Shown: positions 1-64,000 of the stretch, piece after piece
Numbering within the stretch: the first letter of the stretch is position 1
Layout of the letters: every line of letters starts with the position of its first letter
Origin: an uncultured Sphaerochaeta sp.
GTDB taxonomy: Bacteria; Spirochaetota; Spirochaetia; Sphaerochaetales; Sphaerochaetaceae
Direction of reading: 5' to 3'
Assembly: GCF_963677315.1 (NCBI RefSeq)
Contig: NZ_OY781939.1
Coordinates: 744,001-808,000, forward strand
Length of the DNA: 64,000 bases
The notes under the pieces: generated by a model
What the model was told of the DNA's origin: nothing
Database searches by the model: none
What the model saw: only the letters and a program-made list of their open reading frames with translations
Translations under genes and position numbers: made by a program

Positions 1-739
1 TCTGCAAATCCATTGCATCCTGATCAGGACGGTAGGGAATCCCAATACCACCACCCATATCAATGAATTCAATGGCAATACCTGTTTCCTTCTTGATTTT
101 CACTGCCAGGTTAAAGAGCATCCTGGCTGTCTCAACAATATAGGAACCATCAAGCTCGTTTGAAGCAACCATGGTATGCAAGCCAAAGTGCTTTACGCCC
201 TTCTCTTGCATGATTCGGTAGCTCTCCACTATCTGCTCATCCGTCAAGCCGTACTTTGCTTCCACCGGGTTTCCGATGATTGCATTTCCTGTTCGGTTTT
301 TTCCTGGGTTGTAACGAAAACAGATGGTCTCAGGCACCTTTCCAATAGCTTTCTCAAGTGTCTCAATATGGGTGATATCATCAAGATTGATGATGGATCC
401 AAGCTCATAGGCAGCGAGGAACTCCTCTTCAGGGGTATCATTGCTGGTGAACATGATTCTTTCAGCGCTGATCCCACTTGCCTTGCTGAGCAATAGCTCA
501 GGAAGGGAGGAACAGTCAGCCCCAAACCCTTCCTTGGCGAGAAGCTTGAGAATGGTTGGATTAGGACAGGCCTTTACCGCAAAGTAGTTACGGAATCCTG
601 GAGCCCATGAAAAGAGCTGGTTGAATCGTCTGGCATTATCCACGATTGATTTCTCGTCGTACAAATAGAAGGGAGTGGGAAGCTGATACGCGAGTTCCAG
701 CAAATCGCCATGCCCCATGGGAAGTATTTTTTCACTCAT
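1..739 (-). CDS. lysA: Diaminopimelate decarboxylase (3' part outside window)
   Basis: The reading frame runs leftward from ATG at 739 and leaves the window at base 1 without a stop, so about 246 N-terminal residues are visible. They match the PLP-dependent fold III decarboxylases: a YFAVKAC segment carries the Schiff-base lysine, and a glycine-rich DMGGGIG segment binds the PLP phosphate. By family, LysA converts meso-DAP to L-lysine. The start overlaps the dapL stop in an ATGA, so translation is probably coupled. It is the last visible gene of the dapB-dapA-dapL-lysA operon. Some related enzymes decarboxylate ornithine or arginine, but the operon makes DAP the clear choice. Confidence 0.93.
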   Translation of the reverse strand, partial: MSEKILPMGHGDLLELAYQLPTPFYLYDEKSIVDNARRFNQLFSWAPGFRNYFAVKACPNPTILKLLAKEGFGADCSSLPELLLSKASGISAERIMFTSNDTPEEEFLAAYELGSIINLDDITHIETLEKAIGKVPETICFRYNPGKNRTGNAIIGNPVEAKYGLTDEQIVESYRIMQEKGVKHFGLHTMVASNELDGSYIVETARMLFNLAVKIKKETGIAIEFIDMGGGIGIPYRPDQDAMDLQ

Positions 740-1965
740 ACCTGTAAGTTCTCCTCTATCTGGGCCATGGCTTTGATCACATTTTCACGGTGTCCATAGG
801 AGGAAACACGGACAAATGCTGCACCTGATGGCCCGAATCCCCCACCTGGAGTTACCACTACATGGCATTTGTCGAGCAGGATATCGAAGAACTCCCAGCT
901 ATCCATTCCATTCGGGGTTTTTGCCCAGATGTACGGGCTATTTACACCACCATACACTCTCAGGCCTACTTTCTCCAGTCCTTCCCGTATGATTCTGGCG
1001 TTCTCGAGGTAGTACTCGACCAAGGCACGGCTCTGGTCGTATCCATCACCCTCCAAGGCGGCAAGACCTCCAGCTTGGGCAATATTGCTTGCTCCATTGA
1101 AGAATGTGCACTGCCTGCGGTTCCACATGGAGTTCAAGAGGCCGGAGGGAGCATCCTCACACTCCAATTCCTCGGGAACAATCGTCCACCCCAAGCGAAC
1201 ACCGGTAAAACCGGAGAACTTGGAGAAACTGTTGATCTCAATGGCACAACGCTTTGCCCCTTCCACCTCATAGATGCTTCTCGGATAGCCTTCCTCGGTA
1301 ACATACTCACTATAGGCACTGTCGAAGATGATGATGCTCTTATGCTCGATTGCATAGTCCACAAACGCCTTGAGCTGTGCATGGGTGGCTACTGCACCGG
1401 TAGGATTGTTCGGGCTGCAGAGATAGATAAGATCGACTTTCTGCTGGGGAGGGCTGGGTATGAACCCATTCTCTTCTGTGCTAGAGAGATAGACAAATCC
1501 ATCGTAGAGACCCTTTTCCTTGTTGAATAGGCCGGTCCTTCCCCCGACGACATTACTGTCAACATATACTGGATAGGCTGGGTCCTGAATAGCAACAACA
1601 TTGCCGGATGAAAAGAGATCCTGGATATTTGCAGCATCACTCTTGGCTCCGTCGCTTACAAAAAACTCCGTGCTCTTGAGTTCCACACCATAGCGTCCAT
1701 AGTAACGGACCAAGGCTTCCCGAAGAGCTGTATCACCTTGCTCATCCCCATATCCTGAATAGGTGGCACGGTCAGAAAGTTTCGTAATTTTCTCTTTCAT
1801 TGCATCGCAGACCGCAGGAGGAAGGGCTTCGGTTGTGTTCCCGATGCCAAGGCGGAGAACCTCGACACCCGGATTCGAGTCCTGCCATACCTTGGTCCTG
1901 CGGGCTATCTCAGGGAAGAGATATCCGCTCGCCAGCTTTTGGAAGTTCGTATTGATTGTCGCCAT
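736..1965 (-). CDS. dapL: LL-diaminopimelate aminotransferase
   Basis: A fold-type I PLP aminotransferase of 409 residues, the usual DapL length. It converts tetrahydrodipicolinate straight to LL-DAP with glutamate as amino donor, replacing DapD, DapC and DapE. The SFSKFSG motif carries the PLP lysine; the N-terminal INTNFQKL and YLFPEI segments and the RLGIGNTT motif are typical of DapL. I chose ATG at 1965, with AGGAG ten bases upstream; an in-frame GTG at 1971 would add two residues but sits too close to that site. The Shine-Dalgarno sequence overlaps the dapA stop, and the dapL stop overlaps lysA. An epimerase (dapF) is needed to reach meso-DAP and is not in the window. Confidence 0.95.
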   Translation of the reverse strand: MATINTNFQKLASGYLFPEIARRTKVWQDSNPGVEVLRLGIGNTTEALPPAVCDAMKEKITKLSDRATYSGYGDEQGDTALREALVRYYGRYGVELKSTEFFVSDGAKSDAANIQDLFSSGNVVAIQDPAYPVYVDSNVVGGRTGLFNKEKGLYDGFVYLSSTEENGFIPSPPQQKVDLIYLCSPNNPTGAVATHAQLKAFVDYAIEHKSIIIFDSAYSEYVTEEGYPRSIYEVEGAKRCAIEINSFSKFSGFTGVRLGWTIVPEELECEDAPSGLLNSMWNRRQCTFFNGASNIAQAGGLAALEGDGYDQSRALVEYYLENARIIREGLEKVGLRVYGGVNSPYIWAKTPNGMDSWEFFDILLDKCHVVVTPGGGFGPSGAAFVRVSSYGHRENVIKAMAQIEENLQV

Positions 1966-1971
1966 GTACAC

Positions 1972-2883
1972 TTATCTCCTTATGATTGCACCCAGTGCTT
2001 CAAGCTTGTCCAGCTCTTCGTAGAGGGCATTTCTATTCTCTTCACGTTCAAAGGTGCAGATGGGAAGCCTGAAGGACTCCTCGCACCAACCATAGCGGGC
2101 CATTGCAGTCTTGATGGGAATCGGATTGGTTTCCAGGAAACATGCCTTGAAGAAACCACTGAGATTCGCTTCCATCTCCCTTGCCTGCTCCCACTTCCCC
2201 TCGAGGGCCAAGTGGATCATCTTTGAAATATACCCGGGAGCAATGTTTGAGGCAACCGACACCACACCATCCCCACCACTTTCCACCAAGGGAATGGAGA
2301 GATTGTCATCTCCGCTGAGTACATGGAACTTGCCATGGGTAGCATCAATGACAGAGCGCATCTGTTCCAGGCTTCCACTGGCTTCCTTCACACCAACAAT
2401 GTTGGAGCATGCATCACTGAGTGCCTTTACGGTCTCTGTCTCAATGTTTACGCCGGTTCTCCCCTTGATATTGTAGAGGATACAGGGGATATCGACACTG
2501 TCTGCGATTGCCTTGAAGTGGTAGTACAACCCCTTCTGGGTAGGCTTGTTGTAGTACGGATTGACCAAGAGTACTGCGTCTGCACCAACCTGCTGCGCAT
2601 GCCTTGAAAGCCTCACTGCCTCGCTGGTCGCATTTGAGCCTGTACCGGCAATGACAGGAACCCTGCCATTGGCAAACTTGACGGTCATTGCGATCATCTG
2701 GTCATGTTCATCGTGACTGAGCGTTGGGCTTTCCCCGGTTGTTCCACAGGGAACGAGACCATTCACGCCACTGGTGATCTGTGCTTCGATGAGTTCTTCC
2801 AGACGTTCTTCGTCCAGATTGTCCTTCTTGGTGAATGGGGTGATCAGGGCAGTATGTACCCCTTTGAAATTAATCTCTCTCAT
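1972..2883 (-). CDS. dapA: 4-hydroxy-tetrahydrodipicolinate synthase
   Basis: A 303-residue class I aldolase-type protein of the DapA family, which condenses pyruvate with aspartate semialdehyde in the first committed step to DAP and lysine. Visible signatures are PCGTTGESPTL near residue 43, which binds the pyruvate carboxylate, and LYNIKGRTG near residue 137, which holds the catalytic tyrosine. The Schiff-base lysine is in the GVKEASG segment. Its start overlaps the dapB stop by 4 nt, and its stop lies 6 nt from the dapL start. No lysine riboswitch is evident upstream of the operon. Other DapA-fold lyases exist, but four adjacent DAP genes settle the role. Confidence 0.95.
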   Translation of the reverse strand: MREINFKGVHTALITPFTKKDNLDEERLEELIEAQITSGVNGLVPCGTTGESPTLSHDEHDQMIAMTVKFANGRVPVIAGTGSNATSEAVRLSRHAQQVGADAVLLVNPYYNKPTQKGLYYHFKAIADSVDIPCILYNIKGRTGVNIETETVKALSDACSNIVGVKEASGSLEQMRSVIDATHGKFHVLSGDDNLSIPLVESGGDGVVSVASNIAPGYISKMIHLALEGKWEQAREMEANLSGFFKACFLETNPIPIKTAMARYGWCEESFRLPICTFEREENRNALYEELDKLEALGAIIRR

Positions 2884-3653
2884 TGTGTCTTCTCCACTGA
2901 TAGATATACATCTTCGAGCATGTCATCAAGGCTAAAGAATCCCTTGCGACCTGATGCGATCCAGGCAGCTGCCTGTACAGCGCCTACGGCAAAACCTTCC
3001 CGTGAGCGGGCTCTATGTGTCAATTCGATGGTATCTTGCGGGCTGTCAAAATACACGGTGTGTGTTCCAGGAACCCAACCTCCCCTTACTGAGGCAAGAT
3101 GAATGGATTCGTCCTCCCTCTTATGGTGCAGGGTCTCCTTCTCCACTGAACGTTTGCTGGAATAGTTTTCCAACACCAAAGAGCCCAGCATCTCTGCAGT
3201 ACCTGAAGGACTGTCCGCCTTCTGAGCATGATGAATTTCCGTCAGGAATGGATCATAGAGACCGCTTTTTGCGAAGAGTCTGGAGGCTTCCTTCACCACC
3301 TGCATGAAGAGAGCAACTCCCAGTGAGTAGTTTCCGCTATAGATGATGGCACCACCAGCCTGTGCTGTGATCTCCTGCAATTCAGGTATCCTGTCATACC
3401 AGCCTGTTGTCCCGATGACAGCAGGAATGCCGAGCTTTGCATAGAGGATGATATGGTCCACAACCACTGAAGGGTGGGTGAAATCGATGACTACCTCGCA
3501 CTCGCTCAAGTGCTCACTACTGACCTGATTTGCTGTGACTTCGCTCTCCTGACAGATCGGGTCAATAACAGCGGCAATCGTATGCCCCCGCTTCAAGGCT
3601 TCAGAGCGGATGAGTTTCCCCATCTTCCCAAATCCAACAATACCTACGCGCAT
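2880..3653 (-). CDS. dapB: 4-hydroxy-tetrahydrodipicolinate reductase
   Basis: A 257-residue DapB, the NAD(P)H-dependent reductase that makes tetrahydrodipicolinate from the DapA product. The Rossmann motif GIVGFGKMGK is at the N terminus; the EIHHAQKADSPSGTA segment holds the catalytic histidine pair and lysine. The start ATG at 3653 follows GGAGGAG by about 5 nt. It is first in the operon dapB-dapA-dapL-lysA, with dapA overlapping its end. TopB lies 90 nt upstream on the same strand, so transcription from the topB promoter could run into the operon; I saw no convincing separate promoter in the gap. Confidence 0.94.
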   Translation of the reverse strand: MRVGIVGFGKMGKLIRSEALKRGHTIAAVIDPICQESEVTANQVSSEHLSECEVVIDFTHPSVVVDHIILYAKLGIPAVIGTTGWYDRIPELQEITAQAGGAIIYSGNYSLGVALFMQVVKEASRLFAKSGLYDPFLTEIHHAQKADSPSGTAEMLGSLVLENYSSKRSVEKETLHHKREDESIHLASVRGGWVPGTHTVYFDSPQDTIELTHRARSREGFAVGAVQAAAWIASGRKGFFSLDDMLEDVYLSVEKTQ

Positions 3654-3742
3654 ACACTCCTCCTGTGATGCAGGAAGAGTAGCAGAAAGTTACAAATATG
3701 TCTATAGTTTAACAAAATGTTTTTATTATAACAAATATTGCC

Positions 3743-6064
3743 CTATTTTCTTTTCTTATCGCGTTTTTTTCGTTCCTCACTGGCCTTCAGAAAATCGGCA
3801 AAGCTCCCACCACTGGAAGGCACATCCTCTACTATATGTTTATTCTGCACAGGAGGTTTCCACCCTCCCCTGTCCTGATGCTCCTCCCTACGTGGGCCAC
3901 GAAAGGCCAACTTGCTTGGACGAACGACCTCGATGACAGTCTCCCACGTGAACTTGGGCCCCTTGTCATCATCAGGCAGGGAGAATGATTGCATTGCCGG
4001 TTTCTTGGTTACGGATTTCTTCAGTACTACACGTTTCTTGGTCCCATCAGATGGAGTACTTACACTCTTGGCCTTCACCACTACCTTTGCCGGTTTCTCC
4101 TTTCCTGGAACCATGACCCGTTTCTTGATCTCCATTTCCTCATAGGAACAGGAGAGCCGCTGACAGAGAAAGTGGTTCTGACCGATATCATCAACTACCT
4201 TCATCATGGGACCCTTGCAGAAGGGACACTGTTTGGCATCGGGGAATTTTGGTGAGAACAGCTCACTGCTCTTGATGACCTCATCAACGAGTTTCACTGC
4301 ATGGGTCTTGATATCCTCGAGGAACCGACGGCTATCCTCCTTGCCATCAGCGATCGCACCTAGGCGTTGCTCCCAGAGCCCGGTCAGCTCAGGGGAACAA
4401 AGCTCCTCAGGGGCAAGACGAACCAACTCCCTTCCCTTGGGAGTGGGAACCAGTTCCTTTCCCTGTCTTTCGACATAGTGGTTCTGGATCAACTTCTCGA
4501 TGATGTCTGCACGGGTTGCAGGTGTTCCGAGCCCTCCTCCCAGCTGTTTCTTGAGTTTTGCATCCTCAACAAACCGTCCTGCGTGCTCCATGGCAGAGAG
4601 CAGTGTTGCCTCCGTGTACCGGGCAGGAGATGGAGTGGAAAGCCTTCTGAGTTTCACACTGGAGATGGTCAGCGGGTCACCCTCCTTTAGGGAGAGCAGG
4701 AAGGGACTGGCCTCTTCCTCATCGGTAATCGAAGGCTGGGCACTGCGTTTGCCGATCACACGGGCAACATCTCTCCACCCCTGCTCAACAGGAAGGGTAA
4801 GACGGGTCTTGAATCGTGAACCTTCCACATCAGCGATCAGGGTGGTGGTACGGTAGGTGTAATCGCTGCTGAGCACTTCAAGGAAGCGAAGCACAATCAA
4901 CTCCCAGAGAGCGCGCTCCCTGGCGTTCAGTCTGCCAAGATCAACGCGTTGCTCGGTTGGGATGATTGCATGGTGGTCACTTACCTTCAGATCCTGGACA
5001 AACCGTTCTTGGTCGACACGATACCCCTGTATCCGGTATGAACTGGCAAGACTGCCAAATGGGGTTGCATCGAGTGCCTGCAGGCGCTTTTCCAGTGTGG
5101 ATACAATATCACTGGTGATGTATCGGCTGTCAGTTCTTGGATAGGTCACAATCTTGTGCTGTTCATAGAGGGACTGCAGGGTATCGAGTGTCTCCTTGGC
5201 ACTGAAATCAAGGAGATTGTTCGCATCCCGTTGCAGTTCAGTCAGGTCATAGGCAAGCGGTGGTTGCTCTGTACGCTCAACTGTTTCCAGGGAGACAACC
5301 TGCCCGGTCTTTCCCGTGAGCTCTGCCTCTTTCTGTTTGGCACGCTTCTCATCATTGATCCTGATGGAGTCCTCAGTGGGGTAATAAGAGGCAGTAAAAT
5401 CAGTGAAGTCGGCCTTGAGTGTCCAGTAGAACTGGCCACTGAATGCTTCTATCTCATCCTCTTTCTGGGTCATCAGGGCAAGGGTTGGGGTTTGCACCCG
5501 CCCTGCTGAAAGCTTTGCATCGTAGTGACAGGTCAAGGCCCTGGTGACATTCATCCCAATATACCAATCAGCCGCAGCACGGCTCTCCGCCGCTGCATAT
5601 AAGTCGTCATAGAGTGTTGCATCCTTGAGGTTGCTGAATCCCTCCTTGATTGCCCCTTCAGTCTGGCTGCTGATCCAAAGCCTTTTCGCCGGTCCCTGGT
5701 AATCTGCAAGTTTCATGATCCATCGTGCAACCAATTCTCCTTCCCTTCCTGCATCGGTGGCGATGATCACTGAATCAACATCCTTTCGTTGGATGAGTTG
5801 CTTGACCACGGAAAATTGTTCCTTGCTCTGTTCGATCACTTCCTGCTTCAAGACTGGGGGCAACATCGGAAGATCCCTCAATGACCATCTTTTATAGCGG
5901 TCACTATAGGCAGCAGGTTGAGCAAGCTCCACCAGATGTCCAAGCGCCCAGGTTACGATGTAGTCATCCCCTTCGCGGTATCCTTTCTCCGATTTCCAAC
6001 AGTGCAAGACACGTCCGAGTTCCCTTCCGACGCTCGGCTTTTCAGCTAATACCAATTGTTTCAA
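3743..6064 (-). CDS. topB: DNA topoisomerase III
   Basis: A 773-residue type IA topoisomerase, which breaks and rejoins single strands to decatenate and resolve recombination intermediates. The N terminus (LAEKPSVGREL) begins the Toprim domain, with the acidic ATDAGREGE motif near residue 100. The catalytic tyrosine is Tyr308 in TYPRTDSRYIT. A zinc-finger-like segment (CPFC...CQRLSC) lies near residue 620 and is followed by a long Lys/Arg-rich tail that probably helps DNA binding. The start is TTG at 6064, placed by GGAGGAG seven bases upstream. A good promoter lies just upstream on this strand. TopA lacks the AEKPSVGREL opening, which supports TopB. Confidence 0.94.
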   Translation of the reverse strand: MKQLVLAEKPSVGRELGRVLHCWKSEKGYREGDDYIVTWALGHLVELAQPAAYSDRYKRWSLRDLPMLPPVLKQEVIEQSKEQFSVVKQLIQRKDVDSVIIATDAGREGELVARWIMKLADYQGPAKRLWISSQTEGAIKEGFSNLKDATLYDDLYAAAESRAAADWYIGMNVTRALTCHYDAKLSAGRVQTPTLALMTQKEDEIEAFSGQFYWTLKADFTDFTASYYPTEDSIRINDEKRAKQKEAELTGKTGQVVSLETVERTEQPPLAYDLTELQRDANNLLDFSAKETLDTLQSLYEQHKIVTYPRTDSRYITSDIVSTLEKRLQALDATPFGSLASSYRIQGYRVDQERFVQDLKVSDHHAIIPTEQRVDLGRLNARERALWELIVLRFLEVLSSDYTYRTTTLIADVEGSRFKTRLTLPVEQGWRDVARVIGKRSAQPSITDEEEASPFLLSLKEGDPLTISSVKLRRLSTPSPARYTEATLLSAMEHAGRFVEDAKLKKQLGGGLGTPATRADIIEKLIQNHYVERQGKELVPTPKGRELVRLAPEELCSPELTGLWEQRLGAIADGKEDSRRFLEDIKTHAVKLVDEVIKSSELFSPKFPDAKQCPFCKGPMMKVVDDIGQNHFLCQRLSCSYEEMEIKKRVMVPGKEKPAKVVVKAKSVSTPSDGTKKRVVLKKSVTKKPAMQSFSLPDDDKGPKFTWETVIEVVRPSKLAFRGPRREEHQDRGGWKPPVQNKHIVEDVPSSGGSFADFLKASEERKKRDKKRK

Positions 6065-6086
6065 GATTCACTCCTCCACGAGGCTG

Positions 6087-6115
6087 ACTATATATCCAAG
6101 AGAGCCTCTGTGCAA
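6087..6115 (-). promoter_or_regulatory. Promoter of topB
   Basis: On the minus strand, TTGCAC (6115-6110) and TATAGT (6092-6087) are separated by exactly 17 bp, close to the sigma-70 consensus. Transcription would start near 6080, about 16 nt before the TTG start codon and just ahead of its GGAGGAG. Confidence 0.7.
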
Positions 6116-6168
6116 GGGAAACCCAATTCTGGTTTTTGTTGTTCACAATATTTGCTATTAACAACCAT

Positions 6169-6197
6169 TTGACAGAATATCTGTTTTCAGATACGGT
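6169..6197 (+). promoter_or_regulatory. Possible promoter of the iron-sulfur pair
   Basis: A perfect TTGACA (6169-6174) is followed 17 bp later by TACGGT, a weak -10 box. It is the best candidate for the gene at 6240 and is divergent from the topB promoter. Confidence 0.4.
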
Positions 6198-6239
6198 TCT
6201 GGGATCATACACGAGAGAATTATCAAGGAAGAAAGCACT

Positions 6240-6494
6240 ATGGCATTTGATATCGCATCTTTTTTTGGTTTGAAACCAGCAGGGCCTAAAGAGCCAAAAG
6301 TATTGACCGTACTCACCCACAGGTGTCCACAGAACCACCGCTGTCCAGCAGTAGGAGTCTGCCCTTCCGGTGCCTTGACCCAGAAAGGGTTTGCTGCACC
6401 CAAAGTAGACAAAAGGAAATGTACTGATTGTGGCAAATGCACTCGTTACTGCTTTCCCGGAGCCCTGAAGATGAAACGGAAGGAGGGTGCATGA
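6240..6494 (+). CDS. Small 4Fe-4S ferredoxin-type protein
   Basis: An 84-residue protein with two cysteine groups. The second, CTDCGKCTRYC at residues 61-71, is a regular CxxCxxC cluster; the first, CPQNHRCPAVGVC followed by PSGAL, is spaced irregularly. It resembles a two-cluster ferredoxin domain in which the first site has drifted. No signal peptide or membrane segment is seen, so it is probably cytoplasmic or peripheral. It overlaps the next gene, a membrane iron-sulfur protein, in an ATGA, which suggests they form one electron-transfer unit. The partner enzyme is not recognisable in the neighbourhood. Confidence 0.75.
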   Translation: MAFDIASFFGLKPAGPKEPKVLTVLTHRCPQNHRCPAVGVCPSGALTQKGFAAPKVDKRKCTDCGKCTRYCFPGALKMKRKEGA

Positions 6495-7060
6495 CCAAGC
6501 ATTCCAGAGGATTGCTCCCCGGCCTTTTCATCATCACCCTTGCTTATTTTTCCCTGGGATTTGTTTCCATACTCTTTGCCAACCTTGCCCTTCTTTGCAT
6601 GGCGCTTCCCTTCATCCTGCTTGCAAGGGTTAGTAAGAAGGTATGGTGCCAGCGCTACTGCCCACGGGCAAGCTATCTCAACCAGGTAGGGAAAAAGCAC
6701 AACTGGAGAAAAAATCCTCGATTCATCACCAGTGGCAAAGCAAGATACTATATGCTCTGGTACTTTGGACTGAATCTAATGTTCATAGCTGGCTCTACAA
6801 CCCAGATTGCCATGGGGAATATGGAGGCAATGCCCTACATACGTCTCTTCATTGCCATCCCGCTATTTCCCCTACCACAGTTGCTGCAGGTAAGTGTACC
6901 ACCATTCCTCTTGCATCTCTCCTACCGATTCTATTCTATGATGCTCAGTACCACGATTCTTGCCAGCATCCTGGCCTTCATCTATCGTCCTCGCCTGTGG
7001 TGTGCCATCTGTCCGATCGGGACGCTCCAGGACAAGGCCTTGTCTTGGATGAAAGAGTAG
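6491..7060 (+). CDS. NapH-like membrane iron-sulfur protein
   Basis: A 189-residue membrane protein with about four hydrophobic segments. Two short cysteine motifs flank the membrane core: CQRYCPRASYL near residue 54 and CAICPIGTL near residue 176. Paired CxxxCP motifs of this kind define the NapH/NosR/RdxA group, whose members relay electrons between quinol or ferredoxin and periplasmic enzymes, but this one is short and lacks full ferredoxin domains. The gene just upstream may supply them. ATG 6491 was chosen over an earlier in-frame ATG at 6428 because AGGAGGG is six bases upstream and the overlap with the previous stop is the usual ATGA. Confidence 0.65.
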   Translation: MTKHSRGLLPGLFIITLAYFSLGFVSILFANLALLCMALPFILLARVSKKVWCQRYCPRASYLNQVGKKHNWRKNPRFITSGKARYYMLWYFGLNLMFIAGSTTQIAMGNMEAMPYIRLFIAIPLFPLPQLLQVSVPPFLLHLSYRFYSMMLSTTILASILAFIYRPRLWCAICPIGTLQDKALSWMKE

Positions 7061-7197
7061 CCATAACTACCCTACGTAAAGATGGAGTCACACCATATGT
7101 TGCATAGCATTGAATTATGTTAGCGTATTGTAACTTGTAACCCATAGCAGACTATCGTTTTACATGCATCGCTATCAGTACAGATATCTCATATTCC

Positions 7198-7226
7198 TTG
7201 ACTTGAATTGCAAGTAGGTATATAGT
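7198..7226 (+). promoter_or_regulatory. Promoter of the ferredoxin gene
   Basis: TTGACT (7198-7203), a 17-bp spacer and TATAGT (7221-7226) make a near-consensus sigma-70 promoter. The start point would be near 7233. AAGGAG at 7248-7253 sits eight bases before the ferredoxin ATG. With the terminator at 7448 this is a short single-gene unit. Confidence 0.75.
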
Positions 7227-7249
7227 CAGAAGCAACGAAAACGAAGTAA

Positions 7250-7429
<180 letters not shown>

Positions 7430-7447
7430 GACAACAACTTAGACTGA

Positions 7448-7479
7448 GAGACAGCGTATGTTGCTGTCTCTTTTTTTTT
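7448..7479 (+). terminator. Factor-independent terminator of the ferredoxin gene
   Basis: An 8-bp perfect stem (GAGACAGC/GCTGTCTC) with a 7-nt loop is followed at once by nine T residues, 18 bases after the ferredoxin stop. Confidence 0.88.
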
Positions 7480-7497
7480 ACGTGAGAAGGAACATAC

Positions 7498-8154
7498 ATG
7501 CAAAGTGAAATAACGACCATTGGTGCCCCTGTCATGCTCATCGGCCTTCTTGTAGGCTTCTTTCTCTGTTTCTATGGGTATAAGTCCAAGAGCTTGCTTG
7601 TAAGGCTTCGCAGTGTTGTCTCAGGATCGATTGTTTTTCTCTTCATTGCCTTGATGAGTTATGGACGGGAGTCCTTCATGCAGGTCCTGCAGGATCCCAC
7701 CCCCCTCAGATCGCTCTGGAATGTCCTTTTCAATCCTTCTGATTATCGAGGGGTCCTACTCTACCTGATCTCATTTGCCTCTGGAGGGCTGGTCCTGTTC
7801 CTCCTTGCGAGGAAGAAACAGAAGATTGTCGAGCTGGTGGTAGCCCTCTTTACCGCCGTTTCCATGAGCCTTATCATATTCTTCCTGCTCTTGAGCTTCC
7901 TTCCCCTTACCCCAAGTTTTATCGTAACAGCGGTGGTATTGGTCGTCATCCTTTCACTCAGTATCACGCGATTTGAATCCTACATGGCCCTGGAAAGTGC
8001 CATCGCAGGTTCCCTGATCGTAGCATGGTTGCTGTCCCGTTTCTGGTATCTTCAGTTCTGGCTCTTCTTTGCTCTCTGGGCAATCCTTGCCTTCCTTGGC
8101 ATTCTCAACCAAATGCATATGCTCTCCAAGAAAAAGGAAGCAGAGCATGCATGA
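7498..8154 (+). CDS. Polytopic membrane protein of unknown function
   Basis: I do not recognise this 218-residue protein. It has about six or seven hydrophobic segments, with short loops and a charged C terminus (SKKKEAEHA). There are no cysteine pairs, catalytic motifs or nucleotide-binding signatures. It begins 19 nt after the ferredoxin terminator and its 3' end overlaps the start of xseA by 8 nt, so it is probably translated together with exonuclease VII, which does not by itself show a shared function. Confidence 0.6.
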   Translation: MQSEITTIGAPVMLIGLLVGFFLCFYGYKSKSLLVRLRSVVSGSIVFLFIALMSYGRESFMQVLQDPTPLRSLWNVLFNPSDYRGVLLYLISFASGGLVLFLLARKKQKIVELVVALFTAVSMSLIIFFLLLSFLPLTPSFIVTAVVLVVILSLSITRFESYMALESAIAGSLIVAWLLSRFWYLQFWLFFALWAILAFLGILNQMHMLSKKKEAEHA

Positions 8155-9331
8155 ACTGTTTCACACTGATTTGACGGTCAGTGAGCTGACAAGTCTGATC
8201 AAGCGGACACTCGAGGAAGGTTTCTATGGATTGAAGGTCACCGGGGAAATTTCAAACTTCCGCCCTTCATCAACCGGTCATTGGTTCTTCACCCTCAAGG
8301 ATGCAAACGCCCAGATCAGCGCGGTAATGTTCAAGGGCAGTACCTGGAAGGTCGATTTTACCCCATCTGAAGGAGACAAGGTCACGGTAACCGGCAATCT
8401 GGACGTATATGGGGCAAGAGGGACGTACCAGATCAAGTGTGAGAGCATGGAGAAGGCAGGACAGGGAGAGATCCTTGCTCTGCTTGAGGCACGCAAGAGA
8501 CGGTACGCAAGCAAGGGGTACTTCGATGAATCATTGAAAAAGCCCATCCCCAGCCAGCCCCATCGCGTAGGCGTGGTAACCAGTGCAACAGGGGCGGCCC
8601 TTCAGGACATCCTCAATGTACTGAACCGTCGCTCCCCATCTCTTGATGTCCTGGTTCTTCCTGCAGTCGTACAGGGTGAGAGCAGTGCTACCTCAATCGC
8701 CAATCGCATCATGCAGGCAAACAGCCTCCTACTCTGTGATGTCTTGATCGTTGGACGAGGAGGTGGTTCCCTGGAAGATCTGCTTCCCTTCAGCGAGGAA
8801 GTAGTACTTGAGGCAATGCATGAATCAGAGATACCCATCATCAGCGCAGTAGGACATGAGATAGACTGGGCGCTCTCTGACTATGTTGCAGACCTGAGAG
8901 CCCCTACCCCTTCTGCTGCAGCTGAGCTGGTAAGCCAGGGATACCTCGATTTGCGGCAGAACCTGAGATCGCTGCAGGCAGAGATACAGAAAGCCATGCA
9001 GTATCGCCTTACCCTTGCCACCCACCAACTAGGTAAGTTTGATACGAGGCAGATTCATGCGGTCATAGATAATCGAGAGTACCTACTGGCCAACGCCAGC
9101 CAGAATCTCATCAATGCCGGCCAGCAAAAAGTACGGGAGACCCAAGCACGATATGAATCAGCGGCAAGAGAGTTGCAAGCCCTTTCTCCCCTTGCTATAC
9201 TAGCGCGAGGCTATGCAGCGGTCCAAAGCGAGAGTGGAACGCTCATCAAGAGCAAGGAACAGGCAACAATCGGGAATGTCGTGCGTCTGACATTCGTTGA
9301 CGGCAAGCGAACGGCACAGATAAAGGAGTAA
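8147..9331 (+). CDS. xseA: Exonuclease VII large subunit
   Basis: A 394-residue XseA, the catalytic subunit of exonuclease VII, which degrades single-stranded DNA from both ends. The N-terminal OB-fold carries GLKVTGEISNFRPSSTGHWFF; the catalytic core contains VGVVTSATGAALQD and the GRGGGSLEDL loop, followed by a long helical region that binds XseB. The frame is open back to 8069, but MHELFH at 8147 matches the family N terminus better, and the extension lies inside the upstream gene. xseB follows after 2 nt. Confidence 0.94.
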   Translation: MHELFHTDLTVSELTSLIKRTLEEGFYGLKVTGEISNFRPSSTGHWFFTLKDANAQISAVMFKGSTWKVDFTPSEGDKVTVTGNLDVYGARGTYQIKCESMEKAGQGEILALLEARKRRYASKGYFDESLKKPIPSQPHRVGVVTSATGAALQDILNVLNRRSPSLDVLVLPAVVQGESSATSIANRIMQANSLLLCDVLIVGRGGGSLEDLLPFSEEVVLEAMHESEIPIISAVGHEIDWALSDYVADLRAPTPSAAAELVSQGYLDLRQNLRSLQAEIQKAMQYRLTLATHQLGKFDTRQIHAVIDNREYLLANASQNLINAGQQKVRETQARYESAARELQALSPLAILARGYAAVQSESGTLIKSKEQATIGNVVRLTFVDGKRTAQIKE

Positions 9332-9333
9332 AG

Positions 9334-9543
9334 ATGAGTTTTGAATCGGATGTCAAAAGAATCGAGGAGATAGCTCAGAAACTCAACCAGATGGAGACTT
9401 CTCTTGAGGAGAGTCTTTCCTTGTTCGAGGAAGGCATGCGCCTATCCAAGGCACTGGAGAACACACTCTCTGAGGCCAAACGCAAAGTAGAGGTCATTCT
9501 CTCAGAAGACCTAACGGAAGCAGAAACAACAGTACTCGAATAA
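9334..9543 (+). CDS. xseB: Exonuclease VII small subunit
   Basis: A 69-residue XseB of usual length. Its two-helix sequence includes the family pattern MSFESDVKRIEEIAQKL and ESLSLFEEGMRLSKAL. Several copies coat the helical arm of XseA and are needed for activity. It starts 2 nt after xseA and is followed 12 nt later by purU. Confidence 0.93.
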   Translation: MSFESDVKRIEEIAQKLNQMETSLEESLSLFEEGMRLSKALENTLSEAKRKVEVILSEDLTEAETTVLE

Positions 9544-9555
9544 AGGCAGACATAC

Positions 9556-10428
9556 ATGGCGAGCAAACAGAAGAAAATCATCTTCCTCATCCAGTGTGAG
9601 GATCGTAAGGGCATACTGAGCGCAACTTCAACCTGGTTCTACCAGCGTTCCTACAACATCCTGCATTGTCAGCAACATACCGACAACACCGAGGGGCGGT
9701 ATTTCATGCGCATTGAGCTGGATATGGCTGACCTGAAAACCACCCGCAAGCAGCTGGAAGAGGATTTCTCTGTCTTTGCCGAAGAGTACAATCTCTCTTG
9801 GGAGTGTCACTACAGCGACTATCGCTCCAGAATGGCGATCCTGGTGAGCAAGACCAGCCACTGTCTCTACGATCTTATCGCCAGGAAGGATGAAGGGGAT
9901 CTCCAGTGTGATATTCCCTTGATCATCAGCAATCACCCCGACCTGGAGATCATTGCCAATCAGTTCAGGATCCCTTTCTACTATCTTCCGGTCACTCCAG
10001 AGACCAAGGCAGAGCAGGAGATGAAGGTACGTACATTGCTCAAGCGTTTTGATGTTGATGTAGTCGTGCTTGCACGTTATATGCAGATTCTCTCTTCTGA
10101 CTTTATTGATGAATGGCAGGGAAAGATCATCAACATCCATCATGGCTTCCTTCCCGCCTTCCAAGGTGCAAATCCCTATCGCAGGGCGTATGAGCGGGGA
10201 GTGAAAATGATCGGGGCAACCGCACACTATGCCAGTGAGGACCTGGATCAAGGTCCAATCATCGAGCAGGATGTGGTGAGAGTAAACCACGAGCTGGGAC
10301 CAGCAGGTCTCAGGGATGTAGGCAAGGATGTGGAAAGAAGAGTCCTGGCTAAAGGGGTGCAAGCACATCTGGAAAGCCGAATCATCATCTTCAAGAACCG
10401 AACAATCGTCTTTAGCTCAGAACAATAG
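9556..10428 (+). CDS. purU: Formyltetrahydrofolate deformylase
   Basis: A 290-residue PurU that hydrolyses 10-formyl-tetrahydrofolate to formate and tetrahydrofolate. Residues 1-85 form an ACT-like regulatory domain (QCEDRKGILSATSTWFY). The rest is a formyltransferase fold; the HHGFLPAFQGANPYRRA segment and GATAHYASEDLDQGPII contain the catalytic Asn, His and Asp seen in the family. In an organism with pyruvate formate-lyase it links formate and one-carbon pools. It is the last gene of the group before convergent amt. Confidence 0.94.
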   Translation: MASKQKKIIFLIQCEDRKGILSATSTWFYQRSYNILHCQQHTDNTEGRYFMRIELDMADLKTTRKQLEEDFSVFAEEYNLSWECHYSDYRSRMAILVSKTSHCLYDLIARKDEGDLQCDIPLIISNHPDLEIIANQFRIPFYYLPVTPETKAEQEMKVRTLLKRFDVDVVVLARYMQILSSDFIDEWQGKIINIHHGFLPAFQGANPYRRAYERGVKMIGATAHYASEDLDQGPIIEQDVVRVNHELGPAGLRDVGKDVERRVLAKGVQAHLESRIIIFKNRTIVFSSEQ

Positions 10429-10452
10429 AGATACTACTGTATAAAGAGAAGG

Positions 10453-10479
10453 AGAAACGCACCAAAATGGTGCGTTTCT
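10453..10479. terminator. Hairpin between convergent purU and amt
   Basis: A 12-bp perfect stem (AGAAACGCACCA and its complement) with a 3-nt loop lies between two convergent genes. The U-rich tail is short on both strands, so it may act as a weak two-way terminator. Confidence 0.55.
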
Positions 10480-10498
10480 TCATGTACAGAATTAATTG

Positions 10499-12172
10499 TT
10501 ATTCGGGAACCACTTCATCCTGCAGTGCATCGTACCCTTCCTCACCGGTACGTACCTTGACGACATTGTCAACCGTGTACACGAAGATCTTTCCATCTCC
10601 GACATGTCCGGTATACAGGGCTTTCTTTGCCGTCTCGATCACCGTCCGTACAGGAACCTTGCTTACCACTGTCTCAACCTGCATCTTGGGAAGCAAGGTG
10701 GGAGAGACTGGCACCCCACGGTAGTACTCCTTCTGACCTTTCTGCATTCCACATCCCATTACCTGGGTCAGCGTCATTCCCATGACCCCGATATCATTCA
10801 AGGCTTCCTTGAGCGTATTGAACTTGCTCTGGCGACTGACAATGACCACCTTGTACATCTCTGCATCACGTGAAGGGGTAGAAGCAGGTGGGACTTTGTT
10901 TACCACAGGGACTGCCTCATCGATGGATGCGGTGGGTTTGAACCCAGCTACAACCGGCATGAAGTCAGCATAGCTGGATGCAAGGCCATGTTCCTCGAGG
11001 TCCAAGCCTGCAATCTCCTCTTCCTTGCTGACACGCAGTCCTACTGTTTTCTTGATAAGGAAGAAAACCAATCCCATGGTCAGGGATACCCATAGCATCA
11101 CAGAGAGAACACCTACACTCTGGATACCCAGTAGGGCAAGGCCTCCACCATAGAAGAGTCCACCATCGAGCGCGAACAACCCTGTAAGTATAGTGCCCAG
11201 CGCACCACAGACCCCATGTACAGAGATGGCCCCAACCGGATCATCAATGTGTACCACTTTCTCAAAGAATTCGACAGAGAACACTACCACGATGCCGCTG
11301 ATGATTCCAATGAGCGCAGCACCTACAGGAGAGACTGCATCACAACCTGCGGTAATGCCAACCAAACCTGCGAGGGCTCCATTGAGTGTCATGGATACAT
11401 CCGGCTTCTTGTACCGAACCCAGGTCAGGACCATGGTAGCAGTAGCTGCAAAAGCTGCAGCGAGGTTCGTAGTTACCATGATGGTAGATGTAGAGACAAT
11501 TGCCTCATCACCGGTAAGAGAGAGGGAGGAACCACCATTGAAGCCGAACCAACAGAACCAGAGAATGAACACCCCGAGTGCTCCAAGGGTCAAGCTATGC
11601 CCTGGGATTGCCTTTGCATTACCCTTCTCATCATACTTGTCAATCCTTGCACCGATGATCTTTGCTCCCCAGAATGCTGCAACCCCACCAACCATATGCA
11701 CAGCGGTAGAACCTGCAAAATCGTGGAATCCCAGGGTTGAAAGCCAACCACCTCCCCAGATCCAGTGTCCGCTGATCGGATAGATGACTGCACTGATCAC
11801 AATTGAATACAGGCAATAAGAGGAAAACTTGGTCCGCTCTGCCATCGCTCCACTTACAATGGTGGCCGCCGTTGCACAGAATACTGTCTGGAATATCAGG
11901 AATGCAGCGGTGGGGATGTTTGAGTCGTATGAGCCACGGACAAACAGATCGAGGGCTCCTATGAATGGATTGCTTCCCCCGAACATCAACGAGAATCCCA
12001 GAATCCAGAACACCGCACTTCCCAGACTGAAGTCCATCAGGTTCTTCATGATGATGTTTCCTGCATTCTTCGCCCTGGTGAAACCAGTCTCAACCATGGC
12101 AAATCCGGCCTGCATGAAAAACACCAACACAGAACCCAACAACACCCACAAGGTGTCTACCGATACGAACAT
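10499..12172 (-). CDS. amt: Ammonium transporter fused to a PII signalling domain
   Basis: A 557-residue fusion. Residues 1-400 are an Amt/Mep/Rh channel with about eleven membrane segments; the opening (WVLLGSVLVFFMQAGFAMVETG) and the HMVGGVAAFWG and DPVGAISVHGVCG segments carry the conserved pore histidines. A linker of about 35 residues leads to a complete PII domain at 439-557, with MYKVVIVSR at its start and TGHVGDGKIFV as the ATP-binding B loop. PII proteins normally plug Amt channels as separate trimers, so the fusion gives a permanently tethered gate. The T-loop position equal to the uridylylated Tyr51 is Val, so gating should depend on ATP, ADP and 2-oxoglutarate rather than on uridylylation. 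Confidence 0.93.
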   Translation of the reverse strand: MFVSVDTLWVLLGSVLVFFMQAGFAMVETGFTRAKNAGNIIMKNLMDFSLGSAVFWILGFSLMFGGSNPFIGALDLFVRGSYDSNIPTAAFLIFQTVFCATAATIVSGAMAERTKFSSYCLYSIVISAVIYPISGHWIWGGGWLSTLGFHDFAGSTAVHMVGGVAAFWGAKIIGARIDKYDEKGNAKAIPGHSLTLGALGVFILWFCWFGFNGGSSLSLTGDEAIVSTSTIMVTTNLAAAFAATATMVLTWVRYKKPDVSMTLNGALAGLVGITAGCDAVSPVGAALIGIISGIVVVFSVEFFEKVVHIDDPVGAISVHGVCGALGTILTGLFALDGGLFYGGGLALLGIQSVGVLSVMLWVSLTMGLVFFLIKKTVGLRVSKEEEIAGLDLEEHGLASSYADFMPVVAGFKPTASIDEAVPVVNKVPPASTPSRDAEMYKVVIVSRQSKFNTLKEALNDIGVMGMTLTQVMGCGMQKGQKEYYRGVPVSPTLLPKMQVETVVSKVPVRTVIETAKKALYTGHVGDGKIFVYTVDNVVKVRTGEEGYDALQDEVVPE

Positions 12173-12197
12173 ACGCTACCCCCTAAAAATGCCGAAA

Positions 12198-12293
12198 GGG
12201 TGCACGATGGAAATCCACCGTACACCCTTGTACGCCTGCCCAACGGACAGCAGAACGAAGAAAGGGCGATGCGGATTACTCCACATCGCCCTT
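12198..12293 (-). promoter_or_regulatory. Two-hairpin leader of the amt message
   Basis: The presumed 127-nt amt leader contains two strong inverted repeats: a 10-bp perfect stem at 12262-12271/12284-12293 and a 13-bp stem with two wobble pairs at 12198-12210/12215-12227. On the transcribed strand the first stem is followed by TCTTC, a poor terminator tail. It could also end transcripts from the aminopeptidase gene upstream. Confidence 0.5.
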
Positions 12294-12305
12294 GACGTTT
12301 GACCC

Positions 12306-12335
12306 TTTATAGCGAATTATCCCTAAGACTGTCAA
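12306..12335 (-). promoter_or_regulatory. Promoter of amt
   Basis: On the minus strand TTGACA (12335-12330) and TATAAA (12311-12306) are 18 bp apart. The promoter lies just after the aminopeptidase stop and would start transcription near 12299. Confidence 0.72.
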
Positions 12336-12341
12336 GCACTC

Positions 12342-13451
12342 CTAGAGGGAAAGATTCAGGCAGGTTAGTTTCGGGTGGACAAAAACACCGTCCTTCCTGA
12401 CCAGCTCACCATCGAAGTACATCTCTCCGCCACCATACTCACCTCTCTGGATCTGAACCAAATCCCAGTGGACTGCTGACTTGTTTCCATTGTCGCAATC
12501 TTCATAGGCATTACCCGGGGTAAAGTGGATTGATCCATAGATTTTCTCGTCAAAGAGGATATTATCCATGGGGTTCATGATGCCTGGATTACATCCAAGT
12601 GCAAACTCCCCGATGTAACGAGCCCCTTCATCGATGTCAAGGATTTCATTGATCAAGGCATCATCATCACTGTGAGCCTCAACAATCTTTCCATCCTTGA
12701 AAGTGAATCGCACATCCTTGAACTGATGCCCGTGATAGGTGCTTGCAGTGTTGTAGGCAATGGTTCCATTCACTGAATCCTTGATTGGGCATGAGTAAAT
12801 CTCCCCGTCCGGGATATTCATCTCCCCTGCACAGGGTATCCAACCCATTCCCTTCACAGAGAACTGCAAGTCGGTTCCTGTTGCTTTGATATGCACCTGG
12901 TCAACAGTATCCAAAAAGGTTTTTGCTTCCGCCATCGCTCTTGCCATCGCCTCATAATCTACTTCAGTACACACCTTGTAGAAGAAATCCTCGAACTCCC
13001 TTGTTCCCATACCACCCTGCATTGCCATGATTTCGGTTGGATAACGAAGTACCACCCACTTTGTGTAGGGAAGACGGGTCTTCATATGAACAGGGATATT
13101 GTAGTACGTACTTGCCAGATTGGACTGGGCAGGTATGGTTGCAAGTTCTCGGACATTGGCAATACCCCTGATGCCGATGAACGCGTCCATCTGCTTCATC
13201 CGATAGGTATCTACATCAGCCCATGCCTCCAAGGACTCCTTGCTCGCGTTTTCCACCATCGCACGTTCAATTCTCTGGTTCCAGATGTTGACTACAGGAT
13301 ATCCACCAGCATCATAGACTGCCTTGATCAGGGCCTCAGTCATGCTCGTGGGTACATCCACTGCATTGATCAAGCAGGATTCTCCCTTCTGTAGTTTTAC
13401 TGAATACTTCACCAGAAGCTTCGCCAGCTTCTCTTCTCTAGGATCTGCCAT
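12342..13451 (-). CDS. M29-family aminopeptidase
   Basis: A 369-residue metallo-aminopeptidase of the AmpS/thermophilic aminopeptidase family (MEROPS M29), which removes N-terminal residues using two divalent metals. The metal-ligand regions are visible: the CAGEMNIPDGEIY loop, GEFALGCNP, the GSIHFTPGNAYEDC segment and the SAVHWDLV motif. Length is slightly under the usual 400 or so. No signal peptide is seen, so it is cytoplasmic and probably finishes peptide breakdown. The start follows AAGGAG by about 9 nt. The RluA-type gene lies 20 nt upstream on the same strand. Confidence 0.88.
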   Translation of the reverse strand: MADPREEKLAKLLVKYSVKLQKGESCLINAVDVPTSMTEALIKAVYDAGGYPVVNIWNQRIERAMVENASKESLEAWADVDTYRMKQMDAFIGIRGIANVRELATIPAQSNLASTYYNIPVHMKTRLPYTKWVVLRYPTEIMAMQGGMGTREFEDFFYKVCTEVDYEAMARAMAEAKTFLDTVDQVHIKATGTDLQFSVKGMGWIPCAGEMNIPDGEIYSCPIKDSVNGTIAYNTASTYHGHQFKDVRFTFKDGKIVEAHSDDDALINEILDIDEGARYIGEFALGCNPGIMNPMDNILFDEKIYGSIHFTPGNAYEDCDNGNKSAVHWDLVQIQRGEYGGGEMYFDGELVRKDGVFVHPKLTCLNLSL

Positions 13452-13470
13452 TCCATGACTCCTTATACTA

Positions 13471-14202
13471 TTAGATTCTTATTTCCATTGGTTGGGCTGT
13501 TACCGGGTGGGGAAATTCCACAGCCACAGCCTTGAGAGCCAAATGCTCTGCCTCTGCCCCTTTGTATACCGTATCGCCATCGATTGGCCACCCACTCCAA
13601 GCCAGATGGGCCCGAACCTGGTGACGGAACCCCGAGCTTAGTCGACACGTAAACTTCTGGGAATCGCCCTCAGTCCCACTGTACCATACCTTGGTGAGAT
13701 ACCATGTACCGGTTGTCTTGTCGAGTAGATGACGGGGACTATCGGCAAGTACAGGACGAACTTCCTTCCGATTTTCTCCATATCGCCTGAAGAGGCTTCC
13801 GATGGAAATCTCCCGGCCTTTATACATAAAGGGATCTTCATAGGGATAGGGGGGAAAACCAGCTCTTGTGGTGTCTTGGTATACATGGGAAAGCGCATGA
13901 TACTCCTTGAAGAAAAGATCTGCTTTCTGTATAGCCTGCAGGGAAGCATAGGCTTCCTTTGTGCGTGCAATGACAACCAGGCCACTGGTTGCGGTATCCA
14001 AGCGGTGCAAAACACCACCCTCCCATGTATTGATGCCCCCGACATCCAACACCTCCGGGAAAGACAATGACACCAGGCCAAGCAATGTCAGCTTGTCCTT
14101 CGGGTCTGTCTTCAACGGTACGGTGGGCAGGTTTGCCTGTTTGTTCACCACCAGAATATCGTGGTCCTCATAGACAAGTTTCAATCGCATAGTATCATTC
14201 AT
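13471..14202 (-). CDS. RluA-family pseudouridine synthase
   Basis: A 243-residue RNA pseudouridine synthase. The HRLDTATSGLVVIAR motif near residue 67 contains the catalytic aspartate; downstream FRHQVRAHLAWSGWPIDGD is the second family signature. There is no N-terminal S4 domain, as in RluA and TruC types rather than RluC/RluD. The target, rRNA or tRNA, cannot be told from sequence. It lies 20 nt upstream of the aminopeptidase gene, on the same strand. Confidence 0.88.
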   Translation of the reverse strand: MNDTMRLKLVYEDHDILVVNKQANLPTVPLKTDPKDKLTLLGLVSLSFPEVLDVGGINTWEGGVLHRLDTATSGLVVIARTKEAYASLQAIQKADLFFKEYHALSHVYQDTTRAGFPPYPYEDPFMYKGREISIGSLFRRYGENRKEVRPVLADSPRHLLDKTTGTWYLTKVWYSGTEGDSQKFTCRLSSGFRHQVRAHLAWSGWPIDGDTVYKGAEAEHLALKAVAVEFPHPVTAQPMEIRI

Positions 14203-14272
14203 ACCTCTTCAATATAGCAAATATCCAGAGGTTCGGCACCTGAAAAACCGAAAAGAGAGAAAACGAGTTGCT

Positions 14273-14300
14273 TTGCACTGGAAGAAAGCTGTTGTATACT
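14273..14300 (+). promoter_or_regulatory. Promoter for a possibly leaderless mRNA
   Basis: TTGCAC (14273-14278), 16 bp, TATACT (14295-14300). The A of the ATG at 14307 is exactly where transcription should begin, and no Shine-Dalgarno sequence precedes that ATG. Confidence 0.55.
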
Positions 14301-14306
14301 CTGCCT

Positions 14307-15233
14307 ATGCAAGAGATACCCATCAATACCTATAACTCGCCAAACGTCATCCTGGAGTTGATCTACAAACTGAAGATCAAGGATGTCATGACGACGGATC
14401 TGGTCACCGCTACCAAGGACACACCGCTGCGCGAAATACAGTACATCATGAGGGAGAGGCAGGTCACCGGACTGCCAATCGTACTCGGTAAGCGTCTTAT
14501 CGGTATCGTCAGTATGGATGACATCATCCAGGCACTCGATAAGGGATATATCAATGAGAAAGCCCAGGACCATATGACACGCAACCTCATCGTCCTTGAG
14601 GATGATATGCCGATCTCTTTTGCAATCAGCTACTTCGACCGTTTCAGTTACCACCGATTCCCCGTCTTAAACAAGCATAAGGAACTGGTGGGAATGATCA
14701 CCAGCCGGGATATCACCAGCACCCTGTTGGTGGAGATAAACAGGGAGATTGAGGATCTTGAGAAGAGGACCCGTACCACCGGCCTCAGCGAGGAGATGAG
14801 TGGGGAAATACACACCTACTCCATTCTCAAGCACGACTTTGAGAATGCAGGGTATGCCAGTACCGAGATAAAGAAACGACTCAAGAGTGCAGGGATTGCC
14901 CCTCATGTAATCCGTCGCGCTGCCATCGCAAGCTATGAGCTTGAGATGAATCTTGTGGTACACTCCGATGGTGGCGAGTTGATCGCTGAGTACTCCCCAC
15001 AAACAATCCAGATCACCGCCCGTGACAGTGGACCGGGTATCAGCGACGTGGAATCGGCGATGACGGCGGGCTGGACTACCGCCAGTGAATGGATACGCTC
15101 CCTCGGCTTTGGTGCCGGAATGGGACTGCCCAATGTCAAATCAGTGGCAGATGACTTCACCATAGAGAGCACGCTCAATGGTACAACAGTTGTCTGTGTT
15201 ATTGCATTGCACCCAAATCAGGAGGAAACATAG
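14307..15233 (+). CDS. CBS-domain protein with anti-sigma-type ATPase domain
   Basis: A 308-residue two-part protein. Residues 20-145 form a CBS pair (KDVMTTDLV, GLPIVLGKRLIGIVSMDDI, YHRFPVLNKHKELVGMITSRDI), which usually senses adenine nucleotides. The C-terminal part resembles the GHKL ATPase of RsbW/RsbT-type serine kinases: YELEMNLVVHS is the N box, DSGPGI the G1 box and GFGAGMGLPNV the G2 box. The DRTGG and PHP genes follow directly. The same three-part set occurs in iron-hydrogenase loci of clostridia and Thermotoga, as I recall. The ATG at 14307 was preferred over 14268 because the earlier start would lie upstream of the promoter's start point. Confidence 0.8.
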   Translation: MQEIPINTYNSPNVILELIYKLKIKDVMTTDLVTATKDTPLREIQYIMRERQVTGLPIVLGKRLIGIVSMDDIIQALDKGYINEKAQDHMTRNLIVLEDDMPISFAISYFDRFSYHRFPVLNKHKELVGMITSRDITSTLLVEINREIEDLEKRTRTTGLSEEMSGEIHTYSILKHDFENAGYASTEIKKRLKSAGIAPHVIRRAAIASYELEMNLVVHSDGGELIAEYSPQTIQITARDSGPGISDVESAMTAGWTTASEWIRSLGFGAGMGLPNVKSVADDFTIESTLNGTTVVCVIALHPNQEET

Positions 15234-15584
15234 ATGCATGTACAAGACCTTGCAGCCTTGGAAGGCTTCAAAGCAGAACATAGCGAATTGGAAAACTGGG
15301 AAATTACTGATGCCTATTGCGGGGATCTACTCAGTGATGTAATGGGGAATGCTCCCTCTGAGAGTGTTCTTGTCACCATTCAGGCCCACAAGAATACTGT
15401 AGCTGTCGCGTCCCTGGCGGGTATTCGCGCGCTGGTCATCTGCAACAACCGCAGTGTTCCTTCCGATATGCTGGAAGCAGCGAAGGAAGAGGATATCTCC
15501 ATCTTTACCACCAAGGATACCCAGTTTGAAGCCAGCTGCAAGATTGCAAAAGCTTTGGGGAGACTTGATGCTGGTACCGATTGA
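15234..15584 (+). CDS. DRTGG-domain protein
   Basis: A 116-residue single-domain protein similar to the DRTGG fold, found as a regulatory module in phosphotransacetylases and in stand-alone form beside iron hydrogenases. Matching features are the GDLLSDVMGNAP segment, AWV-like hydrophobic strands (SVLVTIQAHKNTVAVASL), and ALVICNNRSVPSDML. It may bind a nucleotide but has no catalytic motif. The start follows a perfect AGGAGG by 8 nt, immediately after the CBS/ATPase stop, and its end overlaps the PHP gene by 17 nt. Confidence 0.75.
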   Translation: MHVQDLAALEGFKAEHSELENWEITDAYCGDLLSDVMGNAPSESVLVTIQAHKNTVAVASLAGIRALVICNNRSVPSDMLEAAKEEDISIFTTKDTQFEASCKIAKALGRLDAGTD

Positions 15585-16278
15585 CCTACACAACCACAGC
15601 TGTCTATCCCCTTGCGGGGATGACGATCTTACCCCTTCCCTCCTTGCCGTGGAGGCCATGGAACAGGGTATCGAGATCCTTGCCCTAAGTGACCACAACA
15701 GCGCAAGGAATCTTCCAGCTTTTGCTGAGGCGTGTGAGCTTTGCTGCATTCTCCCCCTCTTTGGCATGGAAGTGACAACCAGCGAAGAGGTACATGTACT
15801 TACGCTTTTCCCGAGGTTGGAGGATGCCCTGGAATTTGGGACATTTATTGAGTTTCTCCTGCCACCAATCAAGAATGACAGGAGATTGTTCGGTAATCAG
15901 CTGGTGGTGAATCTTGAAGGCGAGGTACAGGAAGAAGTGAATGCGATGCTTGCTGCTGCCACCTCACTTTCCTTCTCCGATGTGGTGGAGGAGGCCTTGA
16001 GCCGGGATGCATTGGTCATCCCAGCACATATTGACCGGTTTGCAAACAGTGCCCTGGCCAATCTGGGCTTTCTTCCGGACCTTCCCTACAGCGCATTGGA
16101 GGCGATGCACCCCCCCGTGCATGCCGATACCCACGGCTTGGTGGTGCTTACCGGCTCGGATGCACACAGCCTTGAGCAGGTGGGAAGAAGAACCTGTTCC
16201 TTAGAGATGCAAGATTGCTCCTATGAGTCACTCAAGAAGGCGCTGGCCAAGCGAAACCTGGTAGCATACCGTTCCTAG
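15568..16278 (+). CDS. PHP-domain metallo-phosphoesterase
   Basis: A 236-residue PHP protein. The N-terminal DLHNHSCLSPCGDDD gives the first metal ligands, LSDHNSARN the second set, and IPAHIDRF and TGSDAHSLEQVG the C-terminal ones, so the metal site looks complete. PHP proteins hydrolyse phosphate esters; those in this gene set have no assigned substrate. The frame opens earlier at 15454, but ATG 15568 follows GGGGAG by 5 nt and gives the standard N terminus. The partners are the two genes upstream. Confidence 0.82.
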   Translation: MLVPIDLHNHSCLSPCGDDDLTPSLLAVEAMEQGIEILALSDHNSARNLPAFAEACELCCILPLFGMEVTTSEEVHVLTLFPRLEDALEFGTFIEFLLPPIKNDRRLFGNQLVVNLEGEVQEEVNAMLAAATSLSFSDVVEEALSRDALVIPAHIDRFANSALANLGFLPDLPYSALEAMHPPVHADTHGLVVLTGSDAHSLEQVGRRTCSLEMQDCSYESLKKALAKRNLVAYRS

Positions 16279-16313
16279 GCACACTGGTTTCAGCTTAAGC
16301 CAGCTTATTGCTG

Positions 16314-17021
16314 CTAGCGGTCTGAACGACCGAAAATCCGCAAGAGGAATAGGAAAAGGTTGAGGAAATCGAGATAGAGAGAGAGTGCTCCGATTATGCT
16401 CAACTTGGTGAAGGTCTCCTCGCCGATATCTGTTCCATAGCTCTGGTTCCAACGTACAATCTTCTGGGTATCCCATGCAGTGAGACCAAGAAAGATGGCT
16501 ACACCGGCAAAGCTGATCAAGTAATCTAGACCGCTAGAACCAAGGAACATGTTAAGCACCATTGTCCCAATCAAACCCCACATGCCCATGACCAGGTATG
16601 AGCCGATCCTGTTAAGATCACGCTTCGTTGTCATAGCATAGAGGCTCATCCCGGCAAACATAAGCGCTGCTGTGAGGAAACTCTTGTATATGACGGCTCC
16701 GGTATACACGATAAAGATGGTACTCAGCATTATGCCGTTGAGTGCAGAATATGCAAGGAATGCACCAATGGCACTTGCCTGGCTCATCCTATCAAGGCGT
16801 GCAGTGAGGTAGAATACCAATGCAAACTGTCCGATGACGAGCAGGAGAAAACCCATCATGTTCCCGACAAGTGCCTGGAGAAGTGCAGGATTACTTGCTA
16901 CAAAGTAGGAAATCAAGGCCGTCAAGCCAAGTCCTGCAGTCATCCAAAGGTATACGTTTTTCAATATCGTCCGTTCACGGACTTGTACATTCTGAAGTAT
17001 TGAACTCTTTTGTTCTGCCAT
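16314..17021 (-). CDS. BAX inhibitor-1/YccA-family membrane protein
   Basis: A 235-residue protein with seven hydrophobic segments and the BI-1 layout: an N-terminal VRERTILKNVYLWMTAGLG, a central FAGMSLYAMTTKRDL and a C-terminal region FLGLTAWDTQKI, then LYLDFLNLFLFLLRIFG. Bacterial members are calcium-leak or protease-associated proteins of the inner membrane. The start follows AGGAGG. It is convergent with the PHP gene. Confidence 0.9.
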   Translation of the reverse strand: MAEQKSSILQNVQVRERTILKNVYLWMTAGLGLTALISYFVASNPALLQALVGNMMGFLLLVIGQFALVFYLTARLDRMSQASAIGAFLAYSALNGIMLSTIFIVYTGAVIYKSFLTAALMFAGMSLYAMTTKRDLNRIGSYLVMGMWGLIGTMVLNMFLGSSGLDYLISFAGVAIFLGLTAWDTQKIVRWNQSYGTDIGEETFTKLSIIGALSLYLDFLNLFLFLLRIFGRSDR

Positions 17022-17126
17022 TGTTATAAGCCTCCTAAGCTATCTTACCATAATTTCATCAATCCTGATGAAAAGGTCAAGCGTTTGCTTGCGTTCAGCC
17101 CGCTATGCAAGTCGATTTCCTGATGG

Positions 17127-17132
17127 TATAGT
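17127..17132 (+). promoter_or_regulatory. -10 box seven bases before an ATG
   Basis: TATAGT at 17127-17132 is followed by seven bases and then the ATG at 17140. No Shine-Dalgarno sequence is visible, and the -35 box is weak (TATGCA). The geometry again suggests a leaderless message. Confidence 0.45.
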
Positions 17133-17139
17133 AAAGTCT

Positions 17140-17835
17140 ATGACAAACAAGCCTCTTCTACCCCTCATTTGTATCATCATTGTTCTGCTAATGGGCTGCA
17201 CTTCCACGAGTACTAATGAACGTGTCAGTGCAGTTGAGGCTGAAAATGCCCTAAGGGAAGTAACCAAGCTCGCAAGCCAAGCAGTGGATGCCAACCTTTT
17301 CAGCGAGATGGGTTTACAGGACCTGCTTCCTCAGGAGGCAGCTCACTTTACTGATATGGGAGGAATACCACTCTTTCTTGATCACCTGGACCGTTGGCAG
17401 ACCCAGGTACAGCAGGCATTTCGCAGCGTACTGGTGCAGGCCACGATTCTCGTGACAGATAACAGCAACGAAGTTGTTTGGGAAAACCCAGAGGCAGCTT
17501 TGCTGCAAGGGAACCAGAGCGCTACAAAAGAGTTGACCAAGCAGAGGGGAGATGTTATCAGGGAAGAAGTACTGGAACGACTCAATGATGCCTTGATTGC
17601 AAGCGAAGAAACATGGAACGTAATCCTCGATCGTTATGGTATTTGGCAGAAAGGAACCAGCCTTTGGGGAGAGGAAATGCTCGTCGAGGTCAAGGATGAC
17701 CCATTCGACCACCTCTCAACGCAGTTCCTAGAGACCTATTTTGAAGAACTTGGAAGACAGGAAGAGATCCTGAGAACCACCCCGGTCCCCAGAGGAAGCG
17801 GTTCCTTCCTGGAACTATTTTGGCAGGATGCATAG
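17140..17835 (+). CDS. Lipoprotein, possibly DUF4197-like
   Basis: A 231-residue predicted lipoprotein: a hydrophobic signal ends in LLMGC, with Cys19 as the lipid site. The rest is helical and acidic. The EALLQGNQSATKEL stretch, followed by LNDALIASEETWNVILDRYG, resembles DUF4197 proteins, whose role is unknown; this assignment is tentative. ATG 17140 was preferred over 17068, since only it places the signal peptide at the N terminus and it lies after the -10 box. RarA starts 2 nt after the stop. Confidence 0.65.
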   Translation: MTNKPLLPLICIIIVLLMGCTSTSTNERVSAVEAENALREVTKLASQAVDANLFSEMGLQDLLPQEAAHFTDMGGIPLFLDHLDRWQTQVQQAFRSVLVQATILVTDNSNEVVWENPEAALLQGNQSATKELTKQRGDVIREEVLERLNDALIASEETWNVILDRYGIWQKGTSLWGEEMLVEVKDDPFDHLSTQFLETYFEELGRQEEILRTTPVPRGSGSFLELFWQDA

Positions 17836-17837
17836 CT

Positions 17838-20099
17838 ATGAACCTATTTGCTGCAGCAAACGAAGCTGAAGAGCGGAAAAACCAACCACTGGCCTATCGG
17901 ATGCGGCCACGTAACCTGGATGAGTACATAGGCCAAGATGCCATCATCGGCAAAGGTCGACTACTCAGGCGTGCAATACAGGCAGACCAGCTCTCCTCTG
18001 TCATCTTCTATGGTCCACCGGGAACGGGGAAAACCACCCTTGCAAGAGTGATTGCAAATACCACAAAACGACACTTCTCCACACTCAACGCAGTACTCAG
18101 CGGCGTCAAGGAGCTTCGCTATGAGATCGAGGAGGCTCGCCAACGCTTGGAGTTATACAGCCAGGGTACGATTCTCTTCGTCGATGAGGTACATCGTTGG
18201 AACAAGAGCCAGCAAGATGCACTACTGCCCTGGGTGGAAAATGGGACGGTTATCCTTATCGGAGCCACTACAGAGAATCCCTATTTCGAGGTAAATGCTG
18301 CTTTGGTAAGCAGGTCACGCATTTTCCAGTTGAAGAGTCTTACCAGTGAGGATCTCTTTGCCATCGCAATGCAAGCACTGGGGGATAAGGAGCGGGGCTA
18401 TGGGGAGTATCCGGTTCAGTTCGAGGAAGGAGCTCTTGAGCACCTGGTAGAGATTGCCAACGGAGATGCAAGAAGCTTGCTCAATGCCCTTCAACTTGCC
18501 GTGGAGACGTCGCTAGACGTCTTTCCTCCACCCTCAGGAACTGAAATCTACATTTCCAAGGATTCTGCAGAACAATCGATACAGAAGAAGGCAGTGCTGT
18601 ATGACAAGGAAGGTGATTACCACTTCGATGTCATCAGTGCATTTATCAAGAGTATTCGTGGCAGCGACCCTGATGCAACACTTTATTGGCTTGCCAGAAT
18701 GGTGAGCGCCGGGGAAGACCCGAAGTTCATTTTCAGAAGAATGCTGATCAGTGCCTGCGAGGATGTTGGATTGGCCGACCCATCGGCAATTGTTGTGGTT
18801 CAGGCTGATGCTCAGGCCTTTGAGCGTATCGGATTACCCGAAGGCCGCTTCCATCTTACCCACGCTGCGCTCTATCTCGCAACTACAGAGAAGAGCAACT
18901 CTACCCTGGCTTTCTTTGATGCACTCAAGGGTGTTGAGCAACAAGCCCAAGATGAGGTACCGAACCACCTTCGTGACGGAAATCGAGATGCAAAAGGATT
19001 CGGTCATGGGGAAGGATATCTCTACCCTCATGCCTATCAGGATCACTGGGTTGCTCAGCAATACCTCCCATCTTCCCTGCAAGGAAAGGTGTATTACGAA
19101 CCGAGTGACCAAGGCTATGAAAAGAGCATCAAGGAGAAGGTGCAGAGACATAGGGAAGAGCAACTCGAGAGTGCCCAGAGCGATGCCTTTGTCGAGAACC
19201 TCTCCTACTCTCCTGGAGACAAGAGCAGACAGAGATGGGTCAATCGTACCATCAGTGAGCGAGGCACATTGCTCAAGGAGATCCGTGAGCGTCTTTTCCG
19301 AGGTGTTCAGCTCAGACGGAGTGACCGGGTGTTGGTGTGCAATGCTGGACATGGAATGTTGCTTTGGGAGGCGTATCGATCAACACCAGAAGGATTGGTG
19401 GTTGCCCAGGTAAGAAACAAGGACCAAGCGGACCACATCAACCACTATGCTGAATCACTCTCCTCAGTGGAGCGTCCCCATGTATATGCAGAACCGCTGG
19501 AAACACTGCTTCCCCACCTTGAACATGGATTACAGTTTGAGGTGATCTTGGGAAGAAACCTGCTCAGCAGGGCAAAGCTATCAGAACCACTGCTTGGCAG
19601 TCTTGTATCCCGTTTGGCTAGGAATGGTTCACTGCACTTTGCTGAAAGTGTACCTGTTTCAGGCTCAAGACTCTCTCATTTCATCAAGGGGGAAGAGCGG
19701 CTATTGCTTGAGAAGGCGGAGACCCATCTCTACGGTGACCCAGAAAACCCGCTTACCAACTGGGATGAGAGTGACTTGGAAAATCTTTTCAGCGATCGAG
19801 GTCTTGATGTTGATATTCGCTCCCTCAACTTATTTGAGCATAGGATGATGGAAAAACAGGACATCGAACGATATCTCTCCTCATCCTATCTCCCGGCATG
19901 GAAGTCTTTGGGAATAAAGATTGATGAAGATGCACTGAGAACCGCATTATTTGAGCAGCTGGCAAACCGCCCGCTCGAATGGAAACACCATCTTGCGATC
20001 ATACATGCCTACCGAGATGGAGCTATTACCAATGAATCCCAGAGCAGTGATGCAAAGCAGTGGAAAGACGTACAAGAGAAAGTGCATGGAAGCAACTGA
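17838..20099 (+). CDS. rarA: RarA/MgsA recombination ATPase with C-terminal extension
   Basis: A 753-residue protein. Residues 1-440 are RarA (MgsA), a clamp-loader-like AAA+ ATPase acting at stalled replication forks: [15 protein letters not shown] is Walker [11 protein letters not shown]alker [13 protein letters not shown] sensor 1, and the C-terminal [22 protein letters not shown] is a RarA hallmark. The remaining 310 residues are absent from E. coli RarA and look like a degenerate class I methyltransferase ([18 protein letters not shown] resembles the SAM-binding loop). Long RarA fusions of this kind are known in several phyla. The start follows GGCAGGA and lies just after the lipoprotein stop. 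Confidence 0.9.
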
Positions 20100-20159
20100 T
20101 TACCTAAGAAGCACTTGCTCAAAGAAGCTCATTTTTTTAGAAAATTTGACAGAGGGTTG

Positions 20160-20188
20160 TTGACAAAGAAAAGCGTTTAGGTCATAGT
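20160..20188 (+). promoter_or_regulatory. Promoter of the tRNA cluster
   Basis: TTGACA (20160-20165), 17 bp, CATAGT (20183-20188), 51 bases before the first tRNA. Another TTGACA at 20146 lacks a matching -10. Confidence 0.6.
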
Positions 20189-20238
20189 ATGCAACGTTGA
20201 AACGCACTGGTGATGTAAACCACTGCTTCAGCTACCAT

Positions 20239-20311
20239 GGTGGAAGTAGTTCAATGGTAGAGCACCAGATTGTGGATCTGGCTGTTGCGGGTTCGAGCCC
20301 CGTCTTCCACC
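20239..20311 (+). tRNA. tRNA-His (GTG)
   Basis: Full cloverleaf with anticodon GTG in the loop TTGTGGA. The extra G at position -1 and C73 are the tRNA-His identity elements. CCA is not encoded. Confidence 0.93.
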
Positions 20312-20328
20312 CTAACCGGGTCGTTAGC

Positions 20329-20402
<74 letters not shown>

Positions 20403-20433
20403 GAGGTTTGGTTTTTTGAAATTTTATTGTCAT

Positions 20434-20506
20434 GGGCCGCTAGCTCAGCTGGTAGAGCAGCAGACTCTTAATCTGCGGGTCAAAGGTTCGATCCCTTTGC
20501 GGCTCA
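20434..20506 (+). tRNA. tRNA-Lys (CTT)
   Basis: Cloverleaf with acceptor stem GGGCCGC/GCGGCTC (one G-U pair), anticodon loop CTCTTAA and A73. Confidence 0.93.
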
Positions 20507-20544
20507 ATACATGGCGAACCTCGCTAAGGGGCAAGACATGCACC

Positions 20545-20626
20545 GCGAGAGTGGTGAAATTGGCAGACACGCCAGACTTAGGATCTGGTACCTTACGGTG
20601 TAGGGGTTCAAGTCCCCTCTCTCGCA
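20545..20626 (+). tRNA. tRNA-Leu (TAG)
   Basis: Type II tRNA with a long variable arm, acceptor stem GCGAGAG/CTCTCGC, anticodon loop CTTAGGA and A73. Confidence 0.93.
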
Positions 20627-20667
20627 AAGGACAATCCAAGTTGGACTGTCTGGCAAAACGGTTTTTT

Positions 20668-20739
20668 GCGAAAGTAGCTCAGTGGTAGAGCTCCACCTTG
20701 CCAAGGTGGATGTCGCGGGTTCAAGTCCCGTCTTTCGCT
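20668..20739 (+). tRNA. tRNA-Gly (GCC)
   Basis: Acceptor stem GCGAAAG/CTTTCGC, anticodon loop TTGCCAA, T73. Last gene of the cluster, directly followed by a terminator. Confidence 0.93.
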
Positions 20740-20744
20740 CTTAA

Positions 20745-20776
20745 AGCAGTCAGAAAAAATTCTGGCTGCTTTTTTT
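20745..20776 (+). terminator. Terminator of the tRNA cluster
   Basis: A 10-bp stem with one G-U pair (AGCAGTCAGA/TCTGGCTGCT), 6-nt loop and six T residues, six bases after tRNA-Gly. Confidence 0.88.
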
Positions 20777-20923
20777 GCTCTAAAGGGAAGAGGCGATTAT
20801 AGTAGATTAATTTGTATTCTAATATGTACAAAAGATATAGCTAATATACATTTTAATCGAAGCGCTTTCTCTTTTTTACAAAGAAGGTATACTCTAGGTT
20901 TAAAGAGGCAAGGTAACATTTAA

Positions 20924-23353
20924 GTGCTTAGTACCATCGTTTTCTCAATGCTGTTCATCTCTGTATCCATACTGGCACTTGCAAGCGGAATACTTGTGCT
21001 CCAGATCAACCATTCAACCATCTCCAACCGAATCTTTTTCGCCCTGGTTTCCGCAATTTCCATATGGTCTTTAGGATTGGCCTTTGCGAATCTTGCCCCT
21101 AATCGGGAGGCAGTTGAACTCTGGCGAAGGATATCAGCCCTAGGCTGGGGTTCTGTGTATGCAATCTTTCTCCATTTCATCATTCTTATTTCCAGCAAGC
21201 GCGTTGGCAGGCGACCATGGTGGTTCTATGTCGTGTTGTATACCCCTGCTCTCCTGACCATTCTTGCCTTCTCCATCCCTTCAGGGCTGAACGTAGAACC
21301 GTACCAGCTCAGGCACACTGAGTTTGGTTGGGTCAATATTGCTGAGCACAATATCTGGGATATATTATTCTACATATATTATGGAAGCTACACCATCCTA
21401 GGCTTGGTGCTCCTAGCATTATGGGGCAAGAAAAGCAAGGATGCAGACATCAAGAAACAAGCCAGGCTCATTATCTTTACCATACTCACCCTTTTGTTTG
21501 CAGCCACCTTCACTGACATCATCCTAAGCAGCATGGTTGGCGATATTCCCCAGATGGCTCCTGTTCTGATGCTGTTGCCTGTTACCATCATCTACAACAC
21601 GATCAGAAAGGGCCAAGAGAAAGAAGAGAACCCCTTGCGATTGAGTTTCAGCTATATTCATATCATCATCAGCGTGGTGTTCTATGTATGTATCTCATTC
21701 ATACAAATCCGTCTCGAACCAGGAGCCGTTGCCATAGGACAGCTTCAGCTTACTGAATCCACCTTCAGGGGCATCCTTACCCAAGTGCAGATGTTCATCT
21801 CCATCTACCTTGTGCTGAGGGAAGCCAAACCCGGATTCATTATCTCCATGTTGATGAATACAACCAATCTACTGAGCTCTCTCGTATTCTGGATCAGGAT
21901 GGATTCCAATGTCCCGATTCCCGGGATCATCTCCTATGTCGGAGTACTGATTCTTTTGTTGATCATCAGAACATTCAGAAAACAATCAGCAATGTATATT
22001 GAAAGAATCCAATCCCAGAGGCAGGATCTCAAGGAGTCAGAAAGGCAGCTCTACAAGCTTGCCTACTATGATTCGCTTACCGGATTACCGAGCAGGGATT
22101 ATTTTATTGAAAAGCTCCAGCAATCCTTGGAGCGAGCAGATAAACACCATAAGCGTGTTGGCATCATCTTCATCGATTTTGACTCCTTCAAGGCTATCAA
22201 TGATACTGCAGGTCATATGGTGGGTGATCTGGTATTACAGTTGATCTCACAGCGGCTTACCAAGCGAATTGGGAAAAAGGGAACCTTGGCAAGATTTGGA
22301 GGGGATGAATTCTTGGTGGAGATACCGGACTTGGAAACTGACGAACCTATCCATGCAATGATCGAGTCCATTATGGAAACCCTGAAAAAACCAGCGGTAA
22401 TAGATGATGAGGAATACCATGTCTCGGCAAGCATCGGCATTGCAGTATATCCAGATGATGGAGAAAGTCCCGACACCCTGATCAAAAATGCAGATATTGC
22501 GATGTATGAAGCAAAAGGAAGAGGAAAGAACCAAGCTGTTTTCTGTACTGATGACATCAAGGATAGTACTACGATGAATCACACCTTGGTAAACAATCTC
22601 TACTGGGCACTGGATAGAGACGAACTACATTTGCTGTATCAGCCAAAGATATCATTAGAAACCAACAAGATTATTGGTTTTGAAGCCTTGCTGAGGTGGA
22701 ACAACAGTGAGTATGGGGTTGTAAATCCGGAAGTATTCATCCCCATGGCAGAACAAACGGGAATGATCAGACCCTTCGGGCTGTGGGTTATAAGAACGGC
22801 CTGCCAGCAGATCCAGCAATTCAATGAATGGGCAGGCCGTGAGCTTTCCATCAGTATCAACATTTCACTTATCCAGCTCCGTGACCCTTCCATGGTAGAG
22901 CATATGGCTGCAATTCTTAAAGAAACGCATACCCCTCCCCATAATGTTGAGGTGGAAATCACCGAGAGTATTGCGTTCCAAGATGAGCCATTCATCATGG
23001 AACAGCTAAGAAAGATGAAAGAACTGGGCATTTCGATTGCAATCGATGATTTTGGAACCGGGTATTCATCCTTCAGCCGGTTACGGACCTTCCCTATCGA
23101 CCTTATCAAGATTGATATCGAGTTTGTCCGAGCAATCAGCAGTAATCTCCACAAGGATCAGGCAATTATCAGAAGTATTATCCAGCTTGCAAAGAATCTT
23201 GGACTAAAGGTACTTGCTGAAGGTGTGGAAACGGAAGAACAGCTCCAGTTCCTCAAGGGACAGGGGTGTGATTTCATCCAAGGATTCTTGTTCTACACAC
23301 CCCTTCCCGTTTCCAGCATCAAACAACTATTGGATAACTCCCAGAAAAACTGA
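20924..23353 (+). CDS. Membrane GGDEF-EAL cyclic-di-GMP protein
   Basis: An 809-residue protein. The first 230 residues hold seven hydrophobic segments like the N-terminal 7TM sensor of some histidine kinases; further hydrophobic stretches run to residue 360. A GGDEF domain follows, with an intact GGDEF at 459-463 but no RxxD inhibitory site. The EAL domain has EAL at 587-589 and the DDFGTGYSS loop, so both synthesis and hydrolysis of cyclic-di-GMP look chemically possible; which dominates cannot be told. The start is GTG at 20924, with AAGG about 10 bases upstream. TATACT at 20888-20893 is a candidate -10 box. Confidence 0.9.
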   Translation: MLSTIVFSMLFISVSILALASGILVLQINHSTISNRIFFALVSAISIWSLGLAFANLAPNREAVELWRRISALGWGSVYAIFLHFIILISSKRVGRRPWWFYVVLYTPALLTILAFSIPSGLNVEPYQLRHTEFGWVNIAEHNIWDILFYIYYGSYTILGLVLLALWGKKSKDADIKKQARLIIFTILTLLFAATFTDIILSSMVGDIPQMAPVLMLLPVTIIYNTIRKGQEKEENPLRLSFSYIHIIISVVFYVCISFIQIRLEPGAVAIGQLQLTESTFRGILTQVQMFISIYLVLREAKPGFIISMLMNTTNLLSSLVFWIRMDSNVPIPGIISYVGVLILLLIIRTFRKQSAMYIERIQSQRQDLKESERQLYKLAYYDSLTGLPSRDYFIEKLQQSLERADKHHKRVGIIFIDFDSFKAINDTAGHMVGDLVLQLISQRLTKRIGKKGTLARFGGDEFLVEIPDLETDEPIHAMIESIMETLKKPAVIDDEEYHVSASIGIAVYPDDGESPDTLIKNADIAMYEAKGRGKNQAVFCTDDIKDSTTMNHTLVNNLYWALDRDELHLLYQPKISLETNKIIGFEALLRWNNSEYGVVNPEVFIPMAEQTGMIRPFGLWVIRTACQQIQQFNEWAGRELSISINISLIQLRDPSMVEHMAAILKETHTPPHNVEVEITESIAFQDEPFIMEQLRKMKELGISIAIDDFGTGYSSFSRLRTFPIDLIKIDIEFVRAISSNLHKDQAIIRSIIQLAKNLGLKVLAEGVETEEQLQFLKGQGCDFIQGFLFYTPLPVSSIKQLLDNSQKN

Positions 23354-23398
23354 CTGTCCATCTTGCTATGGGGAAAGTGAGACTGCTATGCTTGGCCA

Positions 23399-23944
23399 AT
23401 GAACAGAGAAAGCGAAACGTATCCACTCGACACACGCACACTTGTCATCAGATCGCTCAAGCCCGCTGATGCCCCACAAGCCGTACAGTACATGAAAGCT
23501 ATGTACACTGACAGCCCCTATCTTGCCCGTTACGGCGATGAATGGAATATCAGCACAGATGACGAGGCCGCATTCCTGGAGAATGCTGCAAGATCCCAGA
23601 ACAAGTTGATGCTGGGGGGCTTTATCGATGACGAGTTGGTAGCTCTCTGTGACTTCTCCCCTTTGGGTTTAGCATACAAGATGGCACACCGCTGCCAGAT
23701 TGGAATTTCCGTTGCAGCGAACCAACAAGGAAACGGCATCGGCTCCCTCTTGATGAAAACCTTGCTCTCCGCTGCCCGTCTGGCAGGATACGAACAGATG
23801 GAACTGGAGGTTGTTGCCAGCAATACAAGGGCTGTACATCTCTACAACCACTTTGGGTTTCGTGAGATGGGAAGGATACCCCGTGGATTCCACTATCGAG
23901 AAGGGTACTACGAGGATCTGCTTCTCATGGTCAGGGAGTTGTAA
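23399..23944 (+). CDS. GNAT-family N-acetyltransferase
   Basis: A 181-residue acetyltransferase. The acetyl-CoA loop is in QIGISVAANQQGNGIGSLLM (Q/R-x-x-G-x-G/A type), followed by the LEVVASNTRAVHLYNHFGFREMG motif of RimI- and SpeG-like enzymes. The substrate could be a protein N terminus, polyamine or antibiotic and is not predictable. The gene is 3 bases from the convergent Spx/ArsC-like gene. Confidence 0.88.
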   Translation: MNRESETYPLDTRTLVIRSLKPADAPQAVQYMKAMYTDSPYLARYGDEWNISTDDEAAFLENAARSQNKLMLGGFIDDELVALCDFSPLGLAYKMAHRCQIGISVAANQQGNGIGSLLMKTLLSAARLAGYEQMELEVVASNTRAVHLYNHFGFREMGRIPRGFHYREGYYEDLLLMVREL

Positions 23945-23947
23945 AAC

Positions 23948-24298
23948 TCAGCTTAGGTGTGCTTCCCACTCCTTTTCCTTGAATCCGACCAATACAAACT
24001 GATCGGAGACCAACAGAGGTCGCTTAACCAGCATCCCATCACTGGAAAGGAGGTCAAGCATCTCTTCCTCATCCATCCCTTGGATTCGGTCTTTTAAATT
24101 CAGGGACCGGTACAGCTGGCCACTGGTATTGAAAAAGCGTTTCAAGGGCAGATTGCTTCGCTTTAGGAATTCTCTCAGTTCCTCTTTATCCGGCCGATCT
24201 TTCTTGATATCACGGTAGGTATATTCACTATTCCTGGCATCAAGGAAGGTGATGGCTTTTTTGCATGTAGAACAAGCTGGATAGCAGATTATGGTCAT
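23948..24298 (-). CDS. Spx/ArsC-family thioredoxin-fold protein
   Basis: A 116-residue protein with CSTCKKA at residues 8-14, the CxxC site of the ArsC/Spx/MgsR/YffB family, and the FFNTSGQLYRSLNLKD and MLVKRPLLVSDQFVLVGF signatures. It could be an arsenate reductase-like enzyme or a redox-sensitive regulator binding RNA polymerase; the lack of ars genes leaves this open. ATG 24298 follows AAGGAG; the frame continues upstream to 24364, but the longer start would add residues absent from the family. Confidence 0.85.
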   Translation of the reverse strand: MTIICYPACSTCKKAITFLDARNSEYTYRDIKKDRPDKEELREFLKRSNLPLKRFFNTSGQLYRSLNLKDRIQGMDEEEMLDLLSSDGMLVKRPLLVSDQFVLVGFKEKEWEAHLS

Positions 24299-24556
24299 TT
24301 TCAGGCTCCTTATATGTATGCTAGCAGACCGGTAGTATGCTGGCAATTGGATAAATACGCTCATTCCCCTAGACCAAAGCCTAAAAAGTTGCTATATACA
24401 ATGTGTTTCGGGTAAAAGGTTTTTGCAAGAATCCTGCTGACAGGGTGGTCGAAAATCAACTGTTTATGTATACTTAGCAGGATTACATTGCAACAAAGGG
24501 CTTTGCCTAAGGATATACATGGTCCAAAAGAGAGGACCGAAAAGGATGAACATAGG

Positions 24557-25906
24557 ATGATCGCTGATAAGAGTATCAAAGAATTGGAAAACTCCTCCGC
24601 CGCACTGACGGTCACTGTGACCGCTGACACCATCGAAAATGACTACCAGGCAGCTTTGAAAAAGTATGCTGCTGATGTCCAGATCAAGGGTTTTAGAAAG
24701 GGCAAAGTCCCTGTATCCGTTCTGGAAGGTAAGTTTGGTAAGGCGATTCGTGAGGAAAGTACATTCAATACCATCGAAGACGCATTGAAGGAAGCCTTGA
24801 CTGATGTTGAAGACAAGTACAAGCCGCTCTCCTTCAGCACCCCTGAGCTCCAGGACGAAGAGACCCTTCTCCCCTTTGAGGCCAACAAGGACATCACCTT
24901 CACCGTACACTACGACATTATGCCCATTTTCGAGACCCCGGAGTACAAGGGCCTGAAGGTAACTTACCCCAAGGTAGCACTGAGTGAAGAGGCAGTCACT
25001 GCTGAACTCGACAAGCTCCGTGAGCAGAATGCAATGGTCATCGACAAGGATGGCGCTGCTGAAATGGGCGACATTGTCACGCTTGACTATGTTGAACTGG
25101 ACGAAGAAAAGAACGAGGTTCCTGGAACCGAACGCAAAGAGTTCGTTTTCACCTTGGGAAGCACCACCAATTTCTACCAGATTGATGAAGATGTTGTTGG
25201 TATGAAGAGTGGGGAAGAGAAGGTTTTCTCCAAGACCTATGCAGAGGATTCAACGGTTGAGGGGTATGCAGGAAAGACCATCACCTTGAAGGTGAATGTA
25301 CAGAGTGTGAAATTCCGTGATATCCCTGAACTCGATGATGAGTTCGCACAGGATGTCAAGGAAGAGTACAAGACTGTCGATGACCTGGTGAAGGCAACCC
25401 GTGAGAAACTGCAGGGTGCCCTCGATGCAAAGCTCGAGAATGAAAAGCTGAATGCATTGAGTGAGGCTCTTCTTGAGAAGGCTACCATTGCTGTTCCCCA
25501 GAGCATGATCGACATGGAAGTTGAGCAGAGTTGGAAGCGTTATATCCAGCAGATTGGCCTGAGTGAAGAGCAGATCCTGCAATTCCTCAAGTTCCAGAAC
25601 CAGACAAAGGAAGATATCACCGCTCCTTGGAGAGAGGCTGCAGCAAAGTCACTTCGCATCCAGCTGATCATGGAAAAGGTCAAGGAAGCAGAAAACTTCA
25701 CTGTTGAGGAAGAAGAGTTGAACAAGGTTGTGGAAGAGCAGCTGAAGGATGTCACCGATCAGGCTCAGCGGGATTACTACCGCACCATGATCGAAGACGA
25801 CTTGCGCTTCCAGAAGATTGCACCGTTCTTGCAGGAGAACAACACGTTTGAGGAAGGCGAGGAAGTCGCTTACGAGACGTTTATGAGCGAAACCTACGGC
25901 GCATAA
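24557..25906 (+). CDS. tig: Trigger factor (ribosome-bound chaperone and prolyl isomerase)
   Basis: A 449-residue trigger factor. The N-terminal ribosome-binding loop is visible as GFRKGKVPVSVLEGKFG (the GFRxGxxP signature), then a PPIase (FKBP) domain around GDIVTLDYVELDEEKNEV, then the helical C-terminal chaperone arms. The start at 24557 matches the family N terminus; the frame opens at 24488, but nothing supports the extension. It precedes clpP and clpX as in many bacteria, joining folding with proteolysis of nascent proteins. TATACT at 24469 may be its -10 box. Confidence 0.94.
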   Translation: MIADKSIKELENSSAALTVTVTADTIENDYQAALKKYAADVQIKGFRKGKVPVSVLEGKFGKAIREESTFNTIEDALKEALTDVEDKYKPLSFSTPELQDEETLLPFEANKDITFTVHYDIMPIFETPEYKGLKVTYPKVALSEEAVTAELDKLREQNAMVIDKDGAAEMGDIVTLDYVELDEEKNEVPGTERKEFVFTLGSTTNFYQIDEDVVGMKSGEEKVFSKTYAEDSTVEGYAGKTITLKVNVQSVKFRDIPELDDEFAQDVKEEYKTVDDLVKATREKLQGALDAKLENEKLNALSEALLEKATIAVPQSMIDMEVEQSWKRYIQQIGLSEEQILQFLKFQNQTKEDITAPWREAAAKSLRIQLIMEKVKEAENFTVEEEELNKVVEEQLKDVTDQAQRDYYRTMIEDDLRFQKIAPFLQENNTFEEGEEVAYETFMSETYGA

Positions 25907-25936
25907 GCCGTAGATGCTCAAGAGTGCATAGTGTGT

Positions 25937-25969
25937 GAAAAGGCGGTTCCTCACTGGTTCCGCCTTTTC
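25937..25969 (+). terminator. Hairpin between tig and clpP
   Basis: A 10-bp perfect stem (GAAAAGGCGG/CCGCCTTTTC) with a 13-nt loop. There is no U run beyond the stem, so it may only attenuate or mark an RNA end between tig and clpP. Confidence 0.5.
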
Positions 25970-25998
25970 AATCCAAGCTACCAAAGGGGGCTTTTACC

Positions 25999-26604
25999 AT
26001 GAATATCCATCCCGAAAGGATGCAATCAAACATACCAATGGTCGTAGAGCAGTCAGGTGTAGGCGAAAGAGCCTATGATATCTTCAGTCGCCTGCTTAAA
26101 GATCGCATCATCTTCCTTGATGGGGAGATCAATGATGCAACAGCCGACCTGGTTGTAGCGCAGATGTTGTTCCTTGAGTCTGAGGACCCAACAAAAGACA
26201 TCAGTCTCTACATCAACAGCCCCGGAGGTTCCGTAACCGCTGGTTTGGCTATCTATGACACCATGCAGTACCTGCATAGTGACATCCAGACCATCTGTAT
26301 GGGACAGGCGGCAAGCATGGGTGCATTGTTGCTCTGTGCCGGGCAGGAAGGGAAGCGATTCATCCTCCCCTCTGCACGGGTCATGATCCATCAACCGTGG
26401 GGCGGAGTTGAAGGCCAATCATCCGATATCTCCATCCATGCCAAGGAGATTGGTCGTATTAAGAATCTTACCATTGATATCATTGCGAGACATACCCATA
26501 AGACCTATGAGCAGATCGCCAAGGATGTGGAACGAGATTTCTTCCTCGGTAGTGATGATGCTGTCTCCTACGGCATCGTCGATAGTGTTATGAGAAGGAG
26601 TTAG
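25999..26604 (+). CDS. clpP: ATP-dependent Clp protease proteolytic subunit
   Basis: A 201-residue ClpP serine protease. Ser106 in [11 protein letters not shown] and His131 in MIHQPWGG are two of the catalytic triad, with the aspartate in the [15 protein letters not shown] segment near residue 180. Fourteen subunits form the barrel that degrades proteins unfolded by ClpX, encoded 2 nt downstream. A good AAAGGGGG precedes the start. Confidence 0.96.
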
Positions 26605-26606
26605 TA

Positions 26607-27836
26607 ATGGCAAGAAATGCAAAAGTCTGCTCGTTCTGCGGAAAAAGCCAAGATGAGGTCAAGCGATTGATCAGCGGACCGGGTGTTGCCATCTGTGATG
26701 AGTGCATCAAGGTCTGTAATGATATGCTTGCCGGAGACCCAAGCTTCCAGGAGGAAGTGGTCGGTCTTCCCGAACACATCCCTACCCCTCAGGAACTGAA
26801 GGAGTACATGGATGAATACGTAATTGGCCAGGAAGATGCAAAACGGGTACTCGCGGTTGCAGTGTATAACCACTACAAACGCGTTAAATATCAGAAACAG
26901 ATATCAGAGCAAGGCGTCGAGCTTGACAAGTCAAATATCCTGATGGTGGGACCCACCGGTACTGGTAAGACATTGCTAGCCTCCACACTTGCAAAGAAGC
27001 TTCAGGTTCCCTTTGCTATTGCAGATGCCACCACGCTCACCGAGGCAGGATATGTTGGTGAGGATGTCGAGAACATACTGCTTAAGCTTATCCAGAATGC
27101 AAATGACAACATCAAGGCAGCTGAATTTGGAATCATCTTCATTGATGAGATCGACAAGATTGCCAAGAAGGGAGAGAATCCTTCCATCACACGTGATGTC
27201 AGTGGTGAAGGTGTCCAGCAGGCTCTGCTGAAGATCATCGAAGGTACTGATGCCTCAGTCCCTCCCCAGGGTGGACGCAAACATCCAAACCAGGAGATGT
27301 TGAAGATCAATACAAGGAATATCCTCTTCATCTGTGGTGGAGCATTTGTGGGGCTGGACAAGGTGATCGAGAAACGTGTTTCTTCCCATGCAATGGGATT
27401 TGGCGCAAGTATCATCAATGCCCAGGACAAGGACTTGCATACATTGTACAGCAAGTTGCTTCCCGATGATTTGGTGAAGTTCGGCTTAATCCCTGAGTTC
27501 ATTGGAAGACTTCCCATCCATGTTGCATTGGACAATCTTACCAAGAACGACTTGATGCGGATCATCCTTGAACCAAAGAACTCCATCATTCGCCAGTATG
27601 AAGCCTCATTCCGCCTGGATGGTATTGAGTTTGTATTCAAGAGTGATGCTGTTGAAGCTGTTGCAGAGAAAGCCTTTGAACAGAAGACCGGTGCCCGTGG
27701 ACTGCGCTCCATTGTAGAGAATGTGATGATGGGAATCATGTACGATATTCCTTCCATCAAGCAGGTGAAACAGGTAATCATCGGTCGAGAATGTGTCATA
27801 AATGGAGAACAACCTGAGGTTATCCGTGGAGCGTGA
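26607..27836 (+). CDS. clpX: ATP-dependent Clp protease ATPase subunit
   Basis: A 409-residue AAA+ unfoldase. The zinc-binding domain has Cys8, Cys11, Cys30 and Cys33; [11 protein letters not shown] is Walker [12 protein letters not shown]alker B, and the IGF-type ClpP-docking loop is within [11 protein letters not shown]. It delivers tagged proteins to ClpP. The DHH gene starts 1 nt after its stop. Confidence 0.96.
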
Positions 27837-27837
27837 A

Positions 27838-28824
27838 ATGTTCAGCTACCCCCCAATTGATGAAGAGATTCTTGCATTATTGAGAGATCGGGAAGAGTTT
27901 GTTGTCATCGGGCATGTCAGTCCCGATGGTGACTGCCTGAGCAGCCAGATGGCGATGAACTCCATGCTTCTGAAGATGGGGAAGACCGTCCATATGGCAA
28001 ATGCTGGGCCCTTTGATCGCTCTGAGATTTCCCATCTTCGCTCTGATTTTCTGAATCATATCGATGATGAGTTGAAACAAAGGGATCCACTGATAGTGGT
28101 GGTGGACTGTAGTTCACCAGAGCGTATCGGTCACCTTGCAGAGGAGATCGAGGGACTTACCACGGTGGTGTTCGACCACCACAGTAGCGGTGAGCAGTTT
28201 GGCACCTATCGCTATATTGTTCCCCGCTCGGTATCCACCACCTTGATCATCATGCAACTCTACAAAGCACTGGATGTTGAAATTTCCCAAGAGATTGCCG
28301 AGCACTTGTTCTTTGGGTTTGCCACCGATTCAGGATTCTTCCGCTTCATCAATGCATATCGTGGAGAGACGCTCCGCCTTGCGGCCGAGCTTGTCGACCT
28401 AGGGGTTTCCCCCAATGTCATGAATGACCGTATGACTGGTGGGAAGAGCTTCGGGTATATCAAGTACCTGGGAAAGCTTATCGATCGCAGTGAAAGCTTG
28501 TTCGATGGAAAGGTGATGATCTCTTCAAGTTGTCTTGAGGACAGCAAGCAATACATCACCACCGACAAGCCAAGCGATTCTCTCTACACCATGTTGCTCT
28601 CAGTACAGGGAGTTGAGGTAGTACTCTTCTTCAAGGAGCTGGAGGGGGAAAGAACTGAAGTAGGATTCCGTTCCTCTCACCAAAGCAGCATCAATGTGGG
28701 AGCCTTGGCTGAAAGCTTTGGAGGTGGTGGACACAAGAAGGCAGCTGGTGCCACGGTCAATAAACCGATACAGGAAACTAGGAAACTGCTTCTGGAAGCT
28801 GTTGAGAAAATGCTGAAAGCATAA
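27838..28824 (+). CDS. DHH/DHHA1 phosphoesterase (NrnA-like)
   Basis: A 328-residue DHH-family phosphodiesterase. GHVSPDGDCLSSQMAM gives the first metal ligands, VVDCSSPERIGH the second, FDHHSSGEQFG the DHH motif and SINVGALAESFGGGGHKKAAGA the DHHA1 GGGH signature. Such proteins act as nano-RNases and pAp phosphatases, or cleave cyclic dinucleotides (pApA); in a genome with cyclic nucleotide enzymes either is possible. ATG 27838 follows GGAG; the earlier ATG 27802 lies in clpX without a ribosome site. Confidence 0.88.
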   Translation: MFSYPPIDEEILALLRDREEFVVIGHVSPDGDCLSSQMAMNSMLLKMGKTVHMANAGPFDRSEISHLRSDFLNHIDDELKQRDPLIVVVDCSSPERIGHLAEEIEGLTTVVFDHHSSGEQFGTYRYIVPRSVSTTLIIMQLYKALDVEISQEIAEHLFFGFATDSGFFRFINAYRGETLRLAAELVDLGVSPNVMNDRMTGGKSFGYIKYLGKLIDRSESLFDGKVMISSSCLEDSKQYITTDKPSDSLYTMLLSVQGVEVVLFFKELEGERTEVGFRSSHQSSINVGALAESFGGGGHKKAAGATVNKPIQETRKLLLEAVEKMLKA

Positions 28825-28835
28825 CTTGGCATACA

Positions 28836-28883
28836 CATTGCATGGGTATGTGCATCATCCCACAAGGAGGCACCCATGCAATG
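28836..28883 (+). promoter_or_regulatory. Inverted repeat enclosing ribosome site and start codon
   Basis: A perfect 12-bp inverted repeat: CATTGCATGGGT (28836-28847) and its complement ACCCATGCAATG (28872-28883). The right arm contains the ATG at 28876. The 24-nt loop holds the AAGGAGG Shine-Dalgarno (28864-28870). In RNA the folded form would hide the start codon of the next gene. Confidence 0.65.
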
Positions 28884-29877
28884 GCTACCCATCTCTGCCA
28901 AGGAGAGCAAGATATTGACTGATCAGGTTGTTTGTTACCAGAAAGATCGGTCCAATACTACGCTCTATCATACAGTGCACAACAAGACACAACAAATTCT
29001 CTACTCCCTCCCCTATTATCTGCATTTACTTGAGGAAGAAGATCTCAGTGACTTTCTCTTGTACTGTTATAAAACCATTGATTACTATCTTACTTCATAT
29101 AGGATTGGCAGGTTATCCTACATAGGGTACCTCTCCCAGGTAGTACGTAAACGAACCAAATATTTCATCTCCCAGAAACAAGCGAATTCCATCAGGGACA
29201 GACTTATCTGCGAAATCGAGCCATTCACCAATGCTCAACTCTGGAGTGAGCCAGAGATGACCGCAGAGACTGCATCCTATACCACATTCAAAGACCTGCT
29301 GGTCTCACAGATGGACTCACTCCCTGAACTTTTCAATCGTCTTCTCTATGAACGTAAGGCTAGCCAAGAGGTGCTTGATGAACGTCTCCAAGAACTTAAG
29401 AGAGAGATCTCGACACCCGTGAACAGAAAACGATTTCTTATCGTGCTTACCCTGTCTCCAGGGCTTGCCAACCAACATTTGCTTGAGAAGCTTGCAGATA
29501 TTCTTGAAGTTGATTCACGTCTCCTCTGCCGGTATCTCAACACAGCAAACCTCATGCTAGAAGAGAAGCAACGATGCAAAGAAGCGTTCACCTCTACAAG
29601 CAACCGTCATTTCAGACGATTGCTTGAGATTGAGAATAGCCTTCAAACAGAGACTGATGCAAAGGTTCTCGAACGACTGGAAGCATTACGATGCTGGACC
29701 ATAGGAGTGTACAATACAAAAGTGACCCAGATAAGGAAGATGGAGTTCCGCTTGAGTCACCATCAAGTAGGAGAATTATTGCATATTCCCAAGGGAACCA
29801 TCGACAGTTCAGTACACTATATGAAGCGTGTTCTCTCTCAGTATATGGACGAACAATCTGACATTGAGTATCTTTAG
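28876..29877 (+). CDS. Sigma-like DNA-binding protein of unknown function
   Basis: I do not recognise a named family for this 333-residue protein. Residues 50-100 (EEEDLSDFLLYCYKTIDYYL, then GRLSYIGYLSQVVRKR) look like sigma-70 region 2, with an acidic helix, an aromatic linker and a basic RNA-polymerase-like helix. The C terminus, RLSHHQVGELLHIPKGTIDS, is a good helix-turn-helix of region 4 type. Between them lie about 150 unassigned helical residues. It is soluble and without cysteine pairs. Its start is inside a 12-bp inverted repeat, so translation may be controlled. It could equally be a helix-turn-helix regulator with a chance resemblance to sigma factors. Confidence 0.6.
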   Translation: MQWLPISAKESKILTDQVVCYQKDRSNTTLYHTVHNKTQQILYSLPYYLHLLEEEDLSDFLLYCYKTIDYYLTSYRIGRLSYIGYLSQVVRKRTKYFISQKQANSIRDRLICEIEPFTNAQLWSEPEMTAETASYTTFKDLLVSQMDSLPELFNRLLYERKASQEVLDERLQELKREISTPVNRKRFLIVLTLSPGLANQHLLEKLADILEVDSRLLCRYLNTANLMLEEKQRCKEAFTSTSNRHFRRLLEIENSLQTETDAKVLERLEALRCWTIGVYNTKVTQIRKMEFRLSHHQVGELLHIPKGTIDSSVHYMKRVLSQYMDEQSDIEYL

Positions 29878-29881
29878 GAGC

Positions 29882-30487
29882 ATGAATATTTTGTTGGCAT
29901 CAAACAATGAGCATAAGAAAGAGGAATTTTCCAGAATCCTAACCGGACATACCCTCATGCTCCCAAAGGAGCTGGGTATCGATTTTGACTTCGAGGAAGA
30001 GGCGGAAACCTTTAGCGAGAATGCACTAGGAAAAGCCAGGGCACTGGCATCCCAAGCTCCCGAAGGTTACAAGATCCTGGCAGATGATTCAGGCCTCTGC
30101 GTTGACGCACTCGATGGCAAGCCGGGGGTACGAACTGCTCGATATGGGCTCGAAACCTTCGGGCGAATGCTTGAGAGTGATGAGAGAAACGAGTTCCTCT
30201 TGAAAAACCTGGCTCACATTGAAAAGAAAGATAAGCGGAGCGCACAATTTGTATGTGCCTTGGCATTTGTGATGGACAGAAGAAGGGAGTTCACCTTCTG
30301 TGAAGCAGTAGATGGGTTTATTGCCAAAGAGAGTTACGGGAGGGGCGGTTTTGGGTATGATCCCGTTTTCATCGTGAAGGAAGCAGGAAGAACCATGGCA
30401 GAACTTACGGAGGATGAGAAAGACCGCTATAGCCACCGCGGGAAAGCTACCCGTCACTTGATTACCTTGTTAGGAGAAATTTCATGA
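29882..30487 (+). CDS. rdgB: dITP/XTP pyrophosphatase (RdgB/HAM1)
   Basis: A 201-residue house-cleaning nucleotidase that removes ITP, dITP and XTP from nucleotide pools. SNNEHKKEEF at the N terminus, ADDSGLCVDALDGKPGVRTA and GGFGYDPVF are the family's substrate-binding motifs. The start lies 4 nt after the upstream stop; the AGGAG is unusually close (1-2 nt), so translation may depend on coupling to the upstream gene. The end overlaps pepF in an ATGA. Confidence 0.94.
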   Translation: MNILLASNNEHKKEEFSRILTGHTLMLPKELGIDFDFEEEAETFSENALGKARALASQAPEGYKILADDSGLCVDALDGKPGVRTARYGLETFGRMLESDERNEFLLKNLAHIEKKDKRSAQFVCALAFVMDRRREFTFCEAVDGFIAKESYGRGGFGYDPVFIVKEAGRTMAELTEDEKDRYSHRGKATRHLITLLGEIS

Positions 30488-32265
30488 GTATACAGACACG
30501 AGCAGATCAACTTGAGCAGGATACCTGGGACCTTAGCAGTCTCTTCAAAGAATCAGCAGACTGGGAAGCAGCAACTGAAGCGATGAAACAACGTATCGCT
30601 GAGGCGCCTAGCTTGAAGGGCTCCCTTCAGAAAGGAAAAGAGTCATTCCTGGCTACCATGAGGTGGTATGAAGAGACAGGAATTCTTCTAGAACGTATCT
30701 ATAACTGGGCTTTCCTGGGGTATGCATCCGACGCCTCCGATAACACCAATGTCAAACGGTACAGCCTATCGGCCAGTCTCCTGAGCCAACTCTCTGCTGC
30801 CATGGCGTTCTTTGACCCTGAACTACTCGGTATTGCAGATGATATTATTGATGGATACCTGAACGATAAGGACTTTGCTCCCTACCGTGTCTATATAGAG
30901 AAAGCAAGACGTTTCAAGGCACATGTACTCACTGAGGGGGAGGAGCGCCTTCTCGCTCTGCAAAGCGAAGTTGCTTCCACACCCCGTTCCACGTTCAGCG
31001 ATTTGACCAATGTTGATTTTGACTTTGGTGAGATCGATGGAAAACCTCTCACCCAGAGCTCCTTGAGCTCGTTCCTCATGCAAGAGGATAGAGCAGTGAG
31101 GGAACGGGCTTACAGACAGTTCTATGCGGTGTATGAGAAGAGCAAGCATGCCATTGCAAGGCTCTACGAGGGACAGGTAAAGCAGGACATCTTCCGGGCC
31201 AAGGCAAGAGGATATGAGAGTTGCAGGGAGATGGCACTGTTCCCGGACAATGTTCCGGTATCCGTATATGACAACCTGATCAAGGCTGTCCACGATGCAC
31301 TCCCTACCCTTCATCGCTATTACAGGATGAGGGCGAAACTCCTTGGCTTGGAGAAGCTTTCCCATTGGGATGTCTATGTTCCCCTGGTAAAGGGAGTAAC
31401 CAGTGAAACCCCTTATGAAGAGGCAGTCTCCATGATTGGGTCAGCACTTGCACCGCTTGGCAGTGAGTATGTACAGACCATCACTGATGGACTGACAAAG
31501 GACAGGTGGGTAGACCGCTATGAGAACAAAGGCAAACGAAGCGGTGCATTCAGCAGCGGTACATTTACCAGCAAGCCCTATATTCTCCTTAACTACAAGA
31601 AGGACGTACTACGTGATGTCTTTACGGTAGCCCACGAAGGGGGACACTCAATGCATAGCTATTACAGTGCAAAGAACAATCCCTATTTCCACTATGACTA
31701 CACCATCTTCGAGGCAGAAGTTGCTTCTACCTTCAATGAGCAACTACTGGCCAAGTATATGATCGACCATGCCAGCGACGACCGAATGAAGGCCTATATC
31801 ATCGGAAAACAGATTGATGACATTGTGGCCACACTCTTCAGACAGACGATGTTTGCTGAGTATGAGATGATCATCCACCGGGAAGCCGAAGCTGGCGTAC
31901 CGATCACCCTCGAGTTGCTGAGAAGTGAATACCGTAAGCTACTGGAGCTGTATTTCGGCGACGGGGTGTCCTTTGCAGAGGAGAGCGACCTGGAAGGATT
32001 GAGAATACCTCACTTCTACAGCCCGTTCTATGTCTACAAGTATGCGACAGGATTAAGTGCATCCATTGCCCTCAGCAAGAAAGTGCTCAATGGGACAGAG
32101 CAAGACAGGCAATCGTACCTCGAATTCCTCCAAAGTGGAGGCAGCCTCTACCCCATCGAATCCCTCCAGAAGGCTGGTGTTGATATGCAGAAAGAGGAGC
32201 CAGTGAAGGATGCTCTTTCCACCTTCTCATCCCTTTTGGACCAAGCGGAAAGACTGCTCTCGTAA
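30484..32265 (+). CDS. pepF: Oligoendopeptidase F
   Basis: A 593-residue M3B zinc peptidase of normal length. HEGGH at 384-388 holds the two zinc histidines and catalytic glutamate, with the third ligand in the FEAEVASTFNE segment. It degrades peptides of 7-17 residues in the cytoplasm. No signal peptide is seen. It overlaps rdgB by 4 nt and is followed by a separate tRNA gene. Confidence 0.94.
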   Translation: MSIQTRADQLEQDTWDLSSLFKESADWEAATEAMKQRIAEAPSLKGSLQKGKESFLATMRWYEETGILLERIYNWAFLGYASDASDNTNVKRYSLSASLLSQLSAAMAFFDPELLGIADDIIDGYLNDKDFAPYRVYIEKARRFKAHVLTEGEERLLALQSEVASTPRSTFSDLTNVDFDFGEIDGKPLTQSSLSSFLMQEDRAVRERAYRQFYAVYEKSKHAIARLYEGQVKQDIFRAKARGYESCREMALFPDNVPVSVYDNLIKAVHDALPTLHRYYRMRAKLLGLEKLSHWDVYVPLVKGVTSETPYEEAVSMIGSALAPLGSEYVQTITDGLTKDRWVDRYENKGKRSGAFSSGTFTSKPYILLNYKKDVLRDVFTVAHEGGHSMHSYYSAKNNPYFHYDYTIFEAEVASTFNEQLLAKYMIDHASDDRMKAYIIGKQIDDIVATLFRQTMFAEYEMIIHREAEAGVPITLELLRSEYRKLLELYFGDGVSFAEESDLEGLRIPHFYSPFYVYKYATGLSASIALSKKVLNGTEQDRQSYLEFLQSGGSLYPIESLQKAGVDMQKEEPVKDALSTFSSLLDQAERLLS

Positions 32266-32293
32266 ATGTTGCACTCAAATTTCAAAAGAGGGC

Positions 32294-32321
32294 TTGACGA
32301 GCTCCCCGCCCTTGTTGTATT
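32294..32321 (+). promoter_or_regulatory. Possible promoter of tRNA-Leu
   Basis: TTGACG (32294-32299), 16 bp, TGTATT (32316-32321), 41 bases before the tRNA. Confidence 0.45.
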
Positions 32322-32362
32322 GTTGGCACGTTCACTTCAAGAGCGAACAATACTTCAAGAAT

Positions 32363-32447
32363 GCGGTAGTGGTGGAATTTGGTAGACACGCTAGCTTGAG
32401 GTGCTAGTGGGAGAAATCTTGTGCTGGTTCAAGTCCAGTCTACCGCA
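32363..32447 (+). tRNA. tRNA-Leu (GAG)
   Basis: Type II tRNA with long variable arm, acceptor stem GCGGTAG/CTACCGC, anticodon GAG, A73; CCA not encoded. It lies at the left edge of an AT-rich region, but no copy of its 3' end was found to suggest integration there. Confidence 0.93.
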
Positions 32448-32454
32448 CTTACTA

Positions 32455-32497
32455 ATCCTTTTCTGCTTAAGAAAAAGCAGGAAAGGATTTTTCTTTT
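32455..32497 (+). terminator. Terminator of tRNA-Leu
   Basis: A 14-bp stem with G-U pairs (32455-32468 with 32475-32488), 6-nt loop, then a T-rich tail (TTTTTCTTTT), 8 bases after the tRNA. Confidence 0.85.
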
Positions 32498-32690
32498 ATT
32501 GGCCTCTTCCGCCTCGTTGGAGGGATTACCGCTCGCTTCGTGGCAACACCACTATACTGCAATCACTGTCACGATTTTCACTTTGGATGTATTCCAGGAA
32601 TCATTTCATCACCAAAACATGAGAACTCCAAACAGATCAAATGAAAACATCAGGCATATGGATTCCGCTTACGTTTATAAGTTCACATGC
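32498..32690 (+). other. Spacer without a recognisable gene
   Basis: About 190 bases between a terminator and a promoter. No credible reading frame, RNA gene or repeat was found. Short ORFs here have no ribosome site. Confidence 0.5.
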
Positions 32691-32719
32691 TTGACATATT
32701 TATTGTTTTACGATAAATA
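32691..32719 (+). promoter_or_regulatory. Promoter of the DUF2975/XRE pair
   Basis: A perfect TTGACA (32691-32696), 17-bp spacer and TAAATA (32714-32719), in very AT-rich sequence, 38 bases before the DUF2975 start. Confidence 0.72.
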
Positions 32720-32756
32720 TTATCTGTAATTCAATATATTTTACATGGAGAACAGT

Positions 32757-33308
32757 ATGACTCACTATAAAAATCCATTCCTAAAACCTATTCTGGTGCT
32801 GCTTACCATCAGCATTATCCTCGGTAGTATCGCACTTGTTGTTCTAGCTGCCTATCTCGTTATTGCACCCGTTACCAGCTCTACTTCACAGGTTACCCTA
32901 CCGGTTCTGATGCAGAATGGACTGGAGTTTGCAATTCCAGTCCACGCTGAGAGTGCAGGTATATACAGCATCTATTCTTTAGTGGTGGTGATTACCCTCT
33001 TCTTGTCACTTCTCTTTCTCTTCTTCCTAAGAAAAGCAGTGGTCTCCCTTTCTAAAAAGAATGGTTTTACCGAGTTGCTCCCTCAGGCCTTCCGTTCAAT
33101 GGGGCTGCTGTTGTTGCTTGCAACCTACCTAAGACAGTTCCATCTCTATCTATTCCTGCAACTTGCGGGACCGGATGCTCATGAATTACTGCACTTCAGC
33201 TTCACCCCCATTACCTCTGAGGTACTGTATGCCTTGGCACTCCTTGCCTTGGGAAAAGTATTCTCCTACGCCCTGTACCTGCAGAGCGAATTTGAACAAA
33301 CGGTATAG
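32757..33308 (+). CDS. DUF2975-type membrane protein
   Basis: A 183-residue protein with four predicted membrane segments and the general form of DUF2975 proteins. Such proteins are usually paired with a small XRE-type regulator, as here (9 nt downstream); together they resemble a membrane sensor with its transcription factor. ATG 32757 follows GGAG by 6 nt; the ATG at 32745 has no ribosome site. The family's function is unknown. Confidence 0.75.
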   Translation: MTHYKNPFLKPILVLLTISIILGSIALVVLAAYLVIAPVTSSTSQVTLPVLMQNGLEFAIPVHAESAGIYSIYSLVVVITLFLSLLFLFFLRKAVVSLSKKNGFTELLPQAFRSMGLLLLLATYLRQFHLYLFLQLAGPDAHELLHFSFTPITSEVLYALALLALGKVFSYALYLQSEFEQTV

Positions 33309-33317
33309 GTACACAAT

Positions 33318-33524
33318 ATGCCCATCATCATACGCCTAGATAGAGTGCTGGCCGATCGAAAGATGTCACTAACAGAGTTATCAGAGAAGGTTGGTATCAC
33401 CATGGCAAACCTTTCAAACCTCAAGACAGGAAAAATCAGTGCTGTCAGGTTGGCAACCATGGAAGCCATCTGCAGGCATCTGGCATGCCAACCAGGCGAT
33501 CTGTTTGAGTATGCAGAAGATTAG
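33318..33524 (+). CDS. Small XRE-family regulator (YozG-like)
   Basis: A 68-residue helix-turn-helix protein, nearly all DNA-binding domain: LTELSEKVGITMANLSNLKTGK is the recognition region, then MEAICRHLACQPGDLFEY, the typical YozG ending. It probably controls its own operon with the DUF2975 protein. The transposase gene ends 12 nt beyond it on the opposite strand. Confidence 0.88.
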   Translation: MPIIIRLDRVLADRKMSLTELSEKVGITMANLSNLKTGKISAVRLATMEAICRHLACQPGDLFEYAED

Positions 33525-33535
33525 CAGGACTCTCC

Positions 33536-35095
33536 CTATGCTTCTTCTACCGCAATGCCAAGCTTCCCGAGAATTTCCTTGTCTCGTTCATTCAGTTCAC
33601 TCCTATAAGGAGTATCGTTTTCCCTGAATGTAACTTCCTGGATATCCATAACTGTAAAAAGTGCCTGGCTCAGGCTGTAATCGGTATCTTCTAACTTTTC
33701 CAACAATTTCTGCCGGATGATCTCAGAGATGAGTTGGAGAAATACCCTACCAGGAAAATTCTGGGGAGACTGGATGTGCAGCAACCTGCAATCCTCCTGG
33801 TTCATAAGGTTATTGAATCGATGTTCAAAGTCATTGCGCTGTTCATACTTGGCAAGGGCTTGTTCTGCTGAGAGCCCTGTGTTCGTGATCACTGCCCAGA
33901 AACCCGCCTGGGAGGCTTCAAAGGTTCTCAGCGGGTCACGGCTTAGGCTGACCCTGTTACTTCCATTGGGGCGTTTTCGTACCTTGAAATAGGTTTCATA
34001 CAATCGGGCATGCTCCTCAAGAGGTACCTCAAACTCCAACTCTCGTTTACATCTCCCCAGCAAGGAGAGGAGATTGCTCCGCTGGTTCTCTCTCCACTGC
34101 TCATCATAATAGAGATGAATGGTAAGAGACTCCTCCTCCAGGAAGGGCGCAGAGAGACTCAGACTTCTCAGCTCCCTACCCTTGCAGTCATAGAGGGTAG
34201 CCCCCTCCACAATTTCATCACGATGCTTTTCAATGAATTGCTCCAACCATCTCTTTCGAGTTGGGATGCGGATAATGAACTGGTACCCCAGTTCCACCAA
34301 CTCCTGAATCCTGGGGACTGAGAAATATCTTCGATTGAGCATCAACACTGTATCGGTATCGACTTCCAACGTATCCATCACATTCGCAATGGTCTTGCTG
34401 CTGAGCATCGTCCCATCGAGAATCTGGAACGAGTATGGGAGGTGACTATCACCATGAGCAAGCAAGATGATGGTATTCTGTTCCAATGCCTCAATATCAC
34501 GGTTGTAACCGTATTGGAGAAATGGGTTATGGTTCTGATAACTGGCAGTACTGCAAAGGTCAAATATGATTTCGCTGGTATTCTCGTTAAAATTCTCCAG
34601 ACAACGTTGTCCCCAGATTCGGAGAAATTCAGCGTCCAGGGAGCGAAGAATTCCCTGCAGTTCTGTCAAACTCTCCACACTCGTATAGATTCCCTGTTTC
34701 CAATGGGTAGCATAGGAGATGGGATTGTTTGAACAGATCAGGTACCAAGCAAGATGCAGGAGTTTCTCCACCTTCTCCTCTCTCATGAGTGGCTGCATCC
34801 ACTCTCTCAGGCTGAGCTCCTTTTCAATGACTTCCTGCAACTGTTCAAACGCATAACGCCTAAAGGAAGGAATCGCTTTCACGGTCTCCGTTCCCTGACT
34901 CTCCAGCTCCTGCCGATATGCAGGATTGTAGATTGGCTCTCCAGTTACTCCATCAAGTTTACCTATACAACGACGTTTATGCCGTGTCTGCTTTTTATCT
35001 GGATCCCAGTAGTACTGGTCCTCATATAAATAGGTAACATGATTCTTCTTATTGACTATTTCAATGACTTTTGGGTGTGATAATCTCGAAACCAT
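33536..35095 (-). CDS. IS1634-like transposase, probably inactive
   Basis: A 519-residue DDE transposase of the IS4/IS1634 type. Recognisable parts are IIFDLCSTASY (first Asp), YGYNRDIEALEQNTIILL, the GYQFIIRI strand after the second catalytic position, and YEQRNDFEHRFNNL with the Glu. The expected second Asp, usually in a DRGF or DRGY context, appears as Asn254 in LNRRYFS, and the following Gly is Arg, so strand cleavage is doubtful. I found no terminal inverted repeats or target duplication. ATG 35095 was chosen over 35131 because MVSRLSHPK matches the usual opening. The ORF is otherwise intact, which hints at an old copy or a kept protein. Confidence 0.8.
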   Translation of the reverse strand: MVSRLSHPKVIEIVNKKNHVTYLYEDQYYWDPDKKQTRHKRRCIGKLDGVTGEPIYNPAYRQELESQGTETVKAIPSFRRYAFEQLQEVIEKELSLREWMQPLMREEKVEKLLHLAWYLICSNNPISYATHWKQGIYTSVESLTELQGILRSLDAEFLRIWGQRCLENFNENTSEIIFDLCSTASYQNHNPFLQYGYNRDIEALEQNTIILLAHGDSHLPYSFQILDGTMLSSKTIANVMDTLEVDTDTVLMLNRRYFSVPRIQELVELGYQFIIRIPTRKRWLEQFIEKHRDEIVEGATLYDCKGRELRSLSLSAPFLEEESLTIHLYYDEQWRENQRSNLLSLLGRCKRELEFEVPLEEHARLYETYFKVRKRPNGSNRVSLSRDPLRTFEASQAGFWAVITNTGLSAEQALAKYEQRNDFEHRFNNLMNQEDCRLLHIQSPQNFPGRVFLQLISEIIRQKLLEKLEDTDYSLSQALFTVMDIQEVTFRENDTPYRSELNERDKEILGKLGIAVEEA

Positions 35096-35178
35096 GTTAT
35101 AATTTATAGCATTCTTTTTTTCTTTAATCAAGAGTAAAGTACCCCTAGCAAACTATTTATACCGGACCATGTTATAAT
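35091..35178. repeat. Direct repeat of a 13-mer
   Basis: ACCATGTTATAAT occurs at 35091-35103 and 35166-35178, 75 bases apart. The first copy covers the transposase start codon on the minus strand; the second contains an extended -10 box for the ABC transporter. Confidence 0.8.
35170..35178 (+). promoter_or_regulatory. Extended -10 promoter of the amino-acid importer
   Basis: TGTTATAAT matches the extended -10 consensus (TGnTATAAT). No -35 box is needed or seen. Transcription would start near 35185, giving a leader of about 100 nt. Confidence 0.6.
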
Positions 35179-35211
35179 CATTAAAAACACACAAAGCATT
35201 AAGGGTAAAGA

Positions 35212-35245
35212 AATAGCTGTTTAACTGTTGTAAGAAACAGCTATT
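35212..35245 (+). promoter_or_regulatory. Inverted repeat in the importer leader
   Basis: An 11-bp perfect inverted repeat (AATAGCTGTTT/AAACAGCTATT) with a 12-nt loop, 43 bases before the start codon. No T run follows. It could be an operator or an RNA hairpin controlling the transporter. Confidence 0.55.
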
Positions 35246-35287
35246 CATTGTTACAATTCTATATCATTTTTTTCAAAGGAGTTTATT

Positions 35288-36073
35288 TTGAAAAATACGA
35301 ACAAATTGTATCGAAAGTTGCTTATTATTGGATTGATGTTACTGATTTCGCTTCCTGCCTTGGTTGCACAAGGTCAAACGGAAACTACTAATACCATCAC
35401 CTTCGCTGGTTCCGGTGGATACCCTCCATTCAACTACATGACAGAAGATGGGGATATCATTGGGTTTGATGTTGATGTTGCTGCTGAGATCGCCAACCGC
35501 CTGGACATGGAACTGGAATACGTAGCCACTGCATGGGATGGTATTGTTGAAGGCCTCAGGGCAAAGCGCTATGACGGAATTCTGGGCAGTATGGGAATCA
35601 CAGAGGAACGCGAGGCAGTAATCGACTTCTCCATCCCTTACTATTACAGTGGCCCACAGTTGATAGCCATGAAGGATGGCGGCATCAATTCTGTTGAAGA
35701 TCTTACCAGTGATAATACCCTTGGGCTTGTAACTGGTACCACCTTTGAGAATGATGCAAAGAAACTTGGCACCAAGGTTAAACTCTATGAAGATGACAAC
35801 CAGACCTTGATAGAACTGCTCAACGGTCGTGTAGACGGCGTCCTGACTGACAGGATTGTTGGACTGAATGCCATCAACCAGCTGAAGGATGGAGACAAGC
35901 TTACGCTCGTAGGATCAGTACTCCGCAGTGAAGTCATGGGCATTGGTTTCCATGAGGATGACGATGAGCTCCGTGAGCAGGTCAATGCTGCACTCAACGA
36001 TATGTTTGCCGATGGCACCATGAAACAGATTAGTGAAAAGTGGTTCAACGGTGAAGACATTACCGTAGAGTAA
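35288..36073 (+). CDS. Amino-acid ABC transporter, substrate-binding protein
   Basis: A 261-residue periplasmic binding protein of the polar amino-acid family (SBP_bac_3). A signal peptide (hydrophobic LLIIGLMLLISLPALV, cleaved near AQG) is followed by NYMTEDGDIIGFDVDVAAEI, where the conserved Asp-Val-Asp region binds the amino group, and LRAKRYDGILGSMGIT. No lipobox is visible, so it is probably free in the periplasm. The start is TTG at 35288, placed by AAAGGAG seven bases upstream. The permease and ATPase follow. Specificity (Arg, Gln, His or Cys) is undecided. Confidence 0.93.
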   Translation: MKNTNKLYRKLLIIGLMLLISLPALVAQGQTETTNTITFAGSGGYPPFNYMTEDGDIIGFDVDVAAEIANRLDMELEYVATAWDGIVEGLRAKRYDGILGSMGITEEREAVIDFSIPYYYSGPQLIAMKDGGINSVEDLTSDNTLGLVTGTTFENDAKKLGTKVKLYEDDNQTLIELLNGRVDGVLTDRIVGLNAINQLKDGDKLTLVGSVLRSEVMGIGFHEDDDELREQVNAALNDMFADGTMKQISEKWFNGEDITVE

Positions 36074-36087
36074 GGGAGAATCCTAGA

Positions 36088-36756
36088 ATGAGTATATTAC
36101 CATGGGATCTAACGGTGATTCCCCAGCGTTTTTTCCAATTCGCTGATGCAGCACTCTATACGCTACAGATCACCTTTTTCGGGATTCTACTTGGTCTTAT
36201 TATTGGATTGGTGGCCGCTCTCGGCCGCCTTTCCAAACGTCAATGGATAAGTGCCATCAGTAAAGCTTACATCTTCCTCATCAGAGGAACTCCTCTGCTG
36301 GTGCAGTTGTTCATCATATACTACGGGCTTACCAGCATTGTAACCATCGACCCCATCCCCTCTGCCATCATCGCACTTGGGATACATAATGGTGCGTACA
36401 TTGCTGAGATCTTCCGTGGGTCCATCCAGTCCATCGATTATGGGCAGATGGAAGCTGCTCGAAGCCTGGGAATGACCCAAGGGAAGGCAATGCAACGTAT
36501 TGTGCTCCCACAAGCCTTTAAGCGAGCTGTCCCCCCATTGGGCAACCAGTTGATCATCGCATTGAAGGACAGCAGCCTTGCATCCACTATTGCCGTTCCA
36601 GAGCTTATGCTCAAGGGAAGGCAGATGGGCTCTTCCTCCTTCATGTACATGGAGATGTTCCTTATTGTCGGCATCTGGTACCTGATCATGACGAGCCTGC
36701 TCTCATTCGTGATGCATCGCATCGAACAAAGATTGAAGGTGAGTGACCATGACTAA
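36088..36756 (+). CDS. Amino-acid ABC transporter, permease
   Basis: A 222-residue inner-membrane permease of the HisM/GlnP type with five membrane segments. The cytoplasmic EAA loop is [22 protein letters not shown], which docks the ATPase; [18 protein letters not shown] is the other family signature. It works as a homodimer with the ATPase, whose gene overlaps its end. Confidence 0.94.
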
Positions 36757-37522
36757 ACAAACACACAAGACAGATGAAACAATCCTGAAGATAGAACATC
36801 TCAAGAAGTGGTTCGGTGACCTGGAAGTTCTCAAGGACATCAACCTCGAAGTTAAACGGGGCGAAGTGGTGGTAATCATCGGCGCCTCGGGAAGTGGCAA
36901 AAGCACGCTGCTGCGCTGTGTAAACTTTTTGGAGAAAGCCCAGAAAGGAAAGATCTACGTTGACGGTAAGCGAGTAAAGCAACAGGAAAAACAACTGAAC
37001 AAGGTCCGTCAGGGTCTTGGGATGGTTTTCCAGCACTTCAACCTCTTCCCCCACATGACGGTCATCGGCAATGTGATGGAAGGAATGGTACATGTCAAGA
37101 AAATGTCCAAGGAGAAAGCAAGGAAGAAAGGCCTCGAGATCCTTGAGCAGGTTGGACTGAGCGACAAAGCGGATGTCTACCCAGCCATGCTTAGTGGTGG
37201 GCAGAAACAACGTGTCGCCATTGCCCGTGCGCTTGCCATGGAGCCCGAGATCATGCTCTTCGACGAACCTACCAGCGCACTCGACCCCGAGCTGGTTGGT
37301 GAGGTACTCTCGGTAATGACTGACCTTGCAAACAAGGGCATGACAATGTTGGTGGTAACCCATGAGATGTGGTTCGCCAAGGAGGTTGCAGACCGTGTCA
37401 TCTTCATGGATGAAGGAGTCATTCTTGAGGAAGCTCCCCCTGAGGAGATGTTCAGTGCTCCAAAGGAAGAACGAACCCTCGCCTTCCTGAAACAGGTACT
37501 TCCCCCACAGGATGATGAATAG
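36749..37522 (+). CDS. Amino-acid ABC transporter, ATP-binding protein
   Basis: A 257-residue ATPase of the GlnQ/HisP group. GASGSGKST is Walker [16 protein letters not shown] the ABC signature, and [15 protein letters not shown]alker B. ATG 36749 was preferred over GTG 36743; it overlaps the permease by 8 nt. A strong terminator follows, closing the three-gene operon. Confidence 0.94.
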
Positions 37523-37548
37523 GACCGTACGTTTATTCTAATACCCAG

Positions 37549-37579
37549 ACCCCTTGCCCTAAACGGCAGGGGGTTTTTC
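37549..37579 (+). terminator. Terminator of the amino-acid importer operon
   Basis: A 10-bp stem (ACCCCTTGCC/GGCAGGGGGT, one G-U) with a 6-nt loop and a T-rich tail. Confidence 0.85.
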
Positions 37580-37588
37580 TTTCTTTAC

Positions 37589-38182
37589 TCAGGAAACTAA
37601 CAACGTGATTGCACTATAGACAAGCAGCAGTGCCAGCAGGCCATTCACCAATCGCCTGGTCTTCTGTGTGGTAAGGAATTGCGAGAACGCAGCACCAAAG
37701 GAAGCCCAGAGTGAGATTGCAGAGAAACTCATCGTTGTAAGGAAGAGAGCACTCAACAACAAGGCCGGTATACTCCGGTCCATGGAACCAAGAAATGTTG
37801 TATAAACGGTAAGGGAAAGGACCAGTACCTTTGGATTGAAGAGCTGCAACAACAATCCATCCTTGTAGTCCAGCATTTTTGCACTGTTCTGGGAGAGCGC
37901 ATAGTCGGCATTCAGAACACGATAGGCAAGATAGAGGATGTACGCTGCCCCTACATAGGAGAGCACCTTCATTACCTCGGGAAGGACACGAGCTAACAGG
38001 GAAGCAAAAAGGCCTCCAAGGAGCATAATAGAGAAAAATCCGGTTGCTATTCCCAAGAAATACGGGATGCTACGCCTATACCCCACCTGAATCCCCATCA
38101 TTGCACTACTGATCGTATTTGGACCTGGGGTAAACGTGGTCACAAAGGTAAAAATGAATACCGAGACATAGTCAATCTCCAT
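37589..38182 (-). CDS. LysE/RhtB-family exporter
   Basis: A 197-residue exporter with six membrane segments. The N-terminal FTPGPNTISSAMMGIQVGYRR matches the LysE/RhtB signature, and LLLQLFNPKVLVLSLTVYTTF the second conserved segment. It probably exports amino acids and sits convergent with an amino-acid importer. ATG 38182 follows AGGGAG by 6 nt; a TTG 18 bases upstream is less likely. Confidence 0.88.
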   Translation of the reverse strand: MEIDYVSVFIFTFVTTFTPGPNTISSAMMGIQVGYRRSIPYFLGIATGFFSIMLLGGLFASLLARVLPEVMKVLSYVGAAYILYLAYRVLNADYALSQNSAKMLDYKDGLLLQLFNPKVLVLSLTVYTTFLGSMDRSIPALLLSALFLTTMSFSAISLWASFGAAFSQFLTTQKTRRLVNGLLALLLVYSAITLLVS

Positions 38183-38227
38183 GGAATGCTCCCTTGTCAA
38201 TTATAGCAGAGTTGTACAGGATAGAGA

Positions 38228-38256
38228 AAAAAAGATCCCCGGGAAGATCCCGGGGA
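38228..38256 (-). terminator. Terminator of the FMN-binding lipoprotein gene
   Basis: A 9-bp GC-rich stem (CCCCGGGA core) with a 3-nt loop, followed on the minus strand by seven T residues, 21 bases after the stop. Confidence 0.9.
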
Positions 38257-38276
38257 GAAAATCATGAAATGTTCGA

Positions 38277-39575
38277 TTAATATTTCTTTGGTCCTGCAGC
38301 AAGTGCTGCCTCAACCAAAGCATAGAAATCGTTGACATGGATGGATGCACCGGCGATATCATCGGTGTGGCCGTCCTCGTCCTTGTAAGTGATCTCTTTT
38401 GGATCCTGGGTGGAGAGCAGGTATGCCTCAACAGCAGCAGCCTGTTCATGCCACTCCTTGCCGATTGCACTCCGTGCCAACATGCCATATTCACCATCAG
38501 CAGCAACCTGCTTCTTGTCACGGTCGTCTTTGTCCACTGCACTCCAGTAAACATTCTCGATGTTACCGTTGTTGACCAACAAGGAGACATAGCCCTTCCA
38601 ACCGGATGAACTGAAAGCCTCTTCGCTGGCATAGTAGGAACCGTCCTTGAAAGGACCAATCTCGGTTGGGCCAGCTGCAAGAGCCTCCTTGGCAAGGTTG
38701 TAGAGAGCATCAACATGGATGGATACACCAGCGATGTCATCGGTGTGACCATCATCATCCTTGTAGGTGATACCATCAAGGTCCTGGGTCTCAAGCAAGT
38801 ATGCTTCAGCCTTGGTTGCCTGCTCATACCACTCTGCCTGTGCACCACCGAACTTGACCATGTTATAGTTACCGGCCTTGTCGTACGGCTTCTTGTCATC
38901 GCCTGCTCTATTGACTGCACTCCAGTTGACAGCAGCAATGCGGCCATTGAGTACGGTCAAGGAGACATATTCTTTCCAGCCAGATGAAGGATAGGAATCT
39001 GCAATGGCAAAGTATGCGCCATCCTCATAGGGGCCACGGCCAACAGGACCAGCAGCAAGGGCTTTGCTTGCGAGGTCGAAGAAGGCATTTACATGGACAG
39101 ATACTCCGGCGATTGCATCGGTGTGACCTTCGTCATCCTTGTAGGTGATGACTGAAGGATCCTGGGTCTCAAGCAAGTATGCCTCAGCCTTTTCAGCCTG
39201 CTCATACCACTCAGCCTGAGCACTACCGAACTTGACCATGTTGTACTTGCCAGCCTGATCATAGCTCTTCTTGTCAGCACCAGCATTGATGTTCACTGCA
39301 TTCCAGTCAGCATCAGTGATCTTTCCACCTTCAACAGTAAGGGTTACTGTCTCCTTCCATCCGGAAGAAGCAAAGGTGTCATCTGCGGCGAAATACACAC
39401 CATCTGCGTACGTCTCAGTTGCTGCAGGTGTTACAGGGGCCGGCGTGGAAACAGTCGGCTCAGCTTTCGGTGCAGCAACAGCTGCCTGGGTCTCTTCACT
39501 CTCTGACTTGGCACAGCCAACAAAGGCAAGCATGATAGCCAAGACGGTCAGAACCAGCAATAGATGTTTCTTCAT
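38277..39575 (-). CDS. Lipoprotein with three tandem FMN-binding-like units
   Basis: A 432-residue lipoprotein: lipobox FVGC with Cys21, a Pro/Thr/Ala-rich linker to residue 65, then three repeats of about 125 residues. Each has the FMN_bind layout: DGxYFA, SSGWKExVSLTV, W.AV, the YDxAGKYNMVKFG stretch, AEAYLLETQD and ITYKDDEGHTDxIAGVSVHV. In RnfG and NqrC this last part is SGAT, where ApbE attaches FMN to Thr; here it reads AGVS, AGVS and AGAS. FMN may be held without a bond, or on Ser. The units are also close at DNA level, so the duplication is fairly recent. It resembles spirochaetal FMN-binding-type membrane immunogens. ATG 39575 follows GAGGAG. Confidence 0.85.
   Translation of the reverse strand: MKKHLLLVLTVLAIMLAFVGCAKSESEETQAAVAAPKAEPTVSTPAPVTPAATETYADGVYFAADDTFASSGWKETVTLTVEGGKITDADWNAVNINAGADKKSYDQAGKYNMVKFGSAQAEWYEQAEKAEAYLLETQDPSVITYKDDEGHTDAIAGVSVHVNAFFDLASKALAAGPVGRGPYEDGAYFAIADSYPSSGWKEYVSLTVLNGRIAAVNWSAVNRAGDDKKPYDKAGNYNMVKFGGAQAEWYEQATKAEAYLLETQDLDGITYKDDDGHTDDIAGVSIHVDALYNLAKEALAAGPTEIGPFKDGSYYASEEAFSSSGWKGYVSLLVNNGNIENVYWSAVDKDDRDKKQVAADGEYGMLARSAIGKEWHEQAAAVEAYLLSTQDPKEITYKDEDGHTDDIAGASIHVNDFYALVEAALAAGPKKY
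38337..39410 (-). repeat. Three tandem coding repeats in the lipoprotein gene
   Basis: Units span about 38277-38663, 38664-39045 and 39046-39410. Units 1 and 2 share long near-identical stretches, for example the segments coding YLLETQD and AEWYEQA.KAEAYLL; unit 3 is more diverged. Confidence 0.8.
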
Positions 39576-39901
39576 CGTAAGATACTCCTCAAATACTTGA
39601 AAATCGTTCAAACATTATTTATATATAATCATATACTGATTTTTGACACTCATGCAATATCGTCATAAAATTATCAATATAAATTTTTAGTAACGAGATA
39701 GTGTCAATAATTTCTTACAAAGACTAAACTTATTAGTAATAGCATACCCATTGTTTTACTCTGATATCAAAAATGTGCACAAAAAAAATTTTATATTTTC
39801 TTTACTGTAAGTAATGCTTGTAGGAGAATTACTTTACACAGAGTAGAGTTCTGTAGCACAAGAATATTGAAAGATATGTGTATTTTGTATCGATAAAAAC
39901 A
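39576..39901. other. AT-rich intergenic region
   Basis: About 326 bases of AT-rich sequence between the divergent lipoprotein and NADH dehydrogenase genes. There is a run of nine A residues near 39780. No reading frame of note, RNA gene or repeat was found. It probably holds the unrecognised promoter of the lipoprotein. Confidence 0.5.
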
Positions 39902-39910
39902 TGGTATAAT
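39902..39910 (+). promoter_or_regulatory. Extended -10 promoter of the NADH dehydrogenase gene
   Basis: TGGTATAAT is a perfect extended -10 box. Transcription would start near 39917, giving a leader of about 113 nt. Confidence 0.65.
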
Positions 39911-39947
39911 TGCATTAATTCCTAGTTTTATGCTAGAGTGCCTTCTT

Positions 39948-40012
39948 GTGAGACCAGGTGGGATGGTAAGACTATTCTCACCTTCCTAATAAATCTCGCT
40001 GTACCCGTACAG
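39948..40012 (+). promoter_or_regulatory. Hairpins in the NADH dehydrogenase leader
   Basis: GTGAGA at 39948-39953 pairs with TCTCAC at 39976-39981; AGGTG near 39956 could pair instead with CACCT around 39980, giving competing folds. A second palindrome CTGTACCCGTACAG lies at 39999-40012, shortly before AAGGA and the start. Confidence 0.4.
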
Positions 40013-40029
40013 GGCCAACAAGGAACGTG

Positions 40030-41991
40030 ATGATGGATAAGAAACAGATTGTTATTTTGGGTGGAGGCTATGCAGGTGTGCATGCAGCAAAAGCACTGCA
40101 CAAGGCATTCAAGAAACAGAAAGACAAGGTTGAGATTACCTTAATCGACAAAAACCGCCACCACATTCTCATGACCGAGCTGCATGAGGTTGCAGGTAAT
40201 CGTGTTGATGAGGCATCGGTCAAGATCTCCTTTGACCGTATTTTCTCCGGCAAGATGGTTAGGGTTGTACAAGACAGAATTACCAGCATTGATTTCGAGA
40301 AGCAGGTATTAACAGGAGACAGGGCCTCCTACTCCTATGATCAGCTTCTTATCAGCACTGGTGCCCAGACTGCTGATTTCAATATTCCCGGGGTAAAGGA
40401 ACACGCTTTCTATCTCTGGAGTCTTGAGGATGCACTGAAGCTCCGCACCCATATTGAATCCACGGTACGTAAGGCTGTCAAGGAAGCTGACGAGGAGAAG
40501 CGCAAGCAGATGCTCACTTTTGTAGTGGCAGGCGGTGGCTTTACCGGTGTAGAGCTCATTGGCGAGCTGACCGAGTGGCTTCCCATCCTCTGCAAGAAGC
40601 ACGGTATCGATTTTAAGAAAGAAGTACGCTTGATCAACTGTGAGGGGTTGGGGAATATTTTGAACATGCTCCCGGAAAAACCACGGGAAAAAGCGGTCAA
40701 ACGTATGGAGAAGAAGGGCGTTGAGATTATGCTCAACAGCCTGATCACCAATGTAGAAGCAGATAGATTCACCACTAAAAATGGTGATGTCATCAAGACA
40801 GAAACGCTGGTATGGACCTGTGGTGTACGTGGTACTGAATTCTGCGAGAGACTCCCCCTTACCGATGGCAAGATTGGAAGAAAGGCTGTAAACGAATTCA
40901 TGCAGAGCCCCGATCACCAGAACGTCTATCTCGCTGGGGATGGTATGTGGTTCATCGAGGATAACCGTGCAGTACCTCAGATTGTTGAAGCAGCTGAACA
41001 GACAGCAAAGACTGCTGCTGACGGTATTACCTATACTATTAAGCAAGAACTTGGATTGAAAGCAACTCCTCCCAAGCCATATAAGTCAAATTTCCATGGT
41101 TACATGGTATCCATCGGTGGGACGTACGCAGTAAGCCATACTGCTGGAATCTCCCTATCCGGATTCTTTGCCATGGCTCTGAAACATATGGTAAACCTGT
41201 ATTATCAGAGCGGAGTATGCGGAGTCAACGCAATCTGGGGATACATCAAACATGAGATTCTTGAGGTCAAGGACAGACGTTCTCTCATTGGGGGGATGGC
41301 CACCTATAAAGTTCCTTCCTACTGGACAGTATTCCTGAGAATGTATCTCGGAGTCATGTGGCTCATCGAGGGCATCGGGAAGATCAATAAGGGATGGCTG
41401 ACCGACACCACTGGATCGAAGGTATATTGGGGTGCTCCAGCTGGGGCAGAATCAGCTGACAGCTGGTCATCTGCAAGTCAGGCAGCGGTAGAGACGGTAG
41501 CATCAGCCAGCCAGGCTGCAGTAGAGACCGTAGCCTCTGCAAGCCAAGCAGCAGGAGATGCTGCAGCTGGTGCAGTTGAACAGTTTGCACCACCACTTCT
41601 TTCAGAGCCTCTAGCCATCTTCACCTGGATAAACGATACCTTCGTTGCACAGGCTCCCTACTTCTTCCAGATTATGATCGTCCTTGCAGAGCTGGGCATC
41701 GGACTATTGTTCCTTGCCGGTCTCTTTACCTTCCCAGCGGCCATCGTCTCCCTTGGCCTCTCGGTCATGTTCCTCATCGGAGCTCTGGCAGGCAAGGAGA
41801 TTCTCTGGTATATGGCAGTATCCATTGTAATGCTCGGTGGAGCTGGAAAGGCTTTCGGATTGGATTACTGGGTCATGCCGTATATCAAGAAGCTTTGGAA
41901 CAAGACCCCACTTGCAAAGAAAACCTATTTCTACCTCGATGAACCAGAATTCACGAAGAAGCAAATGGAAAGAAAGTTGGGCAGGAAGTAG
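40030..41991 (+). CDS. Type II NADH dehydrogenase with C-terminal DoxX-like membrane domain
   Basis: A 653-residue fusion. Residues 1-400 are an NDH-2 flavoprotein: ILGGGYAGVHAA binds FAD, VVAGGGFTGVELIGEL binds NADH, and NVYLAGDG closes the FAD site. A membrane segment near 445, an Ala/Ser/Gln/Val-rich linker with three SASQAA repeats (about 478-515), and three more hydrophobic segments resembling DoxX follow. NDH-2 passes electrons from NADH to quinones without pumping protons. A polyprenyl diphosphate synthase gene follows after 6 nt, which fits side-chain synthesis for a quinone. ATG 40030 has AAGGAA upstream; GTG 40027 and ATG 40033 are alternatives. Confidence 0.9.
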   Translation: MMDKKQIVILGGGYAGVHAAKALHKAFKKQKDKVEITLIDKNRHHILMTELHEVAGNRVDEASVKISFDRIFSGKMVRVVQDRITSIDFEKQVLTGDRASYSYDQLLISTGAQTADFNIPGVKEHAFYLWSLEDALKLRTHIESTVRKAVKEADEEKRKQMLTFVVAGGGFTGVELIGELTEWLPILCKKHGIDFKKEVRLINCEGLGNILNMLPEKPREKAVKRMEKKGVEIMLNSLITNVEADRFTTKNGDVIKTETLVWTCGVRGTEFCERLPLTDGKIGRKAVNEFMQSPDHQNVYLAGDGMWFIEDNRAVPQIVEAAEQTAKTAADGITYTIKQELGLKATPPKPYKSNFHGYMVSIGGTYAVSHTAGISLSGFFAMALKHMVNLYYQSGVCGVNAIWGYIKHEILEVKDRRSLIGGMATYKVPSYWTVFLRMYLGVMWLIEGIGKINKGWLTDTTGSKVYWGAPAGAESADSWSSASQAAVETVASASQAAVETVASASQAAGDAAAGAVEQFAPPLLSEPLAIFTWINDTFVAQAPYFFQIMIVLAELGIGLLFLAGLFTFPAAIVSLGLSVMFLIGALAGKEILWYMAVSIVMLGGAGKAFGLDYWVMPYIKKLWNKTPLAKKTYFYLDEPEFTKKQMERKLGRK

Positions 41992-41997
41992 GCAATC

Positions 41998-42984
41998 ATG
42001 TCAGAGTTTTGGGACGATGAGCCTCACATCCAAGCACAGCTGCAGGTAGTCCGCAACACCATTGAACAAACCGTTGCTACAGCACATGGTTTTATCAGGC
42101 CAATCCTGGAAGACCATGTGAACAGCACCGGTAAGATGCTTCGTCCTGCCTTGGTCCTCATCACCAACATGATCGGCGATGAGGATCGTAGTGAGGATGC
42201 AATCAGGGTGGGCTCAGTCATTGAACTCATTCATCTTGCATCTTTGGTGCATGATGATATCATCGACGGTGCCCAAAAAAGACGGGGAAGAGCCTCAGTC
42301 TTTGCCAAGGTCGGAGCTAAGCAAGCTGTTTTGGCAGGAGACTTTCTCTTGGCACGTGCATTGATGCTTACCAGTGGCAAAGAGAGAGGGATGGACAGCC
42401 AGATTGTATCGCGGGCGCTGACGCGACTGTGTGAGAGTGAACTTGACCAGGATGCTGGACAGGGGGACTTTTTCATTGACCGAAGTACGTATCTGCGCCG
42501 TATCGGTGGAAAGACTGCCAGTCTGTTTGCTCTCAGCTGTTACAGCGGAGCGGCGCTGCAGGAAATCGATGATGCAACCAATAAACTTGCACACCATATC
42601 GGTTACTGCATGGGAATGGCATTCCAGATCCAGGATGATATCCTTGATTATATCGGAAGCAGCAAGAAACTCGGCAAGCATACCGGTGGGGACGTCAAGA
42701 GTGGAATCCCTACCCTACCACTCATCTGTGCACTGGAGATAGAGAACGAGTTGGGCAAGCATGAGCTGAAAAGCGTCCTCACCGATAGGAAAATCCCTTT
42801 GGACCAGCGCACCACAACGAAAGTACTTTCCTTAGTCGAAGAACTAGGTGGTATACAAAAAGCGCAATTTCTTGCAGAATCCTATAGAAAGCGAGCTTTG
42901 GAAGAAATACACCGCCTCGGCAATCCTGAGGTTGTGCGTATGTTGACTTCCCTGTTTGAAAAATTATCCGCTCGCTCAGTATAG
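41998..42984 (+). CDS. Polyprenyl diphosphate synthase
   Basis: A 328-residue trans-prenyltransferase. LVHDDIIDGAQKRRG is the first aspartate-rich motif (DDxxD) and QIQDDILDYIG the second; GKMLRPALVL binds the allylic substrate. Small residues before the first motif suggest a long-chain product, as for quinone side chains, rather than farnesyl or geranylgeranyl diphosphate. It lies between NDH-2 and a small unknown gene on the same strand. No other quinone genes are in the window. Confidence 0.9.
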   Translation: MSEFWDDEPHIQAQLQVVRNTIEQTVATAHGFIRPILEDHVNSTGKMLRPALVLITNMIGDEDRSEDAIRVGSVIELIHLASLVHDDIIDGAQKRRGRASVFAKVGAKQAVLAGDFLLARALMLTSGKERGMDSQIVSRALTRLCESELDQDAGQGDFFIDRSTYLRRIGGKTASLFALSCYSGAALQEIDDATNKLAHHIGYCMGMAFQIQDDILDYIGSSKKLGKHTGGDVKSGIPTLPLICALEIENELGKHELKSVLTDRKIPLDQRTTTKVLSLVEELGGIQKAQFLAESYRKRALEEIHRLGNPEVVRMLTSLFEKLSARSV

Positions 42985-42992
42985 GAATTATT

Positions 42993-43265
42993 ATGAACAC
43001 TACACATAATCTTGACGCTGATCTCACCGGAGAGGAGCGAGTCTTCCACGAATCATATGATAGGACATTATTGTACCTTGAGAATCGACAGAAAATGTCT
43101 CCCCTTTCTCTCATCGATATTGAAGGCGAACTTCATCATCTCACTGTGTATGAAGGGCAGGATTGGGTTGGACGTGGAGAATTGAAGAACAGCGAGATCC
43201 AAGGGCAGATCTATGCCTATATTGCATTCATCGACAAGATGAAGAAAGAGCTACAGAACAAGTAA
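42993..43265 (+). CDS. Small protein of unknown function
   Basis: I do not recognise this 90-residue acidic protein. It has no membrane segment, signal or cysteine. The middle (SLIDIEGELHHLTVYEGQDWVGRGELKNSE) looks like a small beta-rich unit between helices. It starts 8 nt after the polyprenyl synthase stop, with AGGAATT upstream, so it is probably in that operon. Confidence 0.65.
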   Translation: MNTTHNLDADLTGEERVFHESYDRTLLYLENRQKMSPLSLIDIEGELHHLTVYEGQDWVGRGELKNSEIQGQIYAYIAFIDKMKKELQNK

Positions 43266-43281
43266 TCATCCTGTAGCTCTT
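43246..43281. terminator. Hairpin overlapping the end of the small gene
   Basis: An 11-bp perfect stem (AAGAGCTACAG/CTGTAGCTCTT) with a 14-nt loop that includes the stop codon. The tail is TTTCTTC on the minus strand only. It may be a two-way terminator between convergent genes. Confidence 0.5.
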
Positions 43282-43299
43282 CAAACACAGGTTGTATTA

Positions 43300-44523
43300 T
43301 CAACCAAGCAAGGTCTTTTGACCATCCAGGCTTCTCAGCTCAGAAATTTCTTCCGTCACCTCAAGCACACCCAAATACTCCTGGTTGTTGTTTCTCACAG
43401 CATAGTAGCGGATCAGGATAAATTTGGAACCTTTCTGAATCCAGAAAGACTCACTGTCCTTGACCCCTGCCTTGAAGTCAGAGACCAACTTCTCTACTAC
43501 AGCAAGACTCTTTGGTGGATGACAATGTTCTACATCACGTCCGATGATGCTTCGAGTTCTCGGGAATACGCGTTCCTTTCCCTCACTGAAGAAACGGACC
43601 TTGTCATCAGCACCAACAAAGGTGATATCAGCGGGCATGGTATTCAGCATCCATGTCAGCTCTTCCAGGGTAAAATGACCACTAGGGAGCGTAACCTCTC
43701 CACTTGTCTCCTGTTTGGAGGCAAAATCATCCTTTCCACTCATGGTAGCATTCCAGCGATACCAAGTGGTTGCATCTGAGGGGCTTGCCCCTTCGATTCC
43801 TCCATTAAAGCAGTATCCGATGTCTGCACTATCGCGAGCAACAGTCAACCAGGCGTCTTTATCCATGCAGCCCTGAAGCATCGGCATGAGAATATTGTTC
43901 TCCTTGTCGATCATACTTCTCACTTGTTCCTCAACATGGGTAAGTTCGGTCTCAAGTACCTTGTCAGAGGATTCAAGGGTACGAATCAGGAGCTTGTACA
44001 GATCCCTGATTTCATCATCAACCCCCCACATTACCTTTGGAGGAGCGGTAATTCCGGCTTTCTCCAGATAGGGGAAGAAAAGATTCTCCTTCCTGGAATA
44101 GTGGTTATCGAGCTTGCTGAGGCTCTTGAGTGCTGAGAGAAGGTCAGCCCTGGTACGTTCTGTATTCTCTTCTTTATATGCTTTTACTGCAGCTGAAAAC
44201 GCCCCATCAAGGAATGAGAGCAAGCCTTCATTTTCCTTCAGGAACACAAATGCGGGATGGCCGGGGGTTTGTTCGATGGTCTTTCCACCATGAATCTCTT
44301 CCACACTACCGCCAAAAATGGAAGCATGCACATCGCAGAGCTTCTGCACCTGCTCTACTTGAATCTCACCATCTTCGATCAGTTTCTTTTCTGCTGCCGC
44401 CAAATCTTCTGCACTGATGGTTCCAAATTCTGCTTCGAACTCCTGTTTTACCGAATCACTGGAAACTCCAGCGTGTAATTTCTCAATTATTGTTTTCAGG
44501 CGCTGGATCTTTTTCTCGTCCAT
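43300..44523 (-). CDS. DUF438 protein (hemerythrin-like plus PAS domain)
   Basis: A 407-residue protein. The N-terminal DUF438 region is followed by a hemerythrin-like HHE bundle (TPGHPAFVFLKENEGLL, DNHYSRKENLFFPYLEKAGI, with histidine and glutamate ligands for a di-iron site) and a C-terminal PAS-like domain (VFPRTRSIIGRDVEHCHPP). Such proteins are thought to sense oxygen, NO or redox state in anaerobes; none has a catalytic domain. The start follows AAGGAG. A CBS-protein gene lies upstream on the same strand, ended by a terminator between them. Confidence 0.88.
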   Translation of the reverse strand: MDEKKIQRLKTIIEKLHAGVSSDSVKQEFEAEFGTISAEDLAAAEKKLIEDGEIQVEQVQKLCDVHASIFGGSVEEIHGGKTIEQTPGHPAFVFLKENEGLLSFLDGAFSAAVKAYKEENTERTRADLLSALKSLSKLDNHYSRKENLFFPYLEKAGITAPPKVMWGVDDEIRDLYKLLIRTLESSDKVLETELTHVEEQVRSMIDKENNILMPMLQGCMDKDAWLTVARDSADIGYCFNGGIEGASPSDATTWYRWNATMSGKDDFASKQETSGEVTLPSGHFTLEELTWMLNTMPADITFVGADDKVRFFSEGKERVFPRTRSIIGRDVEHCHPPKSLAVVEKLVSDFKAGVKDSESFWIQKGSKFILIRYYAVRNNNQEYLGVLEVTEEISELRSLDGQKTLLG

Positions 44524-44563
44524 ACAAACTCCTTCAATTTAATTCCTACTTAAATAGTATGAT

Positions 44564-44592
44564 AAAAAGCGCCCCGAAAGTGAAGCGCTTTT
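44564..44592 (-). terminator. Terminator of the CBS protein gene
   Basis: A stem AAAAGCGC/GCGCTTTT with a 12-nt loop and a U-rich tail (TTTTTATC) on the minus strand, 29 bases after the stop. Confidence 0.75.
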
Positions 44593-44620
44593 ATGAAAAA
44601 GATTTATACTATAGCCCCTT

Positions 44621-45064
44621 TTAGTAGGCATTCGTAATATAATGCTCCAACTCGCCGATTTCAAAGTCACGCTCCTCAAGAGCTGCCTTGACTACATCAC
44701 CAATGGAAACCATACCAATAACCTTGTCCGCAGCCACAACCGGGAGGTGGCGGAATCTGCCAGCGGTCATTAGCTGCAAGCAATCATCAAGATTCTGCTC
44801 TGGCTTGATGCAGGTAACACCAACGGTCATCACTTCCTTCACCGGAATGGATGCAGTGTTCAAATGCTCCAGCCTGCGAGAAAAATGGCGGATGATATCA
44901 CGCTCTGAAAGAATACCCTTGATATCCCCATTCTCATTAAGAACCAACAGTGCACCAATCTTATGTTCGGTAAGTTTCAAAAGGGCATGAGCCAAGGTAT
45001 CCTCAGGGGTGATACAGTAAACGGTGCTTCCCTTTTGGTCCAGAATTGATTGTACGTTCGCCAT
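44621..45064 (-). CDS. CBS-domain pair protein
   Basis: A 147-residue protein made only of two CBS motifs (GALLVLNENGDIKGILSERD and FRHLPVVAADKVIGMVSIGD), which together form one nucleotide-binding module. Such stand-alone proteins bind AMP, ATP or SAM and adjust partner enzymes; the partner is unknown. The GGAGG of the start is 6 nt upstream. It is monocistronic, judging from its terminator. Confidence 0.9.
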   Translation of the reverse strand: MANVQSILDQKGSTVYCITPEDTLAHALLKLTEHKIGALLVLNENGDIKGILSERDIIRHFSRRLEHLNTASIPVKEVMTVGVTCIKPEQNLDDCLQLMTAGRFRHLPVVAADKVIGMVSIGDVVKAALEERDFEIGELEHYITNAY

Positions 45065-45220
45065 ACATAACCTCCATTTCGTATATTATCTAACTCCCTT
45101 CTACCACAAGCGTACTCCACCAGTAGCAATTTCGCAAGGAAATTATGGGAGACATATCTGCATCGAGGGGCCGATAATACGCTTATTCGTGTCTTATACA
45201 CACAATATATGCACATATGA

Positions 45221-45249
45221 TTGTCAATAGCAAGTAAATGTGCTATATA
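45221..45249 (+). promoter_or_regulatory. Promoter with a palindrome between its boxes
   Basis: TTGTCA (45221-45226), 17 bp, TATATA (45244-45249). The spacer begins with ATAGCA and its end overlaps TGCTAT (45227-45232 and 45241-45246), an inverted repeat placed where a repressor could block RNA polymerase. Confidence 0.6.
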
Positions 45250-45279
45250 TTGCTGGATCTTCACTGAAAGGACCTTTAC

Positions 45280-45765
45280 ATGAACCTGATACTCTATAGT
45301 GTTACAGCACTTTTATTATTACTCTCTTTTCTAAAGGACAGGGAAAAGACAAAAAAAGCGCTCATGAAAGCGTGGAGAGCATTTGAGAATATTCTTCCCC
45401 AATTCCTAGTCGTCATACTATTGGTCAGCCTCCTGCTCAGCATCCTGGACCATGAGACCATTGTAAGGATCATCGGCAAGGACTCTGGTTGGATTGGCGT
45501 TATCCTTGCTGCCATTGTAGGTTCTGTTACCCTGATACCAGGCTTTGTGGCATTCCCCACTGCTGCCTTGCTTCTTGAGGGAGGAGCTGGCTATATGCAA
45601 ATCGGCGCCTTCATCTCAACGCTGATGATGGTGGGTGTAGTAACCCTACCCATAGAGATACAGTACTTTGGAAAGCGCTTGACGCTTTACCGAAATACTC
45701 TTGCATTCATATTCTCATTTATTGTTGCCTTTGCAATCGGAACAGTTCTGGAGGTGGTGTTATGA
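45280..45765 (+). CDS. Half-size permease, first part (ArsP/UPF0718-like)
   Basis: A 161-residue membrane protein with about five hydrophobic segments. KAWRAFENILPQFLVVILLVSLLL, then IGKDSGWIGVILAAIVGSVTLIPGF match the N-terminal half of the permease family of ArsP and YraQ, proteins normally 300-400 residues long. The second half is encoded by the next gene, which overlaps in an ATGA. Family members export organoarsenicals or have unknown substrates. The promoter above carries a possible operator. Confidence 0.78.
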   Translation: MNLILYSVTALLLLLSFLKDREKTKKALMKAWRAFENILPQFLVVILLVSLLLSILDHETIVRIIGKDSGWIGVILAAIVGSVTLIPGFVAFPTAALLLEGGAGYMQIGAFISTLMMVGVVTLPIEIQYFGKRLTLYRNTLAFIFSFIVAFAIGTVLEVVL

Positions 45766-46295
45766 CAACTCTGGTAAAACGCTACAGTTCATTTCTGCTC
45801 GTTCTGGTACTGTTGGGGATCCTCAGCCTATTCAATCAAGAGTTGGGAGCAGGCGTATTCAATATTACAGTCATGCAATTAAAGGAAATGTTGTTGGTCT
45901 TACCCCCAATCTTCGTTCTGCTTGGTCTGCTTGATGTGTGGGTACCCAAACAGACAATGGTGAGATATATGGGAAAAGGGAGTGGATTGAAGGGGATACT
46001 TCTCTCTCTCTTCATTGGTTCTGCTGCAGCAGGCCCCCTGTACGGGGCTTTCCCAGTGGCAGCAGTGTTTATGAAAAAGGGAGTTACCTTCTCCAATGTC
46101 CTTATCTTCATCGGGGCATGGTCCACTACCAAGATTCCGATGATTCTCTTCGAATTCTCAGCTTTGGGCGCACCGTTCACACTTACCCGGTTGCTTATCG
46201 ATATTCCAGGCATCATCATCATAGCGTTCCTTCTCTCTAAAATGATGGGCAAGGAAGAGATTGAGGCAATCTATGAGAAAGCAAGCAAGCAGTAA
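45762..46295 (+). CDS. Half-size permease, second part (ArsP/UPF0718-like)
   Basis: A 177-residue membrane protein that repeats the family pattern: LLVLPPIFVLLGLLDVW, MGKGSGLKGILLSLFIGSAAAGPLYGAFPVA and FIGAWSTTKIPMILFEFSALG. Together with the preceding gene it would form one full permease. The pair probably assembles as a heterodimer. Both genes have intact starts and ribosome sites, so this is a true split gene and not a frameshift. It converges on the Crp/Fnr gene, 7 nt away. Confidence 0.78.
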   Translation: MTTLVKRYSSFLLVLVLLGILSLFNQELGAGVFNITVMQLKEMLLVLPPIFVLLGLLDVWVPKQTMVRYMGKGSGLKGILLSLFIGSAAAGPLYGAFPVAAVFMKKGVTFSNVLIFIGAWSTTKIPMILFEFSALGAPFTLTRLLIDIPGIIIIAFLLSKMMGKEEIEAIYEKASKQ

Positions 46296-46302
46296 CCGTT
46301 AC

Positions 46303-47016
46303 TTAATCAACAAGGAAGGAGAGCTCTGTGAGTCTTTCAATATCTAGTATACGGATCACCCGGTTGCCCACTGCTAGAATGATCCCTTCTTCCTCGAATT
46401 GTGTGAGTTTCCGGCTCAGCGTCTCCCGCGCGATCCCCAGATAATTGGCAAGGCCCTCCCTACTCAATGGGAGGGTTATTTCAAGGAAATTACCATTATA
46501 GTGACCATACGATTCCTTGAACTCCAGAAGGAGGCTGGCAATCCTCATATCGGCATTGCGTCCCCCCATGCTCTGCATGGCACTCTCAAGCCGGCTCATC
46601 CGGTTTGCCATGGCCTCAATGATCTCAATGGCAACTTGACTGTGCTCAGCCAGGAGATTGGCAAAATTGGTCTTGTTCAGGATACAAACCGTTGTTGGCT
46701 CCAAAGCTTCCACCGTATAGGGAACCCGCTCTTCTGTGAACAGGAATCTGGCACCAAAATAGTCGTTGGCAGGAAAGATATAGAGGATTTGTTCTCTTCC
46801 GTCCGGTGTAATGCGGTATGCCTTGGCACTCCCCTCCCTGATAACAGTAAAAGCAGAGGCCTTCTCTCCTTCCCGTACGATAATCTCTCCCTTCTTGTAG
46901 CGACGGTGTTCCATCTCACTGGTGAGCGCATGCACGGCATCACGTTGCAAAGAAGAGAAGAGTGGTACATTTCTCAGGCAGAGATCGTTGCTACAACCAT
47001 CACACACATTGGACAC
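46303..47016 (-). CDS. Crp/Fnr-family transcription regulator
   Basis: A 237-residue regulator. The cyclic-nucleotide-like domain (YKKGEIIVREGEKASAFTVI) is followed by a winged helix with LSREGLANYLGIARETLSRKL. The N terminus MSNVCDGCSNDLC has three cysteines (5, 8 and 13) that, with another, could carry an iron-sulfur cluster as in Fnr. It would sense oxygen or NO. The start is GTG, with AGGAG about 11 nt upstream; this spacing is long. It is divergent from pflB and shares a regulatory region holding a TGTGA-N6-TCACA palindrome. Confidence 0.9.
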   Translation of the reverse strand: MSNVCDGCSNDLCLRNVPLFSSLQRDAVHALTSEMEHRRYKKGEIIVREGEKASAFTVIREGSAKAYRITPDGREQILYIFPANDYFGARFLFTEERVPYTVEALEPTTVCILNKTNFANLLAEHSQVAIEIIEAMANRMSRLESAMQSMGGRNADMRIASLLLEFKESYGHYNGNFLEITLPLSREGLANYLGIARETLSRKLTQFEEEGIILAVGNRVIRILDIERLTELSFLVD

Positions 47017-47048
47017 AGTATTTCTAACTCCTACTTTTTTACTTGGTT

Positions 47049-47064
47049 TGTGATTTCAATCACA
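47049..47064. promoter_or_regulatory. Crp/Fnr-type operator
   Basis: A perfect palindrome TGTGA-N6-TCACA, extended by one base pair each side (ATTTCAAT core). It lies 33 nt from the regulator's start and 73 nt from pflB. The half-site TGTGA is CRP/HcpR-like rather than the Fnr TTGAT. Confidence 0.75.
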
Positions 47065-47136
47065 GAACAAATATCATCATCATGGTACATCTAATGTATC
47101 TGAAGTATACGAAAACTTACAGAAAGGGGAAACACC

Positions 47137-49341
47137 ATGAGTGAAGATACATATTACGAAATCAATACAAGAAAGTACATCACAGAGCACTACACCCCCT
47201 ATGACGGGGACGAATCTTTCCTTGCAGGGCCCACTGAACGGACAGAGAAACTGTGGGGAGAACTCAAGGAGCTGCTCGAGATTGAGCGCCAGCGTGGCGG
47301 CATGTATGACATCGATGAGCATACCATATCCACTATTGTCAGCCACAAGGACGGGTACATCAACCGGGATCTCGAGCAAATTGTCGGCTTGCAGACCGAT
47401 GAGCCCCTCAAGCGTGCCATCATGCCATTTGGAGGGATCAGACTGGTACATACCGAGTTGAAAGCATACGATCGTACCCTTCCTGAATCCATTGATGAAG
47501 TGTTCAAGTATCGCAAGACACACAATGACGGAGTCTTCGACGTTTACACAGAACAGATGCGTAAGGTACGTCACAGCGGCATCATCACAGGACTTCCCGA
47601 TGCATATGGGAGGGGAAGGATCATCGGTGACTATCGAAGAGTTCCCCTCTATGGCATTGACTACCTGATCAAGGAAAAGCAGAGTGCCAAGGATAATTTC
47701 CACTTTGATGCAATGACTGAGGAGGTCATCCGCGACCGCGAGGAACTCAGTGAGCAAATCCGCAGCCTTCTGGAGCTGAAAGAGATGGCCGCCACCTATG
47801 GCTATGATATCTCAAAGCCCGCTACCGATACAAAGGAAGCCATCCAGTGGTTGTACTTTGCCTTCCTTGCAGCAACCAAGGAACAGAACGGAGCCGCTAT
47901 GAGCCTGGGAAGGGTCTCCACCTTCCTTGATATCTATGCAGAGGAAGATCTGGGGAGTGGCCGCTTCAGTGAATCGGAAATCCAGGAATTGGTGGATCAT
48001 TTCATCATGAAGCTCCGTATCATTCGATTCCTCAGGACCCCCTCCTATGATGAGCTGTTCAGTGGCGACCCCACCTGGGTTACGGAATCCATTGGCGGTG
48101 TAGGGCACGATGGACGTCATCTGGTTACCAAGATGAGCTACCGGTTCCTGCACAGCCTTACCAATCTTGGTCCTGCCCCTGAACCAAACCTTACAGTACT
48201 CTGGAGTGACCGTCTTCCACAGTCCTTCAAGAAGTTCTGCGCCCGTCTCTCCATCGAGACCTCCTCGATCCAGTATGAAAACGATGACCTGATGAGGAAG
48301 GATTACGGTGATGACTATGGCATTGCCTGCTGTGTCTCAGCCATGGAGTTAGGCAAGCAGATGCAATTCTTCGGTGCTCGGGTGAATCTGGCAAAAACCT
48401 TGCTCTACGCAATCAACGGTGGAAGGGATGAGAAGAGCGGAGAACAGATCGGACCTAAACTGGCTCCGGTGGGCGATGATATTCTTGACTATGACACCGT
48501 TATAGACCGCTATGAGGCGATGAGCAGCTGGCTTGCAAAACTGTATATCGATACCTTGAATGTCATCCACTACATGCATGACAAGTACAGCTATGAAAGA
48601 CTTGAAATGGCCCTGCATGATGCCCAGGTTATGCGTACCATGGCAGGGGGAATCGCTGGATTGAGTGTTGTTGCTGACAGCCTCTCAGCCATCAAGTATG
48701 CAAAGGTGAAACCTATCAGGGATGAGCGGGGACTTGCTGTCGATTTTGAGATTGAAGGAGACTTCCCCACCTACGGAAACAATGACGAGCAGGTTGATAC
48801 AATCGCCAAGGATCTGGTAAGAGGATTCATCACCAAGATGAGACGGCATACGACCTACCGTAAGAGTATCCCCACCCTCTCTGTCCTTACCATCACCAGC
48901 AACGTGGTCTATGGGAAGAAGACAGGGAGTACCCCGGATGGAAGAAAGGCTGGCGAGCCGTTTGCTCCTGGGGCAAACCCGATGCACGGACGGGACAAGA
49001 AGGGGTGTGTTGCGAGTATGAAGAGTGTGGCAAAACTCTCCTATGACGATGCCCAGGATGGAATCAGTTACACCTTCTCGATCATCCCGCAGACCCTTGG
49101 AAAGGATAAGCAGATGCAGGTGGCAAACCTGGTCACACTCCTGGATGGATATTTTATCGAGGAAGGACACCATATCAACGTGAATGTCATGGAAAAGGAG
49201 ACATTGCTCGATGCCATGGACCACCCAGAGAAATATCCCCAGCTAACGATCAGGGTAAGTGGATATGCCGTGAACTTCATCAAGCTCACCCGTGAACAAC
49301 AGCTTGATGTCATCAACCGCACCTTCCACGGAAGCCTGTAA
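47137..49341 (+). CDS. pflB: Pyruvate formate-lyase
   Basis: A 734-residue glycyl-radical enzyme that cleaves pyruvate with CoA to acetyl-CoA and formate. The adjacent catalytic cysteines are in [14 protein letters not shown], and Gly709 in RVSGYAVNF is the radical site. Length is close to E. coli PflB (760). The activating enzyme gene follows after 10 nt. The divergent Crp/Fnr-like regulator with its operator suggests redox-dependent expression. The absence of dehydratase-type signatures and the CC pair rule out other glycyl radical enzymes. Confidence 0.95.
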
Positions 49342-49351
49342 GGAGGCATGT

Positions 49352-50119
49352 ATGAGCGTACAGGGAAACATTCATAGTGTTGAGAGTTTTGGGACATTGG
49401 ACGGACCGGGACTCAGGTATGTCGTCTTTCTGCAGGGATGCTCCCTGCGTTGTCGATACTGCCACAATCCAGACACGTGGAACATGAAAGGTGGCACTTC
49501 TCAAAGTGTTGATGAAGTGGTCCATGACATCCTCAGCTACAAGAACTTCATCAAGGATGGAGGGGTTACCATCAGTGGCGGAGAGCCACTGAGACAACCA
49601 GAGTTTGCCCTGGAGCTCATAGGCCGTCTGAAGAGAGAGGGAATCCACACGGCGTTGGATACAGCAGGAAGCGTTCCCTTGGAAATCTCAAAACCAGTAC
49701 TGGATGCAGTGGATATGGTCTTGCTCGATATCAAGAGCCTGGATGATAAACTCTGCTTCAGCCTTACCGGTATGGGCAATACCAATACGCTTGCGACTCT
49801 CTCCTACCTGCAGAAAATCAAGAAGCGGGTCTGGCTGCGTCACGTACTCGTCCCTTCCTGGACGCTGGTAGAAAAAAAGTTGGAAGACTTGGCTTCTTTC
49901 CTCACCTCCTTCAGCTGCATTGAGCAGGTAGAGCTGCTTCCCTACCATCGCATGGGACAGTACAAATGGGAGCAATTGCATCTCACCTACTCATTGGCAG
50001 ATGTACAGGAACCCACCAAAGACGAACTGTCAATGGCACGTTCCATTTTTGAGAAGCAAGGCCTTCATGTTCTGATGACCTCTTACAAGGATGAAGATTC
50101 ACAGACAAAGGTTGGCTAA
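49352..50119 (+). CDS. pflA: Pyruvate formate-lyase activating enzyme
   Basis: A 255-residue radical-SAM enzyme that installs the glycyl radical in PflB. The CxxxCxxC motif reads CSLRCRYC, and VTISGGEPLRQPEF is the GGEP motif that holds SAM; DGPGLRYVVFLQGC is a PflA hallmark. ATG 49352 follows AAGGAGG; the frame extends to 49292 inside pflB without a ribosome site. A terminator-like hairpin lies just after the stop. Confidence 0.94.
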   Translation: MSVQGNIHSVESFGTLDGPGLRYVVFLQGCSLRCRYCHNPDTWNMKGGTSQSVDEVVHDILSYKNFIKDGGVTISGGEPLRQPEFALELIGRLKREGIHTALDTAGSVPLEISKPVLDAVDMVLLDIKSLDDKLCFSLTGMGNTNTLATLSYLQKIKKRVWLRHVLVPSWTLVEKKLEDLASFLTSFSCIEQVELLPYHRMGQYKWEQLHLTYSLADVQEPTKDELSMARSIFEKQGLHVLMTSYKDEDSQTKVG

Positions 50120-50154
50120 AAAACGGGAAGGCACCTCACAAGAAGCACCTTCCC
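50118..50154 (-). terminator. Terminator of the lipocalin operon
   Basis: A 7-bp stem GGGAAGG/CCTTCCC with a 16-nt loop, followed on the minus strand by six T residues. It lies between convergent pflA and the lipocalin gene. Confidence 0.65.
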
Positions 50155-50176
50155 AACGAAAACGAATTATCAATAA

Positions 50177-50722
50177 TCAACGCTCTTTCTGGGGAACCAG
50201 GAAGAGCTTTTCCATATCATAGCCCTGTTCTACAGCAATCGCCTTCATGGCATCGAGTGTAGCATCACTCACCTCAGGTGTACGTGAAAGGAACCACAAG
50301 AAATCACGGTCATCACTGCCAACCAGTGCCCACTGGTAATTCTCATCCAATCCAAAGACAAGATAATCAGAGGTGAAGAGGCCGAAGAATCGCACCTTCA
50401 AGCGGCCTGGAACTCCCTCATCAGGTCTCCATGCTACTGCCTTGACTGATGTGATCTTTCCCTCCAGTTCTCCCTTGATACCGCTATTGACCACTTGTAT
50501 TCTGCCATCATCCCTGAGGGAATAATCAGCTTTTGCCCCCACCAGGTTCTTCTCAAAGCGATGCTGATATCGGGCAATCTCATACCAGGAACCCAGATAG
50601 CGGTCAAGGTCGAGAGAGCTGACAGTATCCAAGGAAGGATACTTTCCCGTTGTAGCACAGGAAGTAAGCATGACAAGCATAGCCAGAATACCGCCAATGG
50701 AGAGCAAGCATTTCCGTTTCAT
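50177..50722 (-). CDS. Bacterial lipocalin (Blc-like lipoprotein)
   Basis: A 181-residue lipoprotein (lipobox LTSC, Cys22). The lipocalin core carries the GxW motif in YLGSWYEIARYQHRFEKNL, then the YLVFGLDENYQWALVGSDDRDFLWFLSRTP region typical of E. coli Blc. Blc binds lysophospholipids at the outer membrane and is used in envelope stress. ATG 50722 follows AGG-rich sequence and lies just after the marR stop; the ATG at 50749 would overlap it. It is cotranscribed with the OhrR-like gene and gpx. Confidence 0.9.
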   Translation of the reverse strand: MKRKCLLSIGGILAMLVMLTSCATTGKYPSLDTVSSLDLDRYLGSWYEIARYQHRFEKNLVGAKADYSLRDDGRIQVVNSGIKGELEGKITSVKAVAWRPDEGVPGRLKVRFFGLFTSDYLVFGLDENYQWALVGSDDRDFLWFLSRTPEVSDATLDAMKAIAVEQGYDMEKLFLVPQKER

Positions 50723-50726
50723 CGCC

Positions 50727-51200
50727 CTACCTTTCTTGTTCCCGTTCATTGCGGGAATCCTTCAGTTGAGTGAGTGTCTCATCAAGCATCTCTTTCAGTG
50801 CCTGATACTTTCTTCCCTGTTCACTCTTGTCGTTTGAGAGTAAGCAGGAGGCAATATGCTCAGGAACAGAGATAGCTTTCTGCTCCAGTTCCCTTCCTTT
50901 GTCAGTAAGTTGGACCATTACGGTTCGCTCATCACTCGGCAGTCTGTGTCTTTCGATCATACCCGAGCTCTCCAACCTCTTTAAAAGCGGACTCATCGTC
51001 CCTGTATCCAGGCTGAGTGCAGTACAGAGTTCACCTACCGTACCCTCTTCATGTTCCCAGAGGTAGAGCATGGTGATGTACTGGGCATAGGTCAGTCCCA
51101 GGTGATTGAGTAGTGGGCGGTAAGCAGCCATCAGTTCCCGTTCCAAGGCATAGAATCGGAAACAGAGTTGGTTTGAAAGCAGCAGTTGTGGATAAGCCAT
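50727..51200 (-). CDS. MarR-family regulator (OhrR-like)
   Basis: A 157-residue winged-helix regulator. The N terminus SNQLCFRFYALERELM contains Cys13, matching the redox cysteine of OhrR, which releases DNA on oxidation by organic peroxides. LTYAQYITMLYLWE and DTGTMSPLLKRLESSGMIER are the DNA-binding helices. Its ATG overlaps the gpx stop by 1 nt (TAATG), so it is translationally coupled. It probably represses its own operon. Confidence 0.88.
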   Translation of the reverse strand: MAYPQLLLSNQLCFRFYALERELMAAYRPLLNHLGLTYAQYITMLYLWEHEEGTVGELCTALSLDTGTMSPLLKRLESSGMIERHRLPSDERTVMVQLTDKGRELEQKAISVPEHIASCLLSNDKSEQGRKYQALKEMLDETLTQLKDSRNEREQER

Positions 51201-51676
51201 TACAGCACCTCCTCAAGCTTCGGAATAATGGCAAGAGGAGAATCTTTTGGGGCGTAACGATGTACCGTTACCCCATCCTTCTCCACCAGGAATTTGGTAA
51301 AATTCCATTTAACCGTCCCTCCAAGGGCTCCTGGAGCTTGTTTTTTCAGCCAAGCAAAGAGGGGATGGGCTTCCTTCCCATTTACCTTCACCTTGCTCAT
51401 AAGGGGAAAAGTCACCCCATAGTTGATTGAACAGAATTCCTTGATATCTGCATCACTACCCGGCTCTTGGTGTGCAAATTGGTCGCAAGGAAATCCGATC
51501 ACTACCAGTGATCGGTCCTTGTACTGCTGATGCAGTTTCTCGAGCTCCTCATACTGAGGGGTAAACCCACACTTACTTGCGGTGTTCACAATCAGCAGGG
51601 TCTTCCCCTCCAGAGAGGAAAAATCCAATTCAACCTGATCATTCTTCACGGCTTTGAAATCGTATACTGTAGCCAT
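51200..51676 (-). CDS. Glutathione peroxidase-family enzyme
   Basis: A 158-residue peroxidase. The active-site Cys36 is in NTASKCGFTPQY, and GFPCDQFAHQEPG and WNFTKFLV hold the Gln and Trp of the catalytic tetrad. It uses Cys, not selenocysteine. Such bacterial enzymes usually take electrons from thioredoxin and reduce organic and hydrogen peroxides. The reading frame extends to 51883, but ATG 51676 gives the family N terminus. A good promoter lies 31-59 bases upstream. Confidence 0.92.
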   Translation of the reverse strand: MATVYDFKAVKNDQVELDFSSLEGKTLLIVNTASKCGFTPQYEELEKLHQQYKDRSLVVIGFPCDQFAHQEPGSDADIKEFCSINYGVTFPLMSKVKVNGKEAHPLFAWLKKQAPGALGGTVKWNFTKFLVEKDGVTVHRYAPKDSPLAIIPKLEEVL

Positions 51677-51706
51677 AGGCTTGTTTCTCCTAATTAAGTT
51701 GGGTAC

Positions 51707-51735
51707 AATATAACAGAAGCCGATACAAATGTCAA
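51707..51735 (-). promoter_or_regulatory. Promoter of the gpx-ohrR-lipocalin operon
   Basis: On the minus strand a perfect TTGACA (51735-51730) and TATATT (51712-51707) are 17 bp apart. It overlaps the last bases of the aldo/keto reductase gene. Confidence 0.75.
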
Positions 51736-52757
51736 TTATTGCTTGACCTTGCCCAAAGGTTAATATTTCCTTCCTTTGCAAAGGAATCAATCCGCTTAAG
51801 TTCCTCATCACTGAAATCCAGGTTTTCGAGGGTTGCGACATTTTCCTTAATCTGTTCAGGCGAACTGGCACCAATAAGCACACTGGTGATCTCTTTACGT
51901 CTCATACACCAGGCGAGTGCCATCTGAGCAAGGCTTTGTCCACGTTCCTGAGCGATTGCATTAAGTGACCTGATATTCTCAAGGTTCTCCTTTGTCAGCA
52001 TTTGCTCACTCAGAGAACTACCCTTTCTTGCCGCTCTGCTATCTTCAGGAATTTCTCCCAGATACTTGTCGGTTAGCATGCCTTGTGCGAGTGGAGAGAA
52101 ACAGATGGTCCCAACTCCCAGTTCATCCAGCGTGGAAAGCAATGATTCTTCCACCCAACGGTTCAGCATTGAATAGGACGGTTGATGAATCAAGAGCGGA
52201 ACTCCCATATCCTTCAGGATTGCATGTGCCTCTCTCGTCTTTTCTGCTGAATAAGAGGAGATTCCAACATACAGGCACTTACCCATCTTATATGCGGAAG
52301 CAAGAGCTCCCATGGTCTCTTCAAGCGGAGTATCAGGATCGTAACGGTGACTATAGAAGATATCGACATAGTCCAGCCCCATCCTCTTCAGGGAAGCGTC
52401 AAGGCTGCTGAGAAGGTATTTCCTGCTCCCCCACTCGCCGTAGGGACCGGGCCACATCAAATATCCTGCCTTACTGGAAATGATGAGTTCGTCACGGTGA
52501 GAGCGAAAATCCTGGGCAAGCAACTTGCCAAAATTCAGCTCAGCAGACCCCGGAGGTGGCCCATAGTTATTTGCCAAGTCAAAGTGTGTGATGCCAAGAT
52601 CAAATGCTGTATGAAGCATCTTTCTTGCATTGGAGAGGGACGTCTGGTCTCCGAAGTTATGCCAGAGCCCCAAAGAGATGGCAGGCAACTGCAAACCGCT
52701 CTTTCCACAGCGGTTGTATTTCATTGAATCATATCGTTCTGTTTTCGGTGTATACAT
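51732..52757 (-). CDS. yghZ: Aldo/keto reductase (YghZ-type)
   Basis: A 341-residue NADPH-dependent reductase of the YghZ group, which in E. coli reduces L-glyceraldehyde 3-phosphate and methylglyoxal. GKSGLQLPAISLGLWHNFG, THFDLANNYGPPPGSAE (catalytic Asp and Tyr), the SSKAGY lysine and IFYSHRYDPDTP (His) are close to the YghZ sequence as I recall it. C-terminal SVLIGASSPEQIKEN binds NADP. The start follows AGGAGG. Detoxification of aldehydes fits the neighbouring peroxide genes. Confidence 0.92.
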   Translation of the reverse strand: MYTPKTERYDSMKYNRCGKSGLQLPAISLGLWHNFGDQTSLSNARKMLHTAFDLGITHFDLANNYGPPPGSAELNFGKLLAQDFRSHRDELIISSKAGYLMWPGPYGEWGSRKYLLSSLDASLKRMGLDYVDIFYSHRYDPDTPLEETMGALASAYKMGKCLYVGISSYSAEKTREAHAILKDMGVPLLIHQPSYSMLNRWVEESLLSTLDELGVGTICFSPLAQGMLTDKYLGEIPEDSRAARKGSSLSEQMLTKENLENIRSLNAIAQERGQSLAQMALAWCMRRKEITSVLIGASSPEQIKENVATLENLDFSDEELKRIDSFAKEGNINLWARSSNN

Positions 52758-52815
52758 ACATTCCTCCTAACTTGCCTATCAGTATAACCGAAATGGCTGT
52801 AAATCTCCATTTCTT

Positions 52816-52844
52816 TTGACGGATGCACTTCCTTGGCCTACACT
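52816..52844 (+). promoter_or_regulatory. Promoter of the TspO-like/NapH-like pair
   Basis: TTGACG (52816-52821), 17 bp, TACACT (52839-52844); start near 52851, with AGGAGG before the ATG. Confidence 0.7.
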
Positions 52845-52873
52845 AATGGCAGATGATCCCATAGGAGGCTTCT

Positions 52874-53635
52874 ATGAACAAACGGGCAAAAGGTTTGGCT
52901 TTTCTTGTTGCACTCACGTATCTTGCAATGATTACGGTAAATGCATTGGCAAACATCCTTCCCATCGGTGGCATGGGTACCGGAGAAATTTCTGATTCAT
53001 ACCCCAATCTGTTTGCACCTGCAGGAATCACATTCTCCATCTGGGGAGTCATCTACTTGCTGCTCGCCCTGCATACAATCTACCAGTTCAGGAAGGGAGA
53101 TGAGAGCATTCAAATCATTTTCTCGGTCTCAAGTGTGGTCAACATTGCGTGGCTTTTCTCTTGGCATTATCAAATGATTGGGCTCTCACTGCTCTTGATG
53201 CTGATACTGCTTGTCTGCTTGATCAGAATCAATGACTTGATCGACCATACATCCATGGATAGATACTCTTATTGGGCTCTCTCGGTTCCTTTCTCTGTGT
53301 ACCTTGGTTGGATTACCGTAGCCACCATTGCAAACGTCACTACATTCCTTGTCTCCATCGGTTGGTCGGGATGGGGGATCAGCGAGATGACATGGACAGC
53401 AATAATCCTCGTGGTAGGAGTATTGATCGCTCTCTCTTGGGCATTCCGCCGTCGTGATCCAGCATACCTGCTTACCTTGGTCTGGGCATACACCGGCATC
53501 TTGATCAAGCACACATCCAGGGAAGGATTCAATGGTGAATATCCCTTGATACTGACGGTGACAGCAATTGCAATTGCAGCTTTTGCCATCTCTTTCGGGG
53601 TATTTCTCCTTCGTAAGAGGCAACCTGTGGCATGA
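52874..53635 (+). CDS. TspO/MBR-related membrane protein
   Basis: A 253-residue membrane protein with about seven hydrophobic segments. The stretch NLFAPAGITFSIWGVIYLLLALHTIYQF is the pattern of long TspO/MBR relatives (tryptophan-rich sensory proteins), which bind tetrapyrroles and lipids. It is longer than ordinary TspO (about 160 residues). It overlaps a NapH-like iron-sulfur protein in an ATGA, so they are probably one unit. The ligand cannot be told. Confidence 0.75.
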   Translation: MNKRAKGLAFLVALTYLAMITVNALANILPIGGMGTGEISDSYPNLFAPAGITFSIWGVIYLLLALHTIYQFRKGDESIQIIFSVSSVVNIAWLFSWHYQMIGLSLLLMLILLVCLIRINDLIDHTSMDRYSYWALSVPFSVYLGWITVATIANVTTFLVSIGWSGWGISEMTWTAIILVVGVLIALSWAFRRRDPAYLLTLVWAYTGILIKHTSREGFNGEYPLILTVTAIAIAAFAISFGVFLLRKRQPVA

Positions 53636-54687
53636 AGCAGTCCAGGGAAGTCAGGGCTCTTCAGATAGTATTGGCCCTCTATATACTGTTCTCTCTGGTA
53701 CTGGCCTCACTAAACCAGGGGGGATCTCCCGAGGTAGCAGAACGGGTCGCTCCCTGGTGGCATTTCTATGAGAACCAGTTCAAGACATTTCTCATCGTAG
53801 TATGCGGCTTCCTCACCTACCGTATTGCCAAACGAAAAGGGAGAGCGGGTATGCGGCTCAGAAATTTCATCGGGTTCACTCTCAGCGCCCTCATGATCCA
53901 TATACTCCTGCCATTGTTCACCGGCAATCCAGAACTCTATTTTTTTGCCATGCCCCTCCCATGGACAACCATACCGTTGCAGGCAGGCATTCCCAGCTCG
54001 TCATTTGCCCAGAGCCACCAGGCGACCCTGGGTTTGGATGGGATTGGGTGGGCAATTACCTTCTTCTGGGTCTACAGCGCGCTCATCGGTATAAGCACAG
54101 TCCTCTTTGGCCGACGTCTCCATTGTTCCCACCTCTGTCTGTTCAACGGCTTTGCTGCCGAGGTATTTGACCCCGCGATTCCGCTCTTGACCAAGGTCCA
54201 CCATCCTCTCAAAAAGAGAACACTCAAACACCTTCGTTCCATCAGGATTGTGTATCTACTTATTGCTCTCTTCTTCACCGGCTTCTGGCTGATTGTCCCC
54301 ACTATTGGGTTTTCCAGTACCACCATGCAGGCAGTAAGAGTGGTGGAACTCTTCTGGTATCTATTGGCAAACCTAATACTTGCCATGGCTTTCTGGGTTG
54401 TTTCTGTTGGACGCTTATACTGCCATCTTTGTCCATTAGGAACAGTATTGTCATTTCTTTCCCGACTTGGAAGAATGCGTATTGAATCAGGAAAAACCCA
54501 TTGCATAGGTTGTGGTGCATGTGACAAGTCCTGCCCACTTTCGATTTCCATCAAGGAACGGGCAATCCACGGTGAGCCGATTATCAGTGACCAATGTGTA
54601 GGCTGTGGACATTGCGTGGATGCCTGCCCCACTGGGACCCTCTCCTATACTACGGCATTTCTACATCTTATCAGGAAAGCTCCCTAA
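53632..54687 (+). CDS. NapH-like membrane iron-sulfur protein with ferredoxin domain
   Basis: A 351-residue protein with about five or six membrane segments. Two cytoplasmic cysteine motifs CSHLCLFNGF and CHLCPLGTVL lie beside membrane helices, as in NapH, and the C terminus has two full [4Fe-4S] sites, CIGCGACDKSCP and CVGCGHCVDACP. Such proteins move electrons between quinol or ferredoxin and a periplasmic redox partner. It has no recognisable reductase nearby; its only partner is the TspO-like protein, which overlaps it by 4 nt. Confidence 0.85.
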   Translation: MKQSREVRALQIVLALYILFSLVLASLNQGGSPEVAERVAPWWHFYENQFKTFLIVVCGFLTYRIAKRKGRAGMRLRNFIGFTLSALMIHILLPLFTGNPELYFFAMPLPWTTIPLQAGIPSSSFAQSHQATLGLDGIGWAITFFWVYSALIGISTVLFGRRLHCSHLCLFNGFAAEVFDPAIPLLTKVHHPLKKRTLKHLRSIRIVYLLIALFFTGFWLIVPTIGFSSTTMQAVRVVELFWYLLANLILAMAFWVVSVGRLYCHLCPLGTVLSFLSRLGRMRIESGKTHCIGCGACDKSCPLSISIKERAIHGEPIISDQCVGCGHCVDACPTGTLSYTTAFLHLIRKAP

Positions 54688-54755
54688 CCAGAGAGCCGTT
54701 TTGTTGACTCGTATCATCGCTGGTGGTACCTTGATGACAGCGATGAGGAGGAACC

Positions 54756-56990
54756 ATGGAAAAATCATTCATGGAACAGAGGGGGAGAATACTCAAACGT
54801 TCAATCATCGTTCCAATATTCATCAGTCTACTCTTCTTTTTTATCATGGGTATATGGGCTATTACTACCATACAAAATTTTTATTATGAGGAGAGGCTGG
54901 AAGAAGCCCAAGTTTTGGCAAGCGGTTACGCAGAAACACTTTCCATTGCGATGGATGCCCAAAGGCTACTCGAGCAATACCTTGAAAACACACTGAATGC
55001 TGCTGGTTTAGCAGTTAGCAACTATCCTGGATCATTCAACACCGATAGCCTATCAGAGATAGCAAGAGAACTAAATGTTGATCGCATATTTATATATGAT
55101 GAAGCATTAGTACTATCATATGCCAGCGATGGACTCCACATTGGCTGGGTCCCGGAGGAAGGACACCCAGTCCGTCAATTCTTTGAGAGTAGCAAAACCC
55201 AATACATAGAAGACATTCGTAAGGAAACTGGATCAGGCATTCCCTATAAATTTGGATATTATCGTGATGACCATAACGGAATCATTCAAGTAGCGGTAGA
55301 AGCAGAAAAGATTTATGAGCTGAATGCGCGTTTTGATTCCCAGCACTTGCTTGATCAATTGAGTCAATTAGACAATAAGATCGCTATCGCATATCTTGAT
55401 GAACAACACACCATCATAACTTCTACTATCCAGGATGTACTGGGAACATATCTCGATTTTGAGACTTATCACATTCCTTCGCAAGCAGGCTCATTCAGAA
55501 GAATTACCACAGAAGATGGTAATTATATGGCATTAAACGTGCCCATGATGCAAAATGATAATTCTCAAGGAACTTTATTGCTCTTTTATGAATTGGATGA
55601 AACGGAAGAGCTGATAAGTATAGTGTCACTGGTCATTATTTCTACTATTTTACTGGTTTTCTTGTTGGAAATCTGGGTACTCTGGGGAACCTACAAGAAA
55701 AACCAGAACATTCAGTTCATCGCCTACCATGATGAATTGACAGGACTTCCAAACCATCGGTATTTCAATGAGTTCATAAGCGAGTCACATAGCGCTCCAT
55801 TGACGTGTCTTATGCTTAACCCGAGAAATTTCAAGGCGATAAACATCCTGTATGGTTATACCTACGGCAACGAAGTGCTGATTCATATAGCTGATGTACT
55901 CTCAGCGCTCCAGCTTAGGCAAGCAAGTCTGCAGGCATTCCGCATCTCCGATGATCGTTTTATTATCTTGATGCATTCCCAATCAAGCGAGAAGCAGATA
56001 GATACACTTATCGGTTCATTACGTCTGCTTGCCACCCAATACCAGGATGTCAGTTCCTTGGAGTTCTCCATTGGTATTGCAACAACCGATACCGCTGGAC
56101 ATGATCCTTCCTTGCTCATCAAACAAGCATCCATTGCTTTGCATGCCACCACTGATGAAATCTTCATCAAACAATATAACAACAGCATGGAAGAGTCGCT
56201 CTTACGGAAGGATACCATTGAACAGGAACTTAAACGGGCCATCAGGGGCGAGGAAGGAATACTCTCACTCGCCTTCCAGCCAATTGTTGAGGCAAGAGAC
56301 TCTAGCATCCATGGTTTCGAGGCACTCGCGAGAATGAAGAGCCAGAAACTGGGGATGATCTCACCTATGGAATTCATCACACTCGCAGAACAGAGAGGAC
56401 TCATGGTTCCCCTGGGGGACAAGATCATCGACCTTGCTACAGATTTCCTCCAAACCATCCAGGAACGTTTTGACGGGAATGTTAATGTAGCAATAAATGT
56501 ATCGGCACTGCAGATGATTGGAGAGAATTTTACGAGCAAACTCCAGGAACTGGCAGGAAAAAAACAGATCAATCTCTACCAAGTTGAGTTGGAACTGACA
56601 GAATCGATCTTCTCGCAAGACCTCAACCTTATTGCCAAAAGGCTGAAGGAGCTACGCCAGCTTGGAATACGTATCTCCATCGACGACTTCGGAACAGGCT
56701 TCTCTTCCCTCTCCCGATTGGGCTCACTGGAAATCGACATACTGAAACTGGATAGACTCTTTGTCATAGCTCTCTCAGAAGAATCGGAACGTGATCTCGT
56801 TTCGGACATTATTTCTATGGCTCATCATCTCGGCAAGAAAGTTGTCGCCGAAGGAGTGGAAACAACAGGACAGAAACGATGGCTTGAGAATGCACAATGT
56901 GACTTGCTCCAAGGTTACCTTTTCAATAAGCCACTGGCTCCATCTGATGCAATTCTCCACATTGAACAGGAGAAGACCCATCATGCGTAA
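54756..56990 (+). CDS. EAL phosphodiesterase with degenerate GGDEF domain
   Basis: A 744-residue membrane protein. A first membrane helix at 15-37, a large outer sensor region, probably dCache-like, to 285, a second helix at 288-310, then a GGDEF-type domain whose signature reads SDDRF, so it cannot make cyclic-di-GMP. The EAL domain is intact: EAL at 522-524 (GFEALARM), NVSALQ and DDFGTGFSS. It should hydrolyse cyclic-di-GMP, the inactive domain perhaps binding GTP. GAGGAGGAACC precedes the start. The next gene, a cyclic-di-GMP synthase, overlaps by 8 nt. Confidence 0.9.
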   Translation: MEKSFMEQRGRILKRSIIVPIFISLLFFFIMGIWAITTIQNFYYEERLEEAQVLASGYAETLSIAMDAQRLLEQYLENTLNAAGLAVSNYPGSFNTDSLSEIARELNVDRIFIYDEALVLSYASDGLHIGWVPEEGHPVRQFFESSKTQYIEDIRKETGSGIPYKFGYYRDDHNGIIQVAVEAEKIYELNARFDSQHLLDQLSQLDNKIAIAYLDEQHTIITSTIQDVLGTYLDFETYHIPSQAGSFRRITTEDGNYMALNVPMMQNDNSQGTLLLFYELDETEELISIVSLVIISTILLVFLLEIWVLWGTYKKNQNIQFIAYHDELTGLPNHRYFNEFISESHSAPLTCLMLNPRNFKAINILYGYTYGNEVLIHIADVLSALQLRQASLQAFRISDDRFIILMHSQSSEKQIDTLIGSLRLLATQYQDVSSLEFSIGIATTDTAGHDPSLLIKQASIALHATTDEIFIKQYNNSMEESLLRKDTIEQELKRAIRGEEGILSLAFQPIVEARDSSIHGFEALARMKSQKLGMISPMEFITLAEQRGLMVPLGDKIIDLATDFLQTIQERFDGNVNVAINVSALQMIGENFTSKLQELAGKKQINLYQVELELTESIFSQDLNLIAKRLKELRQLGIRISIDDFGTGFSSLSRLGSLEIDILKLDRLFVIALSEESERDLVSDIISMAHHLGKKVVAEGVETTGQKRWLENAQCDLLQGYLFNKPLAPSDAILHIEQEKTHHA

Positions 56991-59754
56991 CGTATTTTTC
57001 CTTACCATCCTGATGTTCTTTTCTCTTGTTTCCTTACCTGCTGAAACACTTCCTGCTCTGGACAGGGGAGTTGAGAACGCCATACATCCCATGCTTCTGA
57101 TCGATGAGAGAGACAACTCCATACGCTATGCAAATCCAGCCTGTGCCGAATATTTTTCAATACCCAAGGAAAGACTCATAGGAAGAAATTTCCCAGCTCT
57201 TATTGGAAAAACCATTCACTCTCTTACTGAATTACATGGCCAGATGATTTCCCTTGAAACCAACGAGGAAAGAGAACTCTACTTTCTGATAGGAATCCAA
57301 CAGGTCGGAGCGACCGGATCTCCATATTTCATGGTTTTACTGCAAGATAAAAGCGCTGAACAGCGGCTGATAGTCCGTAATAGGCATATAAGTTATGCCT
57401 TGGTTGCAACATCATTGCTTACCATCCTCTTTCTCACGTTATTCTTGGTGTTTCAATCTCGTCAGAATAGACAATTACAGAAAGAAAACCAGCAACACGA
57501 GGACAACCTCTCATTGCTCAAGCAATTTCTCAATGCTGATAACCGATACAGTTATATTAAAGACAGTGAAGGTCGATTCCTGACAGTAAATGATAACCTT
57601 TGCAGCCTTCTCGCCTGTGAGGAGGCCTCCCTCCTTGGTAAGCAAATCGAAGAGGTAGCCCATCATGATCTTGCGACCTTGATGGTGGAGAGTGACCAGG
57701 AAACATTGAACGAGCTGAAGACCATGGAGAAGGAAACACCCTGGAGAGAGAGACTTTACAAGACAACCAAATTCCCCCTTTTACTTCCGGGTGGAACCCT
57801 CGGGGTTGGAACATTTGCTGAGGATATAACAGAACAAAGACATCTGGAGCGAACCCTCAGGGAAAATGTACAACGTACTGCTGCATTCTCCCATCTCCTC
57901 TCCTCCTCGATCAAGAACCCGGACAATCAACTGACCCATGCTCTTGAAGAGGTATGTGCGATCAGTGGAAGCAAGATTGGGGTATTGCTCATTATTGATG
58001 AGAAAACCAGGACGATAACCATGGGAGCTGCAAAAGAGGACAAGCCTCTCTATGATCTACCTCAAAGGCAAGGAATGGTAATCCCCTCCTCCGTTACGGA
58101 CTGCTATCTTACCGAAAAGAGCGATGCATCATTCTCAATCATCAATGAGCAAGTTGATGAGGAACCGATACTCTCCTACATCACCGGAGAAAAACTCACT
58201 GTCATGAACCTTCTTGTTTGCACCTGCATGACCGGTACCACGCTCTCTGGCATCCTCCTGCTTGCAAACAGCAAGGAAGGCTATAATGAAACAGAGGGAT
58301 TTCAGATCCAATTACTCTTCTCTGGTATTTGGGCAAACATGCATAAGGCACAGAATGCGGCGGCCTTGGAAGCAAGCAAACGAGACCTTAGATTGATCCT
58401 AGATTCCACAGCCGAAGGTATTTTTGGTACGGATGGAAAGGGACGCTGCACCTTTTGCAATGCAAGTTGCCTTCGTTTGCTTGGATACGAGGATGAACAG
58501 GAACTACTGGGAAAAAACATGCATCAGTTGATCCATCACAGCACCAAGGAAGGATTGCCCATCGATGAGGAGACCTGTCCGATCAGGTCCTGCCTTTCCC
58601 ATAGTGATGGAGTGGCTATGGAAAATGAGGTCTTTTGGAGAAAGGATGGGACCTGTCTTGATATACTGTGCTATGCCTATCCAAAAGTGGAAGATGGCAC
58701 AATCATTGGGTCTGTGATCACTTTCCTGGACAATACTGAGAGAAAGAAGAATCAGGAGAAGATTGCATTTCTCTCTCTACACGACCAGCTGACAGGGCTC
58801 CATAACCGTACCTATGCTGACCAGGCTATGGCAAGGCTCGATACTGAGGACCAACTACCACTTTCCATCATCATAGGGGATGTGAATGGGCTGAAACTGA
58901 CCAATGATATTTTTGGACACGCCATGGGAGACAAGCTCCTACAGAGTATTGCCAGAAGTCTTCGATTGTCATGTAGGACCAGTGATGTGGTGAGCAGAAT
59001 TGGAGGAGACGAATTCCTGATCTTACTCCCCCATACTGATGGCAATGAAGCAGACCAGATTGCCAAGAGGATCGAGGAACATCTAGAAGAAGATGGAATA
59101 CGCGCTGGAAAACGCAGCATTGCTCTTGGAAGTGCAACCAAGACCTCCACTGAGGAAACCATCCAAGGAACATTTGACCGGGCAGAAGATCAGATGTATC
59201 GCAGAAAAACACTTCGCAGGGCTGAAACCCACAAAAAACAACTCCAGGATCTCAGTGAGATGCTCTACGAGAAAGCTCCCGGAGAACGTCTACACGCTGT
59301 AAAAGTACAACGACATGCTGCTCGTATAGCTTCCCTCTTGCATCTCAATGATGAAGAAGCAAGCAAACTTCGGCGTGCAGGGTTTTATCATGATATCGGG
59401 AAAGTAGTACTGGAACCAGAGATCATCACCTCTAAAAACCGGTCCACCTTGGTCCAAGAGCGTTACCGAGAACATGTCAGTGCAGGCTATCGTATTCTCA
59501 ATATGTTTGAGGAGACAGTAGATTTGGCCCCGATGATCCTCCATCACCATGAGTGGTGGGATGGCAGTGGCTACATGAAGGGATTACGCGGCACGGAAAT
59601 TCCCTATTTTTCCAGGCTTTTACGATTGGCGGAAGTCTGGGAGCGGGAACATCTGGATCAAGCAACAAATGAACAGATTGAGAAAACTCTCACAAAGCTC
59701 GCTGGAATCGAGGTCGATCCACACCTTGTTGAGCGAATACTCAGCGCCTTATAG
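56983..59754 (+). CDS. PAS-GAF-GGDEF-HD signalling protein
   Basis: A 923-residue protein: a signal or anchor at 1-22, a PAS-like domain to about 130, one membrane segment near 137-157, a second PAS-like region (about 185-290), a GAF-like region (300-450), a third PAS (465-590), GGDEF (GGDEF at 674-678, with the RTSD inhibitory site before it) and an HD domain (YHD near 802, HHEWWDGSGY near 855). The GGDEF domain should make cyclic-di-GMP under product inhibition; the HD-GYP-like domain could break it down, but it reads GYM instead of GYP. ATG 56983 overlaps the EAL gene by 8 nt; the frame opens far earlier (56791) inside that gene. Confidence 0.88.
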   Translation: MRNVFFLTILMFFSLVSLPAETLPALDRGVENAIHPMLLIDERDNSIRYANPACAEYFSIPKERLIGRNFPALIGKTIHSLTELHGQMISLETNEERELYFLIGIQQVGATGSPYFMVLLQDKSAEQRLIVRNRHISYALVATSLLTILFLTLFLVFQSRQNRQLQKENQQHEDNLSLLKQFLNADNRYSYIKDSEGRFLTVNDNLCSLLACEEASLLGKQIEEVAHHDLATLMVESDQETLNELKTMEKETPWRERLYKTTKFPLLLPGGTLGVGTFAEDITEQRHLERTLRENVQRTAAFSHLLSSSIKNPDNQLTHALEEVCAISGSKIGVLLIIDEKTRTITMGAAKEDKPLYDLPQRQGMVIPSSVTDCYLTEKSDASFSIINEQVDEEPILSYITGEKLTVMNLLVCTCMTGTTLSGILLLANSKEGYNETEGFQIQLLFSGIWANMHKAQNAAALEASKRDLRLILDSTAEGIFGTDGKGRCTFCNASCLRLLGYEDEQELLGKNMHQLIHHSTKEGLPIDEETCPIRSCLSHSDGVAMENEVFWRKDGTCLDILCYAYPKVEDGTIIGSVITFLDNTERKKNQEKIAFLSLHDQLTGLHNRTYADQAMARLDTEDQLPLSIIIGDVNGLKLTNDIFGHAMGDKLLQSIARSLRLSCRTSDVVSRIGGDEFLILLPHTDGNEADQIAKRIEEHLEEDGIRAGKRSIALGSATKTSTEETIQGTFDRAEDQMYRRKTLRRAETHKKQLQDLSEMLYEKAPGERLHAVKVQRHAARIASLLHLNDEEASKLRRAGFYHDIGKVVLEPEIITSKNRSTLVQERYREHVSAGYRILNMFEETVDLAPMILHHHEWWDGSGYMKGLRGTEIPYFSRLLRLAEVWEREHLDQATNEQIEKTLTKLAGIEVDPHLVERILSAL

Positions 59755-60355
59755 CAGCAAAACCACCAGATCTTGGAGTGGTTCTGTACCAGAGATGAAG
59801 ATCAATATCCCACTCTTTTCCCCCATCATACACCCGTATCCTCCCAGATCCTGCATCCAGGGAAACAATGGTGACCCAGTGCCAGGAGTCAAGGTTCAGA
59901 ACTTCCCCGTGGTGGAGATTAAGGAATGCCACTGGTTGGTCACGCAATAAGCTCTCTTGAATGAATTCCAAAACCATCGAAAAAGGAGGCCTCATCTCTC
60001 TTGCTTTCGGGAGTGACAGACTCACCACTTCCCCATCAATAAGTTGCTCAGGTAGTGCAGAAATAAGCCCCTTGGTAAATTGACTGACCAAATGCACTCC
60101 CATCAAGGTTGGGGTCACATGATTCCAGAGCTGTTGCATCAAGGTTACCATCTGCCTCTGGTCTGCAACTGCAGATACTCCTTGTCTTTTCCCAAGGTTG
60201 TACAACACGAGATGGCTTGCTGTGGTAGGCCCACATCCTGCCCGTCTCTGCCAAGACTGTGGAAACCACTCCTGGTCAGCTCCATAATATACTGTTTCAT
60301 CCGTACGAATATGCAGATACTCTGGATGCTTCAGAGACAGCAAAGATGCCTTCAC
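59741..60355 (-). CDS. C39-like papain-fold protein
   Basis: A 204-residue protein with a probable papain-fold core: RRAGCGPTTASHLVLYNLG holds the likely catalytic cysteine and DSWHWVTIVSLD the histidine, as in C39-type and similar peptidase domains. No signal peptide is seen. Its 3' end overlaps the 3' end of the convergent GGDEF-HD gene by 14 nt. Some such proteins are inactive or serve as ligases, so the peptidase role is not sure. Rhodanese lies upstream on the same strand. Confidence 0.7.
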   Translation of the reverse strand: MKASLLSLKHPEYLHIRTDETVYYGADQEWFPQSWQRRAGCGPTTASHLVLYNLGKRQGVSAVADQRQMVTLMQQLWNHVTPTLMGVHLVSQFTKGLISALPEQLIDGEVVSLSLPKAREMRPPFSMVLEFIQESLLRDQPVAFLNLHHGEVLNLDSWHWVTIVSLDAGSGRIRVYDGGKEWDIDLHLWYRTTPRSGGFAAIRR

Positions 60356-60366
60356 AACGATTCCTC

Positions 60367-60759
60367 CTACCTGACAGTACCATATGGCCAGTTGATGATT
60401 CCACCAAAATCATACACCGATGCATATCCATGTCTGACCAGGGATTTTGATGCACTGGCACTACGAGATCCACTTCTGCAGTAGATAAGCAGTGTTTGGT
60501 CCCTGTCAGGAAGCAGGGAGAGATCTCCCGCTTCGATCGACTGCAAGGGAACATTGATGGCACCTTGGACATGTCCTTCAGCATACTCACCTGGGGTACG
60601 AACATCAACAATGAGCATATCCTGCTTCTCCTGCATCATGGAGAAGGCAGTTTCAGCAGAAATCTTTTCATATGTGCCACTCTCTGGCTGTCTTGTTTTC
60701 CAAATTACTCCACCTACCAAGGCAAGGAGGATAAGGACTATAATTAATATCTTACTCAT
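60367..60759 (-). CDS. Membrane-anchored rhodanese
   Basis: A 130-residue protein. One N-terminal membrane helix anchors a rhodanese domain facing the periplasm; Cys93 in LLIYCRSGSRSASA is the sulfur-carrying residue, and IVDVRTPGEYAEGHVQGAINVPL the family signature. It probably transfers or binds sulfane sulfur, but the partner is unknown. The end lies 11 nt from the C39-like gene, which may share its operon. Confidence 0.9.
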   Translation of the reverse strand: MSKILIIVLILLALVGGVIWKTRQPESGTYEKISAETAFSMMQEKQDMLIVDVRTPGEYAEGHVQGAINVPLQSIEAGDLSLLPDRDQTLLIYCRSGSRSASASKSLVRHGYASVYDFGGIINWPYGTVR

Positions 60760-60821
60760 TTACTAGGTTCTCCTATATCCAAGATGGCGAAAACGAATCG
60801 AAGCGTCAAGACAAAGCAAGA

Positions 60822-60845
60822 GCCGGAAGGAATATTCCCTCCGGC
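60822..60845 (-). terminator. Terminator-like hairpin after the lipoprotein cluster
   Basis: GCCGGAAGGA and TCCCTCCGGC form a stem of nine pairs with one mismatch and a 4-nt loop. The tail is only moderately T-rich on the minus strand. It separates the lipoprotein genes from the rhodanese gene. Confidence 0.55.
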
Positions 60846-60866
60846 CCCATTTGTTGGTCTCTGAGA

Positions 60867-61433
60867 TTACTCTTCTGAGATTTCCTCTTCCAGAAGCTCG
60901 TCAAGATAGGAGAGCAATACCTCTGCCTTGATCAGATCCGCTTCAGCACTGGCCTTATCCAGTTCAAACTGTCGTTCCAGTTCCTCCGCCTGTTGCTTAT
61001 AAGCATCCTTGAGATTCTTCACTGGATAGGAGGCAAGGACATAGACCGTCCCATCAGGAGCATTGTAATACTCTTCAATGGATACACCACGCAAGGCGAT
61101 ACTCACCGTCTGTACACTCAGATTCTGGAGTACTTCCAACATTTGCTTGGTCCTCAAGACCTCCCCGGACTCCTCAACAAAGGTGACCAGAGCGTTATCC
61201 ACGCTGGTGGATGCCCATCTACCGATCGCATCGCGTGCTGCTGACTCGGCTCGCATCTTGCTGAGTTGGGCAGTTGATTGCTTTGCCGAGCCCACCTCAT
61301 AGTGCAATGAACGGGAGCTCTTGGGAGGATGCGTTGTCCAGTACGGAGAGCCATCTGCATTGGCTTTTGGGGTTATCGCGCACGATGATACAAGCAGAAT
61401 GCACAGAAGACTCACCAACATGATTCGTTTCAT
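60867..61433 (-). CDS. LPP20-family lipoprotein
   Basis: A 188-residue lipoprotein (lipobox SSC, Cys18). The LHYEVGSAKQST and AARDAIGRWAST stretches, then SVQTVSIALRGVSIEEYY and the VYVLASYPV strand, match LPP20. The C terminus is a long acidic coiled coil (ELERQFELDKASAEADL). LPP20 proteins are outer-membrane antigens of unknown role in Helicobacter and spirochaetes. Last gene of the lipoprotein operon. Confidence 0.82.
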   Translation of the reverse strand: MKRIMLVSLLCILLVSSCAITPKANADGSPYWTTHPPKSSRSLHYEVGSAKQSTAQLSKMRAESAARDAIGRWASTSVDNALVTFVEESGEVLRTKQMLEVLQNLSVQTVSIALRGVSIEEYYNAPDGTVYVLASYPVKNLKDAYKQQAEELERQFELDKASAEADLIKAEVLLSYLDELLEEEISEE

Positions 61434-61444
61434 AGCAATGTTCC

Positions 61445-62209
61445 TTATTCCAGACTGGCAGCAAGACTCCAGTAGGTATCGGTTTCCTTTTCATAGTAAC
61501 GAGCTATGATGGCAAACCCCTTGAGCAAGCCACGCTGAGCCTGGTAGAGCGAGCGCTCCATTAGCTCGTTCTTTGTGGTCACGTTCTCGATTGAATAGGC
61601 ATGTTCTGTCTTCAGATCGAGAAGATTCTGAGCAGCGGCAAAATCCGCCGCCTCCAATGAATTGTTAAGGAAGTAATGGCGTTTAGCTGACCCAATACCA
61701 AACCGATACCCTTCCCTCTTGGGGTAGACAGCAAGCCAAGTCGGCTTACCCTCCTTGTTGTACTCACTCTCGTATATACGGTCTTCCCCATCCTCCTGGG
61801 TATTCTCCACGATTACGACAGCACCGGCTTCGGGATCGAAATGGACTTCCAGGATTGCAAGTTGGTTGATGGTCTCGGCCATGGCTGTATCGTCAAAGAA
61901 GGCTGCTTCATCCTTTGCAAAGGACTGCAAACCCTTGTCTGAACGATAGGAAGTAACAAGCCTGCTATCCAGCGCAAGTGCCTGCTTGATATGTATGGAT
62001 CTTGCCGCAGATAGGATTGCCTCACTCACCATTCTCTCTTGGGTGGAATATGGCCCAGAGAGCCCCACATACACATTGGAGGAATATTTGCTCACATCCA
62101 GACGGGAAAGAGCATCCTCCTCTGCGCTGGGGACTTTGGTGGTGGTGCAAGCTGAGACAAGCATCACCACCAGCAAACTGATGGCCACTACATATTTGAG
62201 TACCGACAA
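61445..62209 (-). CDS. Lipoprotein of the LPP20 cluster, unknown function
   Basis: A 254-residue lipoprotein (lipobox VSAC, Cys21). It has no motif I can name beyond the signal; it contains YVGLSGPYSTQERMVSEAILSAARS and FGIGSAKRHYF, which recalls the LPP20-type VGSAK strand, so it is probably a distant relative. The start appears to be TTG at 62209, with GGAG nine bases upstream inside the previous gene; no ATG is suitable. Confidence 0.65.
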   Translation of the reverse strand: MSVLKYVVAISLLVVMLVSACTTTKVPSAEEDALSRLDVSKYSSNVYVGLSGPYSTQERMVSEAILSAARSIHIKQALALDSRLVTSYRSDKGLQSFAKDEAAFFDDTAMAETINQLAILEVHFDPEAGAVVIVENTQEDGEDRIYESEYNKEGKPTWLAVYPKREGYRFGIGSAKRHYFLNNSLEAADFAAAQNLLDLKTEHAYSIENVTTKNELMERSLYQAQRGLLKGFAIIARYYEKETDTYWSLAASLE

Positions 62210-62211
62210 AC

Positions 62212-62796
62212 TCAGTTAGCTCCCTTCAACAAGTTGGCGAATGCTTCTTTCATCTTGGTGTTGGCTGCCTCAGCTGCCTCACTCTCGACAAAAGCCTCTG
62301 CAACAGCTTCTGAGGCTGGTTCAAAGTTCTGCTCGATATTGGCAATGGGAATTGAGCAAAGTACCCATACCCCATTCTCGGCATCGACCCAGACTTCTTC
62401 TGTACTTACACCTGAGAGGGTTGCCTCTGCTACCTGCTGGCTGATCACTTCCATTGCATCAAGAGCCTGACGATTGTCGCCGCTACCGGCATCGTTGATG
62501 TAGGTGACCACTACTTCCTTGACCTGAGTACTGATCCAAGCGGCAATCTTGTTCTTCGCTTCAACGGTCGCGCGTTTGATTGAGTTCTGTTTGTCACTCA
62601 TCTTGCCGTATCCGGTCTCAAAGTGCATGTCCTGGGTGGAAACAGTCTTGTAGACCCAATCCGGCTGGGGAATACCCTCAGCACCAATGATGACTGGACG
62701 GGCAGGTTCGACAGGCTCGGCAACCTTGGCGGTGGCACAACCGGTCATTGCAAGTGCGAGTAATGCGAGTACCAGAATCGTTAACAACTTCTTCAT
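62212..62796 (-). CDS. LPP20-family lipoprotein
   Basis: A 194-residue lipoprotein (lipobox MTGC, Cys20). PQPDWVYKTVSTQDMHFETGYGKMSD and RATVEAKNKIAAWIS are the LPP20 core, followed by the VWVLCSIP strand. It resembles the 188-residue lipoprotein two genes downstream, pointing to duplication. ATG 62796 follows GGAGG by 5 nt. The TTG-started gene lies 2 nt beyond its stop. Confidence 0.82.
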   Translation of the reverse strand: MKKLLTILVLALLALAMTGCATAKVAEPVEPARPVIIGAEGIPQPDWVYKTVSTQDMHFETGYGKMSDKQNSIKRATVEAKNKIAAWISTQVKEVVVTYINDAGSGDNRQALDAMEVISQQVAEATLSGVSTEEVWVDAENGVWVLCSIPIANIEQNFEPASEAVAEAFVESEAAEAANTKMKEAFANLLKGAN

Positions 62797-62808
62797 ATCA
62801 TCCTCCAA

Positions 62809-63825
62809 CTATGTTTCATCCCCAAGCGTTTCCAGCATCAGGGTAAAGAATCCATCAACACCAGATGAACTTGCAGCTTTCAACGCCTTTGCAAGGGCAT
62901 CCCTCTCAGACATGGCTGCCTCTCTGTCTGCCTTCTCATAGGAGACATAGATCTGCTTGCTATCCTTCAATTGAACAGACAGGGAGTAGCGGGCATAGGC
63001 ATATGGGCTACCCTCCATCGTAATTGGCTCTACAGTGTACCAGACATCCAATATTGCATAAGGATCCTGTGTACCGGTCGCAAACCCTCTCGCTTGGAGG
63101 CCTTGTTCAAAGGCAGCCTTGAGCACAGGAGTGGCATTTACACTCTCAAAGACCTCTACCGCAATGGTTATCTGCTGTGCCAGTGCTGATAGGGCTCGGT
63201 CAATCGGTGCCAGCACCTGTCTTTGTGGCTGCTTAAGCAACACCTGCAACTGGTTATAGAGAGCTTGTTGTTGCTTTGCCAATTCCCGTGTTTCACGAAG
63301 GAGCACATACTCTGCGAGCAGGGTGTCAGCAGTAGCTGATCGCATATTCAATTGAGCAATGGAGCTGCCCAATTCAGCTATTTGTTTCTGATACAGTGAG
63401 GCAGTCCGCTCTCGGTGCAATGCAACACGGGCATGGACCCTGCCTAGTTCATCAGTATAGACATTGACCACTTCAGAACCAATGATCTGGTCAGTCTCGC
63501 TGGTGACACTGCCAAAATCCATCATCTCAGAGGATTCAGTAAACGTCACATTCCCCATTGTATCGGTTGCAGCGGTAGAGAGACTGCTGACTTCAGTAAC
63601 TGAGCGAACCTGGGCATTGAAAACCTGTGAAAGACTGGCAAGAGCAGAATCAACCGCCTTTTGTCGTGATGATCCAGAACCAACAGCACAGAGGTAGGTA
63701 TCTTCATTATAGGCCTTGTCATAAGGGTGGTCGATCCAGGAGGGAACCTTGGAGGATCCTAAGGAGGTACAGGAAATCCCCAGAATCAGGAAGAGCAATA
63801 CAGGCACCACAAGATAGTTTCTCAT
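62809..63825 (-). CDS. Large LPP20-type lipoprotein
   Basis: A 338-residue lipoprotein (lipobox ISC, Cys19). The opening after the lipid site, VPSWIDHP.DKAYNEDTYLCAVGSGSSRQKAVDSA, is LPP20-like, followed by a coiled region (about 140-200, Gln-rich) and a second beta domain (GFATGTQDPYAILDVWYTVEP). It follows the LpoB-like gene by 8 nt, and its stop is 12 nt from the next gene's start. Confidence 0.78.
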   Translation of the reverse strand: MRNYLVVPVLLFLILGISCTSLGSSKVPSWIDHPYDKAYNEDTYLCAVGSGSSRQKAVDSALASLSQVFNAQVRSVTEVSSLSTAATDTMGNVTFTESSEMMDFGSVTSETDQIIGSEVVNVYTDELGRVHARVALHRERTASLYQKQIAELGSSIAQLNMRSATADTLLAEYVLLRETRELAKQQQALYNQLQVLLKQPQRQVLAPIDRALSALAQQITIAVEVFESVNATPVLKAAFEQGLQARGFATGTQDPYAILDVWYTVEPITMEGSPYAYARYSLSVQLKDSKQIYVSYEKADREAAMSERDALAKALKAASSSGVDGFFTLMLETLGDET

Positions 63826-63833
63826 GTACCCTC

Positions 63834-64000
63834 CTACAGCTTATATTTACTTTGCTTGATGAGCTTCTTGATTGTCTCTTCTCCAACCCATACTTTCCGA
63901 TTGGTCTCGATGTCGATCAATTCCGCTGAAACATAGTAGGTCCTCACCATCTGCCCACCACTCTGATCGAGATTGGTTCTCACCGATCCCTGCAACAGGT
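63834..64000 (-). CDS. LpoB-like penicillin-binding-protein activator (C-terminal part)
   Basis: The last 54 residues or so of a gene that enters from the right edge. The segment RTYYVSAELIDIETNRKVW followed by VGEETIKKLIK matches the end of LpoB, an outer-membrane lipoprotein that activates a class A penicillin-binding protein. The stop TAG (63836-63834) runs into the GAGGG of the next gene, so they are cotranscribed. The N terminus is out of the window. Confidence 0.75.
   Translation of the reverse strand, partial: LLQGSVRTNLDQSGGQMVRTYYVSAELIDIETNRKVWVGEETIKKLIKQSKYKL

What the first reader, a model, noticed from the sequence alone, without database searches (positions are those of the whole stretch)
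28836..28883. Start codon of a sigma-like gene sits in a 12-bp hairpin with the ribosome site in its loop
The inverted repeat CATTGCATGGGT / ACCCATGCAATG is perfect, and its right arm contains the ATG at 28876; AAGGAGG is in the 24-nt loop. Folded RNA would hide the start codon, as in RNA thermometers or protein-controlled leaders. Its placement directly on the start of a putative regulator is unlikely to be chance.
Basis: partly seen in the sequence, partly recalled or inferred. Interest (0 to 1): 0.7.

Follow-up and report, generated by a model that had tools for sequence, protein, structure and literature searches.

The report
Sigma-54 promoter doubling as translation lock
In Sphaerochaeta bacteria a predicted hairpin covering the start of a sigma-factor-like gene shares its left half with a predicted sigma-54 promoter, so it likely silences messages that run in from the neighbouring gene, whereas messages begun at that promoter would lack half the hairpin and be translated.

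Summary
The inverted repeat is real (28836-28847 / 28872-28883) and is predicted to hide Shine-Dalgarno and AUG. But its left arm is also the -12 part of an exact sigma-54 promoter match, TGGCATACACATTGCA (28827-28842). That motif stands in all 23 Sphaerochaeta orthologues found (26 genomes searched), 1-8 nt after the stop codon of a co-directional DHH-phosphoesterase gene. A sigma-54 mRNA would start near 28853 and lack the left arm, so the hairpin could form only in read-through RNA from the tig-clpP-clpX-DHH side. Predicted cost of opening SD+AUG: 6.1-17.7 kcal/mol in read-through RNA, 2.1-6.4 in promoter-born RNA, the former higher in 23 of 23. The right-arm 8-mer is kept in 17 of 23 (at most one mismatch), in two registers relative to the start codon; the next two stem pairs co-vary. 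I read it as a promoter-embedded translation lock, as proposed for B. subtilis sigG and known for phage T4 gene e, not a thermometer. A profile of the unnamed sigma-like family matches 188 of 297 Spirochaetia genomes; 31 of 40 distant leaders chosen by me carry a sigma-54 motif (reversed control 0 of 40). All is computed; no transcript was measured.

The parts
28827..28842 (+). predicted sigma-54 promoter TGGCATACACATTGCA (-24 element TGGCA, -12 element TTGCA)
   Evidence: exact match to TGGCAYNNNNNTTGCW (G000:C1:772827-772842 = window 28827-28842); motif present in 23 of 23 genus orthologues; rpoN present in the genome
28836..28847 (+). left arm of hairpin, overlapping the -12 element; predicted to lie entirely upstream of the sigma-54 transcription start
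   Evidence: position relative to the -12 C (28841)
28853..28853 (+). predicted sigma-54 transcription start (+1), inferred as 12 nt after the -12 C; not measured
   Evidence: inference from the promoter motif and general knowledge of sigma-54 promoters (recalled)
28864..28870 (+). Shine-Dalgarno AAGGAGG, inside the spacer between the arms
   Evidence: folded
28872..28883 (+). right arm of hairpin, containing the ATG start codon
   Evidence: 8-mer ATGCAATG kept (at most 1 mismatch) in 17 of 23 orthologues, in two registers relative to the start codon
28876..29877 (+). sigma-like gene, 333 aa; unnamed family ('hypothetical protein'), weak sigma70-ECF similarity
   Evidence: TIGR02937 at E<=1e-3 in 11 of 23 members of alignment A1, 20 bits for this member against a cut-off of 42.9; family search
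27802..28824 (+). upstream co-directional DHH/DHHA1 phosphoesterase (NrnA-like) gene, expected source of read-through RNA
   Evidence: homologue (61-100% identity) whose stop codon ends 1-8 nt before the -24 element in 23 of 23 orthologous loci
24488..27836 (+). tig (24488-25906), clpP (25999-26604), clpX (26607-27836), same strand; no + strand terminator-like site between them and the lock
   Evidence: ORFs, names recalled from the sequences
29882..30487 (+). downstream rdgB/HAM1 gene
   Evidence: scanned from codon 2

Best explanation
The 48-nt element is most likely a promoter-embedded translation lock: a predicted sigma-54 promoter whose -12 region also encodes the left arm of a hairpin that would hide the ribosome site and start codon of the sigma-like gene only in RNA reading through from the upstream DHH gene. 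Shown by sequence: the promoter motif, the perfect arms, their overlap, the position of both relative to SD and ATG, the promoter motif in 23 of 23 Sphaerochaeta orthologues and the right-arm 8-mer in 17 of 23. Inferred: RNA starting at about 28853 lacks the left arm, leaves SD and AUG open and is translated; read-through RNA folds and is not. The result would be that the sigma-like protein is made only when sigma-54 and one of its activators fire, although the gene sits behind a tig-clpP-clpX-DHH gene run with no terminator-like site in front of it. Untested: the transcripts, the translation levels and the sigma activity of the protein.
For: (1) Exact sigma-54 motif TGGCAYRYACATTGCA 48-52 nt before the start codon in 23 of 23 orthologues found in 26 genus genomes; rpoN and eight strong sigma-54-activator-domain matches are present; the motif exceeds its reversed control in the genome (19 against 5) and in each of 8 relatives searched. 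(2) Predicted opening cost of SD+AUG: read-through 6.1-17.7, sigma-54 RNA 2.1-6.4 kcal/mol, read-through higher in 23 of 23; with about 95 nt more upstream RNA 7.5-16.4. (3) Shuffling the 27-nt left half: at most 5 of 100 shuffles reach the native value in 22 of 23 leaders; shuffling only -10..-1 with the promoter kept: at most 5 of 100 in 14 of 23. (4) The right-arm 8-mer is kept with at most one mismatch in 17 of 23 leaders although the start codon is its first ATG in 12 and its second ATG in 5, so coding does not explain it; stem positions 9+10 pair in 21 of 24 cells of 12 representatives against 15.2 expected, reached by 0.065% of permutations. (5) Re-pairing left and right halves of 8 clade representatives: 754 of 40320 permutations reach the native mean. 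(6) DHH homologue on the same strand, its stop codon 1-8 nt upstream of the motif, in 23 of 23; no + strand terminator-like site in 24300-32400. (7) Different hairpins in the same place in some distant relatives, e.g. L106, L123, L134; lock p<0.1 in 14 of 26 leaders behind a co-directional ORF and 0 of 6 behind an opposite one (this grouping was made after seeing the data).
Against: No transcript data: neither the start site nor read-through is measured. RNAalifold on the MAFFT alignment of 20 leaders found no such hairpin, only 3 pairs inside the promoter; I attribute this to the register shift of the right arm and the invariant left arm. Stem positions 11 and 12 show no excess of pairing (4 and 8 of 12; permutation fractions 0.38 and 0.21). 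Six leaders (L017, L018, L020-L023) have lost the ATGCAATG arm; L017, L018, L020 have another SD-hiding stem, L021 has no significant lock (35 of 100 shuffles reach it). With the promoter kept fixed 9 of 23 leaders are not significant, the window's own (L001) at 8 of 100. In the swap test left halves of other clades often do as well as the native one for a single right half (from 0 of 15 to 10 of 14), and three strongly SD-complementary left halves lock nearly any right half. The grouping written in the script beforehand (co-directional ORF within 60 nt) gave p = 0.15 on lock significance and 0.026 on gain.
Confidence: 0.63

Rival explanations
1. Only the sigma-54 promoter matters; the matching right arm is a by-product of start-codon context (AUG CAA UG) and shared ancestry, and the hairpin has no role.
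For: The left arm is fixed by the -12 element, so conservation of pairing needs only conservation of ATGCAATG; 6 of 23 leaders lack that 8-mer and stem positions 11 and 12 do not co-vary; total fold energy is ordinary; no RNAalifold consensus.
Against: The 8-mer is kept when the start codon moves from its first to its second ATG; positions 9+10 co-vary; L017, L018, L020, which lost it, have another SD-hiding stem; of five other sigma-54 motif genes of the same genome four have no significant lock.
Confidence: 0.18
2. The inverted repeat is a DNA operator for a dimeric protein, perhaps the sigma-like protein itself, that represses or tunes the sigma-54 promoter.
For: Perfect dyad overlapping a promoter motif; the 8-mer pair occurs at one place in the genome.
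Against: Arm-to-arm distance is 34, 35, 39, 40 or 43 bp among the 17 leaders that keep the arm, up to about half a helical turn or more apart, which a rigid DNA-bound dimer would tolerate poorly; co-variation outside the 8-mer; the second arm stays on the SD/start region.
Confidence: 0.1
3. RNA thermometer or protein/ligand-controlled leader, acting on the main mRNA.
For: SD and AUG predicted hidden in a hairpin; neighbouring genes look like clp protease genes, and another sigma-54 motif lies before an Hsp20-like gene.
Against: The main predicted mRNA lacks the left arm; predicted opening cost is 12.3 at 37 C and 9.3 at 55 C; no Rfam family matches here.
Confidence: 0.07

Closest known systems
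Bacillus subtilis sigG (spoIIIG) read-through hairpin
   Same: A sigma factor gene behind a co-directional operon; a large hairpin (20+ pairs) is proposed to block translation of read-through RNA from PspoIIG and cannot form in RNA started at PsigG (PMC5942855, passages seen).
   Different: There the gene's own promoter is a sigma-F/sigma-G promoter and the host a firmicute; here the left arm itself contains the -12 element of a sigma-54 motif and the product is an unnamed, diverged sigma-like protein.
Phage T4 gene e early/late mRNA switch
   Same: Long early transcripts fold and hide the start; [quoted passage not shown] soc, 49 and I-TevI are named there as further hidden starts). This is the same anatomy.
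   Different: Phage genome with a phage late sigma factor; here a bacterial chromosome and a sigma-54-type promoter.
Borrelia burgdorferi rpoS long and short transcripts
   Same: Spirochaete sigma gene with a sigma-54 promoter giving a short mRNA; a 121-nt longer RpoD-promoter mRNA needs its SD exposed (PMC12472547 and PMC11109971, passages seen).
   Different: The long RNA is opened by the small RNA DsrA(Bb); the gene is rpoS, not this family; no overlap of hairpin arm and promoter is described in the passages I saw.

Membership tests
sigma-54 (RpoN) promoter | TGGCAY-N5-TTGCW with the 24/12 spacing, upstream of a gene | tested here: met
   exact in the window and in 23 of 23 orthologues
sigma-54 (RpoN) promoter | rpoN and sigma-54 activators in the genome | tested here: met
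   PF04552 177 bits (control rings in 4 of 14 genomes); PF00158 10 matches, 8 with E below 1e-46 (this AAA family rings in 14 of 14 controls, so only the strong matches count)
sigma-54 (RpoN) promoter | transcription starts about 12 nt after the -12 element and depends on RpoN | not testable with these tools
   no transcript data
read-through translation lock (T4 gene e / B. subtilis sigG type) | hairpin hides SD/AUG in the long RNA | tested here: met
   by energy prediction only
read-through translation lock (T4 gene e / B. subtilis sigG type) | gene's own promoter lies so that its RNA lacks the 5' strand | tested here: inconclusive
   left arm 28836-28847 lies before the predicted +1 at 28853, but the start site is inferred, not mapped
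read-through translation lock (T4 gene e / B. subtilis sigG type) | read-through RNA exists and is poorly translated | not testable with these tools
   supported only by synteny and absence of a terminator-like site
RNA thermometer | marginal stability that melts in the growth range | tested here: not met
   predicted opening cost 12.3 at 37 C, 10.6 at 48 C, 9.3 at 55 C
known Rfam leader families | score at or above gathering cut-off | tested here: not met
   six matches in the window, all tRNA; nothing in L001, L014, L016 with E<=1
sigma-70/ECF sigma factor (encoded protein) | match to curated sigma model at its cut-off | tested here: not met
   TIGR02937 20 bits against 42.9 for this member; at E<=1e-3 in 11 of 23 members of alignment A1 (21 genus proteins plus L026 and L030), best 4.7e-08; Pfam sigma model in 1 of 23, none for this member
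sigma-70/ECF sigma factor (encoded protein) | sigma fold | tested here: inconclusive
   profile against PDB sequences: 12 of 13 matches at E 0.01-0.9 are sigma region-4 stretches; AlphaFold2 model mean pLDDT 79, pTM 0.46, all helical; 0 Foldseek hits at E<=0.001

The most novel reading that the evidence does not exclude
Across the class Spirochaetia an unnamed sigma-like protein family, often syntenic with a DHH phosphoesterase gene, is a core sigma-54 target (a Borrelia-like RpoN-to-sigma cascade with a different second sigma), and in Sphaerochaeta the sigma-54 promoter has been fused with an RNA lock, so that one 50-nt sequence is at once promoter, ribosome site and silencer of all RNA not started by sigma-54.
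Probability: 0.42. Interest if true: 0.75.

Novelty: new variant of a known kind. Interest (0 to 1): 0.62.

Why it matters
If true, start-site choice alone decides whether a regulator is translated: the promoter sequence is re-used as the 5' strand of a silencing hairpin. This would shield a regulator that sits behind constitutive genes and show how such genes can live inside operons. It also points to a class-wide sigma-54 target of unknown function, a handle on what sigma-54 does in free-living spirochaetes. In the library I searched, 0 papers hold both 'Sphaerochaeta' and 'sigma-54' and 1 holds 'Sphaerochaeta' and 'RpoN', a Borrelia paper seen in the listing only.

Tried and rejected
RNA thermometer: rejected on predicted stability. 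Known RNA family: none. DNA operator: made unlikely by arm distances of 34-43 bp. Intrinsic terminator: the hairpin is not followed by a T run and no + strand terminator-like site was found in 24300-32400 (four sites, all on the - strand). General property of sigma-54 leaders: tested on five other sigma-54 motif genes of the same genome; only L045 reached p 0.025, the others 0.12-0.85, against 0.010 for the lock gene. On the RpoS-like sigma gene, 2 of the 20 leaders analysed had 5 of 100 shuffles reaching the native value, the other 18 more, so no lock is claimed there. RNAalifold gave no hairpin. Fold search gave nothing at E<=0.001. Literature searches for a sigma-54 example: 1 paper, not relevant; 27 papers, 10 listed, none of the 10 relevant by title; listings only. 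A first genome pattern with too short a spacer found nothing; one search used 20-40 nt. In one search, 7 of 40 distant leaders were dropped before the lock count: L111, L115, L126, L130, L140, L141 (weak motif, spacing or SD) and L145 (predicted start beyond the SD). The 40 were chosen by me among the matches listed that reach the N-terminus, to cover many families, sometimes two or three per family. mis-framed L107 and L129; one search corrected this and the motif count stayed 31 of 40.

Full report
OBSERVATION. Of 13 inverted repeats listed in the window it is one of two that are perfect and have a spacer, and its 8-mer core pair with 20-40 nt between occurs at one place in the 3.5-Mb genome. 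The overall fold of the 121-nt region is not remarkable (z -1.29, 22 of 200 shuffles as good). The predicted accessibility of the start is: 12.3 kcal/mol to open SD and AUG, the highest of 28 SD-bearing genes of the window by my crude gene calls (median 4.0, next 8.9), with the largest contribution from the upstream half (8.0, next 5.2).

THE SETTING. The gene 28876-29877 encodes 333 aa, follows a DHH/DHHA1 phosphoesterase gene (27802-28824) and precedes rdgB/HAM1, all on one strand behind tig, clpP and clpX (the last three named by me from the sequences). The terminator scan of 24300-32400 found four sites, all on the - strand.

THE KEY FINDING. The upstream regions of the 23 orthologues found in 26 genus genomes show that the left arm is not free RNA sequence. 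All 23 carry TGGCAYRYACATTGCA, an exact sigma-54 promoter match with the 24/12 spacing, 48-52 nt before the start codon. In the window this is 28827-28842; the -12 C is 28841, so transcription is predicted to begin near 28853. The left arm lies wholly upstream of that. The genome has rpoN and ten sigma-54-activator-domain matches, eight of them strong (this domain family also rings in 14 of 14 control genomes, so the weak ones mean little). The motif occurs 19 times against 5 for the reversed pattern, with an excess in each of 8 relatives too.

TWO RNAs, TWO STATES. For each of the 23 leaders I folded the read-through form (from just before the -24 element) and the sigma-54 form (from +1). Opening SD and AUG costs 6.1-17.7 kcal/mol in the first and 2.1-6.4 in the second, and the first is higher in 23 of 23. 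With about 95 nt more upstream RNA the read-through cost is 7.5-16.4. Since any longer RNA folds more, I shuffled the left half while keeping the right: at most 5 of 100 shuffles reach the native cost in 22 of 23 leaders (L021: 35 of 100). Keeping the promoter bases and shuffling only -10 to -1 is a harder control: at most 5 of 100 in 14 of 23 leaders; the window's own leader 8, L011 43, L012 72. So in some clades the promoter element alone supplies most of the left arm.

IS THE PAIRING SELECTED? The right-arm 8-mer ATGCAATG is kept with at most one mismatch in 17 of 23 leaders; in 12 of these the start codon is its first ATG, in 5 (L008-L010, L014, L015) its second. The same letters thus serve different frames and UTR positions, which coding does not explain. 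Position 9 is paired in 12 of 12 representatives (G-C or A-T), positions 9+10 in 21 of 24 cells, reached by 0.065% of permutations; positions 11 and 12 show no excess (representatives of one clade are not fully independent). Re-pairing left and right halves among 8 clade representatives reaches the native mean in 754 of 40320 permutations, but for single right halves foreign left halves often do as well (from 0 of 15 to 10 of 14). Six leaders lost the 8-mer; L017, L018 and L020 have instead CCTTGT(GG)...(CC)ACAAGG, which hides the SD directly. RNAalifold on a MAFFT alignment of 20 leaders saw no such hairpin; I think because the right arm shifts register and the left arm does not vary.

NOT A THERMOMETER, PROBABLY NOT AN OPERATOR. 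Predicted opening cost is 12.3 at 37 C and 9.3 at 55 C. Arm-to-arm distances of 34, 35, 39, 40 and 43 bp among the 17 leaders with the arm argue against a rigid DNA-bound dimer.

WHY HERE? In 23 of 23 loci a homologue of the window's DHH protein (61-100% identity) is encoded on the same strand and its stop codon ends 1-8 nt before the -24 element. The promoter is wedged between two co-directional genes, so read-through of a housekeeping run is expected. By contrast the RpoS-like sigma gene of the genus also has the sigma-54 motif (20 of 22 leaders by pattern, the other two by eye in the printed sequence); in the 21 loci printed a sizeable same-strand ORF ends 137-191 nt before it (shorter ORFs nearer in three; crude ORF calls), and 18 of the 20 leaders analysed have no significant lock. 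Among five other sigma-54 motif genes of this genome only one (L045) reached p below 0.05.

BEYOND THE GENUS. A profile of the protein matches 188 of 297 Spirochaetia genomes at E<=1e-8 (83 of 112 genera; many of the listed matches cover only one half of the profile, and I did not exclude other sigma-like proteins among them). In a protein search the 66 hits carry no Pfam domain, and nearly all source names read 'hypothetical protein'. I took 40 leaders, chosen to cover many families: 31 have a sigma-54 motif with at least 10 of 11 specified letters, none has the reversed control. Of 33 that could be folded, 9 have a lock at p<0.05 and 14 at p<0.1 (Fisher combined 4.3e-6, treating them as independent), with unrelated sequences, for example a hairpin of 11-12 pairs with a 4-nt loop ending on the ATG in L106, whose left arm runs from about -7 to +4. 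A DHH homologue is the next upstream ORF in 21 of these 33. Locks at p<0.1 occur in 14 of 26 leaders behind a co-directional ORF and 0 of 6 behind an opposite one, a split chosen after seeing the data; the split set in the script (co-directional within 60 nt) gave p 0.15 on lock significance and 0.026 on gain. So the sigma-54 motif is class-wide, the lock only partly so.

WHAT THE PROTEIN IS. Weak sigma-70/ECF similarity: TIGR02937 at E<=1e-3 in 11 of 23 members of alignment A1 (21 genus proteins plus L026 and L030), below the curated cut-off for this member; a Pfam sigma model in 1 of 23; sigma region-4 stretches in 12 of 13 PDB sequence matches at E 0.01-0.9. AlphaFold2 gives an all-helical model of moderate confidence without a Foldseek match at E<=0.001. 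Sigma-like is a fair label; sigma activity is unproven.

COMPARISON. The same logic is proposed for B. subtilis sigG (PMC5942855, passages), where a hairpin blocks read-through RNA and cannot form in RNA from PsigG, and is documented for T4 gene e (PMC3014915, passages), whose late promoters lie in the stretch encoding the 5' strand of the hairpin. Borrelia rpoS has a short sigma-54 mRNA and a 121-nt longer mRNA whose SD is exposed by DsrA(Bb) (PMC12472547, PMC11109971, passages). This element appears to work like these; it differs in that a sigma-54 -12 element is itself the hairpin arm and in the gene it controls. My searches for a sigma-54 example (1 paper; 27 papers, 10 listed) showed nothing relevant. 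Verdict: known as a principle, new as an instance and as a variant, and attached to a widespread sigma-54 target that I did not find described.

Noticed in passing
L033 (G000:C1 about 543258-544190) and orthologues L066-L087: A second sigma gene, RpoS-like (TIGR02394 298 bits, below the proteobacterial cut-off), has a sigma-54 motif 44-52 nt before its start in the 20 genus leaders matched by pattern and, by eye, in the 2 others fetched: a possible Borrelia-like RpoN-to-RpoS cascade in Sphaerochaeta.
   Followed up: partly
L044 1000-1560 minus strand (G000:C1 about 2.2049-2.2052 Mb): Two tandem candidate sigma-54-driven small RNA genes about 240 bp apart, each with a U7 run, a CUCC(U) stretch and a GC-rich terminator-like hairpin; sigma-54 motifs 240-360 bp apart in twos or threes also appear in G001, G002, G003, G005, G017, G018, G019. 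No Rfam match above gathering.
   Followed up: partly
L050 and L043: Sigma-54 motifs lie 67 nt before an Hsp20-like gene and 168 nt before an RlmE/FtsJ-like gene (the latter behind one of the candidate small RNAs), hinting at a stress role of sigma-54.
   Followed up: partly
class Spirochaetia: Unnamed sigma-like family: profile matches in 188 of 297 genomes, a DHH gene next upstream in 21 of 33 leaders checked, a sigma-54 motif in 31 of 40 leaders; three small genomes of genus g29 (family f19) are among those without a match.
   Followed up: partly
window 33536-35131 minus strand: 531-aa ORF that looks like an insertion-sequence transposase (recalled resemblance, not searched).
   Followed up: no
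window 20240-20739 plus strand: Cluster of five tRNA genes; a sixth lies at 32363-32447.
   Followed up: no
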